A DNA stretch of 64,000 nt. Origin: Polaribacter litorisediminis (GTDB taxonomy: Bacteria; Bacteroidota; Bacteroidia; Flavobacteriales; Flavobacteriaceae). The first letter of the stretch is position 1, and each line of letters starts with the position of its first letter. The notes beneath the pieces were generated by a model, which saw nothing but the letters and a program-made list of their open reading frames with translations, was not told the origin of the DNA and made no database searches. This document shows positions 1 to 64,000 of this stretch, one piece after another. The stretch lies in assembly GCF_019968605.1 (NCBI RefSeq), contig NZ_CP082966.1:2341001-2405000 (forward strand), read 5' to 3'. A program made the position numbers and the translations under genes.

Positions 1-818
1 TGGCTACCTTAAATTTAATGCCTATTTATAGAATTCGAGATGGCAGAAAACAACTTTCTAACAATCAAGAAATTTTTGAGCAGTGTTTTGATATTCTTAA
101 GAGAGAAGAAACTCTAATTATTTTTCCACAAGGAGGCCATTCTAGAGACAGAAATATAAAGCCTTTAAGTAAAGGATTTACAAGAATTGTTTTTGGAGCT
201 TTAGAGAAAAATCCAACGTTAGAAATTAGCGTGATTCCCGTAGGGATTACTTATCAAAATTCATCATCTTTTCCCTCTAAAGTTTGTATTCATTTCGGTG
301 AACATATTAATTCGAGAGAAATTCTGAGTAAAAATGAGAAACCAAAAGCGATTCATATTTTAAAAAATGAAGTTCGTATTCAACTAGAAAAATTAACGGT
401 TCATATTCCGGATGATGAGAATTATGCGGCTACTCTAAATAAGTTAAATCAAGCTAATGTCGATTTTACAAATATTAATGCGGTAAATAAAATGATTGCT
501 GAAAATAACTTCCCTAAAGCTAAAAAAAAACCAGTGAATATTTTAAAGCCCTTATATTATATTATTTTGCTGAATAGTATTTTTCCTTTAATCATTTGGA
601 AAAAAATATCCAAAAGCATTGGTGAAATTGAATTTGTAGATACCATGAAATTTGCTACTAACGTTATCAGTTTCCCAATATTTTATACCTTGCAAGCTTT
701 AGTTATTCGTTTTTTCTTTGGATGGAATATCGCAGTAATTTATTGGTTTCTTTCTTTTTTATTGGTCTTTTTATATACTAAATTTTCTGTTTTAAATACT
801 GAAGACCAACTGCTGTAA
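1..818 (+). CDS. PlsC-like glycerophospholipid acyltransferase, 5' truncated by window edge
   Basis: The reading frame is open to the left edge, so the true start lies upstream. The visible part resembles the C-terminal two thirds of membrane 1-acyl-glycerol-3-phosphate acyltransferases. An early MPIYRIRDG stretch matches the segment after the HX4D block, and FPQGGHSRDR (about 40 residues in) replaces the usual FPEGTRS block. An IPVGITY stretch follows. The last 90 residues hold two to three hydrophobic segments, consistent with a membrane anchor not found in the shortest PlsC proteins. Expected role is acyl transfer from acyl-ACP or acyl-CoA to a (lyso)phospholipid or a related polar lipid at the inner membrane. 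The catalytic histidine block is outside the window and cannot be checked. The substrate is unknown. Confidence 0.75.
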   Translation, partial: ATLNLMPIYRIRDGRKQLSNNQEIFEQCFDILKREETLIIFPQGGHSRDRNIKPLSKGFTRIVFGALEKNPTLEISVIPVGITYQNSSSFPSKVCIHFGEHINSREILSKNEKPKAIHILKNEVRIQLEKLTVHIPDDENYAATLNKLNQANVDFTNINAVNKMIAENNFPKAKKKPVNILKPLYYIILLNSIFPLIIWKKISKSIGEIEFVDTMKFATNVISFPIFYTLQALVIRFFFGWNIAVIYWFLSFLLVFLYTKFSVLNTEDQLL

Positions 819-845
819 AAATTTAAGTTTCGTATTTCTTTCATT

Positions 846-1064
846 GTTGTCCGATAAAAGATAAAAAGACCGCTTTCGCTGTTAGAATCAAGAACAAAGA
901 CTTGACTTTAACTAACTGAAAAACAATATTATTACGATTTTAAATTTTTCGATACATCATAAATTCTGAAGCGGTTGTAATAGCAAGGTGTACTACTTTA
1001 AAAAATCTTGAAAATCAAAACTATCAATACTTTAAAACAATTTAGCTAATTTTAATCGGACAAC
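846..1064 (+). mobile_element. MITE-like 219-bp repeat, copy 1
   Basis: This is one of four copies of the same 219-bp non-coding sequence in the window. It begins GTTGTCCGAT and ends ATCGGACAAC, a 10-bp terminal inverted repeat. A 9-bp direct repeat TATTTCTTT flanks it (833-841 and 1067-1075), which is what a transposition target duplication would leave. It has no ORF of note. Together with short flanks it fills most of the 400-bp gap between the acyltransferase gene and the next gene (819-1220). The rest of that gap shows only a degenerate stretch near 1117-1143 that recurs elsewhere in the window. Confidence 0.8.
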
Positions 1065-1220
1065 ACTATTTCTTTAAAGAAGCATTTGATAGATCTCTAG
1101 AATTTTGTGACACATGGCGGCATTTCAAACCAGAATTGATATTAAAACAAGCACCCGCAAAAACACAATCAGCTTAAAGACCTAAATTTTAATGCATTTA
1201 CTTTTAAAAAATCATTTTGA

Positions 1221-4139
1221 CTAATCCATAATGGCATCTTGAATAATTTGCTGAATTTTGGTCCGAATATTTTCTTTAATTAAACCTCTATTATTCATGT
1301 GCGGATACACCCTATTCGACAAAAAAACATATACAATTTCACTTTTAGGATCTGCCCAAGCATAGGTTCCTGTAAAACCAGAATGACCAAAACTTGCATC
1401 AGAAACGCAACCACAAGTTGCTTCTATATCTGGGTTTAGCTGCGGCTTGTCAAAACCTAAACCTCTTCGCACATTTTTATCAGCATAATAACGGGTATTG
1501 AATTTATCGATGGTTTCTGCTTTTAAATACCGTCTACCTCCATAAAAACCTTTTTGTAAATACATTTGCATCATTTTTGCAACATCATTTGCATTCGCAA
1601 ATAAACCTGCATGTCCTGCAATACCTCCCAACATGGCAGCTCCCATGTCATGCACATGACCATGTATTAATTGATTTCTAAAATAATCGTCTTTTTCGGA
1701 GGGAACGATCTCTGATTTTTTGAATTTTTGTAACGGCAAGTAGGTCATTCTATCCGCCCCTAACAAACTATAAAATTGCTGATCTACTAATTTATTTAGC
1801 GGCTTTTCATATGTTTTTTCTAATGCTTCTTTAAATAAATAATATCCTAAATCGCTATACTTATACCCTTCATTTTCTCTTTGATCTGCGTCGCGGATAT
1901 ATTTATAAATACTGTCTTTGTAAGACTTTTTAATAAACAGATTTTCAGCGACTTCAACATTGTATTTACTACTTCTTTTTGTTCTATAGAATATCGGTAA
2001 ATTTTTATGCGTAATACTATCTTGTGTTTTTAAATAAAAAGGAATCCATGCTTTTAACTTACCAAAATGCGATAAAACTTCTTTCACAGAAACCCCTCCT
2101 TTATTAGTCTCTGCAAAACTTGGTAATATATCTTGTAAACTTGCCGTTAATGGTATTTTCTGATCTTCTTCTGCCTTCATAATTAAAGGCAAAGAAGCTA
2201 ACATTTTTGTTAAAGAAGCTAAATCATAAATATCAGAATTTTTAACGGGTATCTCTTTTATTTCCGTGTGATAGCCATAACTTTTTTGAAAAACTACTTT
2301 TCCTTTTCTTGCCACTAAAACTTGAAACCCAGGTGCCATTTTTTCTTTCAAAACAGTTGTGGCAATAGAATCTATAAAAGATAATTTTTTTGAAGATAAT
2401 TGCACTTCTTCAGGTATCGTATATTCTAATCTACTTAAGCTATACGATTCTATTCCGTGCCCAACCTTAAAGTTATCACCAATAGAAACTGGTAATTTTC
2501 CGTGCGCTTTAAGCGCTCCAAAAATAATTTCGGCCGAAATTTCTTGTGCTAATTTACTATTCTGATAAGAAACAAGGATACTTTCTATGTTCGTAAAACT
2601 TTTTAGTTGCAATAAACTATACGGACTTGTAAAAACATCTAAAATTACATTTTTTCCTCTAGCAATTTCTTGTAACCAAACGAGCTCTTTACTTTTAAAT
2701 TTATAACTTTTCCAAGGATGCTCATTTGATTTATGAAAACCTATAATCACCTGGTTATAGGGTTTTAATTTCACTAATAAGCCATCTAAATTCTCATCAG
2801 AAATTACATCTACTTTTGTATAATTCTTGAGCATATTTACAAAATGATTTCCAGAATCATCACCTAATTTTACATAGGCTATTTTTTGATACTCTAGATT
2901 TGCTAACGGTATTGTATGCTTTTCATTTTTTACCAGAGTAATCGCATTTTTCACAAGCTCTCGGTGTAATAATTCGTCTTCAATTGTATTTAAATCTTCT
3001 TGTAAATTATCAGTTTCAATAGGTTTGTAATTATGTAAACCCATCCAGTATTTAGCTTTTAAAATCTTTTTAACAGAAAAATTTAGTCTTTCTTCAGTTA
3101 ATGTTTTTAAAATTAGTGCTTGTTTTATCAAACGAATACTTGCTGGCACATCTTGCGGAATTAATAACATATCATTTCCTGCAATAATTGCTGCTAGATC
3201 TACTTCTGCGGATGTTGCATAATCTGTTGCCCCTTTCATATTTAAACCATCCGTAATGATCAATCCATTAAAACCTAACTCATGCTGCAATAAATCTGTA
3301 ACGACACTTTTTGATAACGAAGTTGGTAAATTTGCATTCGATTCTAAACTGGGTATATTTAAATGTGCTGTCATTACACTTCCAATGCCTGCATCAAAAA
3401 TTTTTCTGTAAGGGTATAATTCTATAGAATCTAGTCGTGCTTTATCAAAATTTAAAAGTGGTAAAGTATAATGAGAGTCTGATGCTGTATCTCCATGACC
3501 CGGAAAATGTTTGGCATTTGCCATCACGCTAAACTTTTGCAATCCTTGCGTAAATGAAATTGCTTTTTGAGTTACATTTTCTTTACTTTCTCCAAAAGAA
3601 CGATTCCCGATTATAGGATTTTCTGGATTTACATTCACATCTACTACTGGCGCAAAATTTACATGAATTCCTAAACGCCTGCAATGTTTGCCTAAATGTT
3701 CCCCAAATCGTTTCACTAAAGAATCATTTTGAATAGCTCCTAAAGTCATGTTCCAAGGAAACTTGTAGGTGTTTTTCAAACGCATATCTAAACCCCATTC
3801 ACCATCAAAGCCAATCATTAAAGGCACCTTAGAAAGTGCTTGGTATTTATTGTTAAGAATGGCTTGTTTTTGAGGAGTTCCTTGCATAAAAATTAAATTA
3901 CCTACGTGATATTTTGTAATCATTTCAGTAATAAAGTCTTCGTGTTTTTGATCTAAATTAGAATAAGCTTGCACCATAAACAACTGTCCTATTTTTTCAT
4001 CAATAGACATATTGGTTAAAATACTATCTACCCAAATTTCTTGAGCTTCAAAATCTTTAGTTCTTAAAGGATCTATAGTTTGGGCATTTATTTTAAAAAT
4101 AAAGGCAATAAATACTATTAATAATAGCTCTTTTTTCAT
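1221..4139 (-). CDS. Secreted GH3 beta-N-acetylhexosaminidase fused to a beta-lactamase-type serine hydrolase
   Basis: A 972-residue protein with a Sec signal peptide (MKKELLLIVFIAFIFKINAQ). Residues about 40-370 form a GH3 catalytic domain of NagZ type. The KHFPGHGDT motif at 210-218 supplies the His/Asp pair used as general acid, and IITDGLNMKGA places the nucleophile at D297. A linker resembling the GH3 C-terminal domain follows (about 390-560). Residues about 580-970 form a class C beta-lactamase/esterase-like domain with SLTK at 642-645 (SxxK), a YSD triad and HSG in place of KTG. Such fusions are known in Bacteroidota and are thought to act on periplasmic peptidoglycan fragments, cutting both sugar and peptide or ester parts. 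That role is inferred here. It is a single gene with no operon partner. Confidence 0.88.
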   Translation of the reverse strand: MKKELLLIVFIAFIFKINAQTIDPLRTKDFEAQEIWVDSILTNMSIDEKIGQLFMVQAYSNLDQKHEDFITEMITKYHVGNLIFMQGTPQKQAILNNKYQALSKVPLMIGFDGEWGLDMRLKNTYKFPWNMTLGAIQNDSLVKRFGEHLGKHCRRLGIHVNFAPVVDVNVNPENPIIGNRSFGESKENVTQKAISFTQGLQKFSVMANAKHFPGHGDTASDSHYTLPLLNFDKARLDSIELYPYRKIFDAGIGSVMTAHLNIPSLESNANLPTSLSKSVVTDLLQHELGFNGLIITDGLNMKGATDYATSAEVDLAAIIAGNDMLLIPQDVPASIRLIKQALILKTLTEERLNFSVKKILKAKYWMGLHNYKPIETDNLQEDLNTIEDELLHRELVKNAITLVKNEKHTIPLANLEYQKIAYVKLGDDSGNHFVNMLKNYTKVDVISDENLDGLLVKLKPYNQVIIGFHKSNEHPWKSYKFKSKELVWLQEIARGKNVILDVFTSPYSLLQLKSFTNIESILVSYQNSKLAQEISAEIIFGALKAHGKLPVSIGDNFKVGHGIESYSLSRLEYTIPEEVQLSSKKLSFIDSIATTVLKEKMAPGFQVLVARKGKVVFQKSYGYHTEIKEIPVKNSDIYDLASLTKMLASLPLIMKAEEDQKIPLTASLQDILPSFAETNKGGVSVKEVLSHFGKLKAWIPFYLKTQDSITHKNLPIFYRTKRSSKYNVEVAENLFIKKSYKDSIYKYIRDADQRENEGYKYSDLGYYLFKEALEKTYEKPLNKLVDQQFYSLLGADRMTYLPLQKFKKSEIVPSEKDDYFRNQLIHGHVHDMGAAMLGGIAGHAGLFANANDVAKMMQMYLQKGFYGGRRYLKAETIDKFNTRYYADKNVRRGLGFDKPQLNPDIEATCGCVSDASFGHSGFTGTYAWADPKSEIVYVFLSNRVYPHMNNRGLIKENIRTKIQQIIQDAIMD

Positions 4140-4364
4140 TTTATATTCTAAATATTTTTTGGGCGTTTTAACAGGCTTTCCATTATATCTTTTTAATTTT
4201 TGCCATTCCGAAGTCTATTTTTTATAAACTTTGGCAATCTCCTTATCGAAACAGATTGCTTCGTTCCTCGCAAAGACGCTTTTCTATTTGCAAATTAAAA
4301 AGGATGCCATTTCAATCCTTAACGCAGGCTTACTTATTAGGATACTTTCTTTTTAAATCAATTC
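4140..4364. other. Intergenic region with a decayed REP-like sequence
   Basis: No gene is seen. The stretch at about 4231-4276 (GGCAATCTCC ... GATTGCTTCG ... CTCGCAAAGACG) resembles the palindromic repeat at 10131-10201 but is degraded. It lies between the convergent-end/promoter sides of two minus-strand genes. Confidence 0.4.
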
Positions 4365-4850
4365 TTATACCAAAAAGCGTTTGTGCCAACTTTCTTTTGC
4401 GGGTACTTCCCAATTATTTTCAAATTCTTGTTTGGTGTTTACCATATTGTTAAAAACAATTGTTTCTTCAGTAATTTTTTTCTCTTTTGCAAAATGCTGA
4501 AAATCTGATAATTTTAAAACATTAATGTTGTTATTATCTTTAAAAGTAATGTTCATTTTGTTCATTAAATCTAGTTGCAAATCTTTCTCTAATTCTTGTA
4601 CAAAACGCACAGAACTATCAATAGAGCAACCGGATACATTGTTAAAACTTTCATCAACAGCTAAAACCAAAAACTGATTGTATTTAATGGTAAATGATCC
4701 TTTTAAATCATCTCCATGACGTGTCCAAGAATTGATAAAGTCAATCGCTTTTTCTGAAATAAATTCGACTTCTTGTGGTGTAAATTCTCTATCTGATTGA
4801 TAAATCCAAACTCGTGAATTATCTGGTAAATTTTTATATTGGGTAAACAT
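4365..4850 (-). CDS. Conserved Bacteroidota protein, sometimes labelled ABC transporter ATPase
   Basis: A 161-residue soluble protein beginning MFTQYKNLPDNSRVWIYQSD. It looks like a small family common in Flavobacteriia and often auto-annotated as an ABC transporter ATPase. No Walker A, Walker B or ABC signature is present, so that label is not supported. Visible features are an N-terminal NSRVWIYQ motif, a central GSFTIKYNQF strand-like segment, and a charged C terminus ending WHKRFLV. No signal peptide or membrane segment is seen. It is transcribed alone. The function is unknown. Confidence 0.7.
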   Translation of the reverse strand: MFTQYKNLPDNSRVWIYQSDREFTPQEVEFISEKAIDFINSWTRHGDDLKGSFTIKYNQFLVLAVDESFNNVSGCSIDSSVRFVQELEKDLQLDLMNKMNITFKDNNNINVLKLSDFQHFAKEKKITEETIVFNNMVNTKQEFENNWEVPAKESWHKRFLV

Positions 4851-5143
4851 ATTTGTTGAATGTTTATTTGTTTAAATGTGTAACTATTTAATTTGATAAA
4901 GTTAAAGAAATTGCAGGAACTAAACTTGAATTATCTTTATGTTTTGCTAATTATAAATTTCGCCAAGTTCCATTTATTTCTTCAATTTGTTAGTCCAATT
5001 TGTTAGTTCAATTCAAGCTATGAAAAAATACAATTGTTGAAATAAATAGCACAAAAAAGATAATTTTTCATGAATTTTAGATTTAAAAAACTTCTCGATA
5101 CAAAATTCTTGAAAAAAAATTTCACTCGAAGTGACAACACTTT

Positions 5144-5971
5144 TTACCTCAAATTAAACTTCTGTTGCAAAGCTTGTAATTTTTCTTCATCTGTCATCGT
5201 TTCTTTTGGCGCAGACATTCTTACTTTAATATGCTTTAAGACCTTTTTAGTATACAACGGAAAATCTGCATTCTGTATCCAGTTATGATACCCAGGATTT
5301 TCTTTAAACACTTCTTCTACAGTTCTACCTCTATATTTTCCGAAAGAAAAAACTTCTTGTTTTTTATCATTCATCAATATAAAACCTGCAAAATCTGCCC
5401 TTTCACCATGTGTTGAGTATTCGCTTAAAGCATCAACAGTATTGCCAATATCATTGTATTTATCCACTTGTGCTAACAAAATTTCGTAGGTTGCGTTGGT
5501 GTCAGCTTCTGCTCCATGAGCGCCTTCTAATTCTTGTCCGCAATAAAATTGATATCCAGCTCCCAAAGTTCTTTGTTCCTTTTTATGAAAAATAACCTGT
5601 ACATCAATTGCTTTTCTATCCTTCATGTCAAAATCGATTCCTACACGCATTAATTCTTCTGCTAGCAGCGGAATATCAAACCTATTAGAATTAAAACCGG
5701 CCAAATCACACCCTGCAATCATTTCATTTACTTGCAATGCTAATTCTTTAAAAGTTGGTTCTGTAGCTACTTTTTCATTGGTGATTCCGTGAACGGCAGT
5801 CGATTCCTCCGGAATCTCAACCTCAGGATTTACCAACCAAGTTTTGCTTTCTTTGTTGCCATTCGGAAATACTTTTAAAATTGATATTTCTACAATTCTA
5901 TCTTTTGCAATGTTAACTCCTGTTGTTTCTAAATCGAAAAATACGATTGGTTTAATTAGTTTTAAATTCAA
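5144..5971 (-). CDS. DnaQ-like 3'-5' exonuclease (DEDDh) with C-terminal extension
   Basis: A 275-residue cytosolic protein. The N-terminal 170 residues carry the DEDDh exonuclease motifs: FFDLETTG (first Asp and Glu), FNSNRFDIPLL (second Asp) and GAHGAEADT (His and last Asp). The C-terminal part (FSFGKYRGRTVEEV ... YHNWIQNADFP) is a short domain seen in Bacteroidota homologues and resembles the small DUF3820-like module. Expected activity is removal of nucleotides from 3' ends in proofreading or repair. It is not the replicative epsilon subunit for certain, since that is usually shorter. It is a monocistronic minus-strand gene. Confidence 0.85.
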   Translation of the reverse strand: MNLKLIKPIVFFDLETTGVNIAKDRIVEISILKVFPNGNKESKTWLVNPEVEIPEESTAVHGITNEKVATEPTFKELALQVNEMIAGCDLAGFNSNRFDIPLLAEELMRVGIDFDMKDRKAIDVQVIFHKKEQRTLGAGYQFYCGQELEGAHGAEADTNATYEILLAQVDKYNDIGNTVDALSEYSTHGERADFAGFILMNDKKQEVFSFGKYRGRTVEEVFKENPGYHNWIQNADFPLYTKKVLKHIKVRMSAPKETMTDEEKLQALQQKFNLR

Positions 5972-6102
5972 AATTTAATAGTTTAGGTTATCGTTCAGTT
6001 TTGAATATTGAATTCAACTTTTTGAACATTTATTTCGTTTTATATGAACCCCTCAACTGCGCTATAGGAGACAAATTAATTGAATTCTAACACACTAGAG
6101 AG

Positions 6103-6411
6103 CTATTCGTTATATAATTGTACTTTAAATTCTTCTGCCTGAGCATGCACCTCTGCTGGTAAACTTGGCTCTTTAAAGTTATTCTTTTTTAATTTCAATG
6201 AATCAAAAAATAATTCAATTTATTTACACGGACTTATACATATAAATTGATATTAGCACTCCGCATTTACCTTCTGCATTCATCGTTTCCTTCAAATCAC
6301 TGAACTTTCTTCTTAGTTCTTTAGCTGCTTTTTTACATCATTTAAGACTTCTTTTGGCGCTAAATAATCAAGTTTAATTGCATGCGTTGCTTTGTATTTC
6401 TGTAAATTCAT
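6103..6411 (-). pseudogene. Frameshifted remnant of an unidentified gene
   Basis: Reading the minus strand from ATG at 6409-6411 gives MNLQKYKATHAIKLDYLAPK and then stops after about 32 codons. Coding-like text resumes in other frames (AKELRRKFSDLKETMNAEG, then EPSLPAEVHAQAEEFKVQLY) to a stop at 6103-6105. Coherent amphipathic protein text across frame changes indicates a decayed gene. I do not recognise the family. The surrounding 5972-6814 gap otherwise holds MITE copy 2 and nothing else that I can support. Confidence 0.5.
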
Positions 6412-6544
6412 GATCAATTATCTCAAGGTTTAAAGATAGAAAAAATAGTGCCCTTACAACGAGTTTTATAGGATGATTTATCCATTGAAATGGTAATAAA
6501 ATCATAAAATATTATTACCGAATCTTTCTCTATTTTAATTTAGT

Positions 6545-6763
6545 CTTGTCCGATTAAAATTAGCTAAAGTGTTTTAAAGTATTGATAGTCTTGATTTTCA
6601 AGAGTTTTTAAAGTAGTACACTTTGCTATTAAAACCGCTTTAGAATTTATGATGTATCGAAAAATTTAAAATCGTAATAATATTGTTTTTCAGTTAGTTA
6701 CATTCAAGTCTTTGTTCTTGATTCTAACAGCGAAAGCGGTCTTTTTATCTTTTATCGAACAAT
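6545..6763 (-). mobile_element. MITE-like 219-bp repeat, copy 2
   Basis: Same element as copy 1 in opposite orientation, with slightly degraded ends (CTTGTCCGAT ... ATCGAACAAT). A 9-bp direct repeat ATTTTAATT flanks it (6532-6540 and 6768-6776). It sits directly upstream of the small basic-protein gene at 6815 and could supply or disrupt that gene's promoter. Confidence 0.78.
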
Positions 6764-6814
6764 AATGATTTTAATTCTAAAATTTCTTACTTTCGTTCAC
6801 AAACTATTAGAGAA

Positions 6815-6970
6815 GTGCCCAAAAAAGGAAAAGCTAAAAATACTGTAAATAAGGCGAAGCATACCAGGTTAATGCGTCAAAAAATTAACAAAGTAAAATC
6901 AGAAAAAGAATTGACAAAAGAGCGTTTAAAGGCAATAATAAAAAAAGCTAATGAGCTTAAACAGTTGTAA
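6815..6970 (+). CDS. Small basic protein, 51 residues, GTG start
   Basis: The frame GTG at 6815 to TAA at 6968-6970 encodes a Lys/Arg-rich peptide starting VPKKGKAKNTVNKAKHTR and ending ANELKQL, predicted helical. It has no cysteines or membrane segment. The stop lies 3 bases before the ATG of the GDSL hydrolase at 6974, so the two are probably co-transcribed. The frame stays open upstream of 6815 into the MITE, so the start is a guess. The composition suggests nucleic-acid or ribosome association, but no family is recognised. Confidence 0.55.
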   Translation: MPKKGKAKNTVNKAKHTRLMRQKINKVKSEKELTKERLKAIIKKANELKQL

Positions 6971-6973
6971 ATA

Positions 6974-7747
6974 ATGAGTTTAAAATATTATATTGGGGTC
7001 ATTATTTCTTTTCCTCTTTTACCCATCATGTACTTTCAGGGAAAAAATATTCGTAAAAATGTACCAAAACTTCCTGAAGCTAGAAATCCTAAAGGATACA
7101 TAAAAACAGCCGCTGAAAAAACGCTAAAAATTATAGCAATTGGCGAAAGTACGATTGCTGGAGTTGGAGTAGATTTTCATGAAAACGGATTTATTGGATC
7201 TCTAGCGAAAGAGCTATCAGAAAAAACAAATAATTCAGTTTTATGGCACGTATATGCAAAAAGCGGGTATAGTGCTAGAATGGTTCGTAAAAAAATGATT
7301 CCAAAAATTGAAGATTCTAATGCCGATATTATCGTAATCGGATTAGGTGGAAATGATGCGTTTAAACTAAATTCTCCTGAGATTTGGATGTATAATATCA
7401 ATCTAATCATTAAAGATTTGAAAAGAAAATTTCCTAAAACTCCTATTTATTTCACAAATATGCCTCCAATAAAAGAATTTCCTGCTTTTACAGGGATTAT
7501 AAAATTCGTAATCGGGAACTTGGTTGAAATTTTAGGTAAAAGATTATCTAAAAAAGTAAGTACTAAAAAGAATGTACACTTTAATAACGAAATCATAAAA
7601 TTTAAAACATGGCAAGAAAGATATCAAATAGAAGGCGATATAAATACTTTTTTTAGTGATGGTGTGCATCCTTCTAAATTAACGTATCAAATTTGGGGAA
7701 AGGATATGGCTACTTTTATTTTAAAAACACAAAAAATAAAACCATGA
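6974..7747 (+). CDS. SGNH/GDSL-family hydrolase
   Basis: A 257-residue protein. Blocks of the SGNH fold are clear: AIGEST (catalytic Ser, replacing GDS), GLGGNDAF (oxyanion Asn) and SDGVHPS (catalytic Asp and His) near the C terminus. The N-terminal 20 residues are hydrophobic (YYIGVIISFPLLPIMYFQG) and look like a membrane anchor or uncleaved signal. Expected activity is hydrolysis of an ester (lipid, acyl-carbohydrate or similar); the substrate cannot be told. It follows the small basic gene by 3 bases and overlaps the cupin gene by 4 bases (ATGA), which suggests one operon with coupled translation. Confidence 0.85.
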   Translation: MSLKYYIGVIISFPLLPIMYFQGKNIRKNVPKLPEARNPKGYIKTAAEKTLKIIAIGESTIAGVGVDFHENGFIGSLAKELSEKTNNSVLWHVYAKSGYSARMVRKKMIPKIEDSNADIIVIGLGGNDAFKLNSPEIWMYNINLIIKDLKRKFPKTPIYFTNMPPIKEFPAFTGIIKFVIGNLVEILGKRLSKKVSTKKNVHFNNEIIKFKTWQERYQIEGDINTFFSDGVHPSKLTYQIWGKDMATFILKTQKIKP

Positions 7748-8256
7748 ATAAAACAATGAATGGAAATCAAATAATTACTCTTTTCGACTTAACAAAACAT
7801 CCTGAAGGCGGATATTACAAAGAGACTTACCGTAGTAAAGGTGAAATTTTATCAGAAAATTTAGGGAATAATTTTGAAGGCAATAGAAACTACTGCACCA
7901 GTATCTACTTTTTATTAACTTCAGATACGTTTTCTGCTTTTCATAAAATAAGTCAAGATGAAATTTGGCATTTTTACACAGGAACCGCATTAAAATTGCA
8001 CCTCATTTCTCCGGATGGTAATTACAGCTTTGTACTGATTGGAAATAATTTTTTAAATGATGAAATTCCGCAATTTACAGTACCTGCACATTATTATTTT
8101 GCGGCAGAAGTAGTAGAAAAAGATTCCTTTTCTTTTGTAGGTTGTACAGTTTCTCCTGGTTTTGATTTTAGAGATTTTGTACTTCCTAGCTGTGAAGAAC
8201 TATCTAAAGAATTCCCAGAACACACTAAAATCATTGCCCAATTAACACATCATTAA
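7744..8256 (+). CDS. Cupin-fold protein, DUF985 family
   Basis: The ATG at 7744 overlaps the preceding stop as ATGA and is preferred over a non-ATG start further upstream. The protein has about 170 residues. The family pattern is present: HPEGGYYKETYRS at the N terminus, TSIYFLL, SAFHKISQDEIWHFYTG (likely metal or ligand His/Glu residues), and a closing GCTVSPGFDFRDF. DUF985 cupins are double-stranded beta-helix proteins; some bind sugars or nucleotides. The specific function is unknown. Cytosolic. Confidence 0.85.
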   Translation: MNKTMNGNQIITLFDLTKHPEGGYYKETYRSKGEILSENLGNNFEGNRNYCTSIYFLLTSDTFSAFHKISQDEIWHFYTGTALKLHLISPDGNYSFVLIGNNFLNDEIPQFTVPAHYYFAAEVVEKDSFSFVGCTVSPGFDFRDFVLPSCEELSKEFPEHTKIIAQLTHH

Positions 8257-8377
8257 AAGTAATGAGTACATTCATTTCAATGTATAAATACATTGTGTAA
8301 TGCTGGTTAGAATGATTCCGTTTTTCAAAGGAATTGTTTCCACAACTAATCTTGAATATTATAATTTTTATTCTTTA

Positions 8378-8385
8378 TATCTTTG
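8378..8385 (+). promoter_or_regulatory. Bacteroidota-type -7 box, TATCTTTG
   Basis: TATCTTTG fits the TANNTTTG consensus, with TTG at 8352-8354 upstream (23-base spacing). It lies just before ATG 8391 and supports that start. A transcript from it would have little or no leader. Confidence 0.45.
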
Positions 8386-8390
8386 TTGAA

Positions 8391-9449
8391 ATGCATAAAA
8401 AAATACTAATTATTGGTGGCGGAATTTCTGGAATCTATTTAGGATATCTTCTCAAAAAAGAAGGCTTTTCTATAAAAATTTTAGAAGCAAATGATAGAAT
8501 TGGTGGAAGAATTTATACCAAAAATGTTCATCAAGCAAAAATTGAATTAGGCGCTACTTGGCTTTGGAAGTATAATGCTACATTATTACAACTTTGTAAA
8601 GATTTAGGAATTTCTTTGTTTGAGCAAAACATGCAAGGTGATGCTCTTTTTGAAGCTAAAATCGGCAATTTACCTCAACGTTTTCAATTGCCAAAAAATC
8701 AAGAAATTAGTTATCGCATTGTTGGCGGAACTGCAACGATTCTTCATAAATTGGCAAATTGTTTTTCTGAGAACGAATTAGAAATCAATCAAAAAGTGCT
8801 TGAAATTATTGATAATGAAGAATCCATTCAAGTCATTACAAACAATTCCGCGTTTAAGGCGGATGTTGTTATCTCTACAATACCGCCTCAACTATTGGTA
8901 AATACCATCCAATTTAAGACTCCTTTAAATGAAAATTTAGTAGAAATCGCAAATAAAACCCATACTTGGATGAAAGATTCTATAAAATTTGCAGTGGTCT
9001 ACAAAAGTCCATTTTGGAAAGAAAAAGGATTGTCTGGTGTTGGTTTTAGCAATGTGGGACCCTTTACAGAAATGTATGATCATTCTGATTTTGAAAACAA
9101 GCATTTTGCTCTTTTAGGATTTTTAAATGGCAATTTATGGAATGAAACTAAAGAATATAGGGAAGAAAAAATAAAAGAACAACTCACTATTTTTTTTGGT
9201 GATGACGGAAAAAACTATCTTTCTTATCAAGAAAAAGTTTGGAAACAAGAAAACCTTTTGAATTTTGACAATAATCAATTTTTGAGTCCGCATGAAAATA
9301 ATGGACATGCTATGTATCAACAAGAATTTTTAGGTGGCAAATTAATTGTTGCTGGTTCAGAAACTTCACCAAGTTACGGAGGCTATATGGAAGGTGCGAT
9401 TTATCGAGGAAATCAAATTGCAAAACAATTAAAAAATAAATTTTTATAA
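8391..9449 (+). CDS. Flavin-containing amine oxidase family oxidoreductase
   Basis: The start at ATG 8391 (MHKKILIIGGG) is preferred. A longer frame from 8334 would place a spurious hydrophobic leader before the nucleotide-binding fold. The protein has about 352 residues. The N-terminal Rossmann motif GGGISGIYLGYLL and the following GGRIYT bind FAD. A second FAD contact, GGYMEGAIYRG, is near the C terminus. GATWLWKY resembles the substrate side of protoporphyrinogen/amine oxidases. Substrate unknown. Downstream is a hairpin at 9452-9480. Confidence 0.8.
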   Translation: MHKKILIIGGGISGIYLGYLLKKEGFSIKILEANDRIGGRIYTKNVHQAKIELGATWLWKYNATLLQLCKDLGISLFEQNMQGDALFEAKIGNLPQRFQLPKNQEISYRIVGGTATILHKLANCFSENELEINQKVLEIIDNEESIQVITNNSAFKADVVISTIPPQLLVNTIQFKTPLNENLVEIANKTHTWMKDSIKFAVVYKSPFWKEKGLSGVGFSNVGPFTEMYDHSDFENKHFALLGFLNGNLWNETKEYREEKIKEQLTIFFGDDGKNYLSYQEKVWKQENLLNFDNNQFLSPHENNGHAMYQQEFLGGKLIVAGSETSPSYGGYMEGAIYRGNQIAKQLKNKFL

Positions 9450-9451
9450 AC

Positions 9452-9480
9452 AAAAAACCTCAAGTTTTCGCTTGAGGCTT
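9452..9480. terminator. Hairpin between convergent genes
   Basis: Arms CCTCAAG / CTTGAGG with a 6-base loop lie between the convergent oxidoreductase and DUF6952 genes. A run of A on the left gives a T tract for minus-strand transcription, so it best serves the gene at 9502. Confidence 0.65.
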
Positions 9481-9501
9481 CTCGCTTTCAATAATCGTTA
9501 T

Positions 9502-9759
9502 TTACTGATCAATAGAACCTAAAACACGTTTCATAAACGTATTTAATGCTTCTTTTTTAGGTGTGCCCTCTTTGACCATTTTATCAACCTCAAGCGCTCC
9601 ATACATATTAGAAATCAACTCTCCGATAACATCCAATTCCTCGTCTTTTAAAGAGGGAACTTCTGTTAAGGCTTCTAAAGTTTCGATAGTTTCTAACAAG
9701 TAATCTTGATCGTTTTCGTCGATAAAATTAGTAAGGTGTTTTATTACAGGTAACTTCAT
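9502..9759 (-). CDS. Small acidic protein, DUF6952 family
   Basis: An 85-residue acidic protein (MKLPVIKHLTNFIDENDQDY...). It matches the small family found beside thioredoxin and peroxiredoxin genes in Flavobacteriia. No cysteine, membrane segment or catalytic motif is visible. It follows the thioredoxin gene by 48 bases on the same strand. Its neighbours suggest a role in the peroxide/thiol response, but no biochemical function is known to me. Confidence 0.75.
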   Translation of the reverse strand: MKLPVIKHLTNFIDENDQDYLLETIETLEALTEVPSLKDEELDVIGELISNMYGALEVDKMVKEGTPKKEALNTFMKRVLGSIDQ

Positions 9760-9807
9760 TTTTACTTTTTTTAAATGTGATTCTAGAACAAGTTCAGAAT
9801 TACAAAT

Positions 9808-10116
9808 TTATTCAATTTCTGCCACCAATTCCTTTAACACATCAAACTTGTTTGTTTGTGTTTGATTTTTCTTTTCACCCCCTACAAAAGTTGCAAATGT
9901 TGGCAAATTACTAACATCTGCTAATTTTCTGCTTTCAGGAAATTTTTCAGCATCTACAATAACAAATTTAATTGCATCTTGTTCTGAAGCTAATTTTTTA
10001 AATTTCGGTTTCATAATTCTACAATTACCACACCAAGTCGCAGAATATTGCACCACTACTTTTTCGTTTTCACTTACAATTGCTTGTAAATTATCTTCCG
10101 TTAATTCTTGTACCAT
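9808..10116 (-). CDS. Thioredoxin-family protein
   Basis: A 102-residue thioredoxin fold with the active site ATWCGNC near residue 28 and the cis-Pro loop SNLPTFATF. It has no signal peptide, so it is cytosolic. The CGNC active site differs from the CGPC of housekeeping thioredoxins. It sits between a 2-Cys peroxiredoxin (upstream) and DUF6952 (downstream) and is likely the electron donor for that peroxiredoxin, itself reduced by the TrxB at 39.6 kb. The pairing is inferred from position. Confidence 0.88.
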   Translation of the reverse strand: MVQELTEDNLQAIVSENEKVVVQYSATWCGNCRIMKPKFKKLASEQDAIKFVIVDAEKFPESRKLADVSNLPTFATFVGGEKKNQTQTNKFDVLKELVAEIE

Positions 10117-10130
10117 AATTTTATTTTTTT

Positions 10131-10201
10131 GTCATTACGAACAATCTAAGGCAATCTGCTCTTTTATCTGAAAAGGTTACTTCGCGATTGCTCGTAATGA
10201 C
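10131..10201. repeat. REP-like palindromic repeat
   Basis: A 71-bp sequence with inverted ends GTCATTACGA ... TCGTAATGAC and further pairing of CAATC with GATTG. It lies between the peroxiredoxin and thioredoxin genes. A degenerate relative is seen near 4231-4276. It could stabilise or partly terminate the upstream transcript. Confidence 0.6.
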
Positions 10202-10210
10202 TATTTTTAT

Positions 10211-10852
10211 TTAGTGAGAAGCCAAATATGCAGCAGTTCCTTTTGCATTAGGAGACATGGCATCTTTACCTTCTTCCCAGTTTGCAGGACAAACTTCTCC
10301 ATGAGATTGTACATGCGCATAAGCGTCGATTAAACGTAAAAATTCATTTACATTTCTACCTACTGGCATGTGGTTAATTCCCTCATGAAACACAGTTCCT
10401 TCCTCGTCTATTAAATAAGTAGCTCTGTAGGTTACATTATCTCCTTCAACTTGAACCGTTTGCGAAGCTTCATCAAATGTTTCGTTCGTAATATCTAAAA
10501 TACCTAAAATTGATGATAAGTTTCTATTGCTATCTGCTAAAATTGGATAGGTTACACCTTCAATTCCGCCATTATCTTTAGAAGTACTTAACCATGCAAA
10601 ATGCACTTCTGGAGTATCACAAGAAGCACCAATTACAACAGTATTTCTTTTTTCAAATTCACCTAAAGCTGCCTGAAAAGCGTGTAATTCTGTTGGACAT
10701 ACAAATGTAAAATCTTTTGGATACCAAAATAACAATACTTTCTTTTTGTTTTTTACTGCTTCTTCTAATACATTTAATTTAAACGTATCACCCATTTCAT
10801 TCATTGCGTCTACATTTAAATTTGGAAATTTTTTACCAACTGCTGTTGCCAT
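10211..10852 (-). CDS. 2-Cys peroxiredoxin (AhpC/TSA family)
   Basis: A 213-residue cytosolic protein. The peroxidatic cysteine is in DFTFVCPTELHAF and the resolving cysteine is in HGEVCPANWEEG near the C terminus, as in typical 2-Cys peroxiredoxins. FWYPKDFTF and GVTYPILAD match the family. It reduces peroxides using thioredoxin. It heads a minus-strand set with thioredoxin and DUF6952 and is divergent from katG. CAAATTTA at 10894-10901 is a TANNTTTG box on the minus strand. Confidence 0.92.
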   Translation of the reverse strand: MATAVGKKFPNLNVDAMNEMGDTFKLNVLEEAVKNKKKVLLFWYPKDFTFVCPTELHAFQAALGEFEKRNTVVIGASCDTPEVHFAWLSTSKDNGGIEGVTYPILADSNRNLSSILGILDITNETFDEASQTVQVEGDNVTYRATYLIDEEGTVFHEGINHMPVGRNVNEFLRLIDAYAHVQSHGEVCPANWEEGKDAMSPNAKGTAAYLASH

Positions 10853-11036
10853 ATTTTTTATTTTTAAAATTATTAATATTCAATTTTCTCCTGCAAATTT
10901 AAAAATGTAATTCACTTTAAAACCTAAAAGTTGATGGGAACTTTTTATGTTTGCATCAACTTTATTTATAGCTTATACATTTAAAAATAGATTTACACTA
11001 TTAAAAATCTATGTCCAAAAAATTCCGTAAATTTAA

Positions 11037-13292
<2,256 letters not shown>

Positions 13293-13297
13293 ATTTT

Positions 13298-13341
13298 CAC
13301 AAAAAAAGGGAATCAATAATTATTGATTCCCTTTTTTTGTG
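13298..13341. terminator. Perfect 22-bp inverted repeat, bidirectional terminator
   Basis: The arms begin CACAAAAAAAGGGAATCAAT and close on themselves with no loop outside the palindrome. There are A and T runs at the two ends. It lies 6 bases after the katG stop and isolates katG from the accessory region to the right. Confidence 0.85.
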
Positions 13342-13408
13342 TTTTAAATGAAACACTTTTACCAATTCCTTTTTTTTATCACCTAATTTAATATTACATT
13401 TAGGGGCT

Positions 13409-14050
13409 ATGATAAAAGTAATAATAATTGACGATGAAATTAATGCACAAATTGTATTGAAAAATACAATTGAGAGATATTTTCCAAATAAGTTCTCTGT
13501 AATATCTTTATGTAATTCAGTAAAACAAGGAGTTAAATCTATTAAAGAACACAATCCAGATTTAGTGTTTTTAGATATTCAAATGCCTGGTGAAAATGGT
13601 TTCGAGCTGTTTAAATATTTTAAGGTTATAAATTTTGAAGTGATATTTACAACCGCTTATGAAAAATTCGCATTAAAAGCAATAAAATGTAGTGCACTAG
13701 ATTATTTATTGAAGCCTATTAATCATTTAGATTTAGCAAGCTCTTTAAAACTTTTTGAAACGCGATATCAGCAAAATTCAGGACAAAAAAAATTGACCTT
13801 ATTATTAGAGAATTTAAATTTAGACAATCAAAATTCTTATAAAATAGCTTTTCCAACTATTGATGGTTTTGAATTAATTCATTCTAATCAGATATTATAC
13901 TGTAAAGCTGACAGTAATTATTGTTTGATTAAAAAAGTTGACGAGAGTATAATAATAGTTACAAAAACATTGAAATATGTAGAGGAATTAATGCCTGAAA
14001 AAAAATTCAAGCGTATCCATAAAACATATGTTTCAAATTTAAATTATTGA
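13409..14050 (+). pseudogene. LytTR-type response regulator, 5' part, interrupted by IS1595 element
   Basis: The N-terminal receiver domain is intact: acidic pocket IIDDE (D8, D9), phospho-acceptor D56 in LVFLDIQMP, and TTAYEKFALKA plus LLKPI (switch Thr and Lys). A LytTR DNA-binding domain begins near residue 150 and stops at residue 213, where the frame runs into the IS (the last Tyr codon and stop use IS bases). Joining the left copy of the 8-bp duplication to 15014 restores the frame and adds 37 residues to give a 250-residue protein. As it stands the DNA-binding domain lacks its last strands, so the product is probably non-functional or receiver-only. Confidence 0.9.
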
Positions 14051-15005
14051 GGTCAGTAGTTAGGAACATATAATTTTACTTTGATATATTTTTTCAGCTT
14101 TCACCATTCTTATTATCAAATTATTAAAAATGTTCTTTTTGCTATTTGAGCGATTAATTCGATAACAAAACTCATCAAGATATCTTTCGATGTTAAAATC
14201 GCTTACTGATGAATAGGTAGTTCTTATCCATGATTTTACCTGATGAATCATCGTGTGTATTGCCATAAAATTCTTTCCTTGATTACTTTCTATTTGAGTA
14301 ATATTATACTCTTCAATTAAAGGACGATAACCTCTCCACTTATCTGTGGTTATTTTTGCGTTTTTATCAATGTGTTTATCAAATATTGTTTTTAATTCTT
14401 TAGCTGAATAATTATCAATTTTCAGAGCATACATTCTTTTAATTTTACCCTTATCCGTTAATTCTACTGCGGTTACAATCTTTTTCTTCTTGCTATTATA
14501 ACTCCTACCTACTTTTCCTTTTTCCTTTCCTCCAATCACAAATTCATCAATATGAACCGTTCCTTTCATAGGGTGATTTTCACTAGATTTCATTGCTTCT
14601 CTAACTTTATGCATAAATAATCTTGCTGTTTTTTCAGTAACTCCAAAGCGAACTCCCATGTAGCTGGCTGATAAACTTTTTGTGGTGGTTGACATTTCAA
14701 AACACATAAAAAAGGCTTTTCGTAAACCAAACTTCACTTTATGAAATAGCGTGTTTGCTGATGCAGTTTCTGTATGACTGCATTTGTTACAAGTTCTTGA
14801 AAAGTCCTTTCGGATTTGACTCTTTGTATGCTTACATTTTAAGCAATTAAAGCCTAATTCCCATTTAAAATTTGCCAGATATTCTTTACAATTTTCATCT
14901 GTTTTAAACCGATCACTAAACTCTAGAAGGTTTTTCCCTGTAAATAAATTCATAATTTGCCTATTTTATTGACTCCTAAGATATGAAATTATCTACTGAC
15001 CTCAA
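14047..15005 (-). mobile_element. IS1595-family insertion sequence, 959 bp
   Basis: The terminal inverted repeats are TTGAGGTCAGTAG (14047-14059) and CTACTGACCTCAA (14993-15005). An 8-bp target duplication TTAAATTA is present at 14039-14046 and 15006-15013, the duplication size expected for IS1595 elements. The element carries one complete transposase gene on the minus strand. Intact ends, intact ORF and perfect duplication indicate a recent insertion. Confidence 0.95.
14060..14953 (-). CDS. IS1595-family (ISXO2-like) transposase
   Basis: A 297-residue protein with an N-terminal zinc ribbon (CLKCKHTKSQ ... CNKCSH), typical of ISXO2-type enzymes. A DDE-like catalytic core follows: GTVHIDEFVIGGKEKGKVG (first Asp), TTDKWRGYRPL (second Asp), and a C-terminal NIERYLDEFCYRINR stretch with the last acidic residue. 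It is complete and lies within 13 bp of the left IS end. It catalyses movement of the element interrupting the regulator. Confidence 0.93.
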   Translation of the reverse strand: MNLFTGKNLLEFSDRFKTDENCKEYLANFKWELGFNCLKCKHTKSQIRKDFSRTCNKCSHTETASANTLFHKVKFGLRKAFFMCFEMSTTTKSLSASYMGVRFGVTEKTARLFMHKVREAMKSSENHPMKGTVHIDEFVIGGKEKGKVGRSYNSKKKKIVTAVELTDKGKIKRMYALKIDNYSAKELKTIFDKHIDKNAKITTDKWRGYRPLIEEYNITQIESNQGKNFMAIHTMIHQVKSWIRTTYSSVSDFNIERYLDEFCYRINRSNSKKNIFNNLIIRMVKAEKIYQSKIICS

Positions 15006-15128
15006 TTAAATTATATAGTCCGATACAATAAAGCCTTAAAGGAAGTTGAACTAACTAACGGAGAAAAATTACCAGTTTCATTTAGAAAAGAGGAAGAATT
15101 TGTTAAAACTATATTACACAAAGAATAA
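15006..15128 (+). pseudogene. Detached 3' end of the LytTR response regulator
   Basis: Translated in the restored frame this reads LNY-IVRYNKALKEVELTNGE and ends SFRKEEEFVKTILHKE before TAA at 15126-15128. It is the missing end of the LytTR domain. The kinase gene's TTG start (15100) lies inside it in another frame, so the two genes originally overlapped by 29 bases. Confidence 0.9.
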
Positions 15129-18084
15129 TTTAATTTTTATTGTTTTACTGTGTTGTAATTTGAGTTACTCACAAATATTTCCTAGCAGAAACTATACTTC
15201 AGCTAAAGAGTTACCGAATAACGCTATTAGATCGTTATTTTTAGACAGTCAAAATTTTTTATGGATTGGAACTGAAAATGGAGTTGTTCATAAAGAGAAT
15301 AAAAAGTTTACTCATTTTTTTGAAGAGAATGGCTTAGCTATGAATAATTGCTGGGCAATTGCAGAAGACTCCTCTAAAAAAATGTGGTTTGGTAGCTATG
15401 GAGCAGGTTTGAGTATATATGATGGTCAAAGTTTTATTGTGCTCTCCAAAGAAAATGGATTAGTTCATAATGAAATTACTAAATTATTGCATTTTAACAA
15501 TAAAATGTATGTCGGCACAAGTGATGGTGTATCCGTTGTTGATATTAACAACTTTCAAATATTTTCTTCAAAATCTACCGAAAATAAACTTTTTAGAGTT
15601 TCATCATTTTTCGAGTATGATGCTAAAATTTACTGTACCACCTATAATTCAGGAACGTACCAGATTGTTCTGGATTCAGATAAAGTATCCCTTAAAAAAA
15701 TTAATAACAATCAATATATTTATGCTGCTTTTAAGAGTAATGATAGTATTTACATTAGTAATAAGGAGTATTTTACAAAATCAAAATTAACATCTTTCAT
15801 TTCTGATACAGCTACTTCGCCAACTTCTAAACAAGGCAACTCTATAATATGGGATTATTGTTTAACTTCAAAAAACAACATGTTTGCAGGCGCCTGGGGG
15901 ATTTACAAAAATGATGGAGGTTTATACGAAATTGTAAATAATAAGTTTATTAATCGAAATTCAGATTTTAATATTTCAAGTAAAGAAATAGTATCTCTGG
16001 AGTTTGATTCAAAACTGAATAAACTTTATGTTGGGTCTAAAGATACTGGTCTATATGAAGTTGATATGTCTTCTGTCATAAAATTTATTCCATCTGCAGA
16101 TATGGATATTTTAGATTATGCAACTTTCGGTGATACAAAAGCTTATTTGTATAAAGAAGTTTTAGTTTTGGAAGAAGGGACTAAAAAAATAAGATTAGAT
16201 AAAAATATTTTAAAAAAATGGGAGGAAAATTTTCTTAGAAATACGAAAATGAGTTTACCTAAACATGAAGATTATTTTTATGAATTAGATTATAATACAA
16301 GCGCTAAAGATATTAAGTTTTATGATTTAAAATATTATAACCATGCCTTCTGGTTAAACACTACTATCGGCGTATTTTCAATCAAAAAAGACGGAACGTT
16401 TCTAAGATATTTACCTTTACATACGGAAGAATTTAATTTTACGGCTCAAGGCAATTTCATAGAAACCACTCCATATGAAGGAGTTCGAGTTTATACAGAC
16501 TTAGATAAGTTTGACTACACCTATTTTAAAAAAGAAAAGAAGAACACGCCAACGATGATTGTAAACAGCCTAAAAAAAGGTGATAAAACCTATTTTTTAT
16601 CAATTTTTTCAGGACTTTACATTTGGCATAACAACCATTTTACTTCTTATCTAAATAACAATATATGGTTAGAAAAAAAACTGAAGCACATAACAAGCAT
16701 TGATAATAATATCGCAGTTTCAAATGAATCTGGAGATGTTTTTATTCTGAACGACGAACAAAGTTTTAATGTTATTAAAAAAATTGCGCGATCAAAAATT
16801 CAAGGAAATTCCATTTCCTTTTTAGAAAGTTATAATGGAAATTTATTCATAGGAACTGAGAAAGGGTTAACCATTTATAAGAATGACCGGTTTCTCTTTA
16901 TTGATGAAGAGCAAGGCTTGAAACAACCAATTTTAAGTTCAAAACTTGAAGGTGACAATTTATTTATAGGCAGTAAACAAGGGTATTATACTATTAACCT
17001 TAATACGATTGAGCAAAAGAAACCTCTTGTTACAAAAATTAAAGTGAATCAATTTAAAATTAATAATGAAAACATACCCCTTGATAAAATAATTTCTAAC
17101 GGTGAAGCGATACTAAATTATATTCAAAATACCGTTCTGTTAACCTTTTCAACGAATGCGCACCCATACCCAAATAAATTAGCATACCAGTATCAATTAA
17201 ATTCTAACAGTGAATGGACCGAAATTTCAAGTTCTCCTGAAATTTTTCTACCCTACCTATCTCCCAAAAAGTATCAAGTTGAAGTAAAAGTATCAGATTT
17301 AAGTACAGGTCTCCATTATTCAGAAGTTATTTTAAATATTAGTATTCTACCTCCTTTCTGGAAAAACTGGTGGTTTATGAGTGCAATAATCTTCTTATTC
17401 TCAATTGGAACTTATCTTTTCTATAAACATAAAGTAAAGCAAAACAAAAAAATAGAAGTAGAAAAAGGATTCATTAAGAATCGTATTGAAGAAGTTAAAA
17501 TGGAAGCGCTATTAGCTCAAATGAACCCTCATTTTATTTTTAATGCAATGAACTCCATTCAAAAATATATTTTGGAGAATGATCCAGATAGTGCTGTCTT
17601 ATTTTTGGGAGAATTTTCAAAATTAATACGTAAAAACCTAGACCATTGTACACGTCCATATATTTTTATGTATGAAGAAATTGAATATTTAAACTCATAC
17701 ATTTATGTAGAAAATAAGCGCTTTAATAATAGTGTTTTAGTTGAATTAACGATAGATGAATCAATTGATACCTATTCCATGGAAATTCCTTCTATGATTA
17801 TCCAACCTTTTATTGAGAATGTATTTGTTCATGCTTTTCCACCAAATGTTATAAATCCAAAATTGAATATTGATTTCAGTTTAACCCAAGAGAATATTTT
17901 GATTTGCACAATTAAAGACAACGGAGTAGGGATCTCAAAACCTTCAAAACAACTGCATAAATCAAAAGGAATTTTATTGATTAAAGAACGTTTAAAGTTA
18001 CTAGGCTATAATGTTAAAGAAACCTTATGCATTACCGCTTCAGAAAAAGAAGGAACGAGCATTGTTATTTCTTTAAAAATTTAA
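15100..18084 (+). CDS. Two-component regulator-propeller sensor histidine kinase (LytS/YehU type)
   Basis: A 994-residue membrane sensor. A TTG at 15100 gives a good signal peptide ending SYSQ; no nearby ATG does. Residues about 40-630 are beta-propeller (Reg_prop) repeats with motifs such as LWIGTENGVV and MWFGSYGAGLSIYDG. A Y_Y_Y-type domain (LAYQYQLNSNSEW) and one transmembrane helix (WWFMSAIIFLFSIGTYLFY) follow. The cytoplasmic His_kinase domain contains LAQMNPHFIFNAMNSIQKYI (phospho-accepting His), and an ATPase with FIENVFVHAF and DNGVGIS closes it. The kinase would sense an extracytoplasmic ligand and phosphorylate the adjoining LytTR regulator, now broken. A polysaccharide signal is common for this architecture but is not shown here. 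Confidence 0.88.
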   Translation: MLKLYYTKNNLIFIVLLCCNLSYSQIFPSRNYTSAKELPNNAIRSLFLDSQNFLWIGTENGVVHKENKKFTHFFEENGLAMNNCWAIAEDSSKKMWFGSYGAGLSIYDGQSFIVLSKENGLVHNEITKLLHFNNKMYVGTSDGVSVVDINNFQIFSSKSTENKLFRVSSFFEYDAKIYCTTYNSGTYQIVLDSDKVSLKKINNNQYIYAAFKSNDSIYISNKEYFTKSKLTSFISDTATSPTSKQGNSIIWDYCLTSKNNMFAGAWGIYKNDGGLYEIVNNKFINRNSDFNISSKEIVSLEFDSKLNKLYVGSKDTGLYEVDMSSVIKFIPSADMDILDYATFGDTKAYLYKEVLVLEEGTKKIRLDKNILKKWEENFLRNTKMSLPKHEDYFYELDYNTSAKDIKFYDLKYYNHAFWLNTTIGVFSIKKDGTFLRYLPLHTEEFNFTAQGNFIETTPYEGVRVYTDLDKFDYTYFKKEKKNTPTMIVNSLKKGDKTYFLSIFSGLYIWHNNHFTSYLNNNIWLEKKLKHITSIDNNIAVSNESGDVFILNDEQSFNVIKKIARSKIQGNSISFLESYNGNLFIGTEKGLTIYKNDRFLFIDEEQGLKQPILSSKLEGDNLFIGSKQGYYTINLNTIEQKKPLVTKIKVNQFKINNENIPLDKIISNGEAILNYIQNTVLLTFSTNAHPYPNKLAYQYQLNSNSEWTEISSSPEIFLPYLSPKKYQVEVKVSDLSTGLHYSEVILNISILPPFWKNWWFMSAIIFLFSIGTYLFYKHKVKQNKKIEVEKGFIKNRIEEVKMEALLAQMNPHFIFNAMNSIQKYILENDPDSAVLFLGEFSKLIRKNLDHCTRPYIFMYEEIEYLNSYIYVENKRFNNSVLVELTIDESIDTYSMEIPSMIIQPFIENVFVHAFPPNVINPKLNIDFSLTQENILICTIKDNGVGISKPSKQLHKSKGILLIKERLKLLGYNVKETLCITASEKEGTSIVISLKI

Positions 18085-18176
18085 CGATAAAACAAAGAAT
18101 CAATACGTTTACACATTACCTCTTTTTAGCTTTATAAAACTCCTTATTTTTAGGATTCGTTAGGAGGGAAAATGCT

Positions 18177-18248
18177 ATGAAAAAGATTTTTTCACTTAAT
18201 AAATTATTGACTACAACCCCAAGTTTATTTGAAAATGGCTTTATATAA
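18177..18248 (+). CDS. Possible 23-residue leader peptide
   Basis: ATG at 18177 to TAA at 18246-18248 encodes MKKIFSLNKLLTTTPSLF plus five residues. An unusually good AGGAGGG lies 9-15 bases upstream, rare in this phylum. It overlaps the start of the DUF6140 gene at 18235 in another frame, so it may be a coupling leader. No family match; it may equally be chance. Confidence 0.25.
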   Translation: MKKIFSLNKLLTTTPSLFENGFI

Positions 18249-18450
18249 AATTACTACCAAAAGGAAATTTGAAAATGGAAATTTATTGATTGACAAAGGG
18301 TTGTCAGTTCAAGTTTCATCGTTTGCAGTAAATCCATTGTATTATAATGAAGGAAATGATGTAAACAATGCTTTTCTAAGAATTTACGGAATAGACTTAA
18401 AACCACATGGGTTATTGAGTGCTACTTTTTTAGAGGTGGAGAAGGTTTGA
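18235..18450 (+). CDS. DUF6140-like small protein
   Basis: A 71-residue protein (MALYKITTKRKFENGN...). The pattern of a basic N terminus, LLIDKGLSVQVSS, an NNAFLRIYGIDLK core and a final FLEVEKV matches my recollection of the small Bacteroidota family DUF6140. ATG 18235 is chosen over TTG 18229. It has no signal peptide or membrane segment. A decayed tandem copy follows at 18503. It opens the accessory GTPase cluster. The function is unknown. Confidence 0.6.
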   Translation: MALYKITTKRKFENGNLLIDKGLSVQVSSFAVNPLYYNEGNDVNNAFLRIYGIDLKPHGLLSATFLEVEKV

Positions 18451-18502
18451 AAAAAAAGCCAGTATAATTTAAGATTTTACTACAAAACGTAATTTTACTA
18501 AA

Positions 18503-18716
18503 ATGGCTTTGTATAAAATAATCACAAATATAAAATCAAAAAAAAGGAAATTTATTGATTGCTAAAGGATTGCCAGTTCAAACTTCATCATTTGCTTAAA
18601 ACCTTTTACATGAAAAAGAAAAAGTACATTAAGCATTTTAAGAGTTCAGAGTATTGATTTTAAAACAGAGGTGTATTTAAATCCAAGATATTCAATTATA
18701 AAAAGGTACAACTTAT
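18503..18716 (+). pseudogene. Decayed tandem copy of the DUF6140-like gene
   Basis: The sequence starts ATGGCTTTGTATAAAAT, matching the start of the gene at 18235 closely. It continues with recognisable LLIAKGLPVQTSSFA text after a frameshift, then an in-frame stop. Similarity fades beyond about 18640. It is a duplicate that has lost coding capacity. Confidence 0.7.
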
Positions 18717-19160
18717 ATGACTTTAACACAAAACCCCAGCAGATCCTATAGTAGATTAGAAATTGACTTAGTATTCAGAGAATTAAAAGCGACCATGCAT
18801 AAAAAGGCATGTATTCGCGGCAACGGTATAGCATTATATCAAGATCTTTATACTGGGAAAACACTAAGAGGCGGAGATTCTTATGATTATGATCACATCC
18901 GTTCAGCAGAAGAAATTTACAACAAGTACAAATCTACTTTAACAGATGAACAAATTGCCTTAGTTGTCAATTGCCCTGAAAATGTTGGTGTTACTTTAAC
19001 TTCAATTAATAAATCCAAAGGTAAAAAAAGAATGGAAGACTGGTTGTCTAATTCATCAAATACAATAACGTATAGTATTGATTTAAAGGTAACTTTATTA
19101 AATCTAAAAAAAGCTGATCAAGGGATTATAAAAATTGTAAAAAAATTAAAAATAAACTAA
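18717..19160 (+). CDS. HNH-type nuclease-like protein
   Basis: A 147-residue protein with the layout of a compact HNH (beta-beta-alpha metal) domain: DYDHIRSAEE (D59, H60), CPENVGVTLTSIN with N89 and N98, then KSKGKKRMEDWL. This parallels the DHI...N...N-x-S-K-G...W pattern of HNH enzymes. The Cys pairs of zinc-bound HNH proteins are absent. YTGKTLRGG upstream matches the strand before the HNH core. It has no signal or membrane segment. It precedes the first dynamin-like gene by 16 bases, so it is probably co-transcribed. The expected activity is a metal-dependent DNA or RNA nick; in this context I infer the nuclease arm of a defence system. The first Asp/His pair and both Asn are present. 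Confidence 0.65.
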   Translation: MTLTQNPSRSYSRLEIDLVFRELKATMHKKACIRGNGIALYQDLYTGKTLRGGDSYDYDHIRSAEEIYNKYKSTLTDEQIALVVNCPENVGVTLTSINKSKGKKRMEDWLSNSSNTITYSIDLKVTLLNLKKADQGIIKIVKKLKIN

Positions 19161-19176
19161 CTAAAAACTAGAAATA

Positions 19177-20907
19177 ATGAAATCAATTAAAGAATATTCT
19201 GTGCACTTTGAGTCTATAATTAAAGAAACAGTAAAACAAGTAACTGAAAGTAATTTATTAACGGATGAAATCATAAATAAAGGAAATCAACATGCTCAAC
19301 AATTATTAGAAAGTATTCATCAAAATTTCACAATAAAAGTGCCAATAGTAGGGGATTTTAGCACAGGTAAAAGTTCTTTATTAAACGCTTTGATGAGTAA
19401 AGAAATATTACCTACAGGTATTAGACCCGAAACAGCAGTTTCATATGAGTTATACTACGCTCCAATAGAAGTAGCTGAATTATACAGAAATGGATCTGAA
19501 ATTTCTAATTGTAAATTAGAAAGTATTAAAGGTTTGGATGTGAAACCAGGAGATATTGTTAAAGTATATGTAGATAATTTAAAAATTAAAACTTTATATA
19601 ATGAAGGAATAACTTTAGTGGATATGCCTGGTTCTGATTCTGGGGTTGAAGCACATCAAAAAGCAATTCTAAGCTATTTAAAGGAAGGATCTGCCTTTAT
19701 TACATTAGTAGATATTGAACAAGGAAGCATAAAAGGAAGCAACTTAAAATTTATGCAAGAAATTCTTAGCTACAACTTGAGTTCAGCGGTATTGGTAACA
19801 AAGTGTGATAAAAAAACGGTTACTGAACAGGATAAAATTAAAAATTTCATAATTGAGCAAGTTAAACGTTACGATAAGAGCAATTCTTCAGTTGGAATGG
19901 TATCAGCAATGGACTCTAATATCGGAGATTTTGAAAAGGTAATTTCTGATTTAGATAGTGCAAGTTTATTTTATGACCGTTTTCAACCACTAGTTTCTGC
20001 ATTTATGAATCAATGGCAAGAATGGCTGCAATTAGAAGCAAATGTTATCTCTAAGAATAAAGAAGAATTGCAATTAAAATTAGCTAATCTAAAAGAAAGT
20101 GCTGAAAGAGCAAAAGAAGAAATATCATCTCAAAAAACAAGTCCTGAATTGGGTATGTTTGCTGTTGATGAAATTTTACAAAAAGTGAAAGATGCCCTAA
20201 AAAACAAAGCAAATACAATTGGTTCTTATATTCTACAAAATGATCAAGAAGGTGCAAACCGAGAAATTAGTGATACTGCTCGACCTATCCTTATTAATAG
20301 CCTGGAAGGCATCCAATCTAAATTGTCACATCAAATTTCCATAAACTTTGAGGATATAAATCAAAAATTAAAAGAGTTTGTAAGCACCTCTGATAAGACT
20401 TTGAATGTGGTTGATACAATTGGCACCACAATGAGCTCAATAAAAGATAAAATATCTAATACAAATAATTTAAACAAATATAGAGGAATAACAGCTATGA
20501 TCGGTGTAACAACATCATTTATAGCCCCTTGGCTGGAAGTGATTATTATTTTTGCTCCAGATATTTTAAATGCACTCTTTGGTAAAAAAGACGAACAAGA
20601 TAAATTAACTCAGGCAGTAAATGGTTTTGTGGATACTTCTATTCCTCAAATTATTAACAAATTAAGACCAGAAGTGGAAAAAGGAATTGAAGAACAAAGA
20701 CAGATAATTCTTAAAAATATTGAGGAAGGACTTGCTCAAAAAGTAAAAGAAGTAGATGAACGTATTACATTAGAATATCAAAAAATTGCTACAAATGAAG
20801 AAGAAAAGAATGAAAAATTAGTAGCAATCAATCTTTTACAACAAAATTTAAGAGAACTAGCTTTATTTGATATAAAGAGTGTTAATTCTGAGTATGTAAG
20901 TTCATAA
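19177..20907 (+). CDS. Dynamin-like GTPase A with hydrophobic membrane segment
   Basis: A 576-residue large GTPase. G1 is GDFSTGKSS (59-67), G2 is around T86 in RPETAVSYE, G3 is DMPG (149-152) and G4 is TKCD (208-211). Residues about 285-430 are helical, likely coiled coil. A hydrophobic stretch at about 437-469 (ITAMIGVTTSFIAPW then EVIIIFAPDILNALF) could be a paddle or membrane insertion. A charged helical tail of about 100 residues follows. This is the bacterial dynamin-like arrangement of GTPase head, helical stalk and membrane tip. The length is near that of E. coli LeoA. It is the first of three adjacent GTPase genes; the next starts 23 bases later. Confidence 0.85.
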   Translation: MKSIKEYSVHFESIIKETVKQVTESNLLTDEIINKGNQHAQQLLESIHQNFTIKVPIVGDFSTGKSSLLNALMSKEILPTGIRPETAVSYELYYAPIEVAELYRNGSEISNCKLESIKGLDVKPGDIVKVYVDNLKIKTLYNEGITLVDMPGSDSGVEAHQKAILSYLKEGSAFITLVDIEQGSIKGSNLKFMQEILSYNLSSAVLVTKCDKKTVTEQDKIKNFIIEQVKRYDKSNSSVGMVSAMDSNIGDFEKVISDLDSASLFYDRFQPLVSAFMNQWQEWLQLEANVISKNKEELQLKLANLKESAERAKEEISSQKTSPELGMFAVDEILQKVKDALKNKANTIGSYILQNDQEGANREISDTARPILINSLEGIQSKLSHQISINFEDINQKLKEFVSTSDKTLNVVDTIGTTMSSIKDKISNTNNLNKYRGITAMIGVTTSFIAPWLEVIIIFAPDILNALFGKKDEQDKLTQAVNGFVDTSIPQIINKLRPEVEKGIEEQRQIILKNIEEGLAQKVKEVDERITLEYQKIATNEEEKNEKLVAINLLQQNLRELALFDIKSVNSEYVSS

Positions 20908-20930
20908 CCTCAAATTAAATTCATAAAATA

Positions 20931-22841
20931 ATGCTTGGTGGAATAAAAAATAGAATTAGTAAAAACACCACTTTAAAAGAGGTTTTTATAGAAGTAAACC
21001 CATACTTGTATTCGTCTAGTAAAGCGTTAAAACTAATTGCAGGGATAAATGAACCAAAACAAATTACAAATAGTAAAACGAATGTATTTAATGATTTAAA
21101 CAACTATATATATAGTGATGACTTTGAGAATATTTGTAATGCTAATTTTAACTGCAAATTCGCTTATTACTTTCGCAATCAATACGAAGTAATGAAACAG
21201 GATGTCCTTTCCTCTAAAGATGAGGATTGGACAAAAATAGTTTTAGGGGGTGAATTTTCAGCAGGTAAATCAAGTTTTTTAAATTCATTACTTTGCGAAG
21301 AGGATGAGGTTGAATTTTTACCTGTTTCAGAAAAGCCTACGTCTGTAATTCCTACCTATATTTATTGTAGTAAAAAACAGAAAATGCAATATGTAATAGG
21401 AGAGAATAAACAGAATGGAAAAATGCTATTATCTCTTCATGCACTTTTAGCCTTAGGTCACGAATTTGAAAGAAAATATAAAATTAGTTTAGGGGCATTT
21501 TTGAATAAACTTATTATTCAACAACCAATAAAACACAATTTTTTAAATGATGTTATGTTTATCGATACTCCAGGTTACAATAAGGAAGATGGGGAGTCAA
21601 AAATAGATCAAAACACGGCGAAAAATGCTGTGAAAAATGGAGAAGTTTTATTTTGGTTGATTGATGTTGTTGCAGGGACGGTGAAAAAAGAGGATTTAGG
21701 TTTTATACGTGAAAATTTTAATAGAGATAAACCAAAAGTAATTATTTTTAATAAAGCTGATAAGGTATCTTCTAGTGAAATATTAAAAATTATTAAACAA
21801 TCAGCTATAACTTTGAAGGCTAAAAATGATAATTCTATCATAGATATAGTCGCTTATTCTTCTCATGAAAAACAAATATTAAAATCTTATAGAAGTAATA
21901 AATCTTGGAAAGAAATTTTTGAGAAAGTAAAATCAAAAGCTCAGAAAAAGAAAGCTGAACAAGGTTTTAAAGAATCTTTACATGAACACAAAGAGTGGGT
22001 AACCATGGAAACAAATAATAAAGTTAAAGAACTAGACTTAAAAATTAAAGCCTGTAACAATAGTATTATCGATTATAATAATGAAAAAGACATTGATTTT
22101 ACAAACACAAAACGTGAGATTAATTATTATTATCCTAAACGAGCATTTGAGCTTGATAACCTATGGACTAAGTTCCAAAATATATTAGAAAGGGAATTAG
22201 TTTGGATTGAAAAAGTAGGTTTTTTAAATAATAAAGAGAATTTAAATAGATTGAGAACCTCTTACAATGAATATAGTGCCTATAATCGTGAAGTTTCAGG
22301 AATTTCAAATCGATTATTTGAAGAAAAAATAAACAGCATAGACAAATATATAAGAGCAAAAGAAAAAGAAAAGACAGAAGTAATAAATCATCTAATAAAA
22401 GAGAGAGAACTCAACAAGAAAAGTATTCATAAATTAAATGACGACTCTAAAAAATTCCATGAAATGATTAATGATATTGAATTTTTATTGAAAAAATGTA
22501 TTAGAAAACTAAATGAAAAAAAATCAGAAAGTAATTTTTCTCACTTGCGTAATATTGATGTTGTAAAAAAAACTAAAGATATTTTTGATTGCGTTACAAA
22601 TAATGATTTTGATGGCTTTTTAGATTGTCTTTCTAGAAAAACTGAAATTAGTAAATTAAAAAATAATAAAGGTTACAATATACTTTCCTGGGCGGTATTG
22701 CATAAGAAATACGATATGGTTTCTGTATTAATGCCAAAAGCAAGACGTTTGATACAACGAAAAGAAAATCAAATTCTTTCTGCTTTAGAAATTGCAGAAG
22801 GAAATATGGACAAAATAATGATCAATCTTTTAACAAAATAA
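20931..22841 (+). CDS. Dynamin-like GTPase B with ankyrin-like C-terminal tail
   Basis: A 636-residue protein. About 100 residues precede the GTPase head, which has G1 GGEFSAGKSS (106-115), G3 DTPG (212-215) and G4 NKAD (274-277). Two long, strongly charged helical regions (about 330-540) look like a coiled-coil stalk. The last 85 residues (CVTNNDFDGFLDCLSRKTE ... NNKGYNILSWAVLHKKYDMV) resemble two or three ankyrin-type helix pairs, an unusual end for a dynamin-like protein and probably a protein-binding module. No clear membrane helix is seen, so it may depend on GTPases A or C or on the membrane protein at 25054. It is separated from its neighbours by 23 and 22 bases. Confidence 0.82.
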   Translation: MLGGIKNRISKNTTLKEVFIEVNPYLYSSSKALKLIAGINEPKQITNSKTNVFNDLNNYIYSDDFENICNANFNCKFAYYFRNQYEVMKQDVLSSKDEDWTKIVLGGEFSAGKSSFLNSLLCEEDEVEFLPVSEKPTSVIPTYIYCSKKQKMQYVIGENKQNGKMLLSLHALLALGHEFERKYKISLGAFLNKLIIQQPIKHNFLNDVMFIDTPGYNKEDGESKIDQNTAKNAVKNGEVLFWLIDVVAGTVKKEDLGFIRENFNRDKPKVIIFNKADKVSSSEILKIIKQSAITLKAKNDNSIIDIVAYSSHEKQILKSYRSNKSWKEIFEKVKSKAQKKKAEQGFKESLHEHKEWVTMETNNKVKELDLKIKACNNSIIDYNNEKDIDFTNTKREINYYYPKRAFELDNLWTKFQNILERELVWIEKVGFLNNKENLNRLRTSYNEYSAYNREVSGISNRLFEEKINSIDKYIRAKEKEKTEVINHLIKERELNKKSIHKLNDDSKKFHEMINDIEFLLKKCIRKLNEKKSESNFSHLRNIDVVKKTKDIFDCVTNNDFDGFLDCLSRKTEISKLKNNKGYNILSWAVLHKKYDMVSVLMPKARRLIQRKENQILSALEIAEGNMDKIMINLLTK

Positions 22842-22863
22842 GCAATTTAATTTATAAATAATA

Positions 22864-25050
22864 ATGGTAAAAAATAATATTTTTTCAGAACTAAATGATA
22901 AAATAACCAATTTAATAGATACTACAGAGGTTGATAGTTTGTATATAGATGGTATTTATAGATTAAAAGATGAATTGCCTAAAATAGTTCAAGCAGAAAA
23001 AGACTTAATATCGCAAGGTAAAACAATGCGTATTGGTATTATTGGTCAAGTTAAATCTGGGAAATCCTCATTTTTAAATGCGCTCCTTTTTAAAGGTAAA
23101 GATTTACTGCCAAAAGCATCTACTCCTATGACCGCGGGATTAACTGTAATTAGTTATGATAAAGTCCCTAAATTTAAAGTAGAGTATTACTCTAAAGATG
23201 ATTGGAGCATTGTTGAAAATCAGGCAAGACAATACGACGCTATTTACAAAGAAGCTAAAAGTTCCGGTCAATTTGAAGATGAAAGAGATATAGTGGAAGC
23301 AACAAAAGAGAGAGCTGGAGATTTAATTTGTTCATCTCATGAGTTAGTTCAAAAATGCGGTGTTTCTGCTAAAAGATGTATAGGTAAAAAACCCTTAGAA
23401 GAAACCTTAAATTCTATTGATGATTTACAAGGACGCTTAAATCAATTTGTCGGAGCTAAAGGAGAGTTTACTTCTGTTACAAAAACGCTTTATTTGTATT
23501 TACCCGAAGAAGGGTTAAAAGGAGTTGAGATCGTTGATACACCAGGTGTAAATGACCCAATTGTTTCTAGAGAAGAACGAACTAATGAGTTTTTACGTTC
23601 TTGTCACGGAGTTTTTTTACTAAGTTATACAGGTCAGTTTTGTACAAATACAGATTTAACTTTTTTAAAAGAGCGTGTGTATGATCAAGGGATAAGTTCA
23701 GTAGTGGTTTTAGGTAGTAAATTTGACTCTGGATTGATTGATATTGCAAGGACTGCAGACGGTGATTTGGAATATGCTATTGATTATTTATCAGATTCAC
23801 TAAAAGTTGGTTTGAAAGAAGCTTTTGAAAAGAAAAATTTGAGAAATGAACTTCCAAAACTTGATTGTACTTCAGGACTTTGCTATAGCTTATATCATAA
23901 GCCTAAAAATGAATGGGATGAAAACGAAGCTCATATAGCTAAATTATTAATTAAAAATTATCCAGATATCGGTGAAAATAGAGAATGGTTTAGCCTCCTT
24001 GGTAATATTGAAGAAATAAAAGAAAATTATATTGAAAAGGATTTTAAAAGTAATAAGGAACTCATAATTACCGATAGATACAAGGATTTCGTTGAAAATA
24101 ACAGAACTAAAATATTAAACACTATTTCAGAAACTAAAAGTGATCTAGTAGATTACTCTAAAAAAATTAATTCGTTAAATAGTGATAACATTGTAAATCA
24201 GAAAAATCAACGTTTAAATGTCGAAAAATTTGGAAAAAAGTCATTAAATATTATCAATCGTTCAATAAAAAACTTGAATGCTTTTCCTAAAAAATTTTCA
24301 AACAAATTGACTTATGATAGTTTTAACCATGGAACTTATTTAGTGCCTAAAAAATTTAAAATAGAACAATATAGTGGTTATTGGCTCAAGCCAAACAGAA
24401 ATTGTTCTGTTAGCCATGAAGTTGTTGATTCAATAAAATTAAAAGAGATTTTAACTAAATATTTAGATTCTAATTTAGAAAAGGCTTTCAACAAATGGAG
24501 TAAGTATTTTTCTAGTAAAGGGCCTTTTGTTAGCTCTCTTAAAAACACAATTACAGATCTCTTGAAAACAGATGATTTTAATGGTATAGATCCTGAAATT
24601 ATACAAGAAGTGTTATTGGATTCTTTAACGGATATAGACCGATGCGCTGATTTATTTTCAAAAGTTAAAATTAAAGATTTTTACAATGACAGAATTAGTA
24701 GAATAAAGACATCTACTAGAACTTGGGGTGGATATTTTGAAAATAAAAGTGATAGTCCTGAACTTATAATTGACGGTCTAAATGCATCAGAGAGAGATAA
24801 TTATTTTAATGACGTAAATAAAATCATAGAAGAATATAAAGCTGAAATTACGAAGGAAATATCAGTTCAGAAAGAAGATATTGGTAGAATATTAATAGAA
24901 ATGAAACGTTTATTTAATGAGAATATTGGTCAGAAATTTGAAGAAGTAACTGCAAAATATGAACAAATTTTAAAAGATAAGGAATCACGTATAAATGATA
25001 TCGATGCTAGTATTAGTAAATTAGAAGAAATTGAAGAAATATTTAATTAG
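22864..25050 (+). CDS. Dynamin-like GTPase C
   Basis: A 728-residue protein. G1 is GQVKSGKSS (61-69) with TPMTAG as G2, followed by a 120-residue insertion before G3 DTPG (225-228). The G4 position reads SKFD (285-288) where TKxD or NKxD is usual. The C-terminal half is charged and helical, ending in a long coiled coil (DKESRINDIDASISKLEEIE). Two Tyr/Trp-rich segments near 505-530 could touch lipid, but there is no obvious transmembrane helix. It resembles the YjdA/CrfC and Leo groups of bacterial dynamin-like proteins in layout. The next gene starts 3 bases after its stop. Confidence 0.82.
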   Translation: MVKNNIFSELNDKITNLIDTTEVDSLYIDGIYRLKDELPKIVQAEKDLISQGKTMRIGIIGQVKSGKSSFLNALLFKGKDLLPKASTPMTAGLTVISYDKVPKFKVEYYSKDDWSIVENQARQYDAIYKEAKSSGQFEDERDIVEATKERAGDLICSSHELVQKCGVSAKRCIGKKPLEETLNSIDDLQGRLNQFVGAKGEFTSVTKTLYLYLPEEGLKGVEIVDTPGVNDPIVSREERTNEFLRSCHGVFLLSYTGQFCTNTDLTFLKERVYDQGISSVVVLGSKFDSGLIDIARTADGDLEYAIDYLSDSLKVGLKEAFEKKNLRNELPKLDCTSGLCYSLYHKPKNEWDENEAHIAKLLIKNYPDIGENREWFSLLGNIEEIKENYIEKDFKSNKELIITDRYKDFVENNRTKILNTISETKSDLVDYSKKINSLNSDNIVNQKNQRLNVEKFGKKSLNIINRSIKNLNAFPKKFSNKLTYDSFNHGTYLVPKKFKIEQYSGYWLKPNRNCSVSHEVVDSIKLKEILTKYLDSNLEKAFNKWSKYFSSKGPFVSSLKNTITDLLKTDDFNGIDPEIIQEVLLDSLTDIDRCADLFSKVKIKDFYNDRISRIKTSTRTWGGYFENKSDSPELIIDGLNASERDNYFNDVNKIIEEYKAEITKEISVQKEDIGRILIEMKRLFNENIGQKFEEVTAKYEQILKDKESRINDIDASISKLEEIEEIFN

Positions 25051-25053
25051 AAA

Positions 25054-25731
25054 ATGGAAAATAAAGAATTACTAGAATCATTAAATAGCGTAGCCGAAGT
25101 TCTAATAGCAAAAATTGAACAAAAAAAAATAAAAGAACCAGTAACTTCATTTATTAATACTAAAGAAGAAGTAAATATCGAAAATATAAATATTATTAAA
25201 ATTATAATAGGTGGTTTGGTTACAGCAATTGTAGGATGTGGTATTGCCTATTTTACAAATGGTAATTTAATATTGTATTCATTTATTGGAGCTTTCATAG
25301 GTGTTATTTCATCATATTTTTCTCAAAAAAAGAAACAAAATTCAGAAACTGATTCTAACCAAACCTCTGTAGATTATGATCAATATAAAAATGTGATAAT
25401 AAATGATATTCGTAATGTAAATAATGAAATTAGGGATGAGTGGGAAATAGCTATGCAACTTTTAAATGATAAACAATCTGCTCAAATAAATCAGATGCCC
25501 TGGCCATTAGAACAAAAACAATTAGCGCTAAACGAAACTCTTATTTATAAGTCTTTAATTATTTCAGATTACCATTATACAGATGCAATTGAAGATTTAG
25601 AGATTAATGAAAATTTTTCTAATAATATAAATCAATTATTCACAAAATGGAAAAATGGTATTATTGAAATAATTAATAATACTAAAAATGAACAATGGGA
25701 AACTTATTATTCAAAAATTTATATTAGTTAA
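25054..25731 (+). CDS. Small membrane protein with two adjacent helices
   Basis: A 225-residue protein. Two hydrophobic helices at about 50-90 (IIKIIIGGLVTAIVGCGIAY and LILYSFIGAFIGVISSYF) form a hairpin, with a short charged N terminus and a 130-residue soluble C-terminal domain on the same side. No enzymatic motif is recognised. It starts 3 bases after GTPase C and closes the cluster. Its place suggests a membrane anchor or effector pore that works with the three GTPases; that is inference from position only. Downstream (25732-25878) is short intergenic DNA. Confidence 0.65.
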   Translation: MENKELLESLNSVAEVLIAKIEQKKIKEPVTSFINTKEEVNIENINIIKIIIGGLVTAIVGCGIAYFTNGNLILYSFIGAFIGVISSYFSQKKKQNSETDSNQTSVDYDQYKNVIINDIRNVNNEIRDEWEIAMQLLNDKQSAQINQMPWPLEQKQLALNETLIYKSLIISDYHYTDAIEDLEINENFSNNINQLFTKWKNGIIEIINNTKNEQWETYYSKIYIS

Positions 25732-25878
25732 AGTATATAAATGCAGCTTGAATCTTAAGTAACTGAGTAAAAAAATAAAACTTTACCCTTAAAAAGGTTT
25801 TACCAACCATTTTTGACCAATAAGCCAAAAAGAGATATAGCAGGTGCAATAGGTACAAAGATAATTTTCCCCAAAAAT

Positions 25879-27042
25879 TTATTTACTCGCAAATAATTTA
25901 ATATCATTTGCAGAAACTTCTTTTTCGCCTAAAATCATTAATCGCTCTACAACGTTTCTTAACTCTCTAATATTTCCTGTCCAATCATATTTTTTTAGAA
26001 GATGAATGGCTTCTGTTGAAAATACTTTTTTAGGAACTCCTTGTTCTTTTGATATTTTTTCAGTAAAGAAATCTACTAATAAAGGAATATCTTCTCGCCG
26101 CTCATTTAAAGCAGGAACTTTAATTAAAATAACGGCCAACCTATGATATAAATCTTCTCTAAAACGACCTGCAGCAATCTCTTTTTTTAAGTCTTTGTTT
26201 GTCGCCGCGATTACTCGAACATTTACTTTAATATCTTTATCCGAACCAACTCTAGATATTTTACTTTCTTGCAAAGCACGCAAAACTTTTGCTTGCGCAG
26301 ATAAACTCATATCCCCAATTTCATCCAAGAAAATAGTACCGCCGTTGGCAGCTTCAAACTTTCCTGCTCTGTCTTTATTTGCTCCTGTAAAAGATCCTTT
26401 TACATGTCCAAACAATTCACTTTCTATTAATTCAGATGGAATTGCAGCACAATTTACTTCAATCATGGGGGCTTTAGAACGATCTGATTTTTCGTGCAAC
26501 CAATGCGCAACAAGTTCTTTACCTGTGCCGTTTGGCCCCGTAATTAATACTCTTGCATCTGTTGCCGCAACTTTTTCGATAATTTCTTTGATGTGACTAA
26601 TTTCAGCACTCTCACCAATCATCTCGTAATTCTTGCTAACTTTTTTCTTTAACCGTTTATTTTCTACGATCAATACTTTGGTATCTAAAGCATTTCTTAC
26701 TGTATTTAAAAGACGATTTAAATCTGGTGGTTTCGATATGTAATCAAAAGCGCCTAAACGCATAGTGTTCACAGCCGTATCTAAATCTCCATGACCTGAA
26801 ATCATGACAATTGGAATTTCTGGTTTTATCTTTTTGGCTTTCTGTAATACCTCTACACCATCCATTTTTGGCATTTTAATATCGCATAAAACCAAATCGT
26901 AATCATTATCTTTAATCATTTCTAGCCCCAACAAACCATCTTCTGCCTGTTCTACCTTGTACGCGTCATTTTCTTCAGAAATAATTTTTGATAAAACTCT
27001 TCTAATAGCCGCTTCATCTTCTATAATTAATATTTTTGACAT
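25879..27042 (-). CDS. Sigma-54-interacting response regulator lacking a Fis-type HTH
   Basis: A 387-residue protein. Receiver domain at about 3-115 with phospho-acceptor Asp in VLCDIKMPK. AAA+ sigma-54 activator domain at about 145-370 with Walker A GPNGTGKE, the GSFTGA sigma-54 contact loop and a Walker B in GGTIFLDEIGD. The protein ends at about 387, just after the AAA+ lid, and has no C-terminal helix-turn-helix, whereas NtrC-type regulators run to about 450. Similar HTH-less forms occur in Bacteroidota. It would activate sigma-54 promoters without strong site-specific DNA binding. No partner kinase is adjacent; mscS lies 5 bases upstream in the same operon. Confidence 0.88.
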   Translation of the reverse strand: MSKILIIEDEAAIRRVLSKIISEENDAYKVEQAEDGLLGLEMIKDNDYDLVLCDIKMPKMDGVEVLQKAKKIKPEIPIVMISGHGDLDTAVNTMRLGAFDYISKPPDLNRLLNTVRNALDTKVLIVENKRLKKKVSKNYEMIGESAEISHIKEIIEKVAATDARVLITGPNGTGKELVAHWLHEKSDRSKAPMIEVNCAAIPSELIESELFGHVKGSFTGANKDRAGKFEAANGGTIFLDEIGDMSLSAQAKVLRALQESKISRVGSDKDIKVNVRVIAATNKDLKKEIAAGRFREDLYHRLAVILIKVPALNERREDIPLLVDFFTEKISKEQGVPKKVFSTEAIHLLKKYDWTGNIRELRNVVERLMILGEKEVSANDIKLFASK

Positions 27043-27047
27043 ACTTT

Positions 27048-27911
27048 TTATACTTGTTTTATAAGGTGAACATCTCTTTGAGGAAATGGTATGGTAATAT
27101 TATTTTCTTTAAATGCCTTGTCTATTTCAAAACGGATATTACTTTGTGTAAAGCGCACTTCAAAACTATTGTTTAATGTAAATGCAATTCTAAAATTTAA
27201 AGAACTGTCTGCGAAATCAGTAAACAAAACCATCGGTTTCGGGTCTTTTAAAACAGTAGGTTGTGCCTCAGCAATCGCTACCAAAATTTTTTTTACTAAC
27301 ATTACATCCGAGCCATAAGCGACACCAACATCAACGTATTCTCTTGTTTCTGTTCCGTTTTCTGTCCAATTAAATAAAATATTGGTCAAATACAAATGAT
27401 TAGGAATCACCAAAACTTTATTATCTACCGTAACCGCTCTGGTAGTTCTTAAACGTATATCTAAAACCCTGCCAACTTTTCCTTCTAGTTCAATAATATC
27501 TCCAACATGCACAGATTGATCTACTAGTATAAAAATCCCTGATAGAATATCTTGAAAAAGTGTCTGTAAAGCTAAACCTACACCTATTAAAAGTGCTGCG
27601 GATGCTGCAAAAATAGCAGTAACATTTACACCAGATGTATGCATGGCTATCAAAAAAATAATCAGAAAAACAAACCATCTCGTATAACTAAAAACACTTA
27701 CGAATTTAAGCTTATCATTATCAGGCATTTTTCTTGTCACAAACCTCCTTATATATTTTAATAAAAAAGAAGTGATAATCAAGGCAACAATAACAAATAA
27801 AAGTCCCTTAATAGTAATACTTATTTCTTCGCTAAAGGTTAAAGAATAATCCAAAATTGAATTTGCTTCCTCTACAATAGAATCTGTAACTTGCCCTAAT
27901 TTATCTTGCAT
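27048..27911 (-). CDS. MscS-family mechanosensitive channel
   Basis: A 287-residue inner-membrane protein with three transmembrane helices in the first 120 residues. The third, Ala/Gly-rich one (AASAALLIGVGLALQTLFQD) lines the pore as in MscS. The cytoplasmic beta domain (GDIIELEGKVGRVLDI, TVDNKVLVIPNH) and the C-terminal mixed domain follow. It opens on hypo-osmotic shock to release solutes. It lies between an ABC permease gene and the sigma-54 regulator on the same strand with gaps of 3 and 5 bases, so all four genes from 30171 to 25879 form one operon. Confidence 0.9.
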   Translation of the reverse strand: MQDKLGQVTDSIVEEANSILDYSLTFSEEISITIKGLLFVIVALIITSFLLKYIRRFVTRKMPDNDKLKFVSVFSYTRWFVFLIIFLIAMHTSGVNVTAIFAASAALLIGVGLALQTLFQDILSGIFILVDQSVHVGDIIELEGKVGRVLDIRLRTTRAVTVDNKVLVIPNHLYLTNILFNWTENGTETREYVDVGVAYGSDVMLVKKILVAIAEAQPTVLKDPKPMVLFTDFADSSLNFRIAFTLNNSFEVRFTQSNIRFEIDKAFKENNITIPFPQRDVHLIKQV

Positions 27912-27914
27912 TTA

Positions 27915-29237
27915 TCATTTATATTTTAACCATTTATACAAATCTTTGTACGTATTTTTTTTACCATACATTAAAATACCTACTCTGTAAATTTTAGCTG
28001 CTAACCAAACCATAAACACAAAAGTAACCACTAATAACGACATCGATAATACCAATTCATACCAAGAAACTCCAAAAGGAACTCTCATTAACATGACAAT
28101 TGGCGATGTTAAAGGAATGTGTGAAAACAGCACCGCTATAGAGCCATGAGGATCATTAATTACCGTTGCAAAACCTACATAAACCCCTAAAATTAAAGGC
28201 AACATAATGGGCAACATAAATTGTTGTGTATCTGTTTCGTTGTCTACTGCGGCACCGACTGCTGCAAAAAGTGAACTGTATAACATATATCCTCCTAAAA
28301 AGTAAAAGATAAATAAAACAAACATTTTTAAAATTGGTAGCCTTAAAATTTCTTGAACAATCAATTGCATTTTATCTCCTCCTGTAGCTTTTTTCGCCAC
28401 TTCTAACTGTTCTGCGGATAATTGTGATGTTTGCATCTCTGTCATATCAATTCCGAAAATAGAGGACGCTGCTGTAAAAATTATAAATAATAAAACTCCC
28501 CAAATTAGGAATTGTAAAAGTCCTGCAGAAGCATTTCCAATAATTTTACCCAACATTAATTGAAAAGGTTTTACAGAAGAAACAATAATTTCTACAATTC
28601 TACTTGTTTTTTCTTCAATAACACTTCGCATTACAGAAGACCCATAAATGATTACAAACATCATGAGCATGTATCCTGCAATTGCGCCAACCCCAATTTT
28701 TAAGCCATTGATTAATTTTGATGATTCTTCGCCAGAAAAATTAAACATTTTAATACTCGACTGAATTTTAGAGGCATTAATTTTATCGATATCAATGCCA
28801 AAATAATTCAATTTTTCATTTCTTAATTTTCGTTCAACTTTAGCCTCTAATGAATTAATGATTGACATTCCTGGAGATTCTTTGGAATAAAACTCAATAG
28901 ACTGTGCCAAGATTTCTAAACTATCTATTTTAGGAATGATTAAAGCGCCATAATAATCACCGTTTTCGACCTTTTTCTTTGTTTCTGCGATTCCTAAATT
29001 TGTAAAATCTTCGTATTGAATTGATTTTGTATCTTCAAAATCATCTTTTGAAAACAATGTTGAATTATCTACGTAAACAATTTTCTTTACTTTTTCGTCA
29101 TTCTTTTTCATTAAAAAAAAGACCAAAGCACCAACACCAACCATTAATAACGGACTTAAAAAAGTCATCATTATAAATGATTTATTACGAACTTTTGCAA
29201 TAAATTCTCGATAAATAATTAATTTTAACTTGCTCAT
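27915..29237 (-). CDS. ABC transporter permease, ABC-2/NatB type
   Basis: ATG 29237 (MSKLKLIIYREF) is preferred, as the family begins with this; a longer frame from 29285 overlaps the ATPase gene. The protein has about 440 residues. It has an N-terminal membrane helix, a large periplasmic domain of about 150 residues, then five to six helices (LMMFVIIYGSSVMRSVIEEK, FLIWGVLLFIIFTAAS and others). The EEKTSRIVEI stretch is characteristic of NatB-like permeases. With the ATPase upstream it forms an exporter, often of sodium or of a drug or lipid in this class; the substrate is not shown. Confidence 0.87.
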   Translation of the reverse strand: MSKLKLIIYREFIAKVRNKSFIMMTFLSPLLMVGVGALVFFLMKKNDEKVKKIVYVDNSTLFSKDDFEDTKSIQYEDFTNLGIAETKKKVENGDYYGALIIPKIDSLEILAQSIEFYSKESPGMSIINSLEAKVERKLRNEKLNYFGIDIDKINASKIQSSIKMFNFSGEESSKLINGLKIGVGAIAGYMLMMFVIIYGSSVMRSVIEEKTSRIVEIIVSSVKPFQLMLGKIIGNASAGLLQFLIWGVLLFIIFTAASSIFGIDMTEMQTSQLSAEQLEVAKKATGGDKMQLIVQEILRLPILKMFVLFIFYFLGGYMLYSSLFAAVGAAVDNETDTQQFMLPIMLPLILGVYVGFATVINDPHGSIAVLFSHIPLTSPIVMLMRVPFGVSWYELVLSMSLLVVTFVFMVWLAAKIYRVGILMYGKKNTYKDLYKWLKYK

Positions 29238-29241
29238 TTTC

Positions 29242-30171
29242 TTAACTGTTTTTATGTACGGCTTCAATGAATATATCGTTTGCACTTGGTATCAATTCTA
29301 GAAAATGTTGCACCTGTCCTCTACTCGTTAAAAAAGATAACAATTCGTTAGACGAATTAGCATCTTTTAATTTTACGTTTAAGGTTAATTCCTTTCCTAA
29401 TAATTTAAAATCTGCAGGTAAAACCTCAAAATTTTGTCTCAAAGAAGCTTCTACTTCTGCCGGGTTTTCTGTATGTAAACCCACTTGAAAGGTATTTGTT
29501 CTAAATTGCCTTTTAATTTCATTTAGTTTACCGTCCAAAATTTTATTTGATTTATCAATCAAAGCAATTTCATCGCACATTTCTTCCACGGATTCCATTC
29601 TATGCGTAGAAAAAATAATCGTTGCGCCTTCATCACGTAATTGTAAAATCTCTTTGGCAATTAATTGTGCATTTATAGGATCGAAACCAGAGAAAGGTTC
29701 ATCAAAAATTAACAGTTTAGGATTGTGCATTACCGTTACAATAAACTGCACTTTTTGCGCCATCCCTTTAGAAAGCTCCTCTATCTTTTTGCCCCACCAA
29801 GCCATAATGTCAAACTTCTCAAACCAATATTGGAGTCGTTTTTTAGCTTCTGTTTTGCTTAACCCTTTTAATTGTGCTAAATACAAAGCTTGCTCCCCTA
29901 CTTTCATAGATTTATACAAACCCCGCTCTTCTGGTAAATACCCAATATCTGCAGTATGTTTGGACGATAAAGGTTCTCCATCAATAAAAATAGTACCAGC
30001 ATCGGGCATGGTAATTTGATTTATGATTCTTATTAACGAAGTTTTCCCGGCCCCATTTGGCCCTAACAAACCATATACACTGCCTTTCGGTATGTGGATA
30101 GAAACATCATTTAAGGCTCTAAAATCGCCATAATTCTTTACGATATTATTGATTTCTAATAAATTACTCAT
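29242..30171 (-). CDS. ABC transporter ATP-binding protein, NatA type
   Basis: A 309-residue cytosolic ATPase. Walker A GPNGAGKTS, ABC signature LSKGMAQK, Walker B LLIFDEPFSGFDP and the H-loop STHRMES are all in order. A C-terminal region of about 90 residues follows as in NatA-like subunits. The stop lies 4 bases before the permease start. It powers the permease encoded next to it. It is the first gene of the minus-strand operon and is divergent from the MarR gene at 30344. Confidence 0.9.
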   Translation of the reverse strand: MSNLLEINNIVKNYGDFRALNDVSIHIPKGSVYGLLGPNGAGKTSLIRIINQITMPDAGTIFIDGEPLSSKHTADIGYLPEERGLYKSMKVGEQALYLAQLKGLSKTEAKKRLQYWFEKFDIMAWWGKKIEELSKGMAQKVQFIVTVMHNPKLLIFDEPFSGFDPINAQLIAKEILQLRDEGATIIFSTHRMESVEEMCDEIALIDKSNKILDGKLNEIKRQFRTNTFQVGLHTENPAEVEASLRQNFEVLPADFKLLGKELTLNVKLKDANSSNELLSFLTSRGQVQHFLELIPSANDIFIEAVHKNS

Positions 30172-30273
30172 TGATTTAAAGCTGTTTTAATAAAGTTAAA
30201 AGCAAGACAAACTTACATATTTTAATTAGTAGGATAAAGATAAAATTTGTTACAATATAATTTTCTGTTAAAA

Positions 30274-30320
30274 TTTACTATGCGTGCATAACTTTTTTCA
30301 CATTTACTATGCGTGCATAA
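30274..30320 (+). promoter_or_regulatory. Twin copies of a palindromic operator-like sequence
   Basis: TTTACTATGCGTGCATAA occurs exactly twice, at 30274-30291 and 30303-30320. Each contains the near-palindrome TATGC-GT-GCATA. The spacing of 29 bases puts both sites close to the same DNA face. They lie just before the MarR gene and its -7 box, where a repressor would block transcription. The likely ligand is the MarR protein itself. Confidence 0.7.
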
Positions 30321-30330
30321 TAAATTTTTA

Positions 30331-30338
30331 TATATTTG
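30331..30338 (+). promoter_or_regulatory. -7 box TATATTTG of the MarR/fad operon
   Basis: TATATTTG fits TANNTTTG and lies 5 bases before ATG 30344. No TTG is found at the usual -33 position; that stretch is occupied by the second palindrome at 30303-30320. Confidence 0.45.
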
Positions 30339-30343
30339 GTGCC

Positions 30344-30799
30344 ATGGATAAAAATAAATCGATAGACCATCAATTACGTGCTACTTGGCAAGCCGTTGCA
30401 AAGATGTATAACGAACAGGCTACAAATTACAATAGCACGATGTCTATGGCTTTTGTTTTATTAACTATTGATAAAGAAAAAGGAACGCCTAGTACCGCGT
30501 TGGGCCCTTTAATGGGCATGGAACCCACTAGCCTTTCTCGAATTTTAAAATCAATGGAACAAAAAGGAGCTATTTCTAGAGAAAAAAATCCTGATGATGG
30601 TAGAAGTGTTATTATAAAATTAACAGATTATGGTTTAGAGATGCGCAAATTTTCCAAAAATCATGTCTATCAATTTAATAATGTTGTTAGAAAATATGTG
30701 TCTGAAGATGAATTAGAGTCCTTTTTTAAAGTGATGATCACAATCAATAAATTAATTGCGGATAAGAAAATTTTCGAGTCTGTAAACCAAGATAAATAA
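30344..30799 (+). CDS. MarR-family transcriptional regulator of the beta-oxidation operon
   Basis: ATG 30344 (MDKNKSIDHQLRATWQ) is preferred over the upstream start at 30284, which would run through the operator repeats. The protein has 151 residues. The winged helix-turn-helix of MarR proteins is visible: GPLMGMEPTSLSRILKSMEQKG as recognition part, then ISREKNPDDGRSVIIKLTDYG as the DDGR wing. Long helices on both sides form the dimer. It starts an operon with fatty acid oxidation genes; acyl-CoA-responsive MarR or TetR repressors are common for such operons. Ligand and sign of regulation are inferred. Confidence 0.85.
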   Translation: MDKNKSIDHQLRATWQAVAKMYNEQATNYNSTMSMAFVLLTIDKEKGTPSTALGPLMGMEPTSLSRILKSMEQKGAISREKNPDDGRSVIIKLTDYGLEMRKFSKNHVYQFNNVVRKYVSEDELESFFKVMITINKLIADKKIFESVNQDK

Positions 30800-30825
30800 G
30801 AAGTAGTAAATCAAATTATAAACAA

Positions 30826-33231
30826 ATGACAAGAAGAATTAAAAAAGTAGCAATTATAGGATCGGGTATTATGGGTTCTGGTATTGCATGTCACTTTGCA
30901 AATATTGGTGTTGAAGTTCTTTTATTGGATATTGTTCCAAGAGAATTAAATGACAAAGAAAAAGCCAAAGGATTGACACTAGAGGACAAAGTAGTTCGAA
31001 ATCGTTTAGTTAATGATGCTTTAGCAGCCTCTTTAAACTCTAAGCCGTCTCCTATTTATAGTAAGGAATTTGCCAATAGAATTACTACTGGTAATATGGA
31101 TGATGATTTGCATTTAATTAAAAATGTAGATTGGATTATGGAAGTTGTCGTGGAGCGTTTAGATATTAAGCAACAAGTATTTGAAAAAATCGAAAAACAC
31201 AGAACGCCAGGAACTCTAATTACTTCGAATACTTCAGGAATTCCAATCAAATTTATGAATAAAGGAAGAAGTGAAGATTTCCAAAAGCACTTCGCGGTAA
31301 CACACTTCTTTAATCCACCAAGATATTTAAAACTTTTTGAAGTGGTTCCAGGACCAAACTGTACACAAGACGTCACAGATTTCTTAATGATGTATGGTGA
31401 TAAATTTTTAGGTAAAACAGCTGTTTTAGCGAAAGATACTCCTGCTTTTATTGGCAATAGAATCGGAATTTTTGGAATCATGAGTTTATTTCATGTTGTT
31501 AAAGAAATGGGATTAACGATTGAAGAAGTTGATAAGTTAACAGGTCCAGTTATTGGCCGTCCAAAATCTGCAACCTTTAGAACCATTGATGTTGTTGGTT
31601 TAGATACACTTGTGCATACTGCCAATGGTGTAAAAGACAATTGTCCTGAAGATGAAATGAGAGATCAATTTGTAATTCCAGATTTTGTAAACCATATGAT
31701 GGAAAACAACATGTTAGGTAGCAAAACCAAACAAGGTTTTTACAAAATGACCAAAGATGCTAAAGGAAATAAAAATATTCTTTCTTTAGATTTGAATACG
31801 CTAGAATATAGAGAAAAGAAATCAGCAAAATTTGCAACTTTAGAACTTACGAAAACGATTGATAATGTTGTTGATCGATTTAAAGTTTTAGTCTCTGGCA
31901 AAGATAAAGCTGGTGAATTTTATAGAAAGTCATTTGCAGCAATGTTTGCGTATGTTCAAAACAGAATTCCAGAAATTTCTGACGAATTGTACAGAATTGA
32001 TGATGGTTTAAGAGCTGGTTTTGGTTGGGAACATGGACCTTTTCAAATTTGGGATGCCATAGGTGTTGCCAAAGGAGTAGAAATGATGAAAGCAGAAGGT
32101 CATGAAATCAATACATGGGTAACAGAAATGCTAGAAAATGGAGAAACTTCTTTTTATTCTGTAAAAGAAGGCGCGACTTATTATTACGACATTCCTGCAA
32201 AAAAGCAAGTTAAAAAACCAGGTCAAGATTCATTTATCATCTTAGACAATATCAGAAAATCAAACGAAGTTTGGAAAAATTCTGGTGCCGTAATTGAAGA
32301 TTTAGGTGATGGAATTTTAAACTTAGAATTCCAATCTAAAATGAATACTATTGGTGGTGATGTTTTAGCAGCAATTAACAAAGCAATTGATTTAGCTGAA
32401 AAGAATTATCAAGGATTGGTTGTTGGTAATCAAGCAGCAAACTTTTCTGTGGGCGCCAATATCGGAATGATTTTTATGATGGCGGCAGAACAAGAATATG
32501 ATGAGTTAAATATGGCAATCAAATATTTTCAAGATACCATGATGCGCATGCGTTATTCATCAATCCCAACGATTTCTGCTCCTCATGGAATGGCATTAGG
32601 TGGCGGCTGTGAAATTTCTTTACATGCAGATAAAGTAGTTGCTGCTGCAGAAACTTACATGGGATTAGTAGAATTTGGAGTCGGTGTAATTCCAGGTGGT
32701 GGTGGTTCTAAAGAAATGGCTTTAAGAGCATCCGATTTATTTCATAAAGGCGATGTTCAACTCAATGTTTTACAAGAACATTTCCTAACTATTGGTATGG
32801 CAAAAGTAGCAACTTCTGCCTATGAAGCATTCGATTTAGGTTTATTACAAAAAGGAAAAGATGTCGTTGTTGTAAACAAAGACCGTCAAATTGCGCAAGC
32901 AAAAAAGCATGCTCTTTTAATGGCAGAAGCAGGTTACACGCAACCTTTTAAACGAAATGATGTCTTAGTTTTAGGAAAGCAAGCTTTAGGAATGTTTTTA
33001 GTAGGAACAGATGCCATGGAAGATAGTAAATATATTTCTGCTCACGATCAAAAAATAGCGAACAAATTAGCCTATGTGATGGCAGGAGGAGATTTATCAG
33101 AACCTACAAAAGTTTCTGAACAATATCTTTTAGATCTTGAAAGAGAAGCTTTTTTAAGTTTATGTTCAGAACGTAAAACTTTAGAAAGAATTCAGCACAT
33201 GTTAAAAACAGGAAAACCATTACGCAATTAA
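30826..33231 (+). CDS. 3-hydroxyacyl-CoA dehydrogenase / enoyl-CoA hydratase
   Basis: An 801-residue bifunctional enzyme. An N-terminal NAD-binding domain (VAIIGSGIMGSGIACHFA) and the 3-hydroxyacyl-CoA dehydrogenase domains come first (HFFNPPRYLKLFEVV carries the active His). A crotonase-type domain is at about 490-700 (GNQAANFSVGANIGM and PHGMALGGGCEISLHAD, the oxyanion Gly motifs). The order dehydrogenase then hydratase is that of FadN-type proteins, opposite to E. coli FadB. It catalyses hydration and oxidation in beta-oxidation. Operon: 26 bases after MarR. Confidence 0.92.
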   Translation: MTRRIKKVAIIGSGIMGSGIACHFANIGVEVLLLDIVPRELNDKEKAKGLTLEDKVVRNRLVNDALAASLNSKPSPIYSKEFANRITTGNMDDDLHLIKNVDWIMEVVVERLDIKQQVFEKIEKHRTPGTLITSNTSGIPIKFMNKGRSEDFQKHFAVTHFFNPPRYLKLFEVVPGPNCTQDVTDFLMMYGDKFLGKTAVLAKDTPAFIGNRIGIFGIMSLFHVVKEMGLTIEEVDKLTGPVIGRPKSATFRTIDVVGLDTLVHTANGVKDNCPEDEMRDQFVIPDFVNHMMENNMLGSKTKQGFYKMTKDAKGNKNILSLDLNTLEYREKKSAKFATLELTKTIDNVVDRFKVLVSGKDKAGEFYRKSFAAMFAYVQNRIPEISDELYRIDDGLRAGFGWEHGPFQIWDAIGVAKGVEMMKAEGHEINTWVTEMLENGETSFYSVKEGATYYYDIPAKKQVKKPGQDSFIILDNIRKSNEVWKNSGAVIEDLGDGILNLEFQSKMNTIGGDVLAAINKAIDLAEKNYQGLVVGNQAANFSVGANIGMIFMMAAEQEYDELNMAIKYFQDTMMRMRYSSIPTISAPHGMALGGGCEISLHADKVVAAAETYMGLVEFGVGVIPGGGGSKEMALRASDLFHKGDVQLNVLQEHFLTIGMAKVATSAYEAFDLGLLQKGKDVVVVNKDRQIAQAKKHALLMAEAGYTQPFKRNDVLVLGKQALGMFLVGTDAMEDSKYISAHDQKIANKLAYVMAGGDLSEPTKVSEQYLLDLEREAFLSLCSERKTLERIQHMLKTGKPLRN

Positions 33232-33234
33232 AAT

Positions 33235-33342
33235 CCCATCCCAACCTTCCCAAAGGGAAGGAGACAGGATGTTAAAAATATAGAAATAAATTAAAATATA
33301 TCTTCAACAGTTCACTTTCCTTTGGAAAGGGTTTGGGATAGG
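33235..33342. repeat. Inverted repeat in the fad operon spacer
   Basis: TCCCAACCTTCCC at the left and the related CTATCCCAAACCCTTTCC (minus-strand reading) at the right form an imperfect long hairpin with internal small palindromes (TTCCCAAAGGGAA, TTCCTTTGGAA). It resembles dispersed intergenic palindromes of Flavobacteria. It may tune relative expression of the genes around it. Confidence 0.5.
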
Positions 33343-33355
33343 AAAACTAAATATT

Positions 33356-34546
33356 ATGAAAACAGCATATATAGTAAAAGCATATAGAACAGCAGTTGGT
33401 AAAGCACCAAAAGGATTGTTCAGATTTAAAAGAGCCGATGAATTGGCAGCAGAAACGATTCAGTACATGATGAAGGAGTTGCCAGATTTTGACAAAAAAA
33501 GAATTGACGATGTCATTGTAGGTAACGCAATGCCTGAAGGCTCTCAAGGATTAAATATGGCAAGATTAATCTCTTTAATGGGGTTAGACATTGTTGATGT
33601 TCCTGGGGTAACTGTCAATCGTTTTTGTTCCTCTGGACTGGAAACAATCGGAATGGCCGTTGCAAAAATTCAATCCGGAATGGCAGATTGTATTATTGCT
33701 GGTGGTGCAGAAAGTATGAGTTCTGTTCCGATGACAGGTTTTAAACCAGAGTTAAATTATGACACTGTTGCCTCTGGTCATGAAGAATATTATTGGGGCA
33801 TGGGAAATACGGCTGAAGCTGTTGCCAATGAATTTAAAATTTCTAGAGCAGATCAAGACGAGTTTGCTTTACATTCTCATTTAAAAGCTTTAAAAGCTCA
33901 AGAAGAAGGTCGTTTTCAATCTCAAATTGTGCCTATTCATGTAGAACAAACCTATGTGGATGCCCATGGTAAAAAAGCAAAAAAATCGTATACTGTAAGT
34001 AAAGATGAAGGTCCACGTCAAGGATCTAATCTAGCAGGTTTATCAAGATTACGTCCTGTTTTTGCTGCAAACGGAAGTGTAACCGCTGGTAACTCATCTC
34101 AAATGAGTGATGGTGCCGCTTTTGTGATGGTAATGGGAGAAGATATGGTGAAAGAATTAAATCTTGAACCTATTGCAAGAATGGTTAGTTATGCGGCTGC
34201 AGGTGTGCCACCAAGAATTATGGGAATTGGCCCGGTTGCTGCAATTCCAAAGGCTTTAAAACAAGCTGGCTTGCAACAAAATGATGTAAATCTTATTGAA
34301 TTAAATGAAGCTTTTGCTTCTCAGTCATTAGCCGTAATTCGCGAATTAGGTTTAAATCCAGATATCATCAACGTAAATGGTGGTGCCATTGCTTTAGGAC
34401 ATCCTTTAGGTTGTACAGGAGCAAAATTATCGGTGCAATTATTTGATGAAATGCGCAAACGTGAAATGAAAAATAAATACGGAATGGTAACTATGTGTGT
34501 TGGAACAGGACAAGGTGCAGCAGGTATTTTTGAGTTTTTAAACTAA
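33356..34546 (+). CDS. Acetyl-CoA acyltransferase (3-ketoacyl-CoA thiolase)
   Basis: A 396-residue thiolase. The nucleophilic Cys is in [12 protein letters not shown] (about residue 90). The His motif is [15 protein letters not shown] and the second active Cys is in [10 protein letters not shown] near the C terminus. It cleaves 3-ketoacyl-CoA to acetyl-CoA in the last step of beta-oxidation. It follows the hydratase/dehydrogenase gene after a 124-base spacer with an inverted repeat. The length is normal. Confidence 0.94.
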
Positions 34547-34584
34547 AAAAAGAAGTAAGAAAAAAGAGGAAAGAAAATAGATAA

Positions 34585-34947
34585 ATGTGCGCTAAACAAA
34601 GACATAATTATAAAAATTTGAAAATTTGGAAACTCGGTTTAGAGATTACAAATGATGTTTCTGATATTTTATTAAAATTTCCAAAACACGAAAGATATGA
34701 TTTGAGTTCACAAATAAGTAGATGCTCTGTTTCAATGCCAAGTAATATCGCAGAAGGTTCTTCAAGAACAGATAAATATTTTAGCCCCTTTCTTGATATA
34801 TCATTAGGTTCTTCTTTCGAACTAGGAACACAATTATTAGTCGCAAATCATAGAAATTATACAAATAACGAAAATTTGAAAAAATTTGAAGAAAAAATAG
34901 AAGAGTTCCAAAGGATGACAATGGGATTTCAAAATAGCCTCAATTAA
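34585..34947 (+). CDS. Four-helix bundle protein of the S23 (23S rRNA intervening sequence) family
   Basis: A 120-residue protein. Motifs KNLKIWKLGLEI, YDLSSQISRCSVSMPSNIAEGS and a final helix LKKFEEKIEEFQRMTMGF match the S23 / four-helix bundle family first found in rRNA intervening sequences. Members form pentameric bundles; the function is unsettled. It has no signal peptide. It lies inside the fad operon between thiolase and acyl-CoA dehydrogenase with gaps of about 40 bases, and seems to be an inserted cassette rather than a metabolic gene. Confidence 0.85.
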   Translation: MCAKQRHNYKNLKIWKLGLEITNDVSDILLKFPKHERYDLSSQISRCSVSMPSNIAEGSSRTDKYFSPFLDISLGSSFELGTQLLVANHRNYTNNENLKKFEEKIEEFQRMTMGFQNSLN

Positions 34948-34988
34948 GGTCTATTTTCTATTTTCTTTCTTCTTTAATCTACAATTAA

Positions 34989-36797
34989 ATGGAAACAACA
35001 GAAAAACAATTATTAAGAGGCGGTCAATTTCTTGTTAAAGAAACCAAATGTGAAGATATTTTTACTCCTGAAGATTTTTCAGAAGAGCAAATAATGATGA
35101 AAGAGGCTGTAAAGGAATTTACAGAACGTGAAATTATTGCACACAGAGATCGGTTTGAAGCAAAAGATTATGCGCTAACCGAAGAAGTAATGAAAAAAGC
35201 TGGTGAACTTGGCTTTTTAGGGGTTGCCGTTCCGGAAGAATATGGAGGAATGGGAATGGGTTTTGTTTCTACAATGATTACTTGTGAGTATATTTCAAGT
35301 GGAAATGGTTCCTTAAGTACAGCTTTTGGTGCGCACACCGGAATTGGTACAATGCCAATTACCCTATATGGTACAGAAGCGCAAAAACAAAAATATGTTC
35401 CTAAATTAGCTTCTGGCGAATGGATGGGAGCGTACTGTTTAACAGAGCCTGGTGCTGGTTCTGATGCAAATTCAGGAAAAACTACCGCTGAACTTTCTGA
35501 AGATGGAACATCTTATAAAATCAACGGTCAAAAAATGTGGATCTCTAATGCAGGTTTCTGTAATGTGATGATTGTTTTTGCACGTATTGAAAATGATAAA
35601 AATATTACAGGATTCATCGTTGAATATGATGCCGAAAATTCTAACGGAATTACTTTAGGCGAAGAAGAGCATAAATTAGGAATTCGTGCAAGTTCTACAC
35701 GCCAAGTATTTTTTAATGACACCATAGTTTCTGCAGATAATATGTTGTCTATAAGAGGTGGTGGATTTAAAATTGCTGTAAATGCATTGAATGTGGGGCG
35801 TATTAAATTAGCAGCAGCATGTTTAGATTCTCAAAGAAGAATTTTAACAACTGCGCTACAATATGCAACAGAGCGTAAACAATTTAAAACACCTATTGCA
35901 GATTTTGGTGCTATTAAAGCAAAGTTAGCTGAAATGGCAACGAACACCTATGCAGGCGAATCTGCAAGTTATAGAGCTGCGAAAGATATTGAAGATAGAA
36001 TAGAAATGAGAATGGCAAATGGAAATTCTCACCAAGAAGCAGAACTAAAAGGTGTAGAAGAATATGCCATTGAGTGTTCTATCTTAAAAGTAACTGTTTC
36101 TGAAGATGTACAAGCTTGTGCAGATGAAGGAATCCAAATTTTTGGTGGAATGGGCTTTTCTGAAGAAACACCTATGGAAGCTGCTTGGAGAGACGCTAGA
36201 ATTGCCCGTATTTATGAAGGAACCAACGAAATTAACAGAATGCTTTCTGTAGGTATGTTAATTAAAAAAGCCATGAAAGGGCATGTTGATTTATTAGGAC
36301 CTGCAACAGAAGTTGGAAATGAGTTGTTAGGAATCCCTTCTTTTGATACTCCAGACTACTCAGAATTATTTGCAGAAGAAAAAGAGATGATTGCCAAAAT
36401 GAAAAAAGTTTTCTTAATGGTAGCTGGATCTGCAATTCAAAAATATGGTCCAGATTTAGAAGAACACCAACAATTACTTTTGGCTGCTGCTAACATTTTA
36501 AATGAAGTATATATGGCGGAATCTACTTTATTACGAGCAGAGAAAAATGCAAAACGTTTTGGAGAAGATGCGCAAGAAGGACAAATTGCCATGGCAAGAT
36601 TGTACCTATATAATGCGGTAGAAATTATTTCTAAAAACGGAAGAGAAGGTATTATTTCTTTTGCTGAGGGCGATGAGCAACGTATGTTATTAATGGGATT
36701 AAAGCGTTTTACAAAATACGCCAACTACCCGAATGTTGTTGCGTTACGTAATTTAATTGCAGAAAAATTAAAAGCTGAAAACAAATATTGCTTTTAA
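34989..36797 (+). CDS. Acyl-CoA dehydrogenase
   Basis: A 602-residue flavoenzyme. The N-terminal helical domain, middle beta domain (AYCLTEPGAGSDAN, KMWISNAGF) and C-terminal domain (AALNVGRI-type helix and YEGTNEINRMLSVG) match the family. The catalytic base region is in YEGTNEIN. About 150 extra C-terminal residues form a helical extension, as in very-long-chain acyl-CoA dehydrogenases. It carries out the first oxidation of beta-oxidation. It ends the operon and is followed by a terminator at 36856-36890. Confidence 0.93.
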   Translation: METTEKQLLRGGQFLVKETKCEDIFTPEDFSEEQIMMKEAVKEFTEREIIAHRDRFEAKDYALTEEVMKKAGELGFLGVAVPEEYGGMGMGFVSTMITCEYISSGNGSLSTAFGAHTGIGTMPITLYGTEAQKQKYVPKLASGEWMGAYCLTEPGAGSDANSGKTTAELSEDGTSYKINGQKMWISNAGFCNVMIVFARIENDKNITGFIVEYDAENSNGITLGEEEHKLGIRASSTRQVFFNDTIVSADNMLSIRGGGFKIAVNALNVGRIKLAAACLDSQRRILTTALQYATERKQFKTPIADFGAIKAKLAEMATNTYAGESASYRAAKDIEDRIEMRMANGNSHQEAELKGVEEYAIECSILKVTVSEDVQACADEGIQIFGGMGFSEETPMEAAWRDARIARIYEGTNEINRMLSVGMLIKKAMKGHVDLLGPATEVGNELLGIPSFDTPDYSELFAEEKEMIAKMKKVFLMVAGSAIQKYGPDLEEHQQLLLAAANILNEVYMAESTLLRAEKNAKRFGEDAQEGQIAMARLYLYNAVEIISKNGREGIISFAEGDEQRMLLMGLKRFTKYANYPNVVALRNLIAEKLKAENKYCF

Positions 36798-36855
36798 AAA
36801 GAATCCCTAAAAAAATTAAAAACTTTTTAAAGTATTAAATTTTAGATGCTTATAA

Positions 36856-36890
36856 TAAAAAAGGCCATTGATTACAATGGTCTTTTTTAT
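36856..36890 (+). terminator. fad operon terminator overlapping a downstream promoter
   Basis: Arms GGCCATTG / CAATGGTC with a short loop and a T run at 36881-36888. The TTG at 36868-36870 inside the hairpin is also 20 bases before TATCTTTG at 36891-36898, a promoter for the peptidase gene. Confidence 0.7.
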
Positions 36891-36898
36891 TATCTTTG
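36868..36898 (+). promoter_or_regulatory. Promoter TTG-N20-TATCTTTG
   Basis: TTG at 36868-36870 and TATCTTTG at 36891-36898 fit the Bacteroidota consensus. The gene starts at 36936, leaving a short leader. The -33 part lies within the preceding terminator stem. Confidence 0.55.
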
Positions 36899-36935
36899 TA
36901 TAAATTCCCTGATTTACATTAAAAATAAAAATGCA

Positions 36936-37904
36936 ATGAAACTAAATTTATTTACTGTTGCGGCTTTCTTATTGTTATTAGGAAGTTGCAAAACACACAA
37001 ACCGATCGAAATTGATAGCGACGAATTACTTGCCAACATTCAGATTTTATCTGATGATTCACTAGAAGGAAGAGCTTTTTCTACATTAGGAAATCAGCAA
37101 GCACAACAAATTATTCTTGATGAGTATACAGCACTAGGATTGGAACCTGTTTTGGGAAATAATTTCCTTCATGGATTTTCACATACTTTTAAGGGTAAAA
37201 AAAGGCAAGATGTATTTCCGATAAAAAATCCCAAAAAAGATTTTTCTAATGTAACAGATACCATTGCAAAAGGTGCTAATGTTATCGGTATGTTAAAAGG
37301 TCCATCCGATAAAAGTATCGTAATTAGTGCCCATTTCGATCATTTAGGAATTATAGATGGTAAAATATTTAATGGCGCAGATGATAATGCTTCTGGAACT
37401 GCAGCATTATTTACTATTATAAAATACTTTAAAAACAACCCCACAAAACATAATTTAATTTTTGCTGCTTTTGATGCCGAAGAAATAGGCTCTTTGGGTG
37501 CAGATTATTTCTTAAAAAACTATGCTGATAAATCAAATATTAGTTTGAATATCAATATGGATATGATTGCTCATAGTGAATATGACCCTGAATTATTTGC
37601 CTGTGGCTTGCATCATTATCCCGAATTAAGAAACCCTTTAGAAGACGTTAAATCTGATAAAGTACTTTTATTATTTGGTCATGATGACTCTAAAAATAAA
37701 GAACAAGCCGACTGGACTTTTTCTTCTGATCATAGAGTTTTTCACCGAGAAAAAATACCTTTTATTTATTTTGGTGTACCAGATCATAAAGACTATCATA
37801 GAGCTACAGATACTTTCGAAACTATCAATAAAGATTTTTATATAGAATCTGTAAAAGTTATTATACGGGCTATTGAAAATCTTGATGAATATTTAGCGAA
37901 CTAA
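36936..37904 (+). CDS. M28-family zinc peptidase, lipoprotein
   Basis: ATG 36936 gives a lipoprotein signal (MKLNLFTVAAFLLLLGSC, lipobox LLGSC), preferred to an ATG 90 bases upstream. The protein has about 322 residues. The M28 pattern is clear: SAHFDHLG (His, Asp), FNGADDNASG (Asp), FAAFDAEEIG (catalytic Glu and metal Glu), NMDMIA and the late HRATDTFE (His). It is an aminopeptidase on the periplasmic side or outer membrane. Promoter TTG/TATCTTTG lies directly upstream. Confidence 0.9.
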   Translation: MKLNLFTVAAFLLLLGSCKTHKPIEIDSDELLANIQILSDDSLEGRAFSTLGNQQAQQIILDEYTALGLEPVLGNNFLHGFSHTFKGKKRQDVFPIKNPKKDFSNVTDTIAKGANVIGMLKGPSDKSIVISAHFDHLGIIDGKIFNGADDNASGTAALFTIIKYFKNNPTKHNLIFAAFDAEEIGSLGADYFLKNYADKSNISLNINMDMIAHSEYDPELFACGLHHYPELRNPLEDVKSDKVLLLFGHDDSKNKEQADWTFSSDHRVFHREKIPFIYFGVPDHKDYHRATDTFETINKDFYIESVKVIIRAIENLDEYLAN

Positions 37905-38054
37905 AGGTTTAAAAAAGATGATAATTTTGAATGCTTCTTTTTAAAATAGTAAAATCTATTCCTTAAAAAAGAACAATAGTTAAAAGTAAATCTAATTTTA
38001 AATCGCTAATCTCTTTTTTATCAATACTTTTGCACGCAATTTGAAAACATAGAG

Positions 38055-38501
38055 ATGAAACGTATTAAAGAATATAAAAAACTTTTTCAAGTAGAAGGTA
38101 AAATAGATCTAAAGGAATTAAAAACCTCTTACCGAAGTTTAGTGAAAGAATGGCATCCTGATAAATTTCAGGATGAAGAAAAAAAAGCCGAAGCAGAAAA
38201 TGTTAGTACCAGAATTATAGATGGATATCATTTTTTAGTAAGCATTGCTCCAGAAACAAAAGAAGCAAATTTAGAAGCTTACAAAACCACGATAACAGAG
38301 TTCCAAGTTGCAGATTGGCACCATAAAAGTATGTTGTTAGAAGTTACGTTTACAGACGGAAATACGTATGAATATTTTGGAGTTAGTAAAATACTTTTCG
38401 GAAAATTTGTAAACGCAAAATCTATGAATAACTTCGGAAAAAGAAATATATTTAATTCTTTCTTATATAGAAAATCTAAAAAAGCGTCTGTAATGGCATA
38501 A
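38055..38501 (+). CDS. J-domain protein fused to a KTSC domain
   Basis: A 148-residue protein. The N-terminal half is a compact J domain with the HPD triad in VKEWHPDKF (about residue 35), which would stimulate a DnaK-type ATPase. The C-terminal half (YEYFGVSKILFGKFVNAKSM and FNSFLYRK) is a KTSC domain, found in small proteins of uncertain function and next to nucleic-acid enzymes. It has no Gly/Phe or zinc region, so it is not a DnaJ chaperone proper. TACTTTTG at 38025-38032 is a -7 box match. It is monocistronic with a terminator behind it. Confidence 0.82.
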   Translation: MKRIKEYKKLFQVEGKIDLKELKTSYRSLVKEWHPDKFQDEEKKAEAENVSTRIIDGYHFLVSIAPETKEANLEAYKTTITEFQVADWHHKSMLLEVTFTDGNTYEYFGVSKILFGKFVNAKSMNNFGKRNIFNSFLYRKSKKASVMA

Positions 38502-38534
38502 ATACCTTGACGTAGAAATATTCTAAATTTATTG

Positions 38535-38568
38535 AAAAGAGATTGTTTTAAAAGCAATCTCTTTTTTA
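38535..38568 (+). terminator. Rho-independent terminator
   Basis: Arms AAAAGAGATTG / CAATCTCTTTT with a 9-base loop and T run, directly after the J-domain gene. Confidence 0.8.
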
Positions 38569-38626
38569 TTTGCTGTAATTAAACTCCCTATTTTTTTGTA
38601 CTTTAGTATACTTATAAAAATGAACA

Positions 38627-39538
38627 ATGAAACGAATGATGCCTTTATACTCTGTACTTATCTTTAGCTTTGTGTTCTTTTTTTGTTCAAATCCTGAACA
38701 GAAAAAAGAAGTGATGCAACCCAAAGCATCTATGGAAAAAATTGAAAAACATCCAAATTTCAATAACTATTGGTATGCCGGAAAAGCAGAAATAACATCT
38801 TACCAACTTTCTCAAGTTCGTTATGGTGAAATTCATCAAGGAATTGCTGTAAACATTTTTGTTACAGAAGATTTTCTTCCAGAAAAACAAGTAAAAGCTG
38901 ATGCACCTAGCAAAAAGAATATTCCGATTTTGAAACTGAATAGTACAAAAAAGTTTACTACCGGAATTTATCCTTATTCTCTAATGAATAGTACCTTCTC
39001 TCCTATCGACATCCGTCAGCAAGCGATTAAAATTTCTTTTTCGGCACAAGAATGGTGTGGAAATACTTTTGTGCAATTAAACAATACATCGAATTTTAAA
39101 ATTGATTTTTATTCGTATTTTGAAAGTAACTCAGATCGGAACATTACCTTGAGTAAAGATATTTTAGAAAATGAAATTTGGACTCAAATCCGAATTTCGC
39201 CTACAAATTTACCTACCGGAAAATTGCAAATAATTCCTTCTTTTGAGTATTTATCTTTACATCACAAAAAGTTTACAGCTTATGAAGCGATTGCTGCTTT
39301 AGAAGTTACAGATCATTTTATAGTGTACTCGATAAAATATCCAATATTAAAAAGAACACTTATTATAAAAGCGACCAAAGAATTTCCATATACTATTGAA
39401 TCTTGGGAAGAAACCATTTCTAGTCGAGGAAAAATGCTAACGACCAAAGCTGCGAAAATTAAAACGATACAATCTGCCTATTGGAGTAAAAATAGAGTTT
39501 CTGATATTGAGGAGCGGAAAGAATTAGGCTTAGAGTAA
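38627..39538 (+). CDS. Conserved lipoprotein of unknown function
   Basis: A 303-residue protein with a lipoprotein signal (MKRMMPLYSVLIFSFVFFFC; Cys in FFFCSN). The motif NNYWYAGKAEITSYQLSQ followed by RYGEIHQG and KQVKAD recurs in a Bacteroidota family sometimes mislabelled septum formation inhibitor Maf. No Maf motifs are present. The remainder is predicted beta-rich. It should sit on the periplasmic face of a membrane. The function is unknown. It is followed by a terminator shared with the convergent trxB. Confidence 0.7.
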   Translation: MKRMMPLYSVLIFSFVFFFCSNPEQKKEVMQPKASMEKIEKHPNFNNYWYAGKAEITSYQLSQVRYGEIHQGIAVNIFVTEDFLPEKQVKADAPSKKNIPILKLNSTKKFTTGIYPYSLMNSTFSPIDIRQQAIKISFSAQEWCGNTFVQLNNTSNFKIDFYSYFESNSDRNITLSKDILENEIWTQIRISPTNLPTGKLQIIPSFEYLSLHHKKFTAYEAIAALEVTDHFIVYSIKYPILKRTLIIKATKEFPYTIESWEETISSRGKMLTTKAAKIKTIQSAYWSKNRVSDIEERKELGLE

Positions 39539-39548
39539 CCAAAAGGCT

Positions 39549-39583
39549 AAAAAGCGATTATATAAAATATATAATCGCTTTTT
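39549..39583. terminator. Bidirectional terminator
   Basis: Arms AAAAAGCGATTATAT / ATATAATCGCTTTTT with a 5-base loop, between the convergent lipoprotein and trxB genes. Confidence 0.85.
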
Positions 39584-39605
39584 TTATTCTGTAAAAGTGC
39601 CATTA

Positions 39606-40553
39606 CTATTCCAAAGCTCCTAAGTATCGCTCTGCATCTAAAGCAGCCATGCAACCAGTACCTGCTGCGGTAACTGCTTGTCTGTATTCTTTATCCTGAA
39701 TATCACCAGCAGCAAAAACGCCTGGTAAATTTGTTTTGGTTGTTTTTCCTTTTGTAATTAAATATCCAGTTTCATCCATCTCTAAAACACCTTTAAATAA
39801 ATCTGAATTTGGCGTATGACCAATTGCGATAAAAACGCCTGTAATTGGCATGTTAAAAGTTTCTTTTGTTTGATTATCGATGGCTCTAATACCTTCCACA
39901 ACTTTGTCTCCTAAAACCTCATCAATTTCAGTGTTGTATAAAACTTCAATATTTTTAGTTCTATTTACTCTATGTTGCATCGCTTTTGAAGCCCGCATGT
40001 AGTCTTTACGAACCAAAATGGTAACCTTGCTACAAATATTCGCTAAATAAGTAGCTTCTTCCGCAGCAGTATCTCCAGCCCCTACAACGACTACGTCTTG
40101 TCCTTTATAGAAAAAACCATCGCATGTTGCACATGCCGAAACACCTCCTCCAATTAAACGCTGTTCGCTTTCAATTCCCAAATATTTTGCTGATGCACCT
40201 GTAGAAATTATAATCGTTTGTGCTTCTATTTGTTTGTCTTCGTCCACAATAACTTTATGAACTCCACCAATTTTATCACTTAATTCTACCTTCGTCACCA
40301 TTCCAAAACGCACATCCGTACCAAAACGTTCAGCTTGTTTCTTTAAATCTTCCATCATGGCAGGTCCATCAGTTCCTTCTGCATATCCAGGAAAATTATC
40401 AACCTCTGTTGTGGTTGTTAATTGCCCTCCCATTTGCATACCTGTATATACAACTGGTTTCATATCTGCTCTTGCCGCATAAATTGCTGCTGTATATCCT
40501 GCAGGACCTGAACCTATTATTAAACACTTTATTTTTTCTATATTTTCTGACAT
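39606..40553 (-). CDS. trxB: Thioredoxin-disulfide reductase
   Basis: A 315-residue flavoprotein. FAD site GSGPAGYTAAIYAA near the N terminus, redox motif CATCDG in SACATCDGFFY, NADPH site VVGAGDTAAEEATYLA and C-terminal FAD contact FAAGDIQDKEYRQAV are all in order, normal for low-molecular-weight TrxB. It transfers electrons from NADPH to thioredoxin and thereby supports the peroxiredoxin at 10.2 kb. A single minus-strand gene. Confidence 0.95.
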   Translation of the reverse strand: MSENIEKIKCLIIGSGPAGYTAAIYAARADMKPVVYTGMQMGGQLTTTTEVDNFPGYAEGTDGPAMMEDLKKQAERFGTDVRFGMVTKVELSDKIGGVHKVIVDEDKQIEAQTIIISTGASAKYLGIESEQRLIGGGVSACATCDGFFYKGQDVVVVGAGDTAAEEATYLANICSKVTILVRKDYMRASKAMQHRVNRTKNIEVLYNTEIDEVLGDKVVEGIRAIDNQTKETFNMPITGVFIAIGHTPNSDLFKGVLEMDETGYLITKGKTTKTNLPGVFAAGDIQDKEYRQAVTAAGTGCMAALDAERYLGALE

Positions 40554-40669
40554 AATCCTCTAAAATTGAACAACAAATTTAATTTTTTAGATTTATTTAC
40601 ACTATTATTTCGAATGATAATTATAATAGATTGATAATAAAAACTTATTGAAACTGTATGTACTGTTTT

Positions 40670-41098
40670 CTAATTTTTAGATTCCATTTCTACCTCATTT
40701 ACAGTGATCATTTTAAGATTTTTATTACCCCAAGCATTGGTAATATAATTCATAACATCTGCAACCTCATCATTTTCTAAACCCAATGGAGGCATTATTT
40801 GACGGTAAGTAACTCCGTTTACAACAATTTTACCTTTTACGCCATTTTTTATTGCCCGAATACTTTCTGCTCGCTTACTTAATAAATAATCAGAATTAGC
40901 CAATGGTGGAAAAACTCTTGGAATTCCTTGTCCGTTTGGTAAATGACAAGTAACACACATATCTATATAAATTTCTTTTCCTCTTTTTATACTTTCTATC
41001 AATTTTGAATCTTGATTGATTTTCTGATACTTTTGTTCTTTTTCTGTAAAAGAATAAATTATATAGCTTAAAAAAAATATCAATAGTACTTTTTTCAT
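40670..41098 (-). CDS. Class I c-type cytochrome
   Basis: A 142-residue exported protein with an N-terminal signal (MKKVLLIFFLSYIIYSF) and one haem motif CVTCH near residue 48. The distal methionine is probably in RQIMPPLG. It is an electron carrier on the periplasmic side. It begins 1 base after the stop of the sugar-dehydrogenase gene and is likely the electron acceptor for that enzyme. Confidence 0.85.
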   Translation of the reverse strand: MKKVLLIFFLSYIIYSFTEKEQKYQKINQDSKLIESIKRGKEIYIDMCVTCHLPNGQGIPRVFPPLANSDYLLSKRAESIRAIKNGVKGKIVVNGVTYRQIMPPLGLENDEVADVMNYITNAWGNKNLKMITVNEVEMESKN

Positions 41099-41099
41099 C

Positions 41100-42191
41100 T
41101 TATTTTATCATTAATTTAATAATTCCTACGCCCTCAATTCCAACAAATATGTAACCCTCAGGCCCTTGTTCTATTGAACGAACTCTACCTAATCCTTCTA
41201 AAATTTTTTGTTCTTTCACTACTTTTCCGTTCTGTAGGGTACAGTTAGCAATGTATTGAAACTTTAAAGAGCCTACCAACAAATTTCCTTTCCAATTCGG
41301 ATATTTGTCTGAATTTACAAAAGCCATGCCGCTAGGAGCAATCGATGGGGTCCAGTAATGCAGAGGTTGCTCCATACCTTCCTTTTTGGTTATCCCTGTA
41401 AATTTAGACCCAGAGTAATTTACTCCATAACTTATTATGGGCCAGCCATAATTTTTCCCTTTATGGATGATATTAATTTCATCTCCTCCCTTAGGACCAT
41501 GTTCATGTGACCAAATTTCATTGGTAAAAGGATTTATTTCCATTCCTTGCGGATTTCGATGACCATAACTATAAATCGCTGCTTTTGCATTCGACTCATT
41601 TACAAAAGGATTGTCATCAGGGATACTACCATCATCATTTAACCGATAAATTTTACCACAATCTCTTGTAATATCCTGTGGATTTTCATCTCTATTTCCG
41701 CGATCTCCAATACTAAAATAGACTCGATTCTGTGCATCAAAAACAATTCTAGAACCAAAATGTTGTCCTTTTCTACTATTTGGTTCCGCTTTATATAACA
41801 CCTTTTTGTTGATGAGTGTATTGCTCTTTAATTCAGCACTCATTAAAGTTGTATTTGCACCACTTCCTGTTCCTTCTGATGAAGCGTATGTAAAATAAAT
41901 AAGGTTATTTTCTGTAAAATTTGGATGTAATTCTATATCCATCAAACCTCCTTGACCACGCACTGTAACTTCTGGAAGTCCTGAAATTATGGTTTTTTTT
42001 CCATTTTTAAAATGAATCAATTTGCCTTCTTTTTCAGTAATTAAAATTGAATTATCCGGCAGAAACACAAAACCCCAAGGAATGCTTATATCTGAAACAA
42101 TAACTTCATACGTTAGGTTGCCTTGCTTTTGAGCATATCCTAAGGAGGATAACCCAAAAAAAAGAAGAAATATTAAATTAGAAAACCTCAT
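41100..42191 (-). CDS. PQQ-dependent sugar dehydrogenase (GSDH family)
   Basis: A 363-residue secreted six-bladed propeller. Signal peptide MRFSNLIFLLFFGLSSLGYAQ. Motifs typical of soluble aldose/sorbosone dehydrogenases: IPWGFVFLPD, GGLMDIELHPNF, GSRIVFDAQNRVYFSIGDRG and WSHEHGPKGGDEINII (catalytic His region and calcium/PQQ contacts). It oxidises aldoses or related compounds and passes electrons to a cytochrome, here the downstream gene. PQQ must come from elsewhere; no pqq genes are in the window. The substrate is not known. Confidence 0.88.
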   Translation of the reverse strand: MRFSNLIFLLFFGLSSLGYAQKQGNLTYEVIVSDISIPWGFVFLPDNSILITEKEGKLIHFKNGKKTIISGLPEVTVRGQGGLMDIELHPNFTENNLIYFTYASSEGTGSGANTTLMSAELKSNTLINKKVLYKAEPNSRKGQHFGSRIVFDAQNRVYFSIGDRGNRDENPQDITRDCGKIYRLNDDGSIPDDNPFVNESNAKAAIYSYGHRNPQGMEINPFTNEIWSHEHGPKGGDEINIIHKGKNYGWPIISYGVNYSGSKFTGITKKEGMEQPLHYWTPSIAPSGMAFVNSDKYPNWKGNLLVGSLKFQYIANCTLQNGKVVKEQKILEGLGRVRSIEQGPEGYIFVGIEGVGIIKLMIK

Positions 42192-42246
42192 TTTTAACAG
42201 AAATTAAATTCACAAAAAAGACTAACGCAATATATAAATATTATGT

Positions 42247-42254
42247 TATATTTG
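42247..42254 (+). promoter_or_regulatory. -7 box TATATTTG of tRNA-Pro
   Basis: TATATTTG matches TANNTTTG, 24 bases before the tRNA 5' end. No clear TTG is seen at -33. Confidence 0.45.
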
Positions 42255-42278
42255 CATTCCTAAAATGATCAATCATTT

Positions 42279-42353
42279 CGGGGTGTAGCGTAGCCCGGTC
42301 ATCGCGCCTCGTTTGGGACGAGGAGGTCGCAGGTTCGAATCCTGCCACCCCGA
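42279..42353 (+). tRNA. tRNA-Pro (anticodon TGG)
   Basis: Acceptor arms CGGGGTG / CACCCCG with discriminator A pair over 7 bases. The anticodon stem CCTCG/CGAGG has loop TTTGGGA, so the anticodon is TGG. The T arm contains GGTTCGAATCC. It has 75 bases; CCA is not encoded. A hairpin at 42377-42412 follows as terminator. Confidence 0.96.
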
Positions 42354-42376
42354 CAACTTTAGGTATCATATTAGTT

Positions 42377-42412
42377 CAAAACCTTGGTAATCTTGCGATT
42401 ATCAAGGTTTTG
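42377..42412 (+). terminator. tRNA-Pro terminator
   Basis: Arms CAAAACCTTG / CAAGGTTTTG extended by an internal AATC/GATT pair, followed shortly by a T run (TAGTTTTT). Confidence 0.75.
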
Positions 42413-42524
42413 TAGTTTTTAGGCAATCATAAAATTTGATTGATAAATATAAAACTCATTCAAAATCAGCAAATAAAGAATTTCTTGAAACGAACTATCC
42501 TCGAGCCAGCCCCATAGAGGTACC

Positions 42525-43686
42525 TGCCTGTATTCTATGATTAAACCAGCCAAGAAATGTTAAAGTTATCAACAATTTTAAGCAGCATATTTCATGGTGT
42601 CTATATAAGGCTCTTTTCTATTAACAACCGCGAATATTCTTGATACTAATTTGTTTCTTATTATATTTATTGTACTCATTTTATTCTTTCCTTCTGCTAC
42701 TCTTTTTTCATAGTAAATTCTCATTTCAGCATTATGTTGGATACTTGTTTTTGCACACAAATCAAGAAGACTTTTTATTTTTTTATTTGCCAGATTACTC
42801 ACTTTAGTTTTACCTCTTATACTAGTTCCAGATTGATTTTGAAATGGAGCAATACCAGAATAAGATGCAAATTTTCGATGGTTTTTGAACTTAGTAAAGT
42901 TAGCTGTGTATGCTATCATAAACAGAGCTGTCTGAGATCCGATACCTTTAATGGATGTTATTAGCTTATAATTATTTAGCATGCTTTGGTTACTCTTTAA
43001 AACATCCATCATTTCATGTTCTACTTCTTGAATTTGTTTAGTCAAGTAGCTAATCATTTTCTGCTGAGTGGATAGGAGTGTTTTATTATCTTTTTTAACA
43101 AGCACACGCTTTTGTTCTTTAAGCGAAGCTTTAAAACCAGCTCTTTGCTTTACTAACCTCTGGCGGAGAGAAAGAAGGTGCTTAAGGCTTTGTTCTTCCT
43201 TACACGAAAGCTTTGTAGGTGTAATCTCATCTCTCATTCGATAAGCATATTTTGCTATCTTTTTTGCATCTGCTTTATCGCTTTTACCTCTTGTCATTCC
43301 CATTGATTGTTTAATTTCAAGACCTGGAACTAGAAAAAAAGGAATGTGTTTTGATGCTAAATAAACGGATAAACCATCAGAGTAAAGTCCAGTGTGTTCA
43401 AACACAAAAATGATGTTCTCTTTTGGTAACTCAGAATTCTTGTAAGTCCAATCAACCAATTTTTTGTAGCCTTTTTTGTCATTTTGAAATTCACTTTCAA
43501 TTTGACTGGAATGGATTCTTGCATCGAAAGTTAATTTGCTCATGTCGATGCCAACTGTGTCTTTAATATTCATAATTTTATAAAGTTTAAAATGGTTACC
43601 TTGACTAACACCTTTATAAGGTAAATTCTAGTATTCTATTTGGTCCTTGTAACCTGGTTAATAAAGAACGAGGACTAATACAGGCA
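42525..43686 (-). mobile_element. IS110-family (IS1111-like) insertion element
   Basis: The limits are minimum limits set by a 10-bp inverted pair: TGCCTGTATT at 42525-42534 and AATACAGGCA at 43677-43686. These look like the subterminal inverted repeats of the IS1111 subgroup. True ends lie somewhat outside. Non-coding flanks are 43 bases on the stop side and about 100 bases on the start side of the transposase gene. IS110 elements usually carry a structured guide RNA in such a flank. The element lies 170 bases after tRNA-Pro. Confidence 0.7.
42578..43573 (-). CDS. IS110-family transposase (DEDD recombinase)
   Basis: A 331-residue protein. N-terminal RuvC-like DEDD domain: VGIDMSKLTFDA (first Asp), FVFEHTGLYS (Glu) and RGKSDKADAKKIAKYA (Asp pair). 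C-terminal Tnp_20 domain with LITSIKGIGSQTA and FASYSGIAPFQNQSG, where the catalytic Ser is expected. It has full length and no stops. It catalyses RNA-guided insertion without terminal repeats in the family. It should be active if its RNA is intact. Confidence 0.93.
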   Translation of the reverse strand: MNIKDTVGIDMSKLTFDARIHSSQIESEFQNDKKGYKKLVDWTYKNSELPKENIIFVFEHTGLYSDGLSVYLASKHIPFFLVPGLEIKQSMGMTRGKSDKADAKKIAKYAYRMRDEITPTKLSCKEEQSLKHLLSLRQRLVKQRAGFKASLKEQKRVLVKKDNKTLLSTQQKMISYLTKQIQEVEHEMMDVLKSNQSMLNNYKLITSIKGIGSQTALFMIAYTANFTKFKNHRKFASYSGIAPFQNQSGTSIRGKTKVSNLANKKIKSLLDLCAKTSIQHNAEMRIYYEKRVAEGKNKMSTINIIRNKLVSRIFAVVNRKEPYIDTMKYAA

Positions 43687-43735
43687 ATAGGTCATTAATC
43701 TAGCCGACAGAAAAGTTCACCCCGTTCTTTTTTAT
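43574..43735 (-). ncRNA. Candidate IS110 bridge/seek RNA region
   Basis: This non-coding flank directly precedes the transposase start. It contains the hairpin ACCTT-TAT-AAGGT, related segments GGTTACC and GGTAACC/GGTTACAAGG, and the inverted pair AAAGAACG ... CGTTCTTT about 60 bases apart. IS110 elements encode their guide RNA next to the transposase, mostly on the 5' side. The exact ends and strand cannot be fixed by eye. Confidence 0.4.
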
Positions 43736-44033
43736 GTATTTAGTTATCAACAAAATTAGAGTTATTAACAAAGAAAAAAAGAAGCAAAAAAAGAAAGATC
43801 AATTCAATTATGATTTTTTTTAAGTTAATATTTTTGTTTTACAAATCTAAAGGCCGGCAGGCAGGTTTTGCTCGTTTCATTTTGACCTAAAAAGGTCAAA
43901 AACCAAAATTCTATTATTTAGATTCCCGTTTTCACGGGAATAACAATTTCAACGGAAACCCCGACGTAGAGCATCGAGGAATTCTTTTCGATTAACGGAA
44001 CTATATTTCGCAAAATATATAATCAAAAATAGT
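43736..44033. other. Gene-free stretch between IS110 and MITE copy 3
   Basis: About 300 bases without a supportable gene. It holds small hairpins TTTGACC/GGTCAAA near 43884-43906 and TCCCGTTTTCACGGGA at 43922-43938, typical of Flavobacteria spacer repeats. The rest is A/T tracts. Confidence 0.5.
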
Positions 44034-44252
44034 GTTGTCCGATTAAAATTAGCTAAAGTGTTTTAAAGTATTGATAGTCTTGATTTTCAAGAGTTTTTAA
44101 AGTAGTACACCTTGCTATTAAAACCACTTTAGAATTTATGATGTATCGAAAAATTTAAAATCGTAATAATATTGTTTTTCAGTTAGTTACATTCAAGTCT
44201 TTGTTCTTGATTCTAACAGCGAAAGCGGTCTTTTTATCTTTTATCGGACAAT
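44034..44252 (-). mobile_element. MITE-like 219-bp repeat, copy 3
   Basis: Same orientation as copy 2, ends GTTGTCCGAT ... ATCGGACAAT. An (AAT)n tract of about 20 bases follows directly (44255-44276). It lies 31 bases beyond the stop of the LacI-type gene and may act as its transcript end. Confidence 0.8.
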
Positions 44253-44283
44253 AATTAATAATAATAATAATAATAGCTAAAAA

Positions 44284-45309
44284 TTAGATAAGCATTTTTT
44301 TAGTGGATTTTCTAATAATCAAATCTGTGTCTAAAACAACATCTTTATAGCTGATAACTTTATTTTTCTTTTTATCTCTTATTTCTTTATAAAGGAGCTT
44401 GAAAGCCTTTTTACCCATCTCAAATCCAGGTTGATTAATTGTAGTTAAAGATGGAGAAATAACTGATGACATAAACCAATTACTAAAACCAATCACATTT
44501 ATTTGATCAGGTACTTTAACACCTTGATTGTTAAATTCTGCTATAGCTCCTATTGCTACTAAGTCTGTATTAATAAAAATTCCATCAACATCATTATGAT
44601 CTTTTAAAAGTTGATTTGCATAAAACTGACCTTCTTCAAAACTCATTTCATTTAATAGATAGATTAAACTTGGGTCATATATAATATCATTATCTATCAA
44701 AGCTTGTTTATAGCCTAGAAACCTGTCAATAGAATTTTGAGGCAATAAAGGACCTCTAAAATGAGCAATACGTTTACATCCAATTTTTATTAAATGTTCT
44801 GTAGCCTTATACGCTGCTTTTCTATCATCAATAATAACTTTAGAGCATCTTATAATTTTAGCAATTTTATCAAACATCACTAAAGGCGTATCTTGCTCAA
44901 TAATTTCAGTTAAATGTTTATAATCTGCTGTAGCATTGGCTAAAGAAATTAAAATACCATCTACCCTTTTACTTAATAGTAAATCTAATTGTTTTTTTTC
45001 GAGCTCAAAAGATTCATTAGATTGTAGTGTAATTACTAAATATCCTTTTTTTTCTGCCTGTGAAATAATCCCTTTAATAACACTAGAAAAAAAGTGATGT
45101 ACTATTTCTGGAATAATTAAACCAATAGTCTTTGATTCTTTTGTTCTTAAATTTACAGCAAAAGAGTTCGGCTTGTAATTTAACAAAGTAGCAGTTTCTC
45201 GAACTAATTTTCTAGTTTTTTTACTAACATCAGGATATTCTTTCAAGGCTTTAGATACCGTAGTGATAGAAATACCCAATTCTTCTGCTATTTGTTTTAG
45301 TGTGACCAA
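44284..45309 (-). CDS. LacI-family repressor of the sucrose locus
   Basis: A 341-residue protein. N-terminal HTH (MVTLKQIAEELGISITTVSK, then ALKEYPDVS) and hinge helix (NYKPNSFAVNLRTKES) match LacI/GalR proteins. A two-lobed periplasmic-binding-like ligand domain follows (IGLIIPEIVHHFFS, DGIFINTDLVAIGA). It is divergent from the TonB receptor gene across a 184-bp region with two perfect palindromes of LacI type (45374-45414). It most likely represses the locus until a sucrose-derived sugar binds. Confidence 0.9.
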   Translation of the reverse strand: MVTLKQIAEELGISITTVSKALKEYPDVSKKTRKLVRETATLLNYKPNSFAVNLRTKESKTIGLIIPEIVHHFFSSVIKGIISQAEKKGYLVITLQSNESFELEKKQLDLLLSKRVDGILISLANATADYKHLTEIIEQDTPLVMFDKIAKIIRCSKVIIDDRKAAYKATEHLIKIGCKRIAHFRGPLLPQNSIDRFLGYKQALIDNDIIYDPSLIYLLNEMSFEEGQFYANQLLKDHNDVDGIFINTDLVAIGAIAEFNNQGVKVPDQINVIGFSNWFMSSVISPSLTTINQPGFEMGKKAFKLLYKEIRDKKKNKVISYKDVVLDTDLIIRKSTKKMLI

Positions 45310-45373
45310 AATATTATATTTTTATAAAAATTAAACGTTGCTTTTTTACCTGATAAATATAGTCATTTATCTT

Positions 45374-45414
45374 TACCGAAAACGTTTTCGGTAAATCGAA
45401 AACGTTTTCGATTT
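45374..45414. promoter_or_regulatory. Two LacI-type operators in tandem
   Basis: TACCGAAAACGTTTTCGGTA (45374-45393) and a second palindrome centred on TCGAAAACGTTTTCGA (45393-45414). Both share the core CGAAAACGTTTTCG with the central CG step typical of LacI/GalR operators. Centres are 20 bases apart, about two helical turns, so two dimers could bind side by side. They lie 65 bases before the LacI start and 80 bases before the receptor start. Confidence 0.88.
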
Positions 45415-45493
45415 ATTTATTTGATAATTTAAAAACCAATAAAAATACATTTGATAAAAAATAATTAACTTTTTTATTAAATTCACACTTAAA

Positions 45494-48118
45494 ATGAAGA
45501 AACAATTAAACTTTAAAAATTTGCTTTTGATGATACTTATGCTATCATCAACAGCTTTTGTTGCGCAATCAACAATTTCTGGTACCGTTAAAGACAACAG
45601 TGGTAACTTAATACCTGGAGTGAACCTTCTTTTAAAAGGAACTACTAAAGGTGCAAATACAGATTTTGATGGAAACTACGAAATTGCAAATGTAACTAAT
45701 GGAACTTACACAATTGTGGCTTCTTACATTGGTTATGATAATTTTACCAAAGAAATTACGGTTAATGGCAATCTAAAATTAGATATTGTTATTAAGGAAA
45801 ACGCACAATCACTAGATGAAATTATAGTTACCGGGGTTGTAAATCCGAAATCTAAATTAGAATCGAGTGTTTCTGTTTCTACTGTGGGTATTAAACAAAT
45901 AGAGCAAGCATCTCCAAGATCTGCTGGTGAACTTTTTAGAAGTATACCTGGTATTCGTGCAGAATCTTCTGGTGGTGAAGGTAATGCAAACTTTAATGTA
46001 CGTGGTGTGCCAGTTTCTTCTGGCGGTTCTAGATATTTACAATTGCAAGAAGACGGACTCCCTATCATGTTATTTGGAGATACTTCTTTTGGTAATGCAG
46101 ATAACTTTTTACGTATCGATTCTAATATTGGAAGAGTTGAAGCTATTAGAGGTGGTTCTGCTTCTACGCAAACATCTAATGGCCCTGCTGGGATTATCAA
46201 TATGATCAGCAAAACAGGAAGAACAGAAGGTGGAACTATAGGTGCAACTTATGGTTTAGATTTCCAAAATAGTAGATTAGATTTTGAATATGGAACTCCC
46301 ATAGGAGAAGGATTATATTATCATATTGGTGGTTTTATGCGTGTTGGTGAAGGACCAAGAAATATCGGTTACCAAGGAAATAAAGGTGGGCAAATTAAAG
46401 CAAACCTTACTAAAGAATTTAAAAATGGTTATGTACGCACCTATTTTAAATATTTAAACGATAAATCTGTAATGTATATGCCAATGCCTGTAAGTTTAAC
46501 GGGTTCAAATTCAAATCCTACTTTTGGAAACCTACCAGGTTTTGATATTACTTCTGATACGCCACATTCTGTAAATATTCAAAATACATATAGTGTTTAT
46601 GATGGAAATCCTACACAAAATGATATGAGGAATGGTAACAACCCAGTAAGTGCTTCAGTTGGTGCTGAATTCTCTTTTGATTTGGGTGATGACTGGAAAA
46701 TAAATGGTAAAGCAAGATATTCTAACAATTCTGGTCAATGGAATGCTCCATTTACTGCAAATGTAGGTACAGTAGCAGATATCGAAGCTTTAGTAAGAGG
46801 TGCTTCTGGAGCAACAGGTGCTTTAACTTTTCAAGATGGTACACCATTTAATCCTGCAAATGGATTAGCACAAGATATTAGATATTTTGATGTAACTATC
46901 GAAGATTTAAGCAACTTTTTTAGTGATGTAAAAGTTACAAAAGCAATTAATGACAATATTGGAGTTACAGTAGGTATGTTCTCTGCAACACAAAATACTA
47001 AAATAGGATGGCAATGGAGTTCTGCAATTTCTGAAGTTGCAGGCGATGGTCAAGCTAGATTAGGAGTTTTTGAAGGATTCTCTGAAGGTGGTGCTTATTC
47101 TTTTGGCCAGCCAGTTTGGGGTAACTGTTGCCAAAGAAAATACAATACTGTACATAATGTAAATTCTCCTTATGTAGGTGTTGATGCAGAAATTTCTGAA
47201 AAATTAAATTTTGATGGTAGTGTTCGTTTTGAAAACGTAAATGTAAACGGAACCATAAATTCCGGACAATTAAGTAACTTAGATGCCAATGGAAATTTAA
47301 TTGGTTTTGATTACAATAGTGATGGTGTAATTAGCCCGTTTGAAGCTACAATACCAACCATAGCTGGTAATCCCGGACAAACAGTAAGCGATGATTATAA
47401 TTTTGTTTCTTTCTCGGCTGGTTTAAATTATAAAATTAATGATGGAGCTGCTGTTTTTGGAAGATATAGTAAAGGTGCTTCTGGTAGAGCTGCAGATAGA
47501 AATACATATGGTGCAGATGGTTTAGGAGATGTACAGTTTGATGAAATTTCTCAATTTGAAGTGGGTTTAAAAAAGAGATTAGAGAATGGTGTTTTAAATG
47601 TTACAGGCTTTGTAAGTAATACCGATGAAGGTATTAGTAATGAATTAAACAGAACCGTAGGAAACCCTTTTAAAGCGCTCGGTTTAGAAGTAGAATCTGC
47701 ATATGGATTTGGAGATTTTGGCATCAATGGTTCCGTTACGTATACGAAAGCAGAAATTGATGGAGGAGCAAATCAAGGAAATAAACCAAGAAGACAAGCA
47801 GATTTTGTTTACAATTTAGCACCAACATATTCTTTTGGTGCAAGCAAGCAACATCTTTTAGGAATCACCATACTAGGTACCTCTAAATCTTTTGCACAAG
47901 ATGATAATGACTTAGTAATGCCAGGTTATGCGTACGTAAATGCAGTTGTAAGAGTTGGCTTAACTAAAGGATTATCTTTAAGTGTTAATGCTAATAATTT
48001 ATTCGATACAATAGGTGTTACAGAAGTAGAAGGAAATGGAAACATAGCTGCTGGTTTGGCTGCTGCAAGAACAATTTCTGGTCGTTCAACTACTATGACG
48101 TTACAATATAATTTTTAA
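45494..48118 (+). CDS. TonB-dependent outer-membrane receptor, probable sucrose uptake
   Basis: An 874-residue protein. Signal peptide (MKKQLNFKNLLLMILMLSST...FVAQ), then a carboxypeptidase-like beta-sandwich (SGTVKDNSGNLIPGVNLLLK, about 28-115). A plug domain at about 120-235 includes IRGGSASTQTSNGPAGIINM. A 22-strand barrel ends in Phe (TMTLQYNF). It lacks the SusC-specific long N-terminal extension, and there is no SusD-like gene beside it. It is expected to import sugar through the outer membrane using ExbBD/TonB energy. First gene of the sugar operon; control by the upstream twin operators. Confidence 0.9.
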   Translation: MKKQLNFKNLLLMILMLSSTAFVAQSTISGTVKDNSGNLIPGVNLLLKGTTKGANTDFDGNYEIANVTNGTYTIVASYIGYDNFTKEITVNGNLKLDIVIKENAQSLDEIIVTGVVNPKSKLESSVSVSTVGIKQIEQASPRSAGELFRSIPGIRAESSGGEGNANFNVRGVPVSSGGSRYLQLQEDGLPIMLFGDTSFGNADNFLRIDSNIGRVEAIRGGSASTQTSNGPAGIINMISKTGRTEGGTIGATYGLDFQNSRLDFEYGTPIGEGLYYHIGGFMRVGEGPRNIGYQGNKGGQIKANLTKEFKNGYVRTYFKYLNDKSVMYMPMPVSLTGSNSNPTFGNLPGFDITSDTPHSVNIQNTYSVYDGNPTQNDMRNGNNPVSASVGAEFSFDLGDDWKINGKARYSNNSGQWNAPFTANVGTVADIEALVRGASGATGALTFQDGTPFNPANGLAQDIRYFDVTIEDLSNFFSDVKVTKAINDNIGVTVGMFSATQNTKIGWQWSSAISEVAGDGQARLGVFEGFSEGGAYSFGQPVWGNCCQRKYNTVHNVNSPYVGVDAEISEKLNFDGSVRFENVNVNGTINSGQLSNLDANGNLIGFDYNSDGVISPFEATIPTIAGNPGQTVSDDYNFVSFSAGLNYKINDGAAVFGRYSKGASGRAADRNTYGADGLGDVQFDEISQFEVGLKKRLENGVLNVTGFVSNTDEGISNELNRTVGNPFKALGLEVESAYGFGDFGINGSVTYTKAEIDGGANQGNKPRRQADFVYNLAPTYSFGASKQHLLGITILGTSKSFAQDDNDLVMPGYAYVNAVVRVGLTKGLSLSVNANNLFDTIGVTEVEGNGNIAAGLAAARTISGRSTTMTLQYNF

Positions 48119-48294
48119 ATAAAAAGTTTTTGATTTAGTATTAATTTGAATTGGAGATAGAGTCAATGAAAAATATATTGGCTCTATTTTATTAAATTAA
48201 TTATCTAAAAAACTACCCTTAAAAAAGATAAAGTATTTGCTTAACTTCTCTTTTTAGGCAAAGTATAATTTCCCAATTCCAAAATACATTTTAA

Positions 48295-48660
48295 ATGAAA
48301 CATCTCATAATTGTCATTCTTTATTTAACGGCACTTCATAGCAATGCTCAAGAAGTGTTTCATCAAACTAAAAAATCAAAAAAAGAAAAAATGATTGTTT
48401 ATGGCAGTGATAGTTGCCATAGTTGTTTAGCTACAAAAGCTTTTTTAAAAGAAAAAAACATTAAATTCACCTACTACGATATTGATATCAATAAAAAGAA
48501 AGAACAAGAGATGTTAGTAAAACTGCAAAAAGCTAATATTCCTATTTATACTTTAAGTTTACCTGTTATAGACAATAAAGGAGATGTTTTTTTAAACAAA
48601 GGCAACTTTAGAGAGTTTCTAAAAGTATTAGGCAAAAAAATCGAAAAAGATGAAAATTAA
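48295..48660 (+). CDS. Exported glutaredoxin-like protein
   Basis: A 121-residue protein with a signal peptide (MKHLIIVILYLTALHSNAQ). A glutaredoxin fold follows: MIVYGSDSCHSCLATKAFLK (CHSC active site), FTYYDIDI, and LSLPVIDNKGDVF with the cis-Pro. Glutaredoxins are normally cytosolic, so an exported one is unusual. Its last codons overlap the transporter gene start by 11 bases, so it is part of the sugar operon. Its role there is not clear; redox tuning of the transporter or receptor is possible. Confidence 0.75.
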   Translation: MKHLIIVILYLTALHSNAQEVFHQTKKSKKEKMIVYGSDSCHSCLATKAFLKEKNIKFTYYDIDINKKKEQEMLVKLQKANIPIYTLSLPVIDNKGDVFLNKGNFREFLKVLGKKIEKDEN

Positions 48661-49966
48661 AAAACCTTCTTTAAGTTTCTGGCAAATCTTTAATATGAAT
48701 GTTGGTTTTTTAGGCATTCAATTCAGTTTTGGTTTACAGCAAACAGCTGTTAATCCTATATTTTCATTTTTAGGCGCACACCATGAAGATTTACCATTAT
48801 TAAACTTAGCTGGCCCTGTAACAGGATTAATAATTCAGCCAATAATTGGTGCAATCTCAGATAAAACTTGGTCTCCACGTTGGGGAAGAAGAAAACCATT
48901 TTTTTTAATTGGCGCTTTAATTGGTAGTTTATGCTTATTTGCTTTTCCCTTTAGCCCTACGCTATGGTTTGCGGTTGGTTTGTTATGGATTTTAGATGTT
49001 GGAAACAATATGGCCATGGAACCTTATCGTGCTTTTGTGGGTGATAAATTACCAAACAATCAATTAAGTTTTGGGTATCAAATGCAAAGTTTATTTGTTG
49101 GTGCAGGTATTGTATTAGCCAATGCATCTATTTTTCTTTTTCAAGATTGGTTTGGTACTTCAGAAACGGTAACAGAAACTGCAAGTTCTATTCCTAATTG
49201 GTTATATTATTCGTTTTTTATTGGTGCAGTTTTATCAGTATCAACAATCTTATGGTCTGTATTTAAAACACCAGAAATTCCACCATCCGAAGAAGAATTA
49301 GAAAGCATCAATAAACATAATGCCTTACCTCTTTTAGATAGAATAAAAACGCCGTTTCTAGAAATTACAGACGCCATAAAAGACATGCCTAAATTCATGT
49401 GGAAATTAGCTGCTGTTTATCTTTTTCAATGGTATGCCCTTTTTATTTATTGGCAATTTATATCGCCAATGTTTGAAGAAAGTATGGGTTTTGATAAATC
49501 TCAAGCTTTAAGCCAAGCCGCAAAAATGAATACCACGTATAACATTTCAACGATTATATTTGCCTTGGCTTTAGTTCCTTTAGCATTAAAATGGGGTGGA
49601 AAAAAAGTATATGTATCTAGTTTGTTTTTAACGGGTATTGCAATGCTTTCTATACCACATATTCAAAACCCTAACATGGTACTAATACCAATGATTCTTT
49701 TTGGAATTGGTTGGGCAGCAATGATGGGAATACCTTATTCTATGGTATCTAAAATAGTGCCTCAAGAAAGACGCGGTGTTTATATGGGTATTTTAAATAT
49801 GATGATTGTAATTCCTATGGGAATTCAAACTATAACTTTTGGACCAATAGTAAAAAACTTACTAAATAATAGTGCTGTTAATGCGATATTGTTAGGTGGT
49901 ATATTTTTTGTTATTGCAGGGTTTTTAGCATTTAGGCTCCAAGAACCAAAACCTATTATTGAATAA
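48650..49966 (+). CDS. MFS sugar transporter, SLC45/sucrose-symporter-like
   Basis: A 438-residue inner-membrane protein with about 12 helices. WSPRWGRRKPFFLIGALIG is the conserved loop 2-3 motif (RxxxGRRKPF) of the SLC45/plant sucrose transporter and maltose-permease groups. DVGNNMAMEPYRAFVGDKLP matches helix 4 of the same group. It is placed between exported glutaredoxin and fructokinase genes, with overlaps on both sides (11 and 8 bases). The expected role is proton-coupled sucrose or related disaccharide uptake into the cytosol, the step before phosphorolysis. Confidence 0.85.
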   Translation: MKIKKPSLSFWQIFNMNVGFLGIQFSFGLQQTAVNPIFSFLGAHHEDLPLLNLAGPVTGLIIQPIIGAISDKTWSPRWGRRKPFFLIGALIGSLCLFAFPFSPTLWFAVGLLWILDVGNNMAMEPYRAFVGDKLPNNQLSFGYQMQSLFVGAGIVLANASIFLFQDWFGTSETVTETASSIPNWLYYSFFIGAVLSVSTILWSVFKTPEIPPSEEELESINKHNALPLLDRIKTPFLEITDAIKDMPKFMWKLAAVYLFQWYALFIYWQFISPMFEESMGFDKSQALSQAAKMNTTYNISTIIFALALVPLALKWGGKKVYVSSLFLTGIAMLSIPHIQNPNMVLIPMILFGIGWAAMMGIPYSMVSKIVPQERRGVYMGILNMMIVIPMGIQTITFGPIVKNLLNNSAVNAILLGGIFFVIAGFLAFRLQEPKPIIE

Positions 49967-50918
49967 AAATAAAGAAAATTTGAAACATAATAAAAGAAAT
50001 ATAGACATCTTATGTGTTGGCGAAGTTTTAGTAGACTTTATTGGTCATCAAAATGATGTACTTATTAATGAAACTAGAGATTACCACAGGTATTTAGGTG
50101 GCTCACCTGCTAATGTTGCTATGAATTGCAAAAGATTGGGCTTAAAATCAACAATGGTATCTACTGTGGGTAATGATGGCTTTGGAGAATACATTTCTAA
50201 AAGACTACAAGAAATTGGAGTAAATACTTCAAATGTTAAAAAATTAGAAAATAAATCTACTAGTGTCATTTTTGTATCAAGATCTAATGGTACTCCAGAT
50301 TTTATACCTTATAGAAATGCAGATAATCATATTTCTGATGATCAGATTACCACAGAAATGTTATGTAAAACAAAAATATTTCATACTACTTGTTTTGCTT
50401 TAAGTAAAAATCCTGCCCAAACTACAATTATAAAAAAAGCGAAAGAAGCTACAGATAATGGTTGCAAATTAAGTATCGATATTAATTATGCAAAAGAACT
50501 TTGGGAATGCAAGGAAGAAGCCTTAAAAGTAATTAAAACATACTGCGCTTTAAACCCTTTGATAAAGATTAGTGAAGATGATATGCTACGCCTTTTTGAC
50601 AAAGAACTACCTCATCAAGAAATTTTCGACTTCTTTCATAAGCTAGGTGCAGATACTATTTGTTTAACTTTAGGCAGCAAAGGAGTTAAACTATCTCAAA
50701 AAGGAAAAAATCTAATACAATTACCTGCTATAAAAATTGAAAAAGTGATGGATACTACTGGAGCGGGTGATGCATTTTGGTCTGGTTTTTTATTTGCTTA
50801 TATCAAAGAAAAAAACATTGAAGAATGTTTGCAAATAGCCTTAAAATTGGCAGCTTTAAAATTACAAAATGTAGGCAGATTGCCAGATAACATCAATATT
50901 TTATCAAAACTTTTATAA
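49959..50918 (+). CDS. PfkB-family fructokinase
   Basis: A 319-residue carbohydrate kinase. A TTG at 49959 overlaps the preceding gene's end; no ATG is available at the right point (the body starts IDILCVGEVLVDFIG). The first PfkB signature is LGGSPANVAMNCKRLG; the second is DTTGAGDAFWSGF with the catalytic Asp. It would phosphorylate fructose released by the neighbouring sucrose phosphorylase to fructose-6-phosphate. Substrate inferred from neighbours; other ketose or aldose kinases of this family look alike. Confidence 0.88.
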   Translation: MNKNKENLKHNKRNIDILCVGEVLVDFIGHQNDVLINETRDYHRYLGGSPANVAMNCKRLGLKSTMVSTVGNDGFGEYISKRLQEIGVNTSNVKKLENKSTSVIFVSRSNGTPDFIPYRNADNHISDDQITTEMLCKTKIFHTTCFALSKNPAQTTIIKKAKEATDNGCKLSIDINYAKELWECKEEALKVIKTYCALNPLIKISEDDMLRLFDKELPHQEIFDFFHKLGADTICLTLGSKGVKLSQKGKNLIQLPAIKIEKVMDTTGAGDAFWSGFLFAYIKEKNIEECLQIALKLAALKLQNVGRLPDNINILSKLL

Positions 50919-50934
50919 TTTATTATTTAAAATT

Positions 50935-52674
50935 ATGAATCAGAAAAAAGAAAAATCTATCTCTAACGGCGTAATGTTAAACGCATACCCAGATAGTATT
51001 GGACACAAGTTAAGTGATACCATACAAATGCTACAAAAAAAAGAATTCAAAGATGTTTTTTCTTTATTTTATGTGTTACCCACTTTTTTTAATAGCGATT
51101 TAGATAGAGGTTTTTCAATCATTGATTACAATATTAACAAAGAGTTCGTTTCTAAAGAGGATTTAAAAGCTTTAGAAGAACTCAATATTTTACTGAAGTT
51201 TGATATTGTTCTAAATCATCTATCTGTGAATTCTCCACAATTCAAAGATTTATTAACGTATGGAGATAAATCAAAATTCAAAGATTTTTTCATCAATTGG
51301 AATACATTTTGGGAAGAAAATGGTATTAAAAATGATGAGGAAATTATCATTCCAAAAGAAGAGTTTCTCAATAAATTATTTATGAGAAAATCTGGACTTC
51401 CTGTTTTAAAAGTTCCTTTTCCTGATGGATCAGAAAAACCATATTGGAATACCTTTTATCAAGAAATAAAATTACATAAAATTAAAAAAGAAGATTTAAA
51501 TACGATTGAAGGGTTAAGTTCAGAAAACGCAAAATTAATCTGTGAAAAAGTAAATTTTGCTATTGAAAATAATTTAGACTTAAAAACTGTTAATTTCTGC
51601 GAACTTGAACAATTTAAAGAAGATACTCTTAAGATCGTTTTAAAAAAAAGGTCTTATTTAGGTCAGATGGATGTCAATGCAAAATCTGAATTAGTTTGGG
51701 ATTTTTATGAAGAAACATTATCAAAAGTAAAAAGCTTTGGATGTAAGATATTACGATTAGACGCTTTTGCCTATCTGCACAAAGAAGTTGGTCAGTCTAA
51801 CTTTTTCAATAAACCAGGAACTTGGAATTATTTAAATCGTATTCATAAAATTGCCAAAAAAAATGATTTAATTCTTTTACCCGAAATTCATGCAGAATAT
51901 GGTTTAAATTTACATGATGAAGTTGCCAAAGAAGGGTATCAAATCTACGATTTTTTCTTACCAGGTTTAATGATTCATACGCTTGAAACAGGAAATAACA
52001 AAGCGTTGATAACTTGGGCAAATGAAATCATAAGCAAAGGTTATAAAACAGTAAATATGCTGGGTTGTCACGATGGCATTCCTGTGCTAGATCTAAAAGG
52101 AAAAGAAGTGAATGGCATTTATAACAAAGGTTTGTTAGAAGATTTTGAAATAGAATCAATAATGAATACAGTTTTAAAACGTGGTGGTAGAGTAAAAAAC
52201 CTATTTGATGCGGCTGGAAATAAAATATCCTATTATCAAGTTAACGCAACTTTTTTTAGTGCTTTGGGCGAAAATGAACAAAAATTACTATTAGCAAGAG
52301 CCATCCAGATGTTTATGCCTGGTATTCCCCAGGTCTGGTATTTAGACCTTTTTGCAGGTAAAAACAACTATGCAGCTGCAGATAAAGGCGGTAGTGGTGG
52401 TCATAAAGAAATTAACAGAACAACACTTTCTAAAGAAGATATTGAGCAAGGTTTACAAAAGGGAGTTGTAATGAATCAGCTTAAAATAATGCGTTTAAGA
52501 AATACTTTAAAAGCATTTTTAGGTGAAGTAAATATTAGAAATGTTTCTAAAGACAAATTAAGTATTTTATGGTCAAACAAAGATTCGAATGCACATTTAG
52601 AGGCAAACTTAAAAAAATTTACTTTCTCTATTTCTTACACAGAAGAGAATGTAAATATGAAGTTAGATTTTTAA
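50935..52674 (+). CDS. GH13 subfamily 18 sucrose phosphorylase-like enzyme
   Basis: A 579-residue enzyme without a signal peptide. LNAYPDSIGHKL and VLPTFFNSDLDRGFSIIDY match the start of sucrose phosphorylases. The nucleophile is D276 in LRLDAFAYLHKEVG, the acid/base E317 in PEIHAEYG and the stabilising D380 in GCHDGIPVLDLKG. YQVNATFFSALG and FMPGIPQVWYLDLFAGKN also match. An insert of about 90 residues (150-245) makes it longer than the usual 490-500. It splits sucrose with phosphate to glucose-1-phosphate and fructose. The fructokinase gene ends 16 bases upstream. Close relatives act on glucosylglycerate or sucrose-6-phosphate, but the fructokinase neighbour favours sucrose. Confidence 0.87.
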   Translation: MNQKKEKSISNGVMLNAYPDSIGHKLSDTIQMLQKKEFKDVFSLFYVLPTFFNSDLDRGFSIIDYNINKEFVSKEDLKALEELNILLKFDIVLNHLSVNSPQFKDLLTYGDKSKFKDFFINWNTFWEENGIKNDEEIIIPKEEFLNKLFMRKSGLPVLKVPFPDGSEKPYWNTFYQEIKLHKIKKEDLNTIEGLSSENAKLICEKVNFAIENNLDLKTVNFCELEQFKEDTLKIVLKKRSYLGQMDVNAKSELVWDFYEETLSKVKSFGCKILRLDAFAYLHKEVGQSNFFNKPGTWNYLNRIHKIAKKNDLILLPEIHAEYGLNLHDEVAKEGYQIYDFFLPGLMIHTLETGNNKALITWANEIISKGYKTVNMLGCHDGIPVLDLKGKEVNGIYNKGLLEDFEIESIMNTVLKRGGRVKNLFDAAGNKISYYQVNATFFSALGENEQKLLLARAIQMFMPGIPQVWYLDLFAGKNNYAAADKGGSGGHKEINRTTLSKEDIEQGLQKGVVMNQLKIMRLRNTLKAFLGEVNIRNVSKDKLSILWSNKDSNAHLEANLKKFTFSISYTEENVNMKLDF

Positions 52675-52715
52675 TTTCATCCTTAAATCCGCAAGACTGA
52701 TTCGTAAAAAATAGA

Positions 52716-52864
52716 AGACTGTAAACTTAACTCTGTCTAAATAAACATCAATGGTACTTTAGTTTTCTGGCTCGGTATTTCTTAGAACAAAGTACATCTT
52801 ACTTATTATACCCATTCTGGTTTGAAATTATTGGAGACTGTAAACTCAACTCTGTCTGAATAAA
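52716..52864. repeat. 30-bp direct repeat pair, IS-end-like
   Basis: AGACTGTAAACT..AACTCTGTCT (30 bases with two mismatches) occurs at 52716-52745 and 52835-52864, 119 bases apart. The second copy is followed by a short ATG frame MRQEEQELLEK that stops at once. This looks like the left end of an insertion sequence with a decayed transposase start, inside an otherwise gene-free stretch of 322 bases (52675-52996). Confidence 0.5.
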
Positions 52865-52996
52865 AAAAAAGTATTAAATTTATTCAAACAGAAAAGATGA
52901 GACAAGAAGAACAAGAATTATTAGAAAAATAAAGCAGCATTCGTTATGGTTTCTTGTTATATTAAAATAGAAAGGAAAAAGGGCGTTTTATTGCGG

Positions 52997-54343
52997 TTAT
53001 TTCAAGGCAGAATTGGTAGTACTCGAAATTAAAATCAACTCTTCTTGAGGTTTAATTAAATACTGAGCTCCATCTTTAGTCACCACTGCCATTTCTTCTA
53101 CAGAAATTGTTTTCTCTGTTCCGTCTGCTCTTTTCCATGCATGAAAACCATCAAAAGCAAAGGTCATTCCTTCTTTTAATATTTTTTCAGAAGCCGGCCT
53201 TACATGCGATGCTTGAGATCCTCCTAAATTTGGTCCTACATCATGAGCTACATATCCCACAGGATGTCCTGTACTCCACATAACATATTCAGATTTTGCT
53301 GCGGTCATTAAAACTCTTTGAGCTTTATCTACATCCACTCCTTTTACACCAGGTTTCATAGCTGTTAATGCCGCTCTGCTACCTGCTTTTCCACTTTCCC
53401 AGTAATATTCAATATCTTTTGGAGCTTTTGTTTCTCCTTCTTTTAATACATAAGCAAAACGCTGAATATCACTCACCCAACGATCATACAGTTTGATGCC
53501 AAAATCAATTTGAATAACATCACCTGGCATAATAATTTTATCGGTTGCATGAGAATGACCTCGATCTGGACCAGAATTTACATTCGGGTTTTGACTTGGA
53601 GCCCACCCGTCTTTCACGCCATATTCACTCATTTTTTTCTTTAAAAATTTTGCAATATCTGCATCTGTAGATACTCCGGGGATTACTTGCTCATAAGCTT
53701 CCACTTGAAAATCAGCCGTCAATTGAGCTGCTTTTGTCAAGATTTCTACTTCTTCAGGTAATTTAATAGACAACCACTCATAGACTACTTCGGTTGATGA
53801 AACTAATTTATCCTTCTCATCTCCTAAAAAATTTTCTAACTCAATTCTTTGCGTATACGTTAAACCATCTGCAGTTGAGTTTGATGCGGATGAATTGATA
53901 GCAATATTTTCAAAGTTTTTCTCCTTTATAAAATCTACAACCATTTTTACTGCGGATGTTCCTCTTTCAACGGGTACAACTTTATCATGAACATTTAATT
54001 CATCTAGAGCAGTAGCTTCTCCTGAAGGAGAAAAAACCAAAGAATGAAAACCTTCCTTATCATTATAAAATAAAAAAGCAGCTGTTCCGCCTGCGTTCTC
54101 ACCACCAACATGATCTGCTAATGGGTCATTGTTGTTTTCTCTACAAATTACCAACCAAGCATCAACATTGGCACTTTTTAAGGCCTTTGGCAATAAAGTA
54201 TTCATTCTTTTTTTTCTAATTTCTGGCCAAGGATTTTCACCCCAATAGGTATCAGGAATTATTTTAACCTCTTTATTTGCTTCTTGGTTGCAACTTGCAG
54301 CAAAAAGGATTATTACTAAACTATATAAGAATTGTTTCATCAT
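52997..54343 (-). CDS. M24-family Xaa-Pro peptidase-like lipoprotein
   Basis: A 448-residue protein with a lipoprotein signal (MMKQFLYSLVIILFAASC, lipobox FAASC). A creatinase N-terminal-like domain (residues 30-200) is followed by an M24 'pita bread' domain. Metal ligands appear as IQIDFGIKLYDRWVSDIQRF (two Asp), GHPVGYVAHDVGP (His) and SVEEMAVVT (Glu). The position usually holding the fourth ligand reads FAFDGFHAWK, Asp where Glu is typical. It should act on the periplasmic side against Pro-containing peptides. Divergent from the tricorn-like protease gene. Confidence 0.85.
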   Translation of the reverse strand: MMKQFLYSLVIILFAASCNQEANKEVKIIPDTYWGENPWPEIRKKRMNTLLPKALKSANVDAWLVICRENNNDPLADHVGGENAGGTAAFLFYNDKEGFHSLVFSPSGEATALDELNVHDKVVPVERGTSAVKMVVDFIKEKNFENIAINSSASNSTADGLTYTQRIELENFLGDEKDKLVSSTEVVYEWLSIKLPEEVEILTKAAQLTADFQVEAYEQVIPGVSTDADIAKFLKKKMSEYGVKDGWAPSQNPNVNSGPDRGHSHATDKIIMPGDVIQIDFGIKLYDRWVSDIQRFAYVLKEGETKAPKDIEYYWESGKAGSRAALTAMKPGVKGVDVDKAQRVLMTAAKSEYVMWSTGHPVGYVAHDVGPNLGGSQASHVRPASEKILKEGMTFAFDGFHAWKRADGTEKTISVEEMAVVTKDGAQYLIKPQEELILISSTTNSALK

Positions 54344-54467
54344 TTTATTGTCTTAAGAGAATTCTATAAATATAAGAATAAATAGAAATTAATATAGAAT
54401 ACTGGTAAAATTTTATATTTTTTTTCTTTTCCTTATATTTAAAGCATATGAATTTAAACTTTTCAAA

Positions 54468-57400
54468 ATGTATCCAACAAAAAAAAAGCACATTTTTTTT
54501 TCAGTCATAATTATATTTCTTTGCTTCCATACTATTACTGTTTTTGGTCAAGAAACAAGATTATTAAGACAACCCGATATAAATGACTCTCATATTGTAT
54601 ATACCTATGGTGCAGATGTTTGGGTAAACGAATTAGGCAATAGTCAAGCAAAAAGAATAACCAGCACATCTGCTGTAGAATCAAATCCATATATATCTCC
54701 CGATGGAAAATGGATTGCTTTTTCTTCTAACAGATCTGGTCAAAATGCCGTCTATGTGGTTTCTATAAAGGGTGGAGAGGTTAAAAGATTAACTTGGCAC
54801 CCAAATGGTGCTAGTGTTCGAGGTTGGACAAATGATGGGAAATCAGTGCTCTATGCAAGTTCTAGAGAAACTGCTCCCAGACCTTATAATAGACTTTGGA
54901 CGGTTCCTGTAAAAGGTGGAGCGCCTTCTTTAATTTCTAAACAATGGGGATTTGATGGTTCTTTTTCAGAGAATGGAAAAAGTATCGTAATTGATAAAAT
55001 GAGTCGATGGGATGTGGAGTGGAGAGCTTATAGAGGTGGTCAAAATACTCCTTTAATTGTTTTAGACACAAAAACATCAAAAGAAACATTATTGCCCCAT
55101 AATAATAGTACTGACATTCAGCCTTTATGGATTGGAGAAAATATTTATTTTCTTTCGGATAGAGATTTGGTCATGAATATTTGGCAATATAATATTACTA
55201 GTAAAACTTTATCCCAACTAACCAAATTTAAAGGTTCTGATATTAAATGGCTTTCTGGTCATAAAAATATGTTGACTTATGAACGTGACGGATATTTACA
55301 CACATTTAATCTTTCTTCTTATAAATCTGCGCAACTAGATATTAATGTTATTGGAGATTTTCCTTGGGCAGAAACTAAATTTGAAAACGTAACAAAATCA
55401 GCGACTTCCTCTTCCTTATCCCCAAATGGAAAAAGAGCCATTTTTGAATCTAGAGGAGAAATTTTTACCGTTCCTTTAAAATATGGAGATGCAAGAAATA
55501 TTACACAAAGCTCAGGTACTGCAGATAGAGCCCCAATTTGGTCACCAAAAGGAAATAAAATTGCTTGGTTTTCTGACAAAGACAGAAAAGGATATGCATT
55601 ATTTACAGCGAATCAAGATGGAATGTCTGACATTGTAAAAATTTCAATAGGAGAATCTAAAATGGCTTGGAACCCAACTTGGTCTCCAGATGGAAAATAT
55701 ATTGGATTTGTAGATGATGATGTACGCTTACGAATCGTTAATCTTGAAACTAAAAAAATTAAAACGATTGATGTTGGTGGGAATAATATTGAGCGGTCGA
55801 GCATTATTCTGAATTGGGCTCCGGACTCTAATTGGATTGCTTATGAAAAATCAGGAAGTAATAACTTTAGGCAAATCTATATTTGGTCTAAAGCAACCAA
55901 TAAATCTACTCCCATTACGGATGCTTTTGCAGATTCATTTTCTCCTGTTTGGGATTTGAACAAAAAACAAATGTATTTTTTAGCGAGTACTAACGTAGCA
56001 TTAGGTTCTGGCTGGGCAAATACTAGCGCTATGACTTCTAACCCTAGTTATGCTGCTTACGTTGTAAATCTCAACAAAAAAGACGCTTCGCCTTTTAAGC
56101 CCAAAAGTGATGAAGAAATCATTAAAAAAGAAAAAGACGAAGAGCAAAAAAAGGAAAATAAAAAAGATGCTAAGCCAAAAACAATCAATATAGATTTTGA
56201 GGGATTATCAAGAAGAACTTTCCCTTTAAATATTCCTTCAAGAAATTATTGGTACTTATTAGCAGGAAAAGAAGGGACTGTTTTTATTGCAGAAAGTATA
56301 CCAAATCAAAGCGGTGCCACATTAAAGAAATATAATTTAAAAGATAAAAAAGCTAAAGATTTTATTTCTGTAGCAAGCAGTGTTTCTATTACAAACAATG
56401 GAGAACATATGTTAGCAAGAGTTGATGGAAATTGGAAGGTAATTGAAACTGCTGGTTCAAATGGTAAAACTGGAAAGCCCGTAAAAGTAAATCTGCAAAT
56501 GAAATTAAATAGAATTGCAGAATGGGAACAAATGTTTGAAGAGGCTTACAGATATGAAAGAGATTATTTTTACGACCCAAACATACATGGTAGAGATTGG
56601 AAAATAGTTTATAAAAGATATGCTCCGCTAGTTCCCTTTATTAAACATAGAGCAGATTTAAATTATGTTTTAGATCAGGTTAATGGTGAGTTATCTGTAG
56701 GACATAGTTTTGTTAGAGGAGGAGATTTTCCTAGTATCGATAAATCTCAAGTAGGCCTATTAGGCGCAGATTTAGATGCCACAAATAAATATTGGAAAAT
56801 CAACAGAATTTATACTACAGAGAGCTGGAATCCAGGTTTAAATGGTCCGTTAGATGCTCCGGATTTAAATATTAAAGAAGGATATTTTATTGTGGGTATT
56901 AATGGAAAAGAAATTACTACGGATGAAAATATTTATGAATTTTTAAATGGCACAAATAATAAACAAACCATTTTACATATCAATAGTAATGCGCAGTTTA
57001 AAGATTCTTGGAAAGAAACTGTTTTGCCCATTAGAAGTGAAAACGGTTTACGACAAAGAACTTGGGTAGAAGATAACAGAAGGTTAGTAGAAAAACTTTC
57101 AGATGGAAGATTAGGGTATGTTTGGGTTCCAAATACCGGTGGTCCTGGTTATGTATCTTTTAATCGTTATTATTTTGCGCAACAAGATAAAGAGGGCGCT
57201 GTAATTGATGAACGTTTTAATGGTGGAGGATTATTAGATGATTATATGGTAGATTTAATGACTAGAAGTTTACGCGCTGGGTTAACCAATGAAGTACCCA
57301 ATGGAAAACCTTTTACATTACCCGCTGGAATTCTCGGACCAAAAGTTTTATTGATTAATGAATTAGCTGGTTCTGGTGGTGATTTTTTCCCTTGGGTTTT

Positions 57401-57716
57401 TAGACAACAAAAAGCTGGAAAACTTATCGGAATGACCACCTGGGGTGGATTGGTAAAATCATCTACACATTACAGATTAATAGATGGAGGTTCTTTAACA
57501 GCTCCGGATAATGCCGTTTTTGATCCTATTAAAAATGAGTGGATTGCAGAAAATAAAGGCATTGCTCCAGATATTAAAGTTAGGCAAGATGCAAAATCTT
57601 TATCCTTAGGAAAAGACCCACAATTAGAAAGAGCTGTAAAAGAATTAATGAAACAATTAACAGCAAAAAAGGAAATTACTCCTCCTCCATTTCCAAAACC
57701 AGCAAAAGGAAATTAA
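54468..57716 (+). CDS. Tricorn-like S41 protease, secreted
   Basis: A 1082-residue protein with a signal peptide ending VFGQ. Residues about 35-540 are WD40/PD40 beta-propeller repeats (SNPYISPDGKWIAFSSNRSG and similar). A Lys/Glu-rich linker follows near 550-570. A PDZ-like domain (about 780-850, VGINGKEITTDENIY) and the S41 catalytic domain come last, with Ser in LINELAGSGGDFFPW. This is the arrangement of bacterial tricorn homologues that degrade peptides into di- and tripeptides. It is expected in the periplasm. It is next to the divergent M24 peptidase gene, which suits a peptide-utilisation role. Confidence 0.9.
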   Translation: MYPTKKKHIFFSVIIIFLCFHTITVFGQETRLLRQPDINDSHIVYTYGADVWVNELGNSQAKRITSTSAVESNPYISPDGKWIAFSSNRSGQNAVYVVSIKGGEVKRLTWHPNGASVRGWTNDGKSVLYASSRETAPRPYNRLWTVPVKGGAPSLISKQWGFDGSFSENGKSIVIDKMSRWDVEWRAYRGGQNTPLIVLDTKTSKETLLPHNNSTDIQPLWIGENIYFLSDRDLVMNIWQYNITSKTLSQLTKFKGSDIKWLSGHKNMLTYERDGYLHTFNLSSYKSAQLDINVIGDFPWAETKFENVTKSATSSSLSPNGKRAIFESRGEIFTVPLKYGDARNITQSSGTADRAPIWSPKGNKIAWFSDKDRKGYALFTANQDGMSDIVKISIGESKMAWNPTWSPDGKYIGFVDDDVRLRIVNLETKKIKTIDVGGNNIERSSIILNWAPDSNWIAYEKSGSNNFRQIYIWSKATNKSTPITDAFADSFSPVWDLNKKQMYFLASTNVALGSGWANTSAMTSNPSYAAYVVNLNKKDASPFKPKSDEEIIKKEKDEEQKKENKKDAKPKTINIDFEGLSRRTFPLNIPSRNYWYLLAGKEGTVFIAESIPNQSGATLKKYNLKDKKAKDFISVASSVSITNNGEHMLARVDGNWKVIETAGSNGKTGKPVKVNLQMKLNRIAEWEQMFEEAYRYERDYFYDPNIHGRDWKIVYKRYAPLVPFIKHRADLNYVLDQVNGELSVGHSFVRGGDFPSIDKSQVGLLGADLDATNKYWKINRIYTTESWNPGLNGPLDAPDLNIKEGYFIVGINGKEITTDENIYEFLNGTNNKQTILHINSNAQFKDSWKETVLPIRSENGLRQRTWVEDNRRLVEKLSDGRLGYVWVPNTGGPGYVSFNRYYFAQQDKEGAVIDERFNGGGLLDDYMVDLMTRSLRAGLTNEVPNGKPFTLPAGILGPKVLLINELAGSGGDFFPWVFRQQKAGKLIGMTTWGGLVKSSTHYRLIDGGSLTAPDNAVFDPIKNEWIAENKGIAPDIKVRQDAKSLSLGKDPQLERAVKELMKQLTAKKEITPPPFPKPAKGN

Positions 57717-57773
57717 CACCAATTATCATTTAAAATCACTGGTAGAATGTATTTCTAATTTTAATATCACAAA

Positions 57774-57802
57774 AAAAGCCGTAGCATATAGCTACGGCTT
57801 TT
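57774..57802. terminator. Bidirectional terminator
   Basis: Arms AAAAGCCGTAGC / GCTACGGCTTTT with a 5-base loop between the convergent S41 and rpsA genes. Confidence 0.9.
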
Positions 57803-57836
57803 AGATAATATACATATCAGCGAATAAAAGTAGAAA

Positions 57837-59672
57837 TTATTTCTTCTTTTTTGCTCCAGCTTCCATTTTCTTCTTTAAAGCTGCAAGACCTCCAATATCA
57901 CCAAAAGTGGTTTTTTCTGCATCTGCTGATTTCTTAACAGCTGCTTTGATATTTTTTCTTTCTTGCTCTTTAAAAATAGACGTATGAGATACAACTACTC
58001 TTCTGTATTCTTTAGAAAATTCTAAAACGATAAACTTCAACGTTTCTCCTTTTTCTAGTTTTGTACCATCTTCTTTTTCTAAGAATCTGCTTGGCGCAAA
58101 ACCTTCTACACCATCAGAAAAAGTTATTACTGCTCCTTTATCATTCTTTTCTTTTACAAGACCTTCATGAATAGAACCAATTGCGTAGGTAGCTTCATGA
58201 GCATCCCAAGGATTATCTTGTGTTTGCTTATGACCTAGATTTAATTTTCTATTTTCTACATCTAATTCTAAAACTTGAACTTCTAATTGCTGACCAACAG
58301 TTACAAAATCTGACGGATGCTTAATTTTCTTAGTCCAAGATAAATCAGAAATATATACTAAACCATCAATTCCTTCTTCTAGCTCAACAAAAACACCAAA
58401 GTTTGTGTAATTTCTTACCGTACCTGTGTGTGTTGAACCTACTGGGAATTTAGTTGTAATATCTGTCCAAGGATCTGGATGTAATTGTTTAATACCTAAA
58501 GACATTTTACGGTCTTCTCTATCTAAAGTTAAAATTTGAGCTTCAACTTTATCACCAACTTTTACGAAATCTTGTGCAGAACGTAAGTGTGTTGACCAAG
58601 ACATTTCACTCACGTGAATTAATCCTTCAACTCCTTGTTCTACTTCAACAAATGCGCCATAATCAGCAATAACAACAACTTCACCGTTCACTTTATCTCC
58701 AACTTTTAAATCAGTACTTAAAGCTTCCCAAGGATGCGCGGTTAATTGTTTTAAACCTAATTGTATTCTAGATTTGTTATCATCAAAATCTAAAATTACA
58801 ACATTTAATTTTTGATCTAATTCTACAACTTCATTAGGATGATTGATTCTTGACCAAGATAAATCAGTAATATGCACCAATCCATCAACACCACCTAAAT
58901 CAACAAAGACTCCATAAGAAGTAATATTTTTAACAATACCTTCTAATACTTGTCCTTTTTCTAATTGACCAATAATTTCCTTTTTCTGTAGTTCAATATC
59001 CGCTTCGATAAGTGCTTTATGAGATACCACAACGTTTTTAAATTCGTGATTGATTTTCACAACTTTAAATTCCATTGTTTTTTCTACATATTGATCGTAA
59101 TCTCTAATTGGCTTTACGTCAATCTGAGATCCTGGTAAGAATGCTTCAATTCCGAAAACATCTACAATCATACCACCTCTAGTTCTACATTTAACGAAAC
59201 CATTAACGACTTCACCAGTTTCATGCGCATTGTTAACACGCTCCCAAGCTTTAATTACTCTTGCTTTTCTATGAGATAAAACTAACTGACCAGAAGAATC
59301 TTCTCTTTTGTCAACTAATACTTCTACAGTATCACCCTCTTTTAAACCTTGGTTATAACGAAATTCGTTCAAAGAAATAACTCCTTCAGATTTAGAATTG
59401 ATATCGATAATCGCATCTCTATCCGTAATTCTGATTACAGTTCCTTCAATTACATCACGCTCATTTACGAAACCTACAGTTCCTACTAAAGCTTCTTCAA
59501 AAGCCTTTAATTTTTCTTCATCAACAGCTTCAATACCTTGTTCGTACTTATGCCAGTTAAAATCCGCTAAAAATTGAGTAGGATCTTGTTTAACTTCTGC
59601 AGCTGGAGTTGCTGTTTCTTGTACTTCAGCAGCAACTACTTGCTCTTCAGTGTTTTTTGTTTCTTCAGACAT
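57837..59672 (-). CDS. rpsA: 30S ribosomal protein S1
   Basis: A 611-residue protein with six S1 (OB-fold) repeats. The signature GxxxxGxV...GxFVxL is clearest in repeats 3-5: GQVLEGIVKNITSYGVFVDL, GEVVVIADYGAFVEVE and TVRNYTNFGVFVELE. The first two repeats are more divergent and bind the ribosome. The N terminus is a Glu/Thr-rich extension and the C terminus is basic (KKKMEAGAKKKK). It unwinds and guides mRNA on the 30S subunit; it matters more in this phylum, which makes little use of Shine-Dalgarno sites. Single gene. Confidence 0.96.
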   Translation of the reverse strand: MSEETKNTEEQVVAAEVQETATPAAEVKQDPTQFLADFNWHKYEQGIEAVDEEKLKAFEEALVGTVGFVNERDVIEGTVIRITDRDAIIDINSKSEGVISLNEFRYNQGLKEGDTVEVLVDKREDSSGQLVLSHRKARVIKAWERVNNAHETGEVVNGFVKCRTRGGMIVDVFGIEAFLPGSQIDVKPIRDYDQYVEKTMEFKVVKINHEFKNVVVSHKALIEADIELQKKEIIGQLEKGQVLEGIVKNITSYGVFVDLGGVDGLVHITDLSWSRINHPNEVVELDQKLNVVILDFDDNKSRIQLGLKQLTAHPWEALSTDLKVGDKVNGEVVVIADYGAFVEVEQGVEGLIHVSEMSWSTHLRSAQDFVKVGDKVEAQILTLDREDRKMSLGIKQLHPDPWTDITTKFPVGSTHTGTVRNYTNFGVFVELEEGIDGLVYISDLSWTKKIKHPSDFVTVGQQLEVQVLELDVENRKLNLGHKQTQDNPWDAHEATYAIGSIHEGLVKEKNDKGAVITFSDGVEGFAPSRFLEKEDGTKLEKGETLKFIVLEFSKEYRRVVVSHTSIFKEQERKNIKAAVKKSADAEKTTFGDIGGLAALKKKMEAGAKKKK

Positions 59673-59887
59673 TTCTGAAAATAATTTTTGTATCTTATTG
59701 TTATTCAGATTTTTAACGATTAAAACAATGAGAGATGTTTTTATAATTTTTCGTTTAAATTTCCTTTTCTAAATCTGTTACCGTAAAAAGGAGTGCAAAT
59801 TTACAAAAAATACTTGATTTTGAAAGTCTTACCATTAAAATTTTTATTTTTGACGTTCATTATAAATCAATTGACAATCAAAATCTT

Positions 59888-60340
59888 ATGAAACTTATTT
59901 TAAAATTATTCCTTATTTTTCTATTTCTTATGAGTGTATCCTGTAAAAACAACACGCATTCGCTCATCAAACATCATAAATCTCATGAAAAAAGCCGAAA
60001 AAATGCTCCTTTTTCTGATGCTGTACAGGTAAACAATTTATTCTTTTTAACAGGTCAAATTGGTAAAAATCATACTACTGGAAAAATTGTAAAAGGTGGC
60101 ATAGAAGCAGAAACCAGACAAGCCATAATAAATATTGAAGCAGTTTTAAAGCATCACCAATTGACTTTAAAAGATGTTATTAAATGCACTGTAATTTTAT
60201 CAGATGTAAATGATTTCTCTAAAATGAATACAATTTATCGTACTTTTTTTACTGATAATCTACCCGCGAGAACAACCTTTGAAGCCACTTTAGTAGCGGG
60301 TGCAAAAATTGAAATTGAAATTATTGCGGTAAGACAATAA
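59888..60340 (+). CDS. RidA-family lipoprotein
   Basis: A 150-residue protein with a lipoprotein signal (MKLILKLFLIFLFLMSVSC). A complete RidA/YjgF domain follows: APFSDAVQVNNLFFLTGQIG, a central EAVLKHHQLTLKDVIKCT and NLPARTTFEATLVAGAKIEI, which keeps the Arg that binds the imine intermediate in active RidA. RidA deaminases are cytosolic enzymes; this one should be tethered outside the cytoplasm. Its stop lies in an (AAT)n repeat followed directly by MITE copy 4. Confidence 0.85.
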   Translation: MKLILKLFLIFLFLMSVSCKNNTHSLIKHHKSHEKSRKNAPFSDAVQVNNLFFLTGQIGKNHTTGKIVKGGIEAETRQAIINIEAVLKHHQLTLKDVIKCTVILSDVNDFSKMNTIYRTFFTDNLPARTTFEATLVAGAKIEIEIIAVRQ

Positions 60341-60360
60341 TAATAATAATCATAATCATT

Positions 60361-60579
60361 GTTGTCCGATAAAAGATAAAAAGACCGCTTTCGCTGTTAG
60401 AACCAAGAGCAAAAACTTGAATGTAACTAACTGAAAAACAATATTATTACGATTTTAAATTTTTCGATACATCATAAATTCTAAAGCGGTTTTAATAGCA
60501 AGGTGTACTACTTTAAAAACTCTTGAAAATCAAGACTATCAATACTTTAAAACACTTTACCTAATTTTAATCGGACAAC
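60361..60579 (+). mobile_element. MITE-like 219-bp repeat, copy 4
   Basis: Same orientation as copy 1, ends GTTGTCCGAT ... ATCGGACAAC. (AAT)n-type tracts lie on both sides (about 60339-60352 and 60584-60605), which suggests insertion into a triplet repeat. It lies 20 bases after the ridA stop. Confidence 0.8.
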
Positions 60580-60629
60580 ACTATATAATAATAATAATAA
60601 TAATAGGTTTTACACTAGCAATTCTTAAT

Positions 60630-60810
60630 ATCTTGATCATAATCTAACTAATACTAATGCTGCATTGAAATGACCACAATAAAACACCCTTTTTTCCTTT
60701 CTATTTTAACATAAAAAAAACCGTAACGAATGTTTCTATTTTCTAGAAAGAAAAAAAATCATCATTTTATTTTACAATAATTTCAAAACAGAATTGGTAT
60801 AAAATTGGTA
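60630..60810 (+). pseudogene. Remnant matching the end of the M24 peptidase gene and its downstream DNA
   Basis: The frame ending TNAALK-stop at 60672 parallels TTNSALK-stop of the M24 gene (minus strand at 52997). The following 75 bases (CAATAAAACACCC ... CCTTTCTATTTTAA ... AACGAATG) match the sequence just beyond that gene in inverted orientation. It is a decayed duplicate. A short motif AATTTCAAAAC.GAATTG within it recurs at 61740. The rest of the gap up to queE (60811-60885) shows no gene. Confidence 0.55.
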
Positions 60811-60885
60811 AAATCCTGTCTAAAATATATTCTTTTGACTCACTTTTTAATCTCAAATACATTTTATTCTTGATAAGCAAAAAAC

Positions 60886-60893
60886 TACCTTTG
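60886..60893 (+). promoter_or_regulatory. -7 box TACCTTTG upstream of queE
   Basis: TACCTTTG fits TANNTTTG and lies 36 bases before ATG 60930. No riboswitch of preQ1 type was recognised in the short leader. Confidence 0.45.
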
Positions 60894-60929
60894 CATTTTT
60901 AAAAACCATTGGGGTTTATTTTAATACAG

Positions 60930-61559
60930 ATGGATAAAAAAACACAAAATTTAGTTGATAAAGGTATAATGCTCCCATTAATGGAAGAGTTTTATACCAT
61001 TCAAGGTGAAGGTTGCCACACAGGAACTGCTGCTTACTTTGTTAGAGTTGGAGGCTGTGACGTAGGTTGCCATTGGTGTGATGTAAAAGAAAGTTGGAAT
61101 GCGGATTTACACCCACCAACTTTAGCAGATAACATTGTGAACAATGTAAAAAAATATGCCAATACGGTAGTCATTACAGGTGGCGAACCTTTAATGTGGT
61201 CCATGGATTATATTACTGAATTACTTCAAAAAAATAACATAAAAACGCATATAGAAACTTCTGGAGCCTATGCGTTTTCTGGAATATGGGATTGGTTTTG
61301 TTTATCCCCTAAAAGAAACAAATTACCGCTAAAAGAGGCCTACGCAGAAGCAGATGAACTAAAAATGATTATCCACAACAAAGCTGATTTCATTTTTGCA
61401 GAAGAACAAGCTGCAAAAGTGGGAAACAAATGTCAATTATTTTTGCAACCAGAATGGAGTAAAAAAGAAAAAATGACATCTCAAATTGTTGATTATGTCA
61501 TGAAAAATCCAAAATGGAAAATTTCTCTTCAAACACACAAATATTTAAATATTCCTTAA
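60930..61559 (+). CDS. queE: 7-carboxy-7-deazaguanine synthase
   Basis: ATG 60930 (MDKKTQNLVDKG) is preferred to a non-ATG start 21 bases earlier. The protein has 209 residues. It is a compact radical-SAM enzyme with the cluster motif CDVGCHWC (CX3CX2C) in VRVGGCDVGCHWCDVKESW, a GEG substrate motif in YTIQGEGCHTG, and TGGEPLMW, which binds SAM. It converts carboxytetrahydropterin to CDG in queuosine/7-deazaguanine synthesis. Standalone here; other que genes are not in the window. Confidence 0.93.
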   Translation: MDKKTQNLVDKGIMLPLMEEFYTIQGEGCHTGTAAYFVRVGGCDVGCHWCDVKESWNADLHPPTLADNIVNNVKKYANTVVITGGEPLMWSMDYITELLQKNNIKTHIETSGAYAFSGIWDWFCLSPKRNKLPLKEAYAEADELKMIIHNKADFIFAEEQAAKVGNKCQLFLQPEWSKKEKMTSQIVDYVMKNPKWKISLQTHKYLNIP

Positions 61560-61595
61560 AATTGTAAGTTGCTAATTTTTATCGTTTAAAGAAAT

Positions 61596-61675
61596 ATGAA
61601 ATATGTAAATATTCTATTTTTTTAGTTACGTACTCTTGTAATCAAGAAAATTCATTGATTGAAGACGTTCTATAA
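61596..61675 (+). pseudogene. Frameshifted lipoprotein fragment
   Basis: ATG 61596 reads MKYVNILFF, and after a shift of frame LVTYSCNQENSLIEDVL to TAA at 61673-61675. Together they look like a lipoprotein signal peptide (lipobox YSC) and a few mature residues. It sits in a 325-base gap (61560-61884) where nothing else is supportable save the short repeat at about 61740. Confidence 0.4.
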
Positions 61676-61884
61676 ACACAATATGTTCCTTCGGACAAAG
61701 AAAAAAAATCTGTTGATCACAAAGATTGATGACTGCAATAATTTCAAAACGGAATTGTTATAAATCCGGAATCATCAGCGATAAAGAAATCACGCAAATA
61801 GATCAATCTCCTCATAATTTTTTTGGTTTGAATTTAAAAATATATGTTGCTCAAGTTTAGACCTGGCAAAGTTTTTATCAAAAC

Positions 61885-62580
61885 TTAATTTTCAATTAAT
61901 TTACGGTTTACTAAAGTACAAATACGATCAAATTGTTCCGTAATTCCCATATCAGAATTATCGAATTCTATAGCATCATCTGCTTTTACCAATGGAGAGT
62001 CTTTTCTTGTAGAATCTATTCTATCCCTTTCTTGCACATTAAAAAGAATGTCCTTAAAATTAACATCATCTCCTCTATCAATTAATTCTTTATAGCGTCT
62101 TGTTGCTCTTTTATCCGCAGAAGCTGACATGAAAAGTTTTAAATCAGCATTCGGAAAAACAACAGTTCCAATATCTCTTCCATCCATTACAATTCCTCCA
62201 TGTTTTCCCATTTCTTGCTGTTCTTTAACGAGCTTTCTTCTTACTTCAGAAATAGTAGCCACCTTACTCACTAATTGAGAAATTTCTAAAGTTCTTATTT
62301 CTTTCTCTACATTTTGTCCATTTAAAAACATTTCTGAAAAACCTAACTCTTTATTAAACCGAAATGAAAGAGAAATCTCTTGTAAATTAGAAATCAATTT
62401 TTCTGAATGAAAAAAATCTATACCCACTAAATTATGTTGTTTAGCAAACAAACTAACAGCCCTATACATGGCACCAGTATCTACATAAATATAATTATAT
62501 TTCTTTGCTAATAATTTAGCAATAGTACTTTTTCCCGTAGATGAAAATCCATCAATTGCAATTGTAATTTTTTTATTCAT
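61885..62580 (-). CDS. cmk: Cytidylate kinase
   Basis: A 231-residue enzyme. Walker A GFSSTGKST near the N terminus, the YVDTGAMYRAV motif and IVMDGRDIGTVVFPNADLK (CMP-binding Asp/Arg) identify it. The lid region includes RATRRYKELIDRG. It phosphorylates (d)CMP with ATP. It lies 7 bases after porQ on the same strand, an arrangement I recall in other Bacteroidota. Confidence 0.95.
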   Translation of the reverse strand: MNKKITIAIDGFSSTGKSTIAKLLAKKYNYIYVDTGAMYRAVSLFAKQHNLVGIDFFHSEKLISNLQEISLSFRFNKELGFSEMFLNGQNVEKEIRTLEISQLVSKVATISEVRRKLVKEQQEMGKHGGIVMDGRDIGTVVFPNADLKLFMSASADKRATRRYKELIDRGDDVNFKDILFNVQERDRIDSTRKDSPLVKADDAIEFDNSDMGITEQFDRICTLVNRKLIEN

Positions 62581-62587
62581 ATAATTT

Positions 62588-63613
62588 TTATCTTTTATCT
62601 AAATCTATTTGTAAACTAAAAGTACTATTGTTTGAAGCTGAATGATATTTAGAAAATGCATAGTTAAACTTTAATCTATTCATTTGTATTCCGAAACCAA
62701 AAGAGATACCACCAAAAGTTCTCACATTTTGAAGTTTTAGTTCAGCCCCTCTCCTAAAGTTATAACCTACTCTTAAATTAATGACACTTTCAGGTAATAA
62801 TTCAGCTCCAATTATAAAATGTCTTAACGAATTACCAAGAAAACCAATCTTTTCGGTGATAATATTTCCCTCTAAATCGATAGTCTGGTTAGAAGGATTA
62901 GGTACAGAAACGTCCCATTGTTGTAAATTATCCAAGGTAGCATACCATTTTAAAGGCACATATTCCAATTGATAAGAGGCTCCAAAAGAAATTTTAGAAG
63001 GTAAATTTTCTCGCATTCCATTATAAGATTTCATTTGAACACCCATATTTCTCCCTACAATTGTAAATGAATAAGCTTTATATGGGCTGTAATATAAAAT
63101 CCCAAAATCTATTGCGGCTCCGAAAGAGGTAAAGTTAGCAATATTAGAACTAATAAATTTAATATTTGTTCCCATATAAACATTGGTCCAAGGCAAATTA
63201 AAAGAATATCCCACAGAAATGGCAATATCGTTCGCATTAAAATTACCAGTTTCTAATCCAGATTCATCAGCTCCTATTAAAGTACCGTAATCTAAGTACT
63301 TTATACTTCCATGAATGGTTCCAAACCTTCTTGACAGTTGCTGTGCATAAGAAATAGAACCCATATTAATTCCAGCCAAAAAACTGGAATAATTAACAGC
63401 AATTTTACCATCCAATTCAGGATTAATAACCGCTGGATTCCAAATAGGTTGATTCACATCATCCATTAAGGTTAAAACTTCACCACCTAACGCAATTTGT
63501 CTTGCTGAAGTAGATAAATTTAAAAATTGATATACCGATTCCCCTCCAACTTGACCACTCACTGAATACATAGAGAAAAAAGAAAAGAAAAGTAGAAATT
63601 TTTTACATCTCAT
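62588..63613 (-). CDS. porQ: Type IX secretion system protein PorQ
   Basis: A 341-residue outer-membrane protein with a signal peptide ending VSGQ. A family start QFLNLSTSARQIALGGE followed by NQPIWNPAVINPELDGKIAVNY marks the PorV/PorQ-type beta-barrel. Alternating strands run to the C terminus. PorQ takes part in the surface attachment complex of the type IX secretion system together with PorU, PorV and PorZ, which are not in the window. It shares an operon with cmk. Confidence 0.9.
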   Translation of the reverse strand: MRCKKFLLFFSFFSMYSVSGQVGGESVYQFLNLSTSARQIALGGEVLTLMDDVNQPIWNPAVINPELDGKIAVNYSSFLAGINMGSISYAQQLSRRFGTIHGSIKYLDYGTLIGADESGLETGNFNANDIAISVGYSFNLPWTNVYMGTNIKFISSNIANFTSFGAAIDFGILYYSPYKAYSFTIVGRNMGVQMKSYNGMRENLPSKISFGASYQLEYVPLKWYATLDNLQQWDVSVPNPSNQTIDLEGNIITEKIGFLGNSLRHFIIGAELLPESVINLRVGYNFRRGAELKLQNVRTFGGISFGFGIQMNRLKFNYAFSKYHSASNNSTFSLQIDLDKR

Positions 63614-63690
63614 TATTACATAAACTAAACTTCAAATAAATAACGAAAATACGCTATATTATTGCTATCTCGTATACATTTCCAGCATAA

Positions 63691-63721
63691 AAAAACCTCA
63701 ATTCAGATGAATTGAGGTTTA
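63691..63721 (-). terminator. rRNA operon terminator
   Basis: Arms AACCTCAATTC / GAATTGAGGTT with a 4-base loop lie just after the 3' end of 5S rRNA on the minus strand, with an A run on the left that reads as a T run on that strand. Confidence 0.85.
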
Positions 63722-63731
63722 GTTAATAAGA

Positions 63732-63838
63732 AAGGCGGCGACCTACTCTCCCACAAAAATGCAGTACCATCGGCGCTGTTGGGCTTAACTTCTCTGTTCG
63801 AGATGGGAAGAGGTGAGCCCCAATGCTATAACCACCCT
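63732..63838 (-). rRNA. rrf: 5S ribosomal RNA
   Basis: On the minus strand the sequence starts AGGGTGGTTATAGC and ends GAGTAGGTCGCCGCCTT. The ends pair as helix I. The central CCCATCTCGAACAGAGAAGT and GCGCCGATGGTACTG are the conserved 5S loops. It has about 107 bases. The operon runs leftwards; the 23S gene lies beyond the right edge. Confidence 0.95.
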
Positions 63839-64000
63839 AAGCTTGCTGTTATGAAAAGAGTAAAACATTTATAATTAAATATTTTGCTCATTGAATACTT
63901 AAATTCTTTAATAACAAATGAATTAACATATGATAAAATAATATTGTAAGTTTTTTTGGATACTGAAACGAGTTCAGAATACTTGTAAAAAAAAGAGTTG
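63839..64000 (-). other. 23S-5S intergenic spacer
   Basis: AT-rich sequence upstream of 5S on the minus strand. No 23S 3' end is recognised before the window edge and no tRNA is seen. Confidence 0.6.

Follow-up and report, generated by a model that had tools for sequence, protein, structure and literature searches.

A horizontally acquired, putatively defence-type island carrying three dynamin-like proteins in Polaribacter litorisediminis looks mobile and modular

Background

Bacterial dynamin-like proteins (DLPs) have been described in small sets. In Campylobacter jejuni, Cj-DLP1 and Cj-DLP2 (PDB 5OWV) are encoded by neighbouring genes and form a 2:2 membrane-tethering tetramer, in which Cj-DLP1 possesses a 119-residue N-terminal assembly domain (PMC6104087, in part). 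DynA of Bacillus subtilis consists of two DLPs fused into one protein (PMC6104087, in part) and confers phage resistance (PMC8844932, in part). The Eleos system (LeoA and LeoBC) is likewise an operon of different DLPs, two in number. Among other GTPases, the DO-GTPase conflict systems join a GTPase switch to exchangeable effectors and to zinc-ribbon and 2TM partners (PMC7159879, in part), the word "dynamin" being absent from the main text of that paper (Kaur et al. 2020), and SspE couples GTP hydrolysis to DNA cleavage in defence (PMC13251355, in part).

The analysed stretch of P. litorisediminis DNA (64,000 nucleotides, hereafter the window) contains five plus-strand open reading frames, g1 to g5, separated by gaps of 16, 23, 22 and 3 bases. 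An earlier note, whose gene starts and gaps were confirmed, had taken them for one defence system built of an HNH-type nuclease, three dynamin-like GTPases and a two-helix membrane protein. The ORF calling of our scripts was mechanical.

Organization of the island

The genes belong to a 12-kb island composed of a two-component system, a DUF6140 gene, the HNH gene (g1) and the DLP quartet g2-g5 (Table 1). The island was found in none of the eight sister-species regions read, and in seven of them the flanking genes are adjacent, which demonstrates an insertion into an otherwise empty site. Its components are rare: g4 is present in one of 296 genomes of the host's class (three candidates scored per genome), DUF6140 in four of the 296, and full-length g3, among 58 genomes of the genus, in the host alone. 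Three of the five Dynamin_N matches in the host genome are g2, g3 and g4. These data support an accessory, horizontally acquired quartet. A core housekeeping role, which would have refuted the earlier reading, is rejected by the patchy distribution and by the lack of the island in the sister-species regions. The whole looks like a mobile and modular locus, probably of defence type.

Table 1. Features of the island (window positions)
Feature	Position	Strand	Basis
LytTR response regulator	13409..14050	+	Pfam Response_reg 5.4e-20, LytTR 2.4e-7 over model positions 4-61 of 98
IS1595/ISXO2-type insertion	14046..15006	-	transposase 14060-14953, Pfam DDE_Tnp_IS1595 2.2e-19
Histidine kinase with two-component-regulator propeller (Reg_prop) repeats	15100..18084	+	Pfam His_kinase 3.5e-19, Reg_prop 1.4e-12
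DUF6140 protein, 71 aa	18235..18450	+	PF19637 E 2.5e-20
Decayed second DUF6140-like copy	18503..18680 (end approximate)	+	three-frame translation, by eye; stops and frame changes
g1, HNH-type protein, 147 aa	18717..19160	+	motif in family; PADLOC PDC-M40B 1.5e-6; Pfam GH-E 0.07
g2, DLP, 576 aa, Cj-DLP2/mitofusin-like GTPase region	19177..20907	+	Pfam Dynamin_N 5.6e-22
g3, DLP, 636 aa, N-terminal extension of about 100 residues	20931..22841	+	Dynamin_N 3e-14; G1 at residue 107
g3, C-terminal ankyrin-repeat region, residues ~545-636	22563..22838	+	family profile A6 against ankyrin chains
g4, DLP, 728 aa, Cj-DLP1/BDLP-like	22864..25050	+	Dynamin_N 5.7e-22
g5, membrane protein, 225 aa	25054..25731	+	hydrophobic segments and soluble tail

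The response regulator breaks off inside the LytTR domain where the IS element adjoins it, at 213 aa versus 239 aa (L099) and 249 aa (L121) in related loci. The element is bounded by a terminal inverted repeat (14046-14071/14981-15006), with an 8-bp target duplication at its flanks recognized by eye. Scans of promoters (sigma-70) and terminators gave signals at or under the level of shuffled sequence, and a pattern which we take to be that of Bacteroidetes-type promoters matched four times per 64 kb, versus 6.67 expected, with no match in the island. No relative was confirmed among viral contigs when these were scanned with g4 and DUF6140.

The three DLPs and the membrane protein

Dynamin_N was identified above its curated cut-off in g2, g3 and g4. 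Complete G1 and G3 motifs had been reported for these genes, and G4 proved to be intact as well; the respective G1/G3/G4 motifs are (i) GDFSTGKS/DMPG/TKCD in g2, (ii) GEFSAGKS/DTPG/NKAD in g3 and (iii) GQVKSGKS/DTPG/SKFD in g4. They are kept in the aligned relatives (16, 17 and 19 rows for g2, g3 and g4, respectively), except for L021, which departs in all three proteins, and for L009 and L018, which depart in G4 of g2. Pairwise, the three proteins align over parts of the GTPase region only, with 24% over 200 residues for g2-g3 and matches of 51 and 52 residues for the other pairs; therefore they are not recent duplicates, as the note had also maintained.

Among solved structures, the closest likeness is to the C. 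jejuni pair and BDLP. The g4 profile (A1) matches 5OWV chain A at 1.7e-18 and BDLP (2J68) at 7e-18, with G1 of g4 at residue 61, and the matches of g2 include 2J68, mitofusins and 5OWV chain C (2.4e-8). There are also differences: the window has three DLPs instead of two; the assembly domain of Cj-DLP1 is missing in g4, where profile position 13 aligns to chain residue 111; and an ankyrin DLP, g5, HNH and DUF6140 are not described for Cj-DLP1/2 in the available part of PMC6104087. By its family profile, the C-terminus of g3 carries ankyrin repeats: profile A6 matches ankyrin chains at positions 559-671 (whole-chain E 1.8e-64), the window protein alone reaching an E of only 0.048 with Pfam Ank_5.

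The two helices ascribed to g5 correspond to hydrophobic segments at residues 48-64 (25195-25245) and 72-88 (25267-25317), followed by a soluble tail in which W130, I145 and Q214 are invariant across 17 rows. Its profile gave no PDB match at E < 0.1. An assignment as SLATT-like effector is not clearly supported, the SLATT match occurring in one of 17 members with an E of 0.089, below the cut-off.

In contrast to the two DLPs of Eleos, the window encodes three complete ones. On the LeoA model, g2 scores only 30.8 bits over 61 residues (26-86) and g3 and g4 give no match, against best LeoA matches of 481.5 bits (L098) and 307 (L115) elsewhere; LeoBC, LeoB and LeoC are lacking for g2, g3 and g4 among the matches listed at E 1, and a distant member of the triad in L059 reached 29.2 bits in the same test. 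The quartet as Eleos was rejected, its LeoA and LeoBC components lacking by profile match. With DynA the locus shares the bacterial DLP for which a phage-resistance phenotype is known there (PMC8844932, in part), but the window proteins have one Dynamin_N stretch each, and g2 reaches 22.6 bits against a cut-off of 1600 when compared with the NCBIfam model for DynA. The DO-GTPase systems are similar in their GTPase switch, exchangeable effectors and partners, but belong to another GTPase class and gave no match for the window proteins among those listed at E 1. SspE, likened here by description, differs as a phosphorothioate-dependent single effector.

Conservation and partners of the quartet

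Of the 18 loci L005-L022, 16 contain all four quartet genes arranged as in the window, and contig ends cut the other two; the g5 family is present in 17 of the 18. More broadly, the three DLP types stand together in 64 of 80 loci, these being the best 80 of 178 confirmed and not a random sample, with several short contigs and two loci (L011 and L021) from one assembly. The distance matrices of g2-g5 correlate (r 0.80-0.95, 15 sets), and none of 2000 permutations was as high for any pair. The three DLPs and the two-helix membrane protein are a conserved unit, which does not include the HNH gene. No g1 match was found in any of L005-L022, and none at E 1e-5 in the best 80 of the 178 DLP loci, a distant HNH relative in L053 excepted. 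Joint occurrence of all five genes elsewhere, taken strictly, thus fails, and the five as one fixed system are rejected; what stands of that earlier claim is the co-conserved set g2-g5.

Within the unit the arrangement and the partners are exchanged. The g2 and g4 genes, separated by g3 in the window, are directly adjacent in L029, L032 and L035. Three-DLP operons of the order g2-g4-g3 were found on three plasmids, in one case with WYL, EH-signature and helicase genes nearby. The g2-type DLP of L034 is fused to a patatin phospholipase (one protein tested) and has a TerB protein as its neighbour. A HerA-type ATPase accompanies a WHH/colicin-DNase protein in L059, and a 555-aa HNH-motif protein adjoining the DLP triad in L053 is PDC-M40B (4.5e-46). 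PADLOC matches in the flanks of ten DLP loci are scattered, with no family in more than two of 81 proteins among the 25 of 49 families listed.

Patatin fusion, plasmid operons and the HNH gene before Eleos point to conflict functions, and to this extent the defence reading of the note is sustained, without its five genes as a fixed system. A membrane-repair or stress cassette with no dedicated anti-phage role, whose DLPs would tether and fuse membranes in response to damage to the envelope or by antibiotics or pore-formers, with the two-component system as the sensor of that damage, seems rather unlikely. Patchy distribution, horizontal insertion and partner exchange with phospholipase, nuclease and Eleos modules fit conflict better, even if the closest solved relatives are the membrane-tethering Cj-DLP1/2 and BDLP, a propeller histidine kinase lies inside the island, and general membrane repair has been speculated for the Cj-DLPs (PMC6104087, in part).

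The HNH gene and its neighbourhoods

All 40 aligned members of the g1 family carry the motif D-x-[DE]-H..[EQ]N-x8-N-x2-K-G, which was composed with this family in view and matches none of 1102 other ORFs; its spacing is what we take to be an HNH pattern. No curated profile matches g1; Pfam GH-E remains below the cut-off in the window protein and matches four of the 40 members (best E 0.018). PDC-M40B is a 547-position model with further regions, compared with the 147 residues of g1. The structure model is poor (pLDDT 66) and neither shows nor refutes the beta-beta-alpha metal fold; the VIA comparison made with it, in which no HNH nuclease is among the 33 matches listed, says little. An aspartic proteinase, the only PDB match of the profile at E < 0.1 (0.032), was taken as chance. 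The plasmid collection gave no match.

In other genomes, 21 HNH loci were read, including a shortened copy (L124), a pseudogene (L125, with a kinase gene and a zinc-ribbon gene) and two loci of one genome (L116 and L119). In 17 of them the neighbours include a GTPase, a WYL regulator, a histidine kinase of the island's type or DUF6140, the WYL identity of ten proteins following from one Pfam match and mutual homology; relatives of the propeller histidine kinase lie upstream of the g1 relatives in six. GTPases of different kinds stand no more than three genes from the HNH gene in seven loci, versus one GTPase-like ORF among 293 control ORFs, a small set drawn from eight sister regions, from the parts of the window that flank the island and from the outer ends of 15 HNH loci, with references that include GTPases from the HNH loci themselves. 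Proteins of L117 and L122 are weakly GTPases by Pfam, and P-loop proteins, one of 171 aa adjoining HNH (L172) and large ones (L176), were left outside the count. The HNH gene directly precedes the true Eleos genes LeoBC and LeoA in L098 and L115, a further likeness to that system, and AIG1/DUF697-type GTPases in L116 and L121. The idea of HNH as an unrelated neighbour of the DLPs was dropped after these neighbourhoods had been read. Because 14 of the 21 loci have no adjoining GTPase, the coupling is not obligatory.

HNH and DUF6140 might instead serve a variable locus in cassette exchange or maintenance, with the quartet as no more than its current, functionally uncoupled cargo. The varied HNH neighbours and GTPase-free loci, the many different genes preceded by DUF6140 (18 contexts) and the decayed second DUF6140 copy are consistent with this; the GTPase enrichment beside HNH, the 16-bp g1-g2 gap, which suggests co-transcription, and the DUF6140 genes that accompany the quartet co-directionally and without HNH in 11 of 18 loci argue against it, and we consider it improbable.

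Proposed mode of action

The reading preferred here, with middling confidence, is a mobile defence-type locus of two parts, a core of g2-g3-g4-g5 and a frame, acting as follows. The products of g2, g3 and g4 would most probably form a single hetero-oligomer in which g2 and g4 pair like Cj-DLP2 and Cj-DLP1. The ankyrin repeats of g3 would give it an arm that binds proteins, as a sensor or adaptor, and g5 would attach the complex to the inner membrane. Infection by phage or damage to the envelope, once sensed, would lead to GTP loading, DLP assembly on the membrane and remodelling, which may seal or sacrifice the cell and thereby block phage release. The frame comprises the LytTR two-component system (cut here by the IS element), DUF6140 and the HNH protein, the last of which probably acts as a nuclease arm that the adjoining GTPase module licenses, since other genomes pair parts of the frame with other GTPase modules. 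The membrane-tethering Cj-DLP1/2 and the phage resistance given by DynA are precedents. Against this reading stand the scattered PADLOC matches around the DLP loci, the lack of confirmed relatives in the viral contigs scanned and of HNH in the plasmid collection, the GTPase-free HNH loci, the quartet loci lacking DUF6140, the poor profile and structure results for HNH and for g5 as a SLATT protein, and the truncated response regulator.

An outward-acting vesicle or export machinery, possibly with nuclease cargo, would parallel the outer-membrane vesicle release proposed for LeoABC, where the vesicle cargo of leo mutants is roughly half of normal (PMC4159319, in part). No signal peptide is visible by eye in g1, however, and no recognised secretion genes are found among the island ORFs. 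The cluster in L059 does end in a WHH/colicin-DNase protein and DUF6985, presumably an arrangement resembling a toxin with its immunity protein. We regard export as very unlikely.

Returning to the two-part defence locus, we suggest more tentatively that Flavobacteriaceae and related bacteria have a combinatorial immune locus, whose frame for regulation and nuclease action (LytTR two-component system or WYL regulator, DUF6140 or zinc-ribbon header, HNH) receives exchangeable GTPase modules (Eleos, AIG1/DUF697, small GTPases, the triple-dynamin quartet). HNH would be a common nuclease arm licensed by different GTPase switches, and the triple-dynamin set with its ankyrin DLP a distinct, multi-phylum, membrane-acting defence family. 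If so, bacterial defence dynamins would comprise not just pairs (Leo, DynA) but also a three-part machine, present in several phyla and on plasmids, which in some lineages has an ankyrin arm for binding proteins. The same HNH family before Eleos and unrelated GTPase modules would make the coupling of GTPase immunity to DNA cleavage or cell death testable.

The DUF6140 gene

The DUF6140 gene scores 72.7 bits with PF19637, above the cut-off of 27, and is the sole match of this family in the host genome. It falls within the interval of the earlier note (18235..25731), which does not mention it. The literature searched has no mention of DUF6140, and its profile gave no PDB match at E < 0.1. The gene is absent from four quartet loci with long flanks. 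If the defence reading is right, DUF6140 would serve as a marker for locating such loci.

The five genes of the window

The five open reading frames and the intergenic gaps listed in the earlier note both match the ORF calls on the window, and that observation is confirmed. Its interpretation, a five-gene multi-GTPase defence system, is partly supported: the genes, the motifs and the conservation of g2-g3-g4-g5 (the quartet) stand, while the membership of the HNH-type gene g1 does not. The three dynamin-like proteins (DLPs) g2, g3 and g4 possess intact G1, G3 and G4 motifs, as had been claimed for G1 and G3, and score above the Pfam cut-off for Dynamin_N; in pairwise alignment they have little in common except parts of the GTPase region. 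Profile comparison relates g4 to Cj-DLP1 and BDLP, and g2 to Cj-DLP2, BDLP and mitofusins. The g3 protein is characterized by (i) an N-terminal extension of 100 residues and (ii) a C-terminal ankyrin-repeat region identified by the family profile, the window protein alone reaching just E 0.048. In the membrane protein g5 a pair of hydrophobic segments is followed by a soluble tail, in which three residues are invariant across 17 rows. A motif is present in g1 whose pattern we take to be of the HNH type; no curated profile scored above cut-off for this protein, and its predicted structure is a poor model.

A 71-aa DUF6140 protein (2.5e-20), overlooked in the earlier note, is encoded at the left border of the cluster, with a second, decayed copy downstream. 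The intact copy is the sole match in its own genome, and the family occurs in 4/296 sampled genomes of the class.

Coordinates of the features in the window and in the compared loci
Feature	Locus	Coordinates	Strand
Catalase gene	window	11049-13292	
IS1595/ISXO2-type insertion	window	14046-15006	
DUF6140 gene	window	18235	
g1, HNH-type	window	18717-19160	+
g2, DLP	window	19177-20907	+
g3, DLP	window	20931-22841	+
g4, DLP	window	22864-25050	+
g5, membrane protein	window	25054-25731	+
NtrC gene	window	25879-27042	
Dynamin operon, E. coli plasmid	L126 (NZ_CP148279.1)	10174-17777	
DLP-patatin fusion	L034	4956-8618	
Triad and the genes behind it	L059	12047-16266	
Sel1-repeat protein	L010	8287-9444	
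LeoBC protein	L115	10434-12860	
Kinase, zinc-ribbon gene, HNH pseudogene	L125	9583-16273	
194-227-aa family	L006	13779	
194-227-aa family	L011	9594	
194-227-aa family	L014	13327	
194-227-aa family	L094	9230	

The quartet as a conserved unit

Species genomes were scanned with the g4 alignment, and the best 80 of 178 loci (L005-L084) were retained. All three DLP types lie inside 10 kb in 64 of these best 80 of 178, the others holding g4 and g3 (n=8), g4 and g2 (n=2) or g4 alone (n=6). Loci L005-L022 of this set carry the labels Flavobacterium, Bacteroidales families, one Lachnospiraceae MAG and one alphaproteobacterial MAG. The order g2-g3-g4-g5 is complete in 16/18 of them, counting L007 (through a separate g5-family search) and L020 (g3 as two ORFs); the exceptions, L013 and L017, both end at contig ends. 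The gaps within the cassette are mostly -52 to +100 bases, and the g5 family is found in 17/18 loci. The g2-g5 distances correlate (r 0.80-0.95, 15 sets); for every pair, 0/2000 permutations reached the observed value. It is the quartet that forms the conserved unit. DUF6140 accompanies it in 11/18 loci with 14 copies, all on the cassette strand, five of which overlap g2 or sit at most 50 bases upstream of it; it was not found in the long-flanked L005, L012, L014 and L019, nor in L007, L013 and L017, which lie at contig edges.

Directly behind g5, L010 encodes a Sel1-repeat protein with a phosphopantetheine-attachment domain, and L016 a 614-aa protein.

HNH neighbourhoods

With a profile of g1 relatives and a threshold of E 1e-5, no counterpart came up in L005-L084 (best 80 of 178) beyond one distant relative, which lies in L053. 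Relatives of g1 occur in 14/378 genomes of a sampled genus (g112, presumably Flavobacterium) and in 6/397 genomes of the family, own genome counted. Neighbourhoods were counted over 21 HNH loci, window excluded. A same-strand GTPase lies within three genes of HNH in 7/21: LeoBC with LeoA (L098, 7e-92 and 1e-144; L115, 1.4e-86 and 9e-92), AIG1/DUF697 types (L116, L121) and small GTPase-like proteins (L114, and weakly L117 and L122). Control stretches held one GTPase-like ORF in 293. WYL-family regulators are near HNH in 10/21 (L099, L114-L116, L121, L122, L172-L175), a propeller histidine kinase is upstream in 6/21 (L099, L113, L118, L120, L121, L125), and DUF6140 is near in 5/21 (L093, L099, L122, L172, L173; L122 from coordinates). 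At least one of the four is present in 17/21 loci, and none near HNH in L119 (contig edge), L123, L124 and L176.

The quartet locus L005 has the WYL type of L116 (2e-117), where HNH precedes AIG1-type GTPases, and the 83-aa zinc-ribbon header of L121 (9e-43), where HNH precedes an AIG1/DUF697-type GTPase, which indicates one common frame combined with different GTPase modules. HNH belongs to this exchangeable frame of regulator, header and putative nuclease, separate from the quartet unit.

In L115 the LeoBC protein immediately follows the g1-type gene, and its match starts at residue 182, thereby leaving a long N-terminal extension. By eye, related membrane-protein and WYL genes flank the HNH loci of three different genomes (L173-L175), where the genes separating WYL from HNH differ or are absent; the site looks like a hotspot. 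L125 has a propeller histidine kinase and a zinc-ribbon gene of the 83-aa type, and the HNH gene downstream of them is a pseudogene; the frame is in decay there.

Island and insertion site

The catalase and NtrC genes are adjacent in 7/8 same-genus regions, with 0.55-0.82 kb between their tblastn ends; catalase is missing from the remaining region. The NtrC gene is core (45/45 good genomes), and no island genes were detected at E 1e-15 in any of the eight regions. In the window the distance is 12.6 kb, containing a response regulator, an IS1595 element, a kinase, DUF6140, HNH and g2-g5, with no other ORF of at least 80 aa in 14000-25878. Together with the empty sister sites, this content indicates that the two-component system, DUF6140, HNH and the quartet arrived or were kept together, and it is the strongest evidence for that. 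The insertion element truncates the response regulator within its LytTR domain, and regulation of the island may thereby be altered in this strain.

Partner exchange around the DLP triad

The order g2-g4-g3, followed by a protein of ~730-920 aa, was found on several contigs of Firmicutes and one of Synergistales, and the order itself also on three plasmids. The E. coli plasmid operon is of this type, followed by an 829-aa protein annotated CFI-box-CTERM; such operons occur in 5/5426 complete E. coli genomes, plasmid-borne in all five. On a P. aeruginosa plasmid the DLP operon lies behind a WYL gene, close to integrases and to EH-signature and helicase genes, a pair which we assume to be Zorya-like. 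In Vibrio renipiscarius (L034), the one of four long g2-type proteins covered by the Pfam test, the DLP is fused to a patatin phospholipase (3.3e-27), with two more DLPs and a TerB-domain protein as neighbours. Behind the Lachnospiraceae triad (L059) come genes for a HerA/DUF87 ATPase, for a WHH/colicin-DNase protein and for DUF6985, the last two looking like a nuclease with its own immunity protein. PDC-M40B and PDC-M09A adjoin the L053 triad.

Proposed mechanism

By homology, g2 and g4 would most likely form a heterotypic pair resembling Cj-DLP2/1. The proposed third subunit is g3, bearing the ankyrin arm, and g5 is a putative membrane dock. Infection or damage would trigger GTP-driven assembly at the inner membrane, and HNH may serve as the nuclease arm of the frame. 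Precedents are the heterotypic Cj-DLP1/2 pair (PMC6104087), LeoABC (PMC4159319), DynA and phage (PMC8844932), and SspE, with DNA cleavage gated by GTP hydrolysis (PMC13251355). Dynamin is absent from the main text of an eLife survey of GTPase-centric systems (PMC7159879), and searches of open-licence papers, screened mostly by title, yielded nothing that describes DUF6140 or a set of three DLPs of which one carries ankyrin repeats. Tentatively, and with slightly less than even probability, the system is a modular frame with interchangeable GTPase modules, in which HNH is the shared nuclease arm and the triple-dynamin set a defence family of its own.

DUF6140 contexts

In genus g112, DUF6140 is present in 17/259 genomes at 20 places. 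Among 18 contexts, a WYL-family gene lies within three genes in 8 and an AIG1-like GTPase in one; in L202 a 558-aa protein matches g1 weakly (1.3e-5). DUF6140 precedes many different modules. A family of 194-227-aa proteins, with mutual homology computed, is encoded in 4/18 contexts (L201, L204, L208, L209) and near the DLP cassette in L006, L011 and L014. A further member lies in L094, and by eye this recurrent family is reminiscent of uracil-DNA glycosylases.
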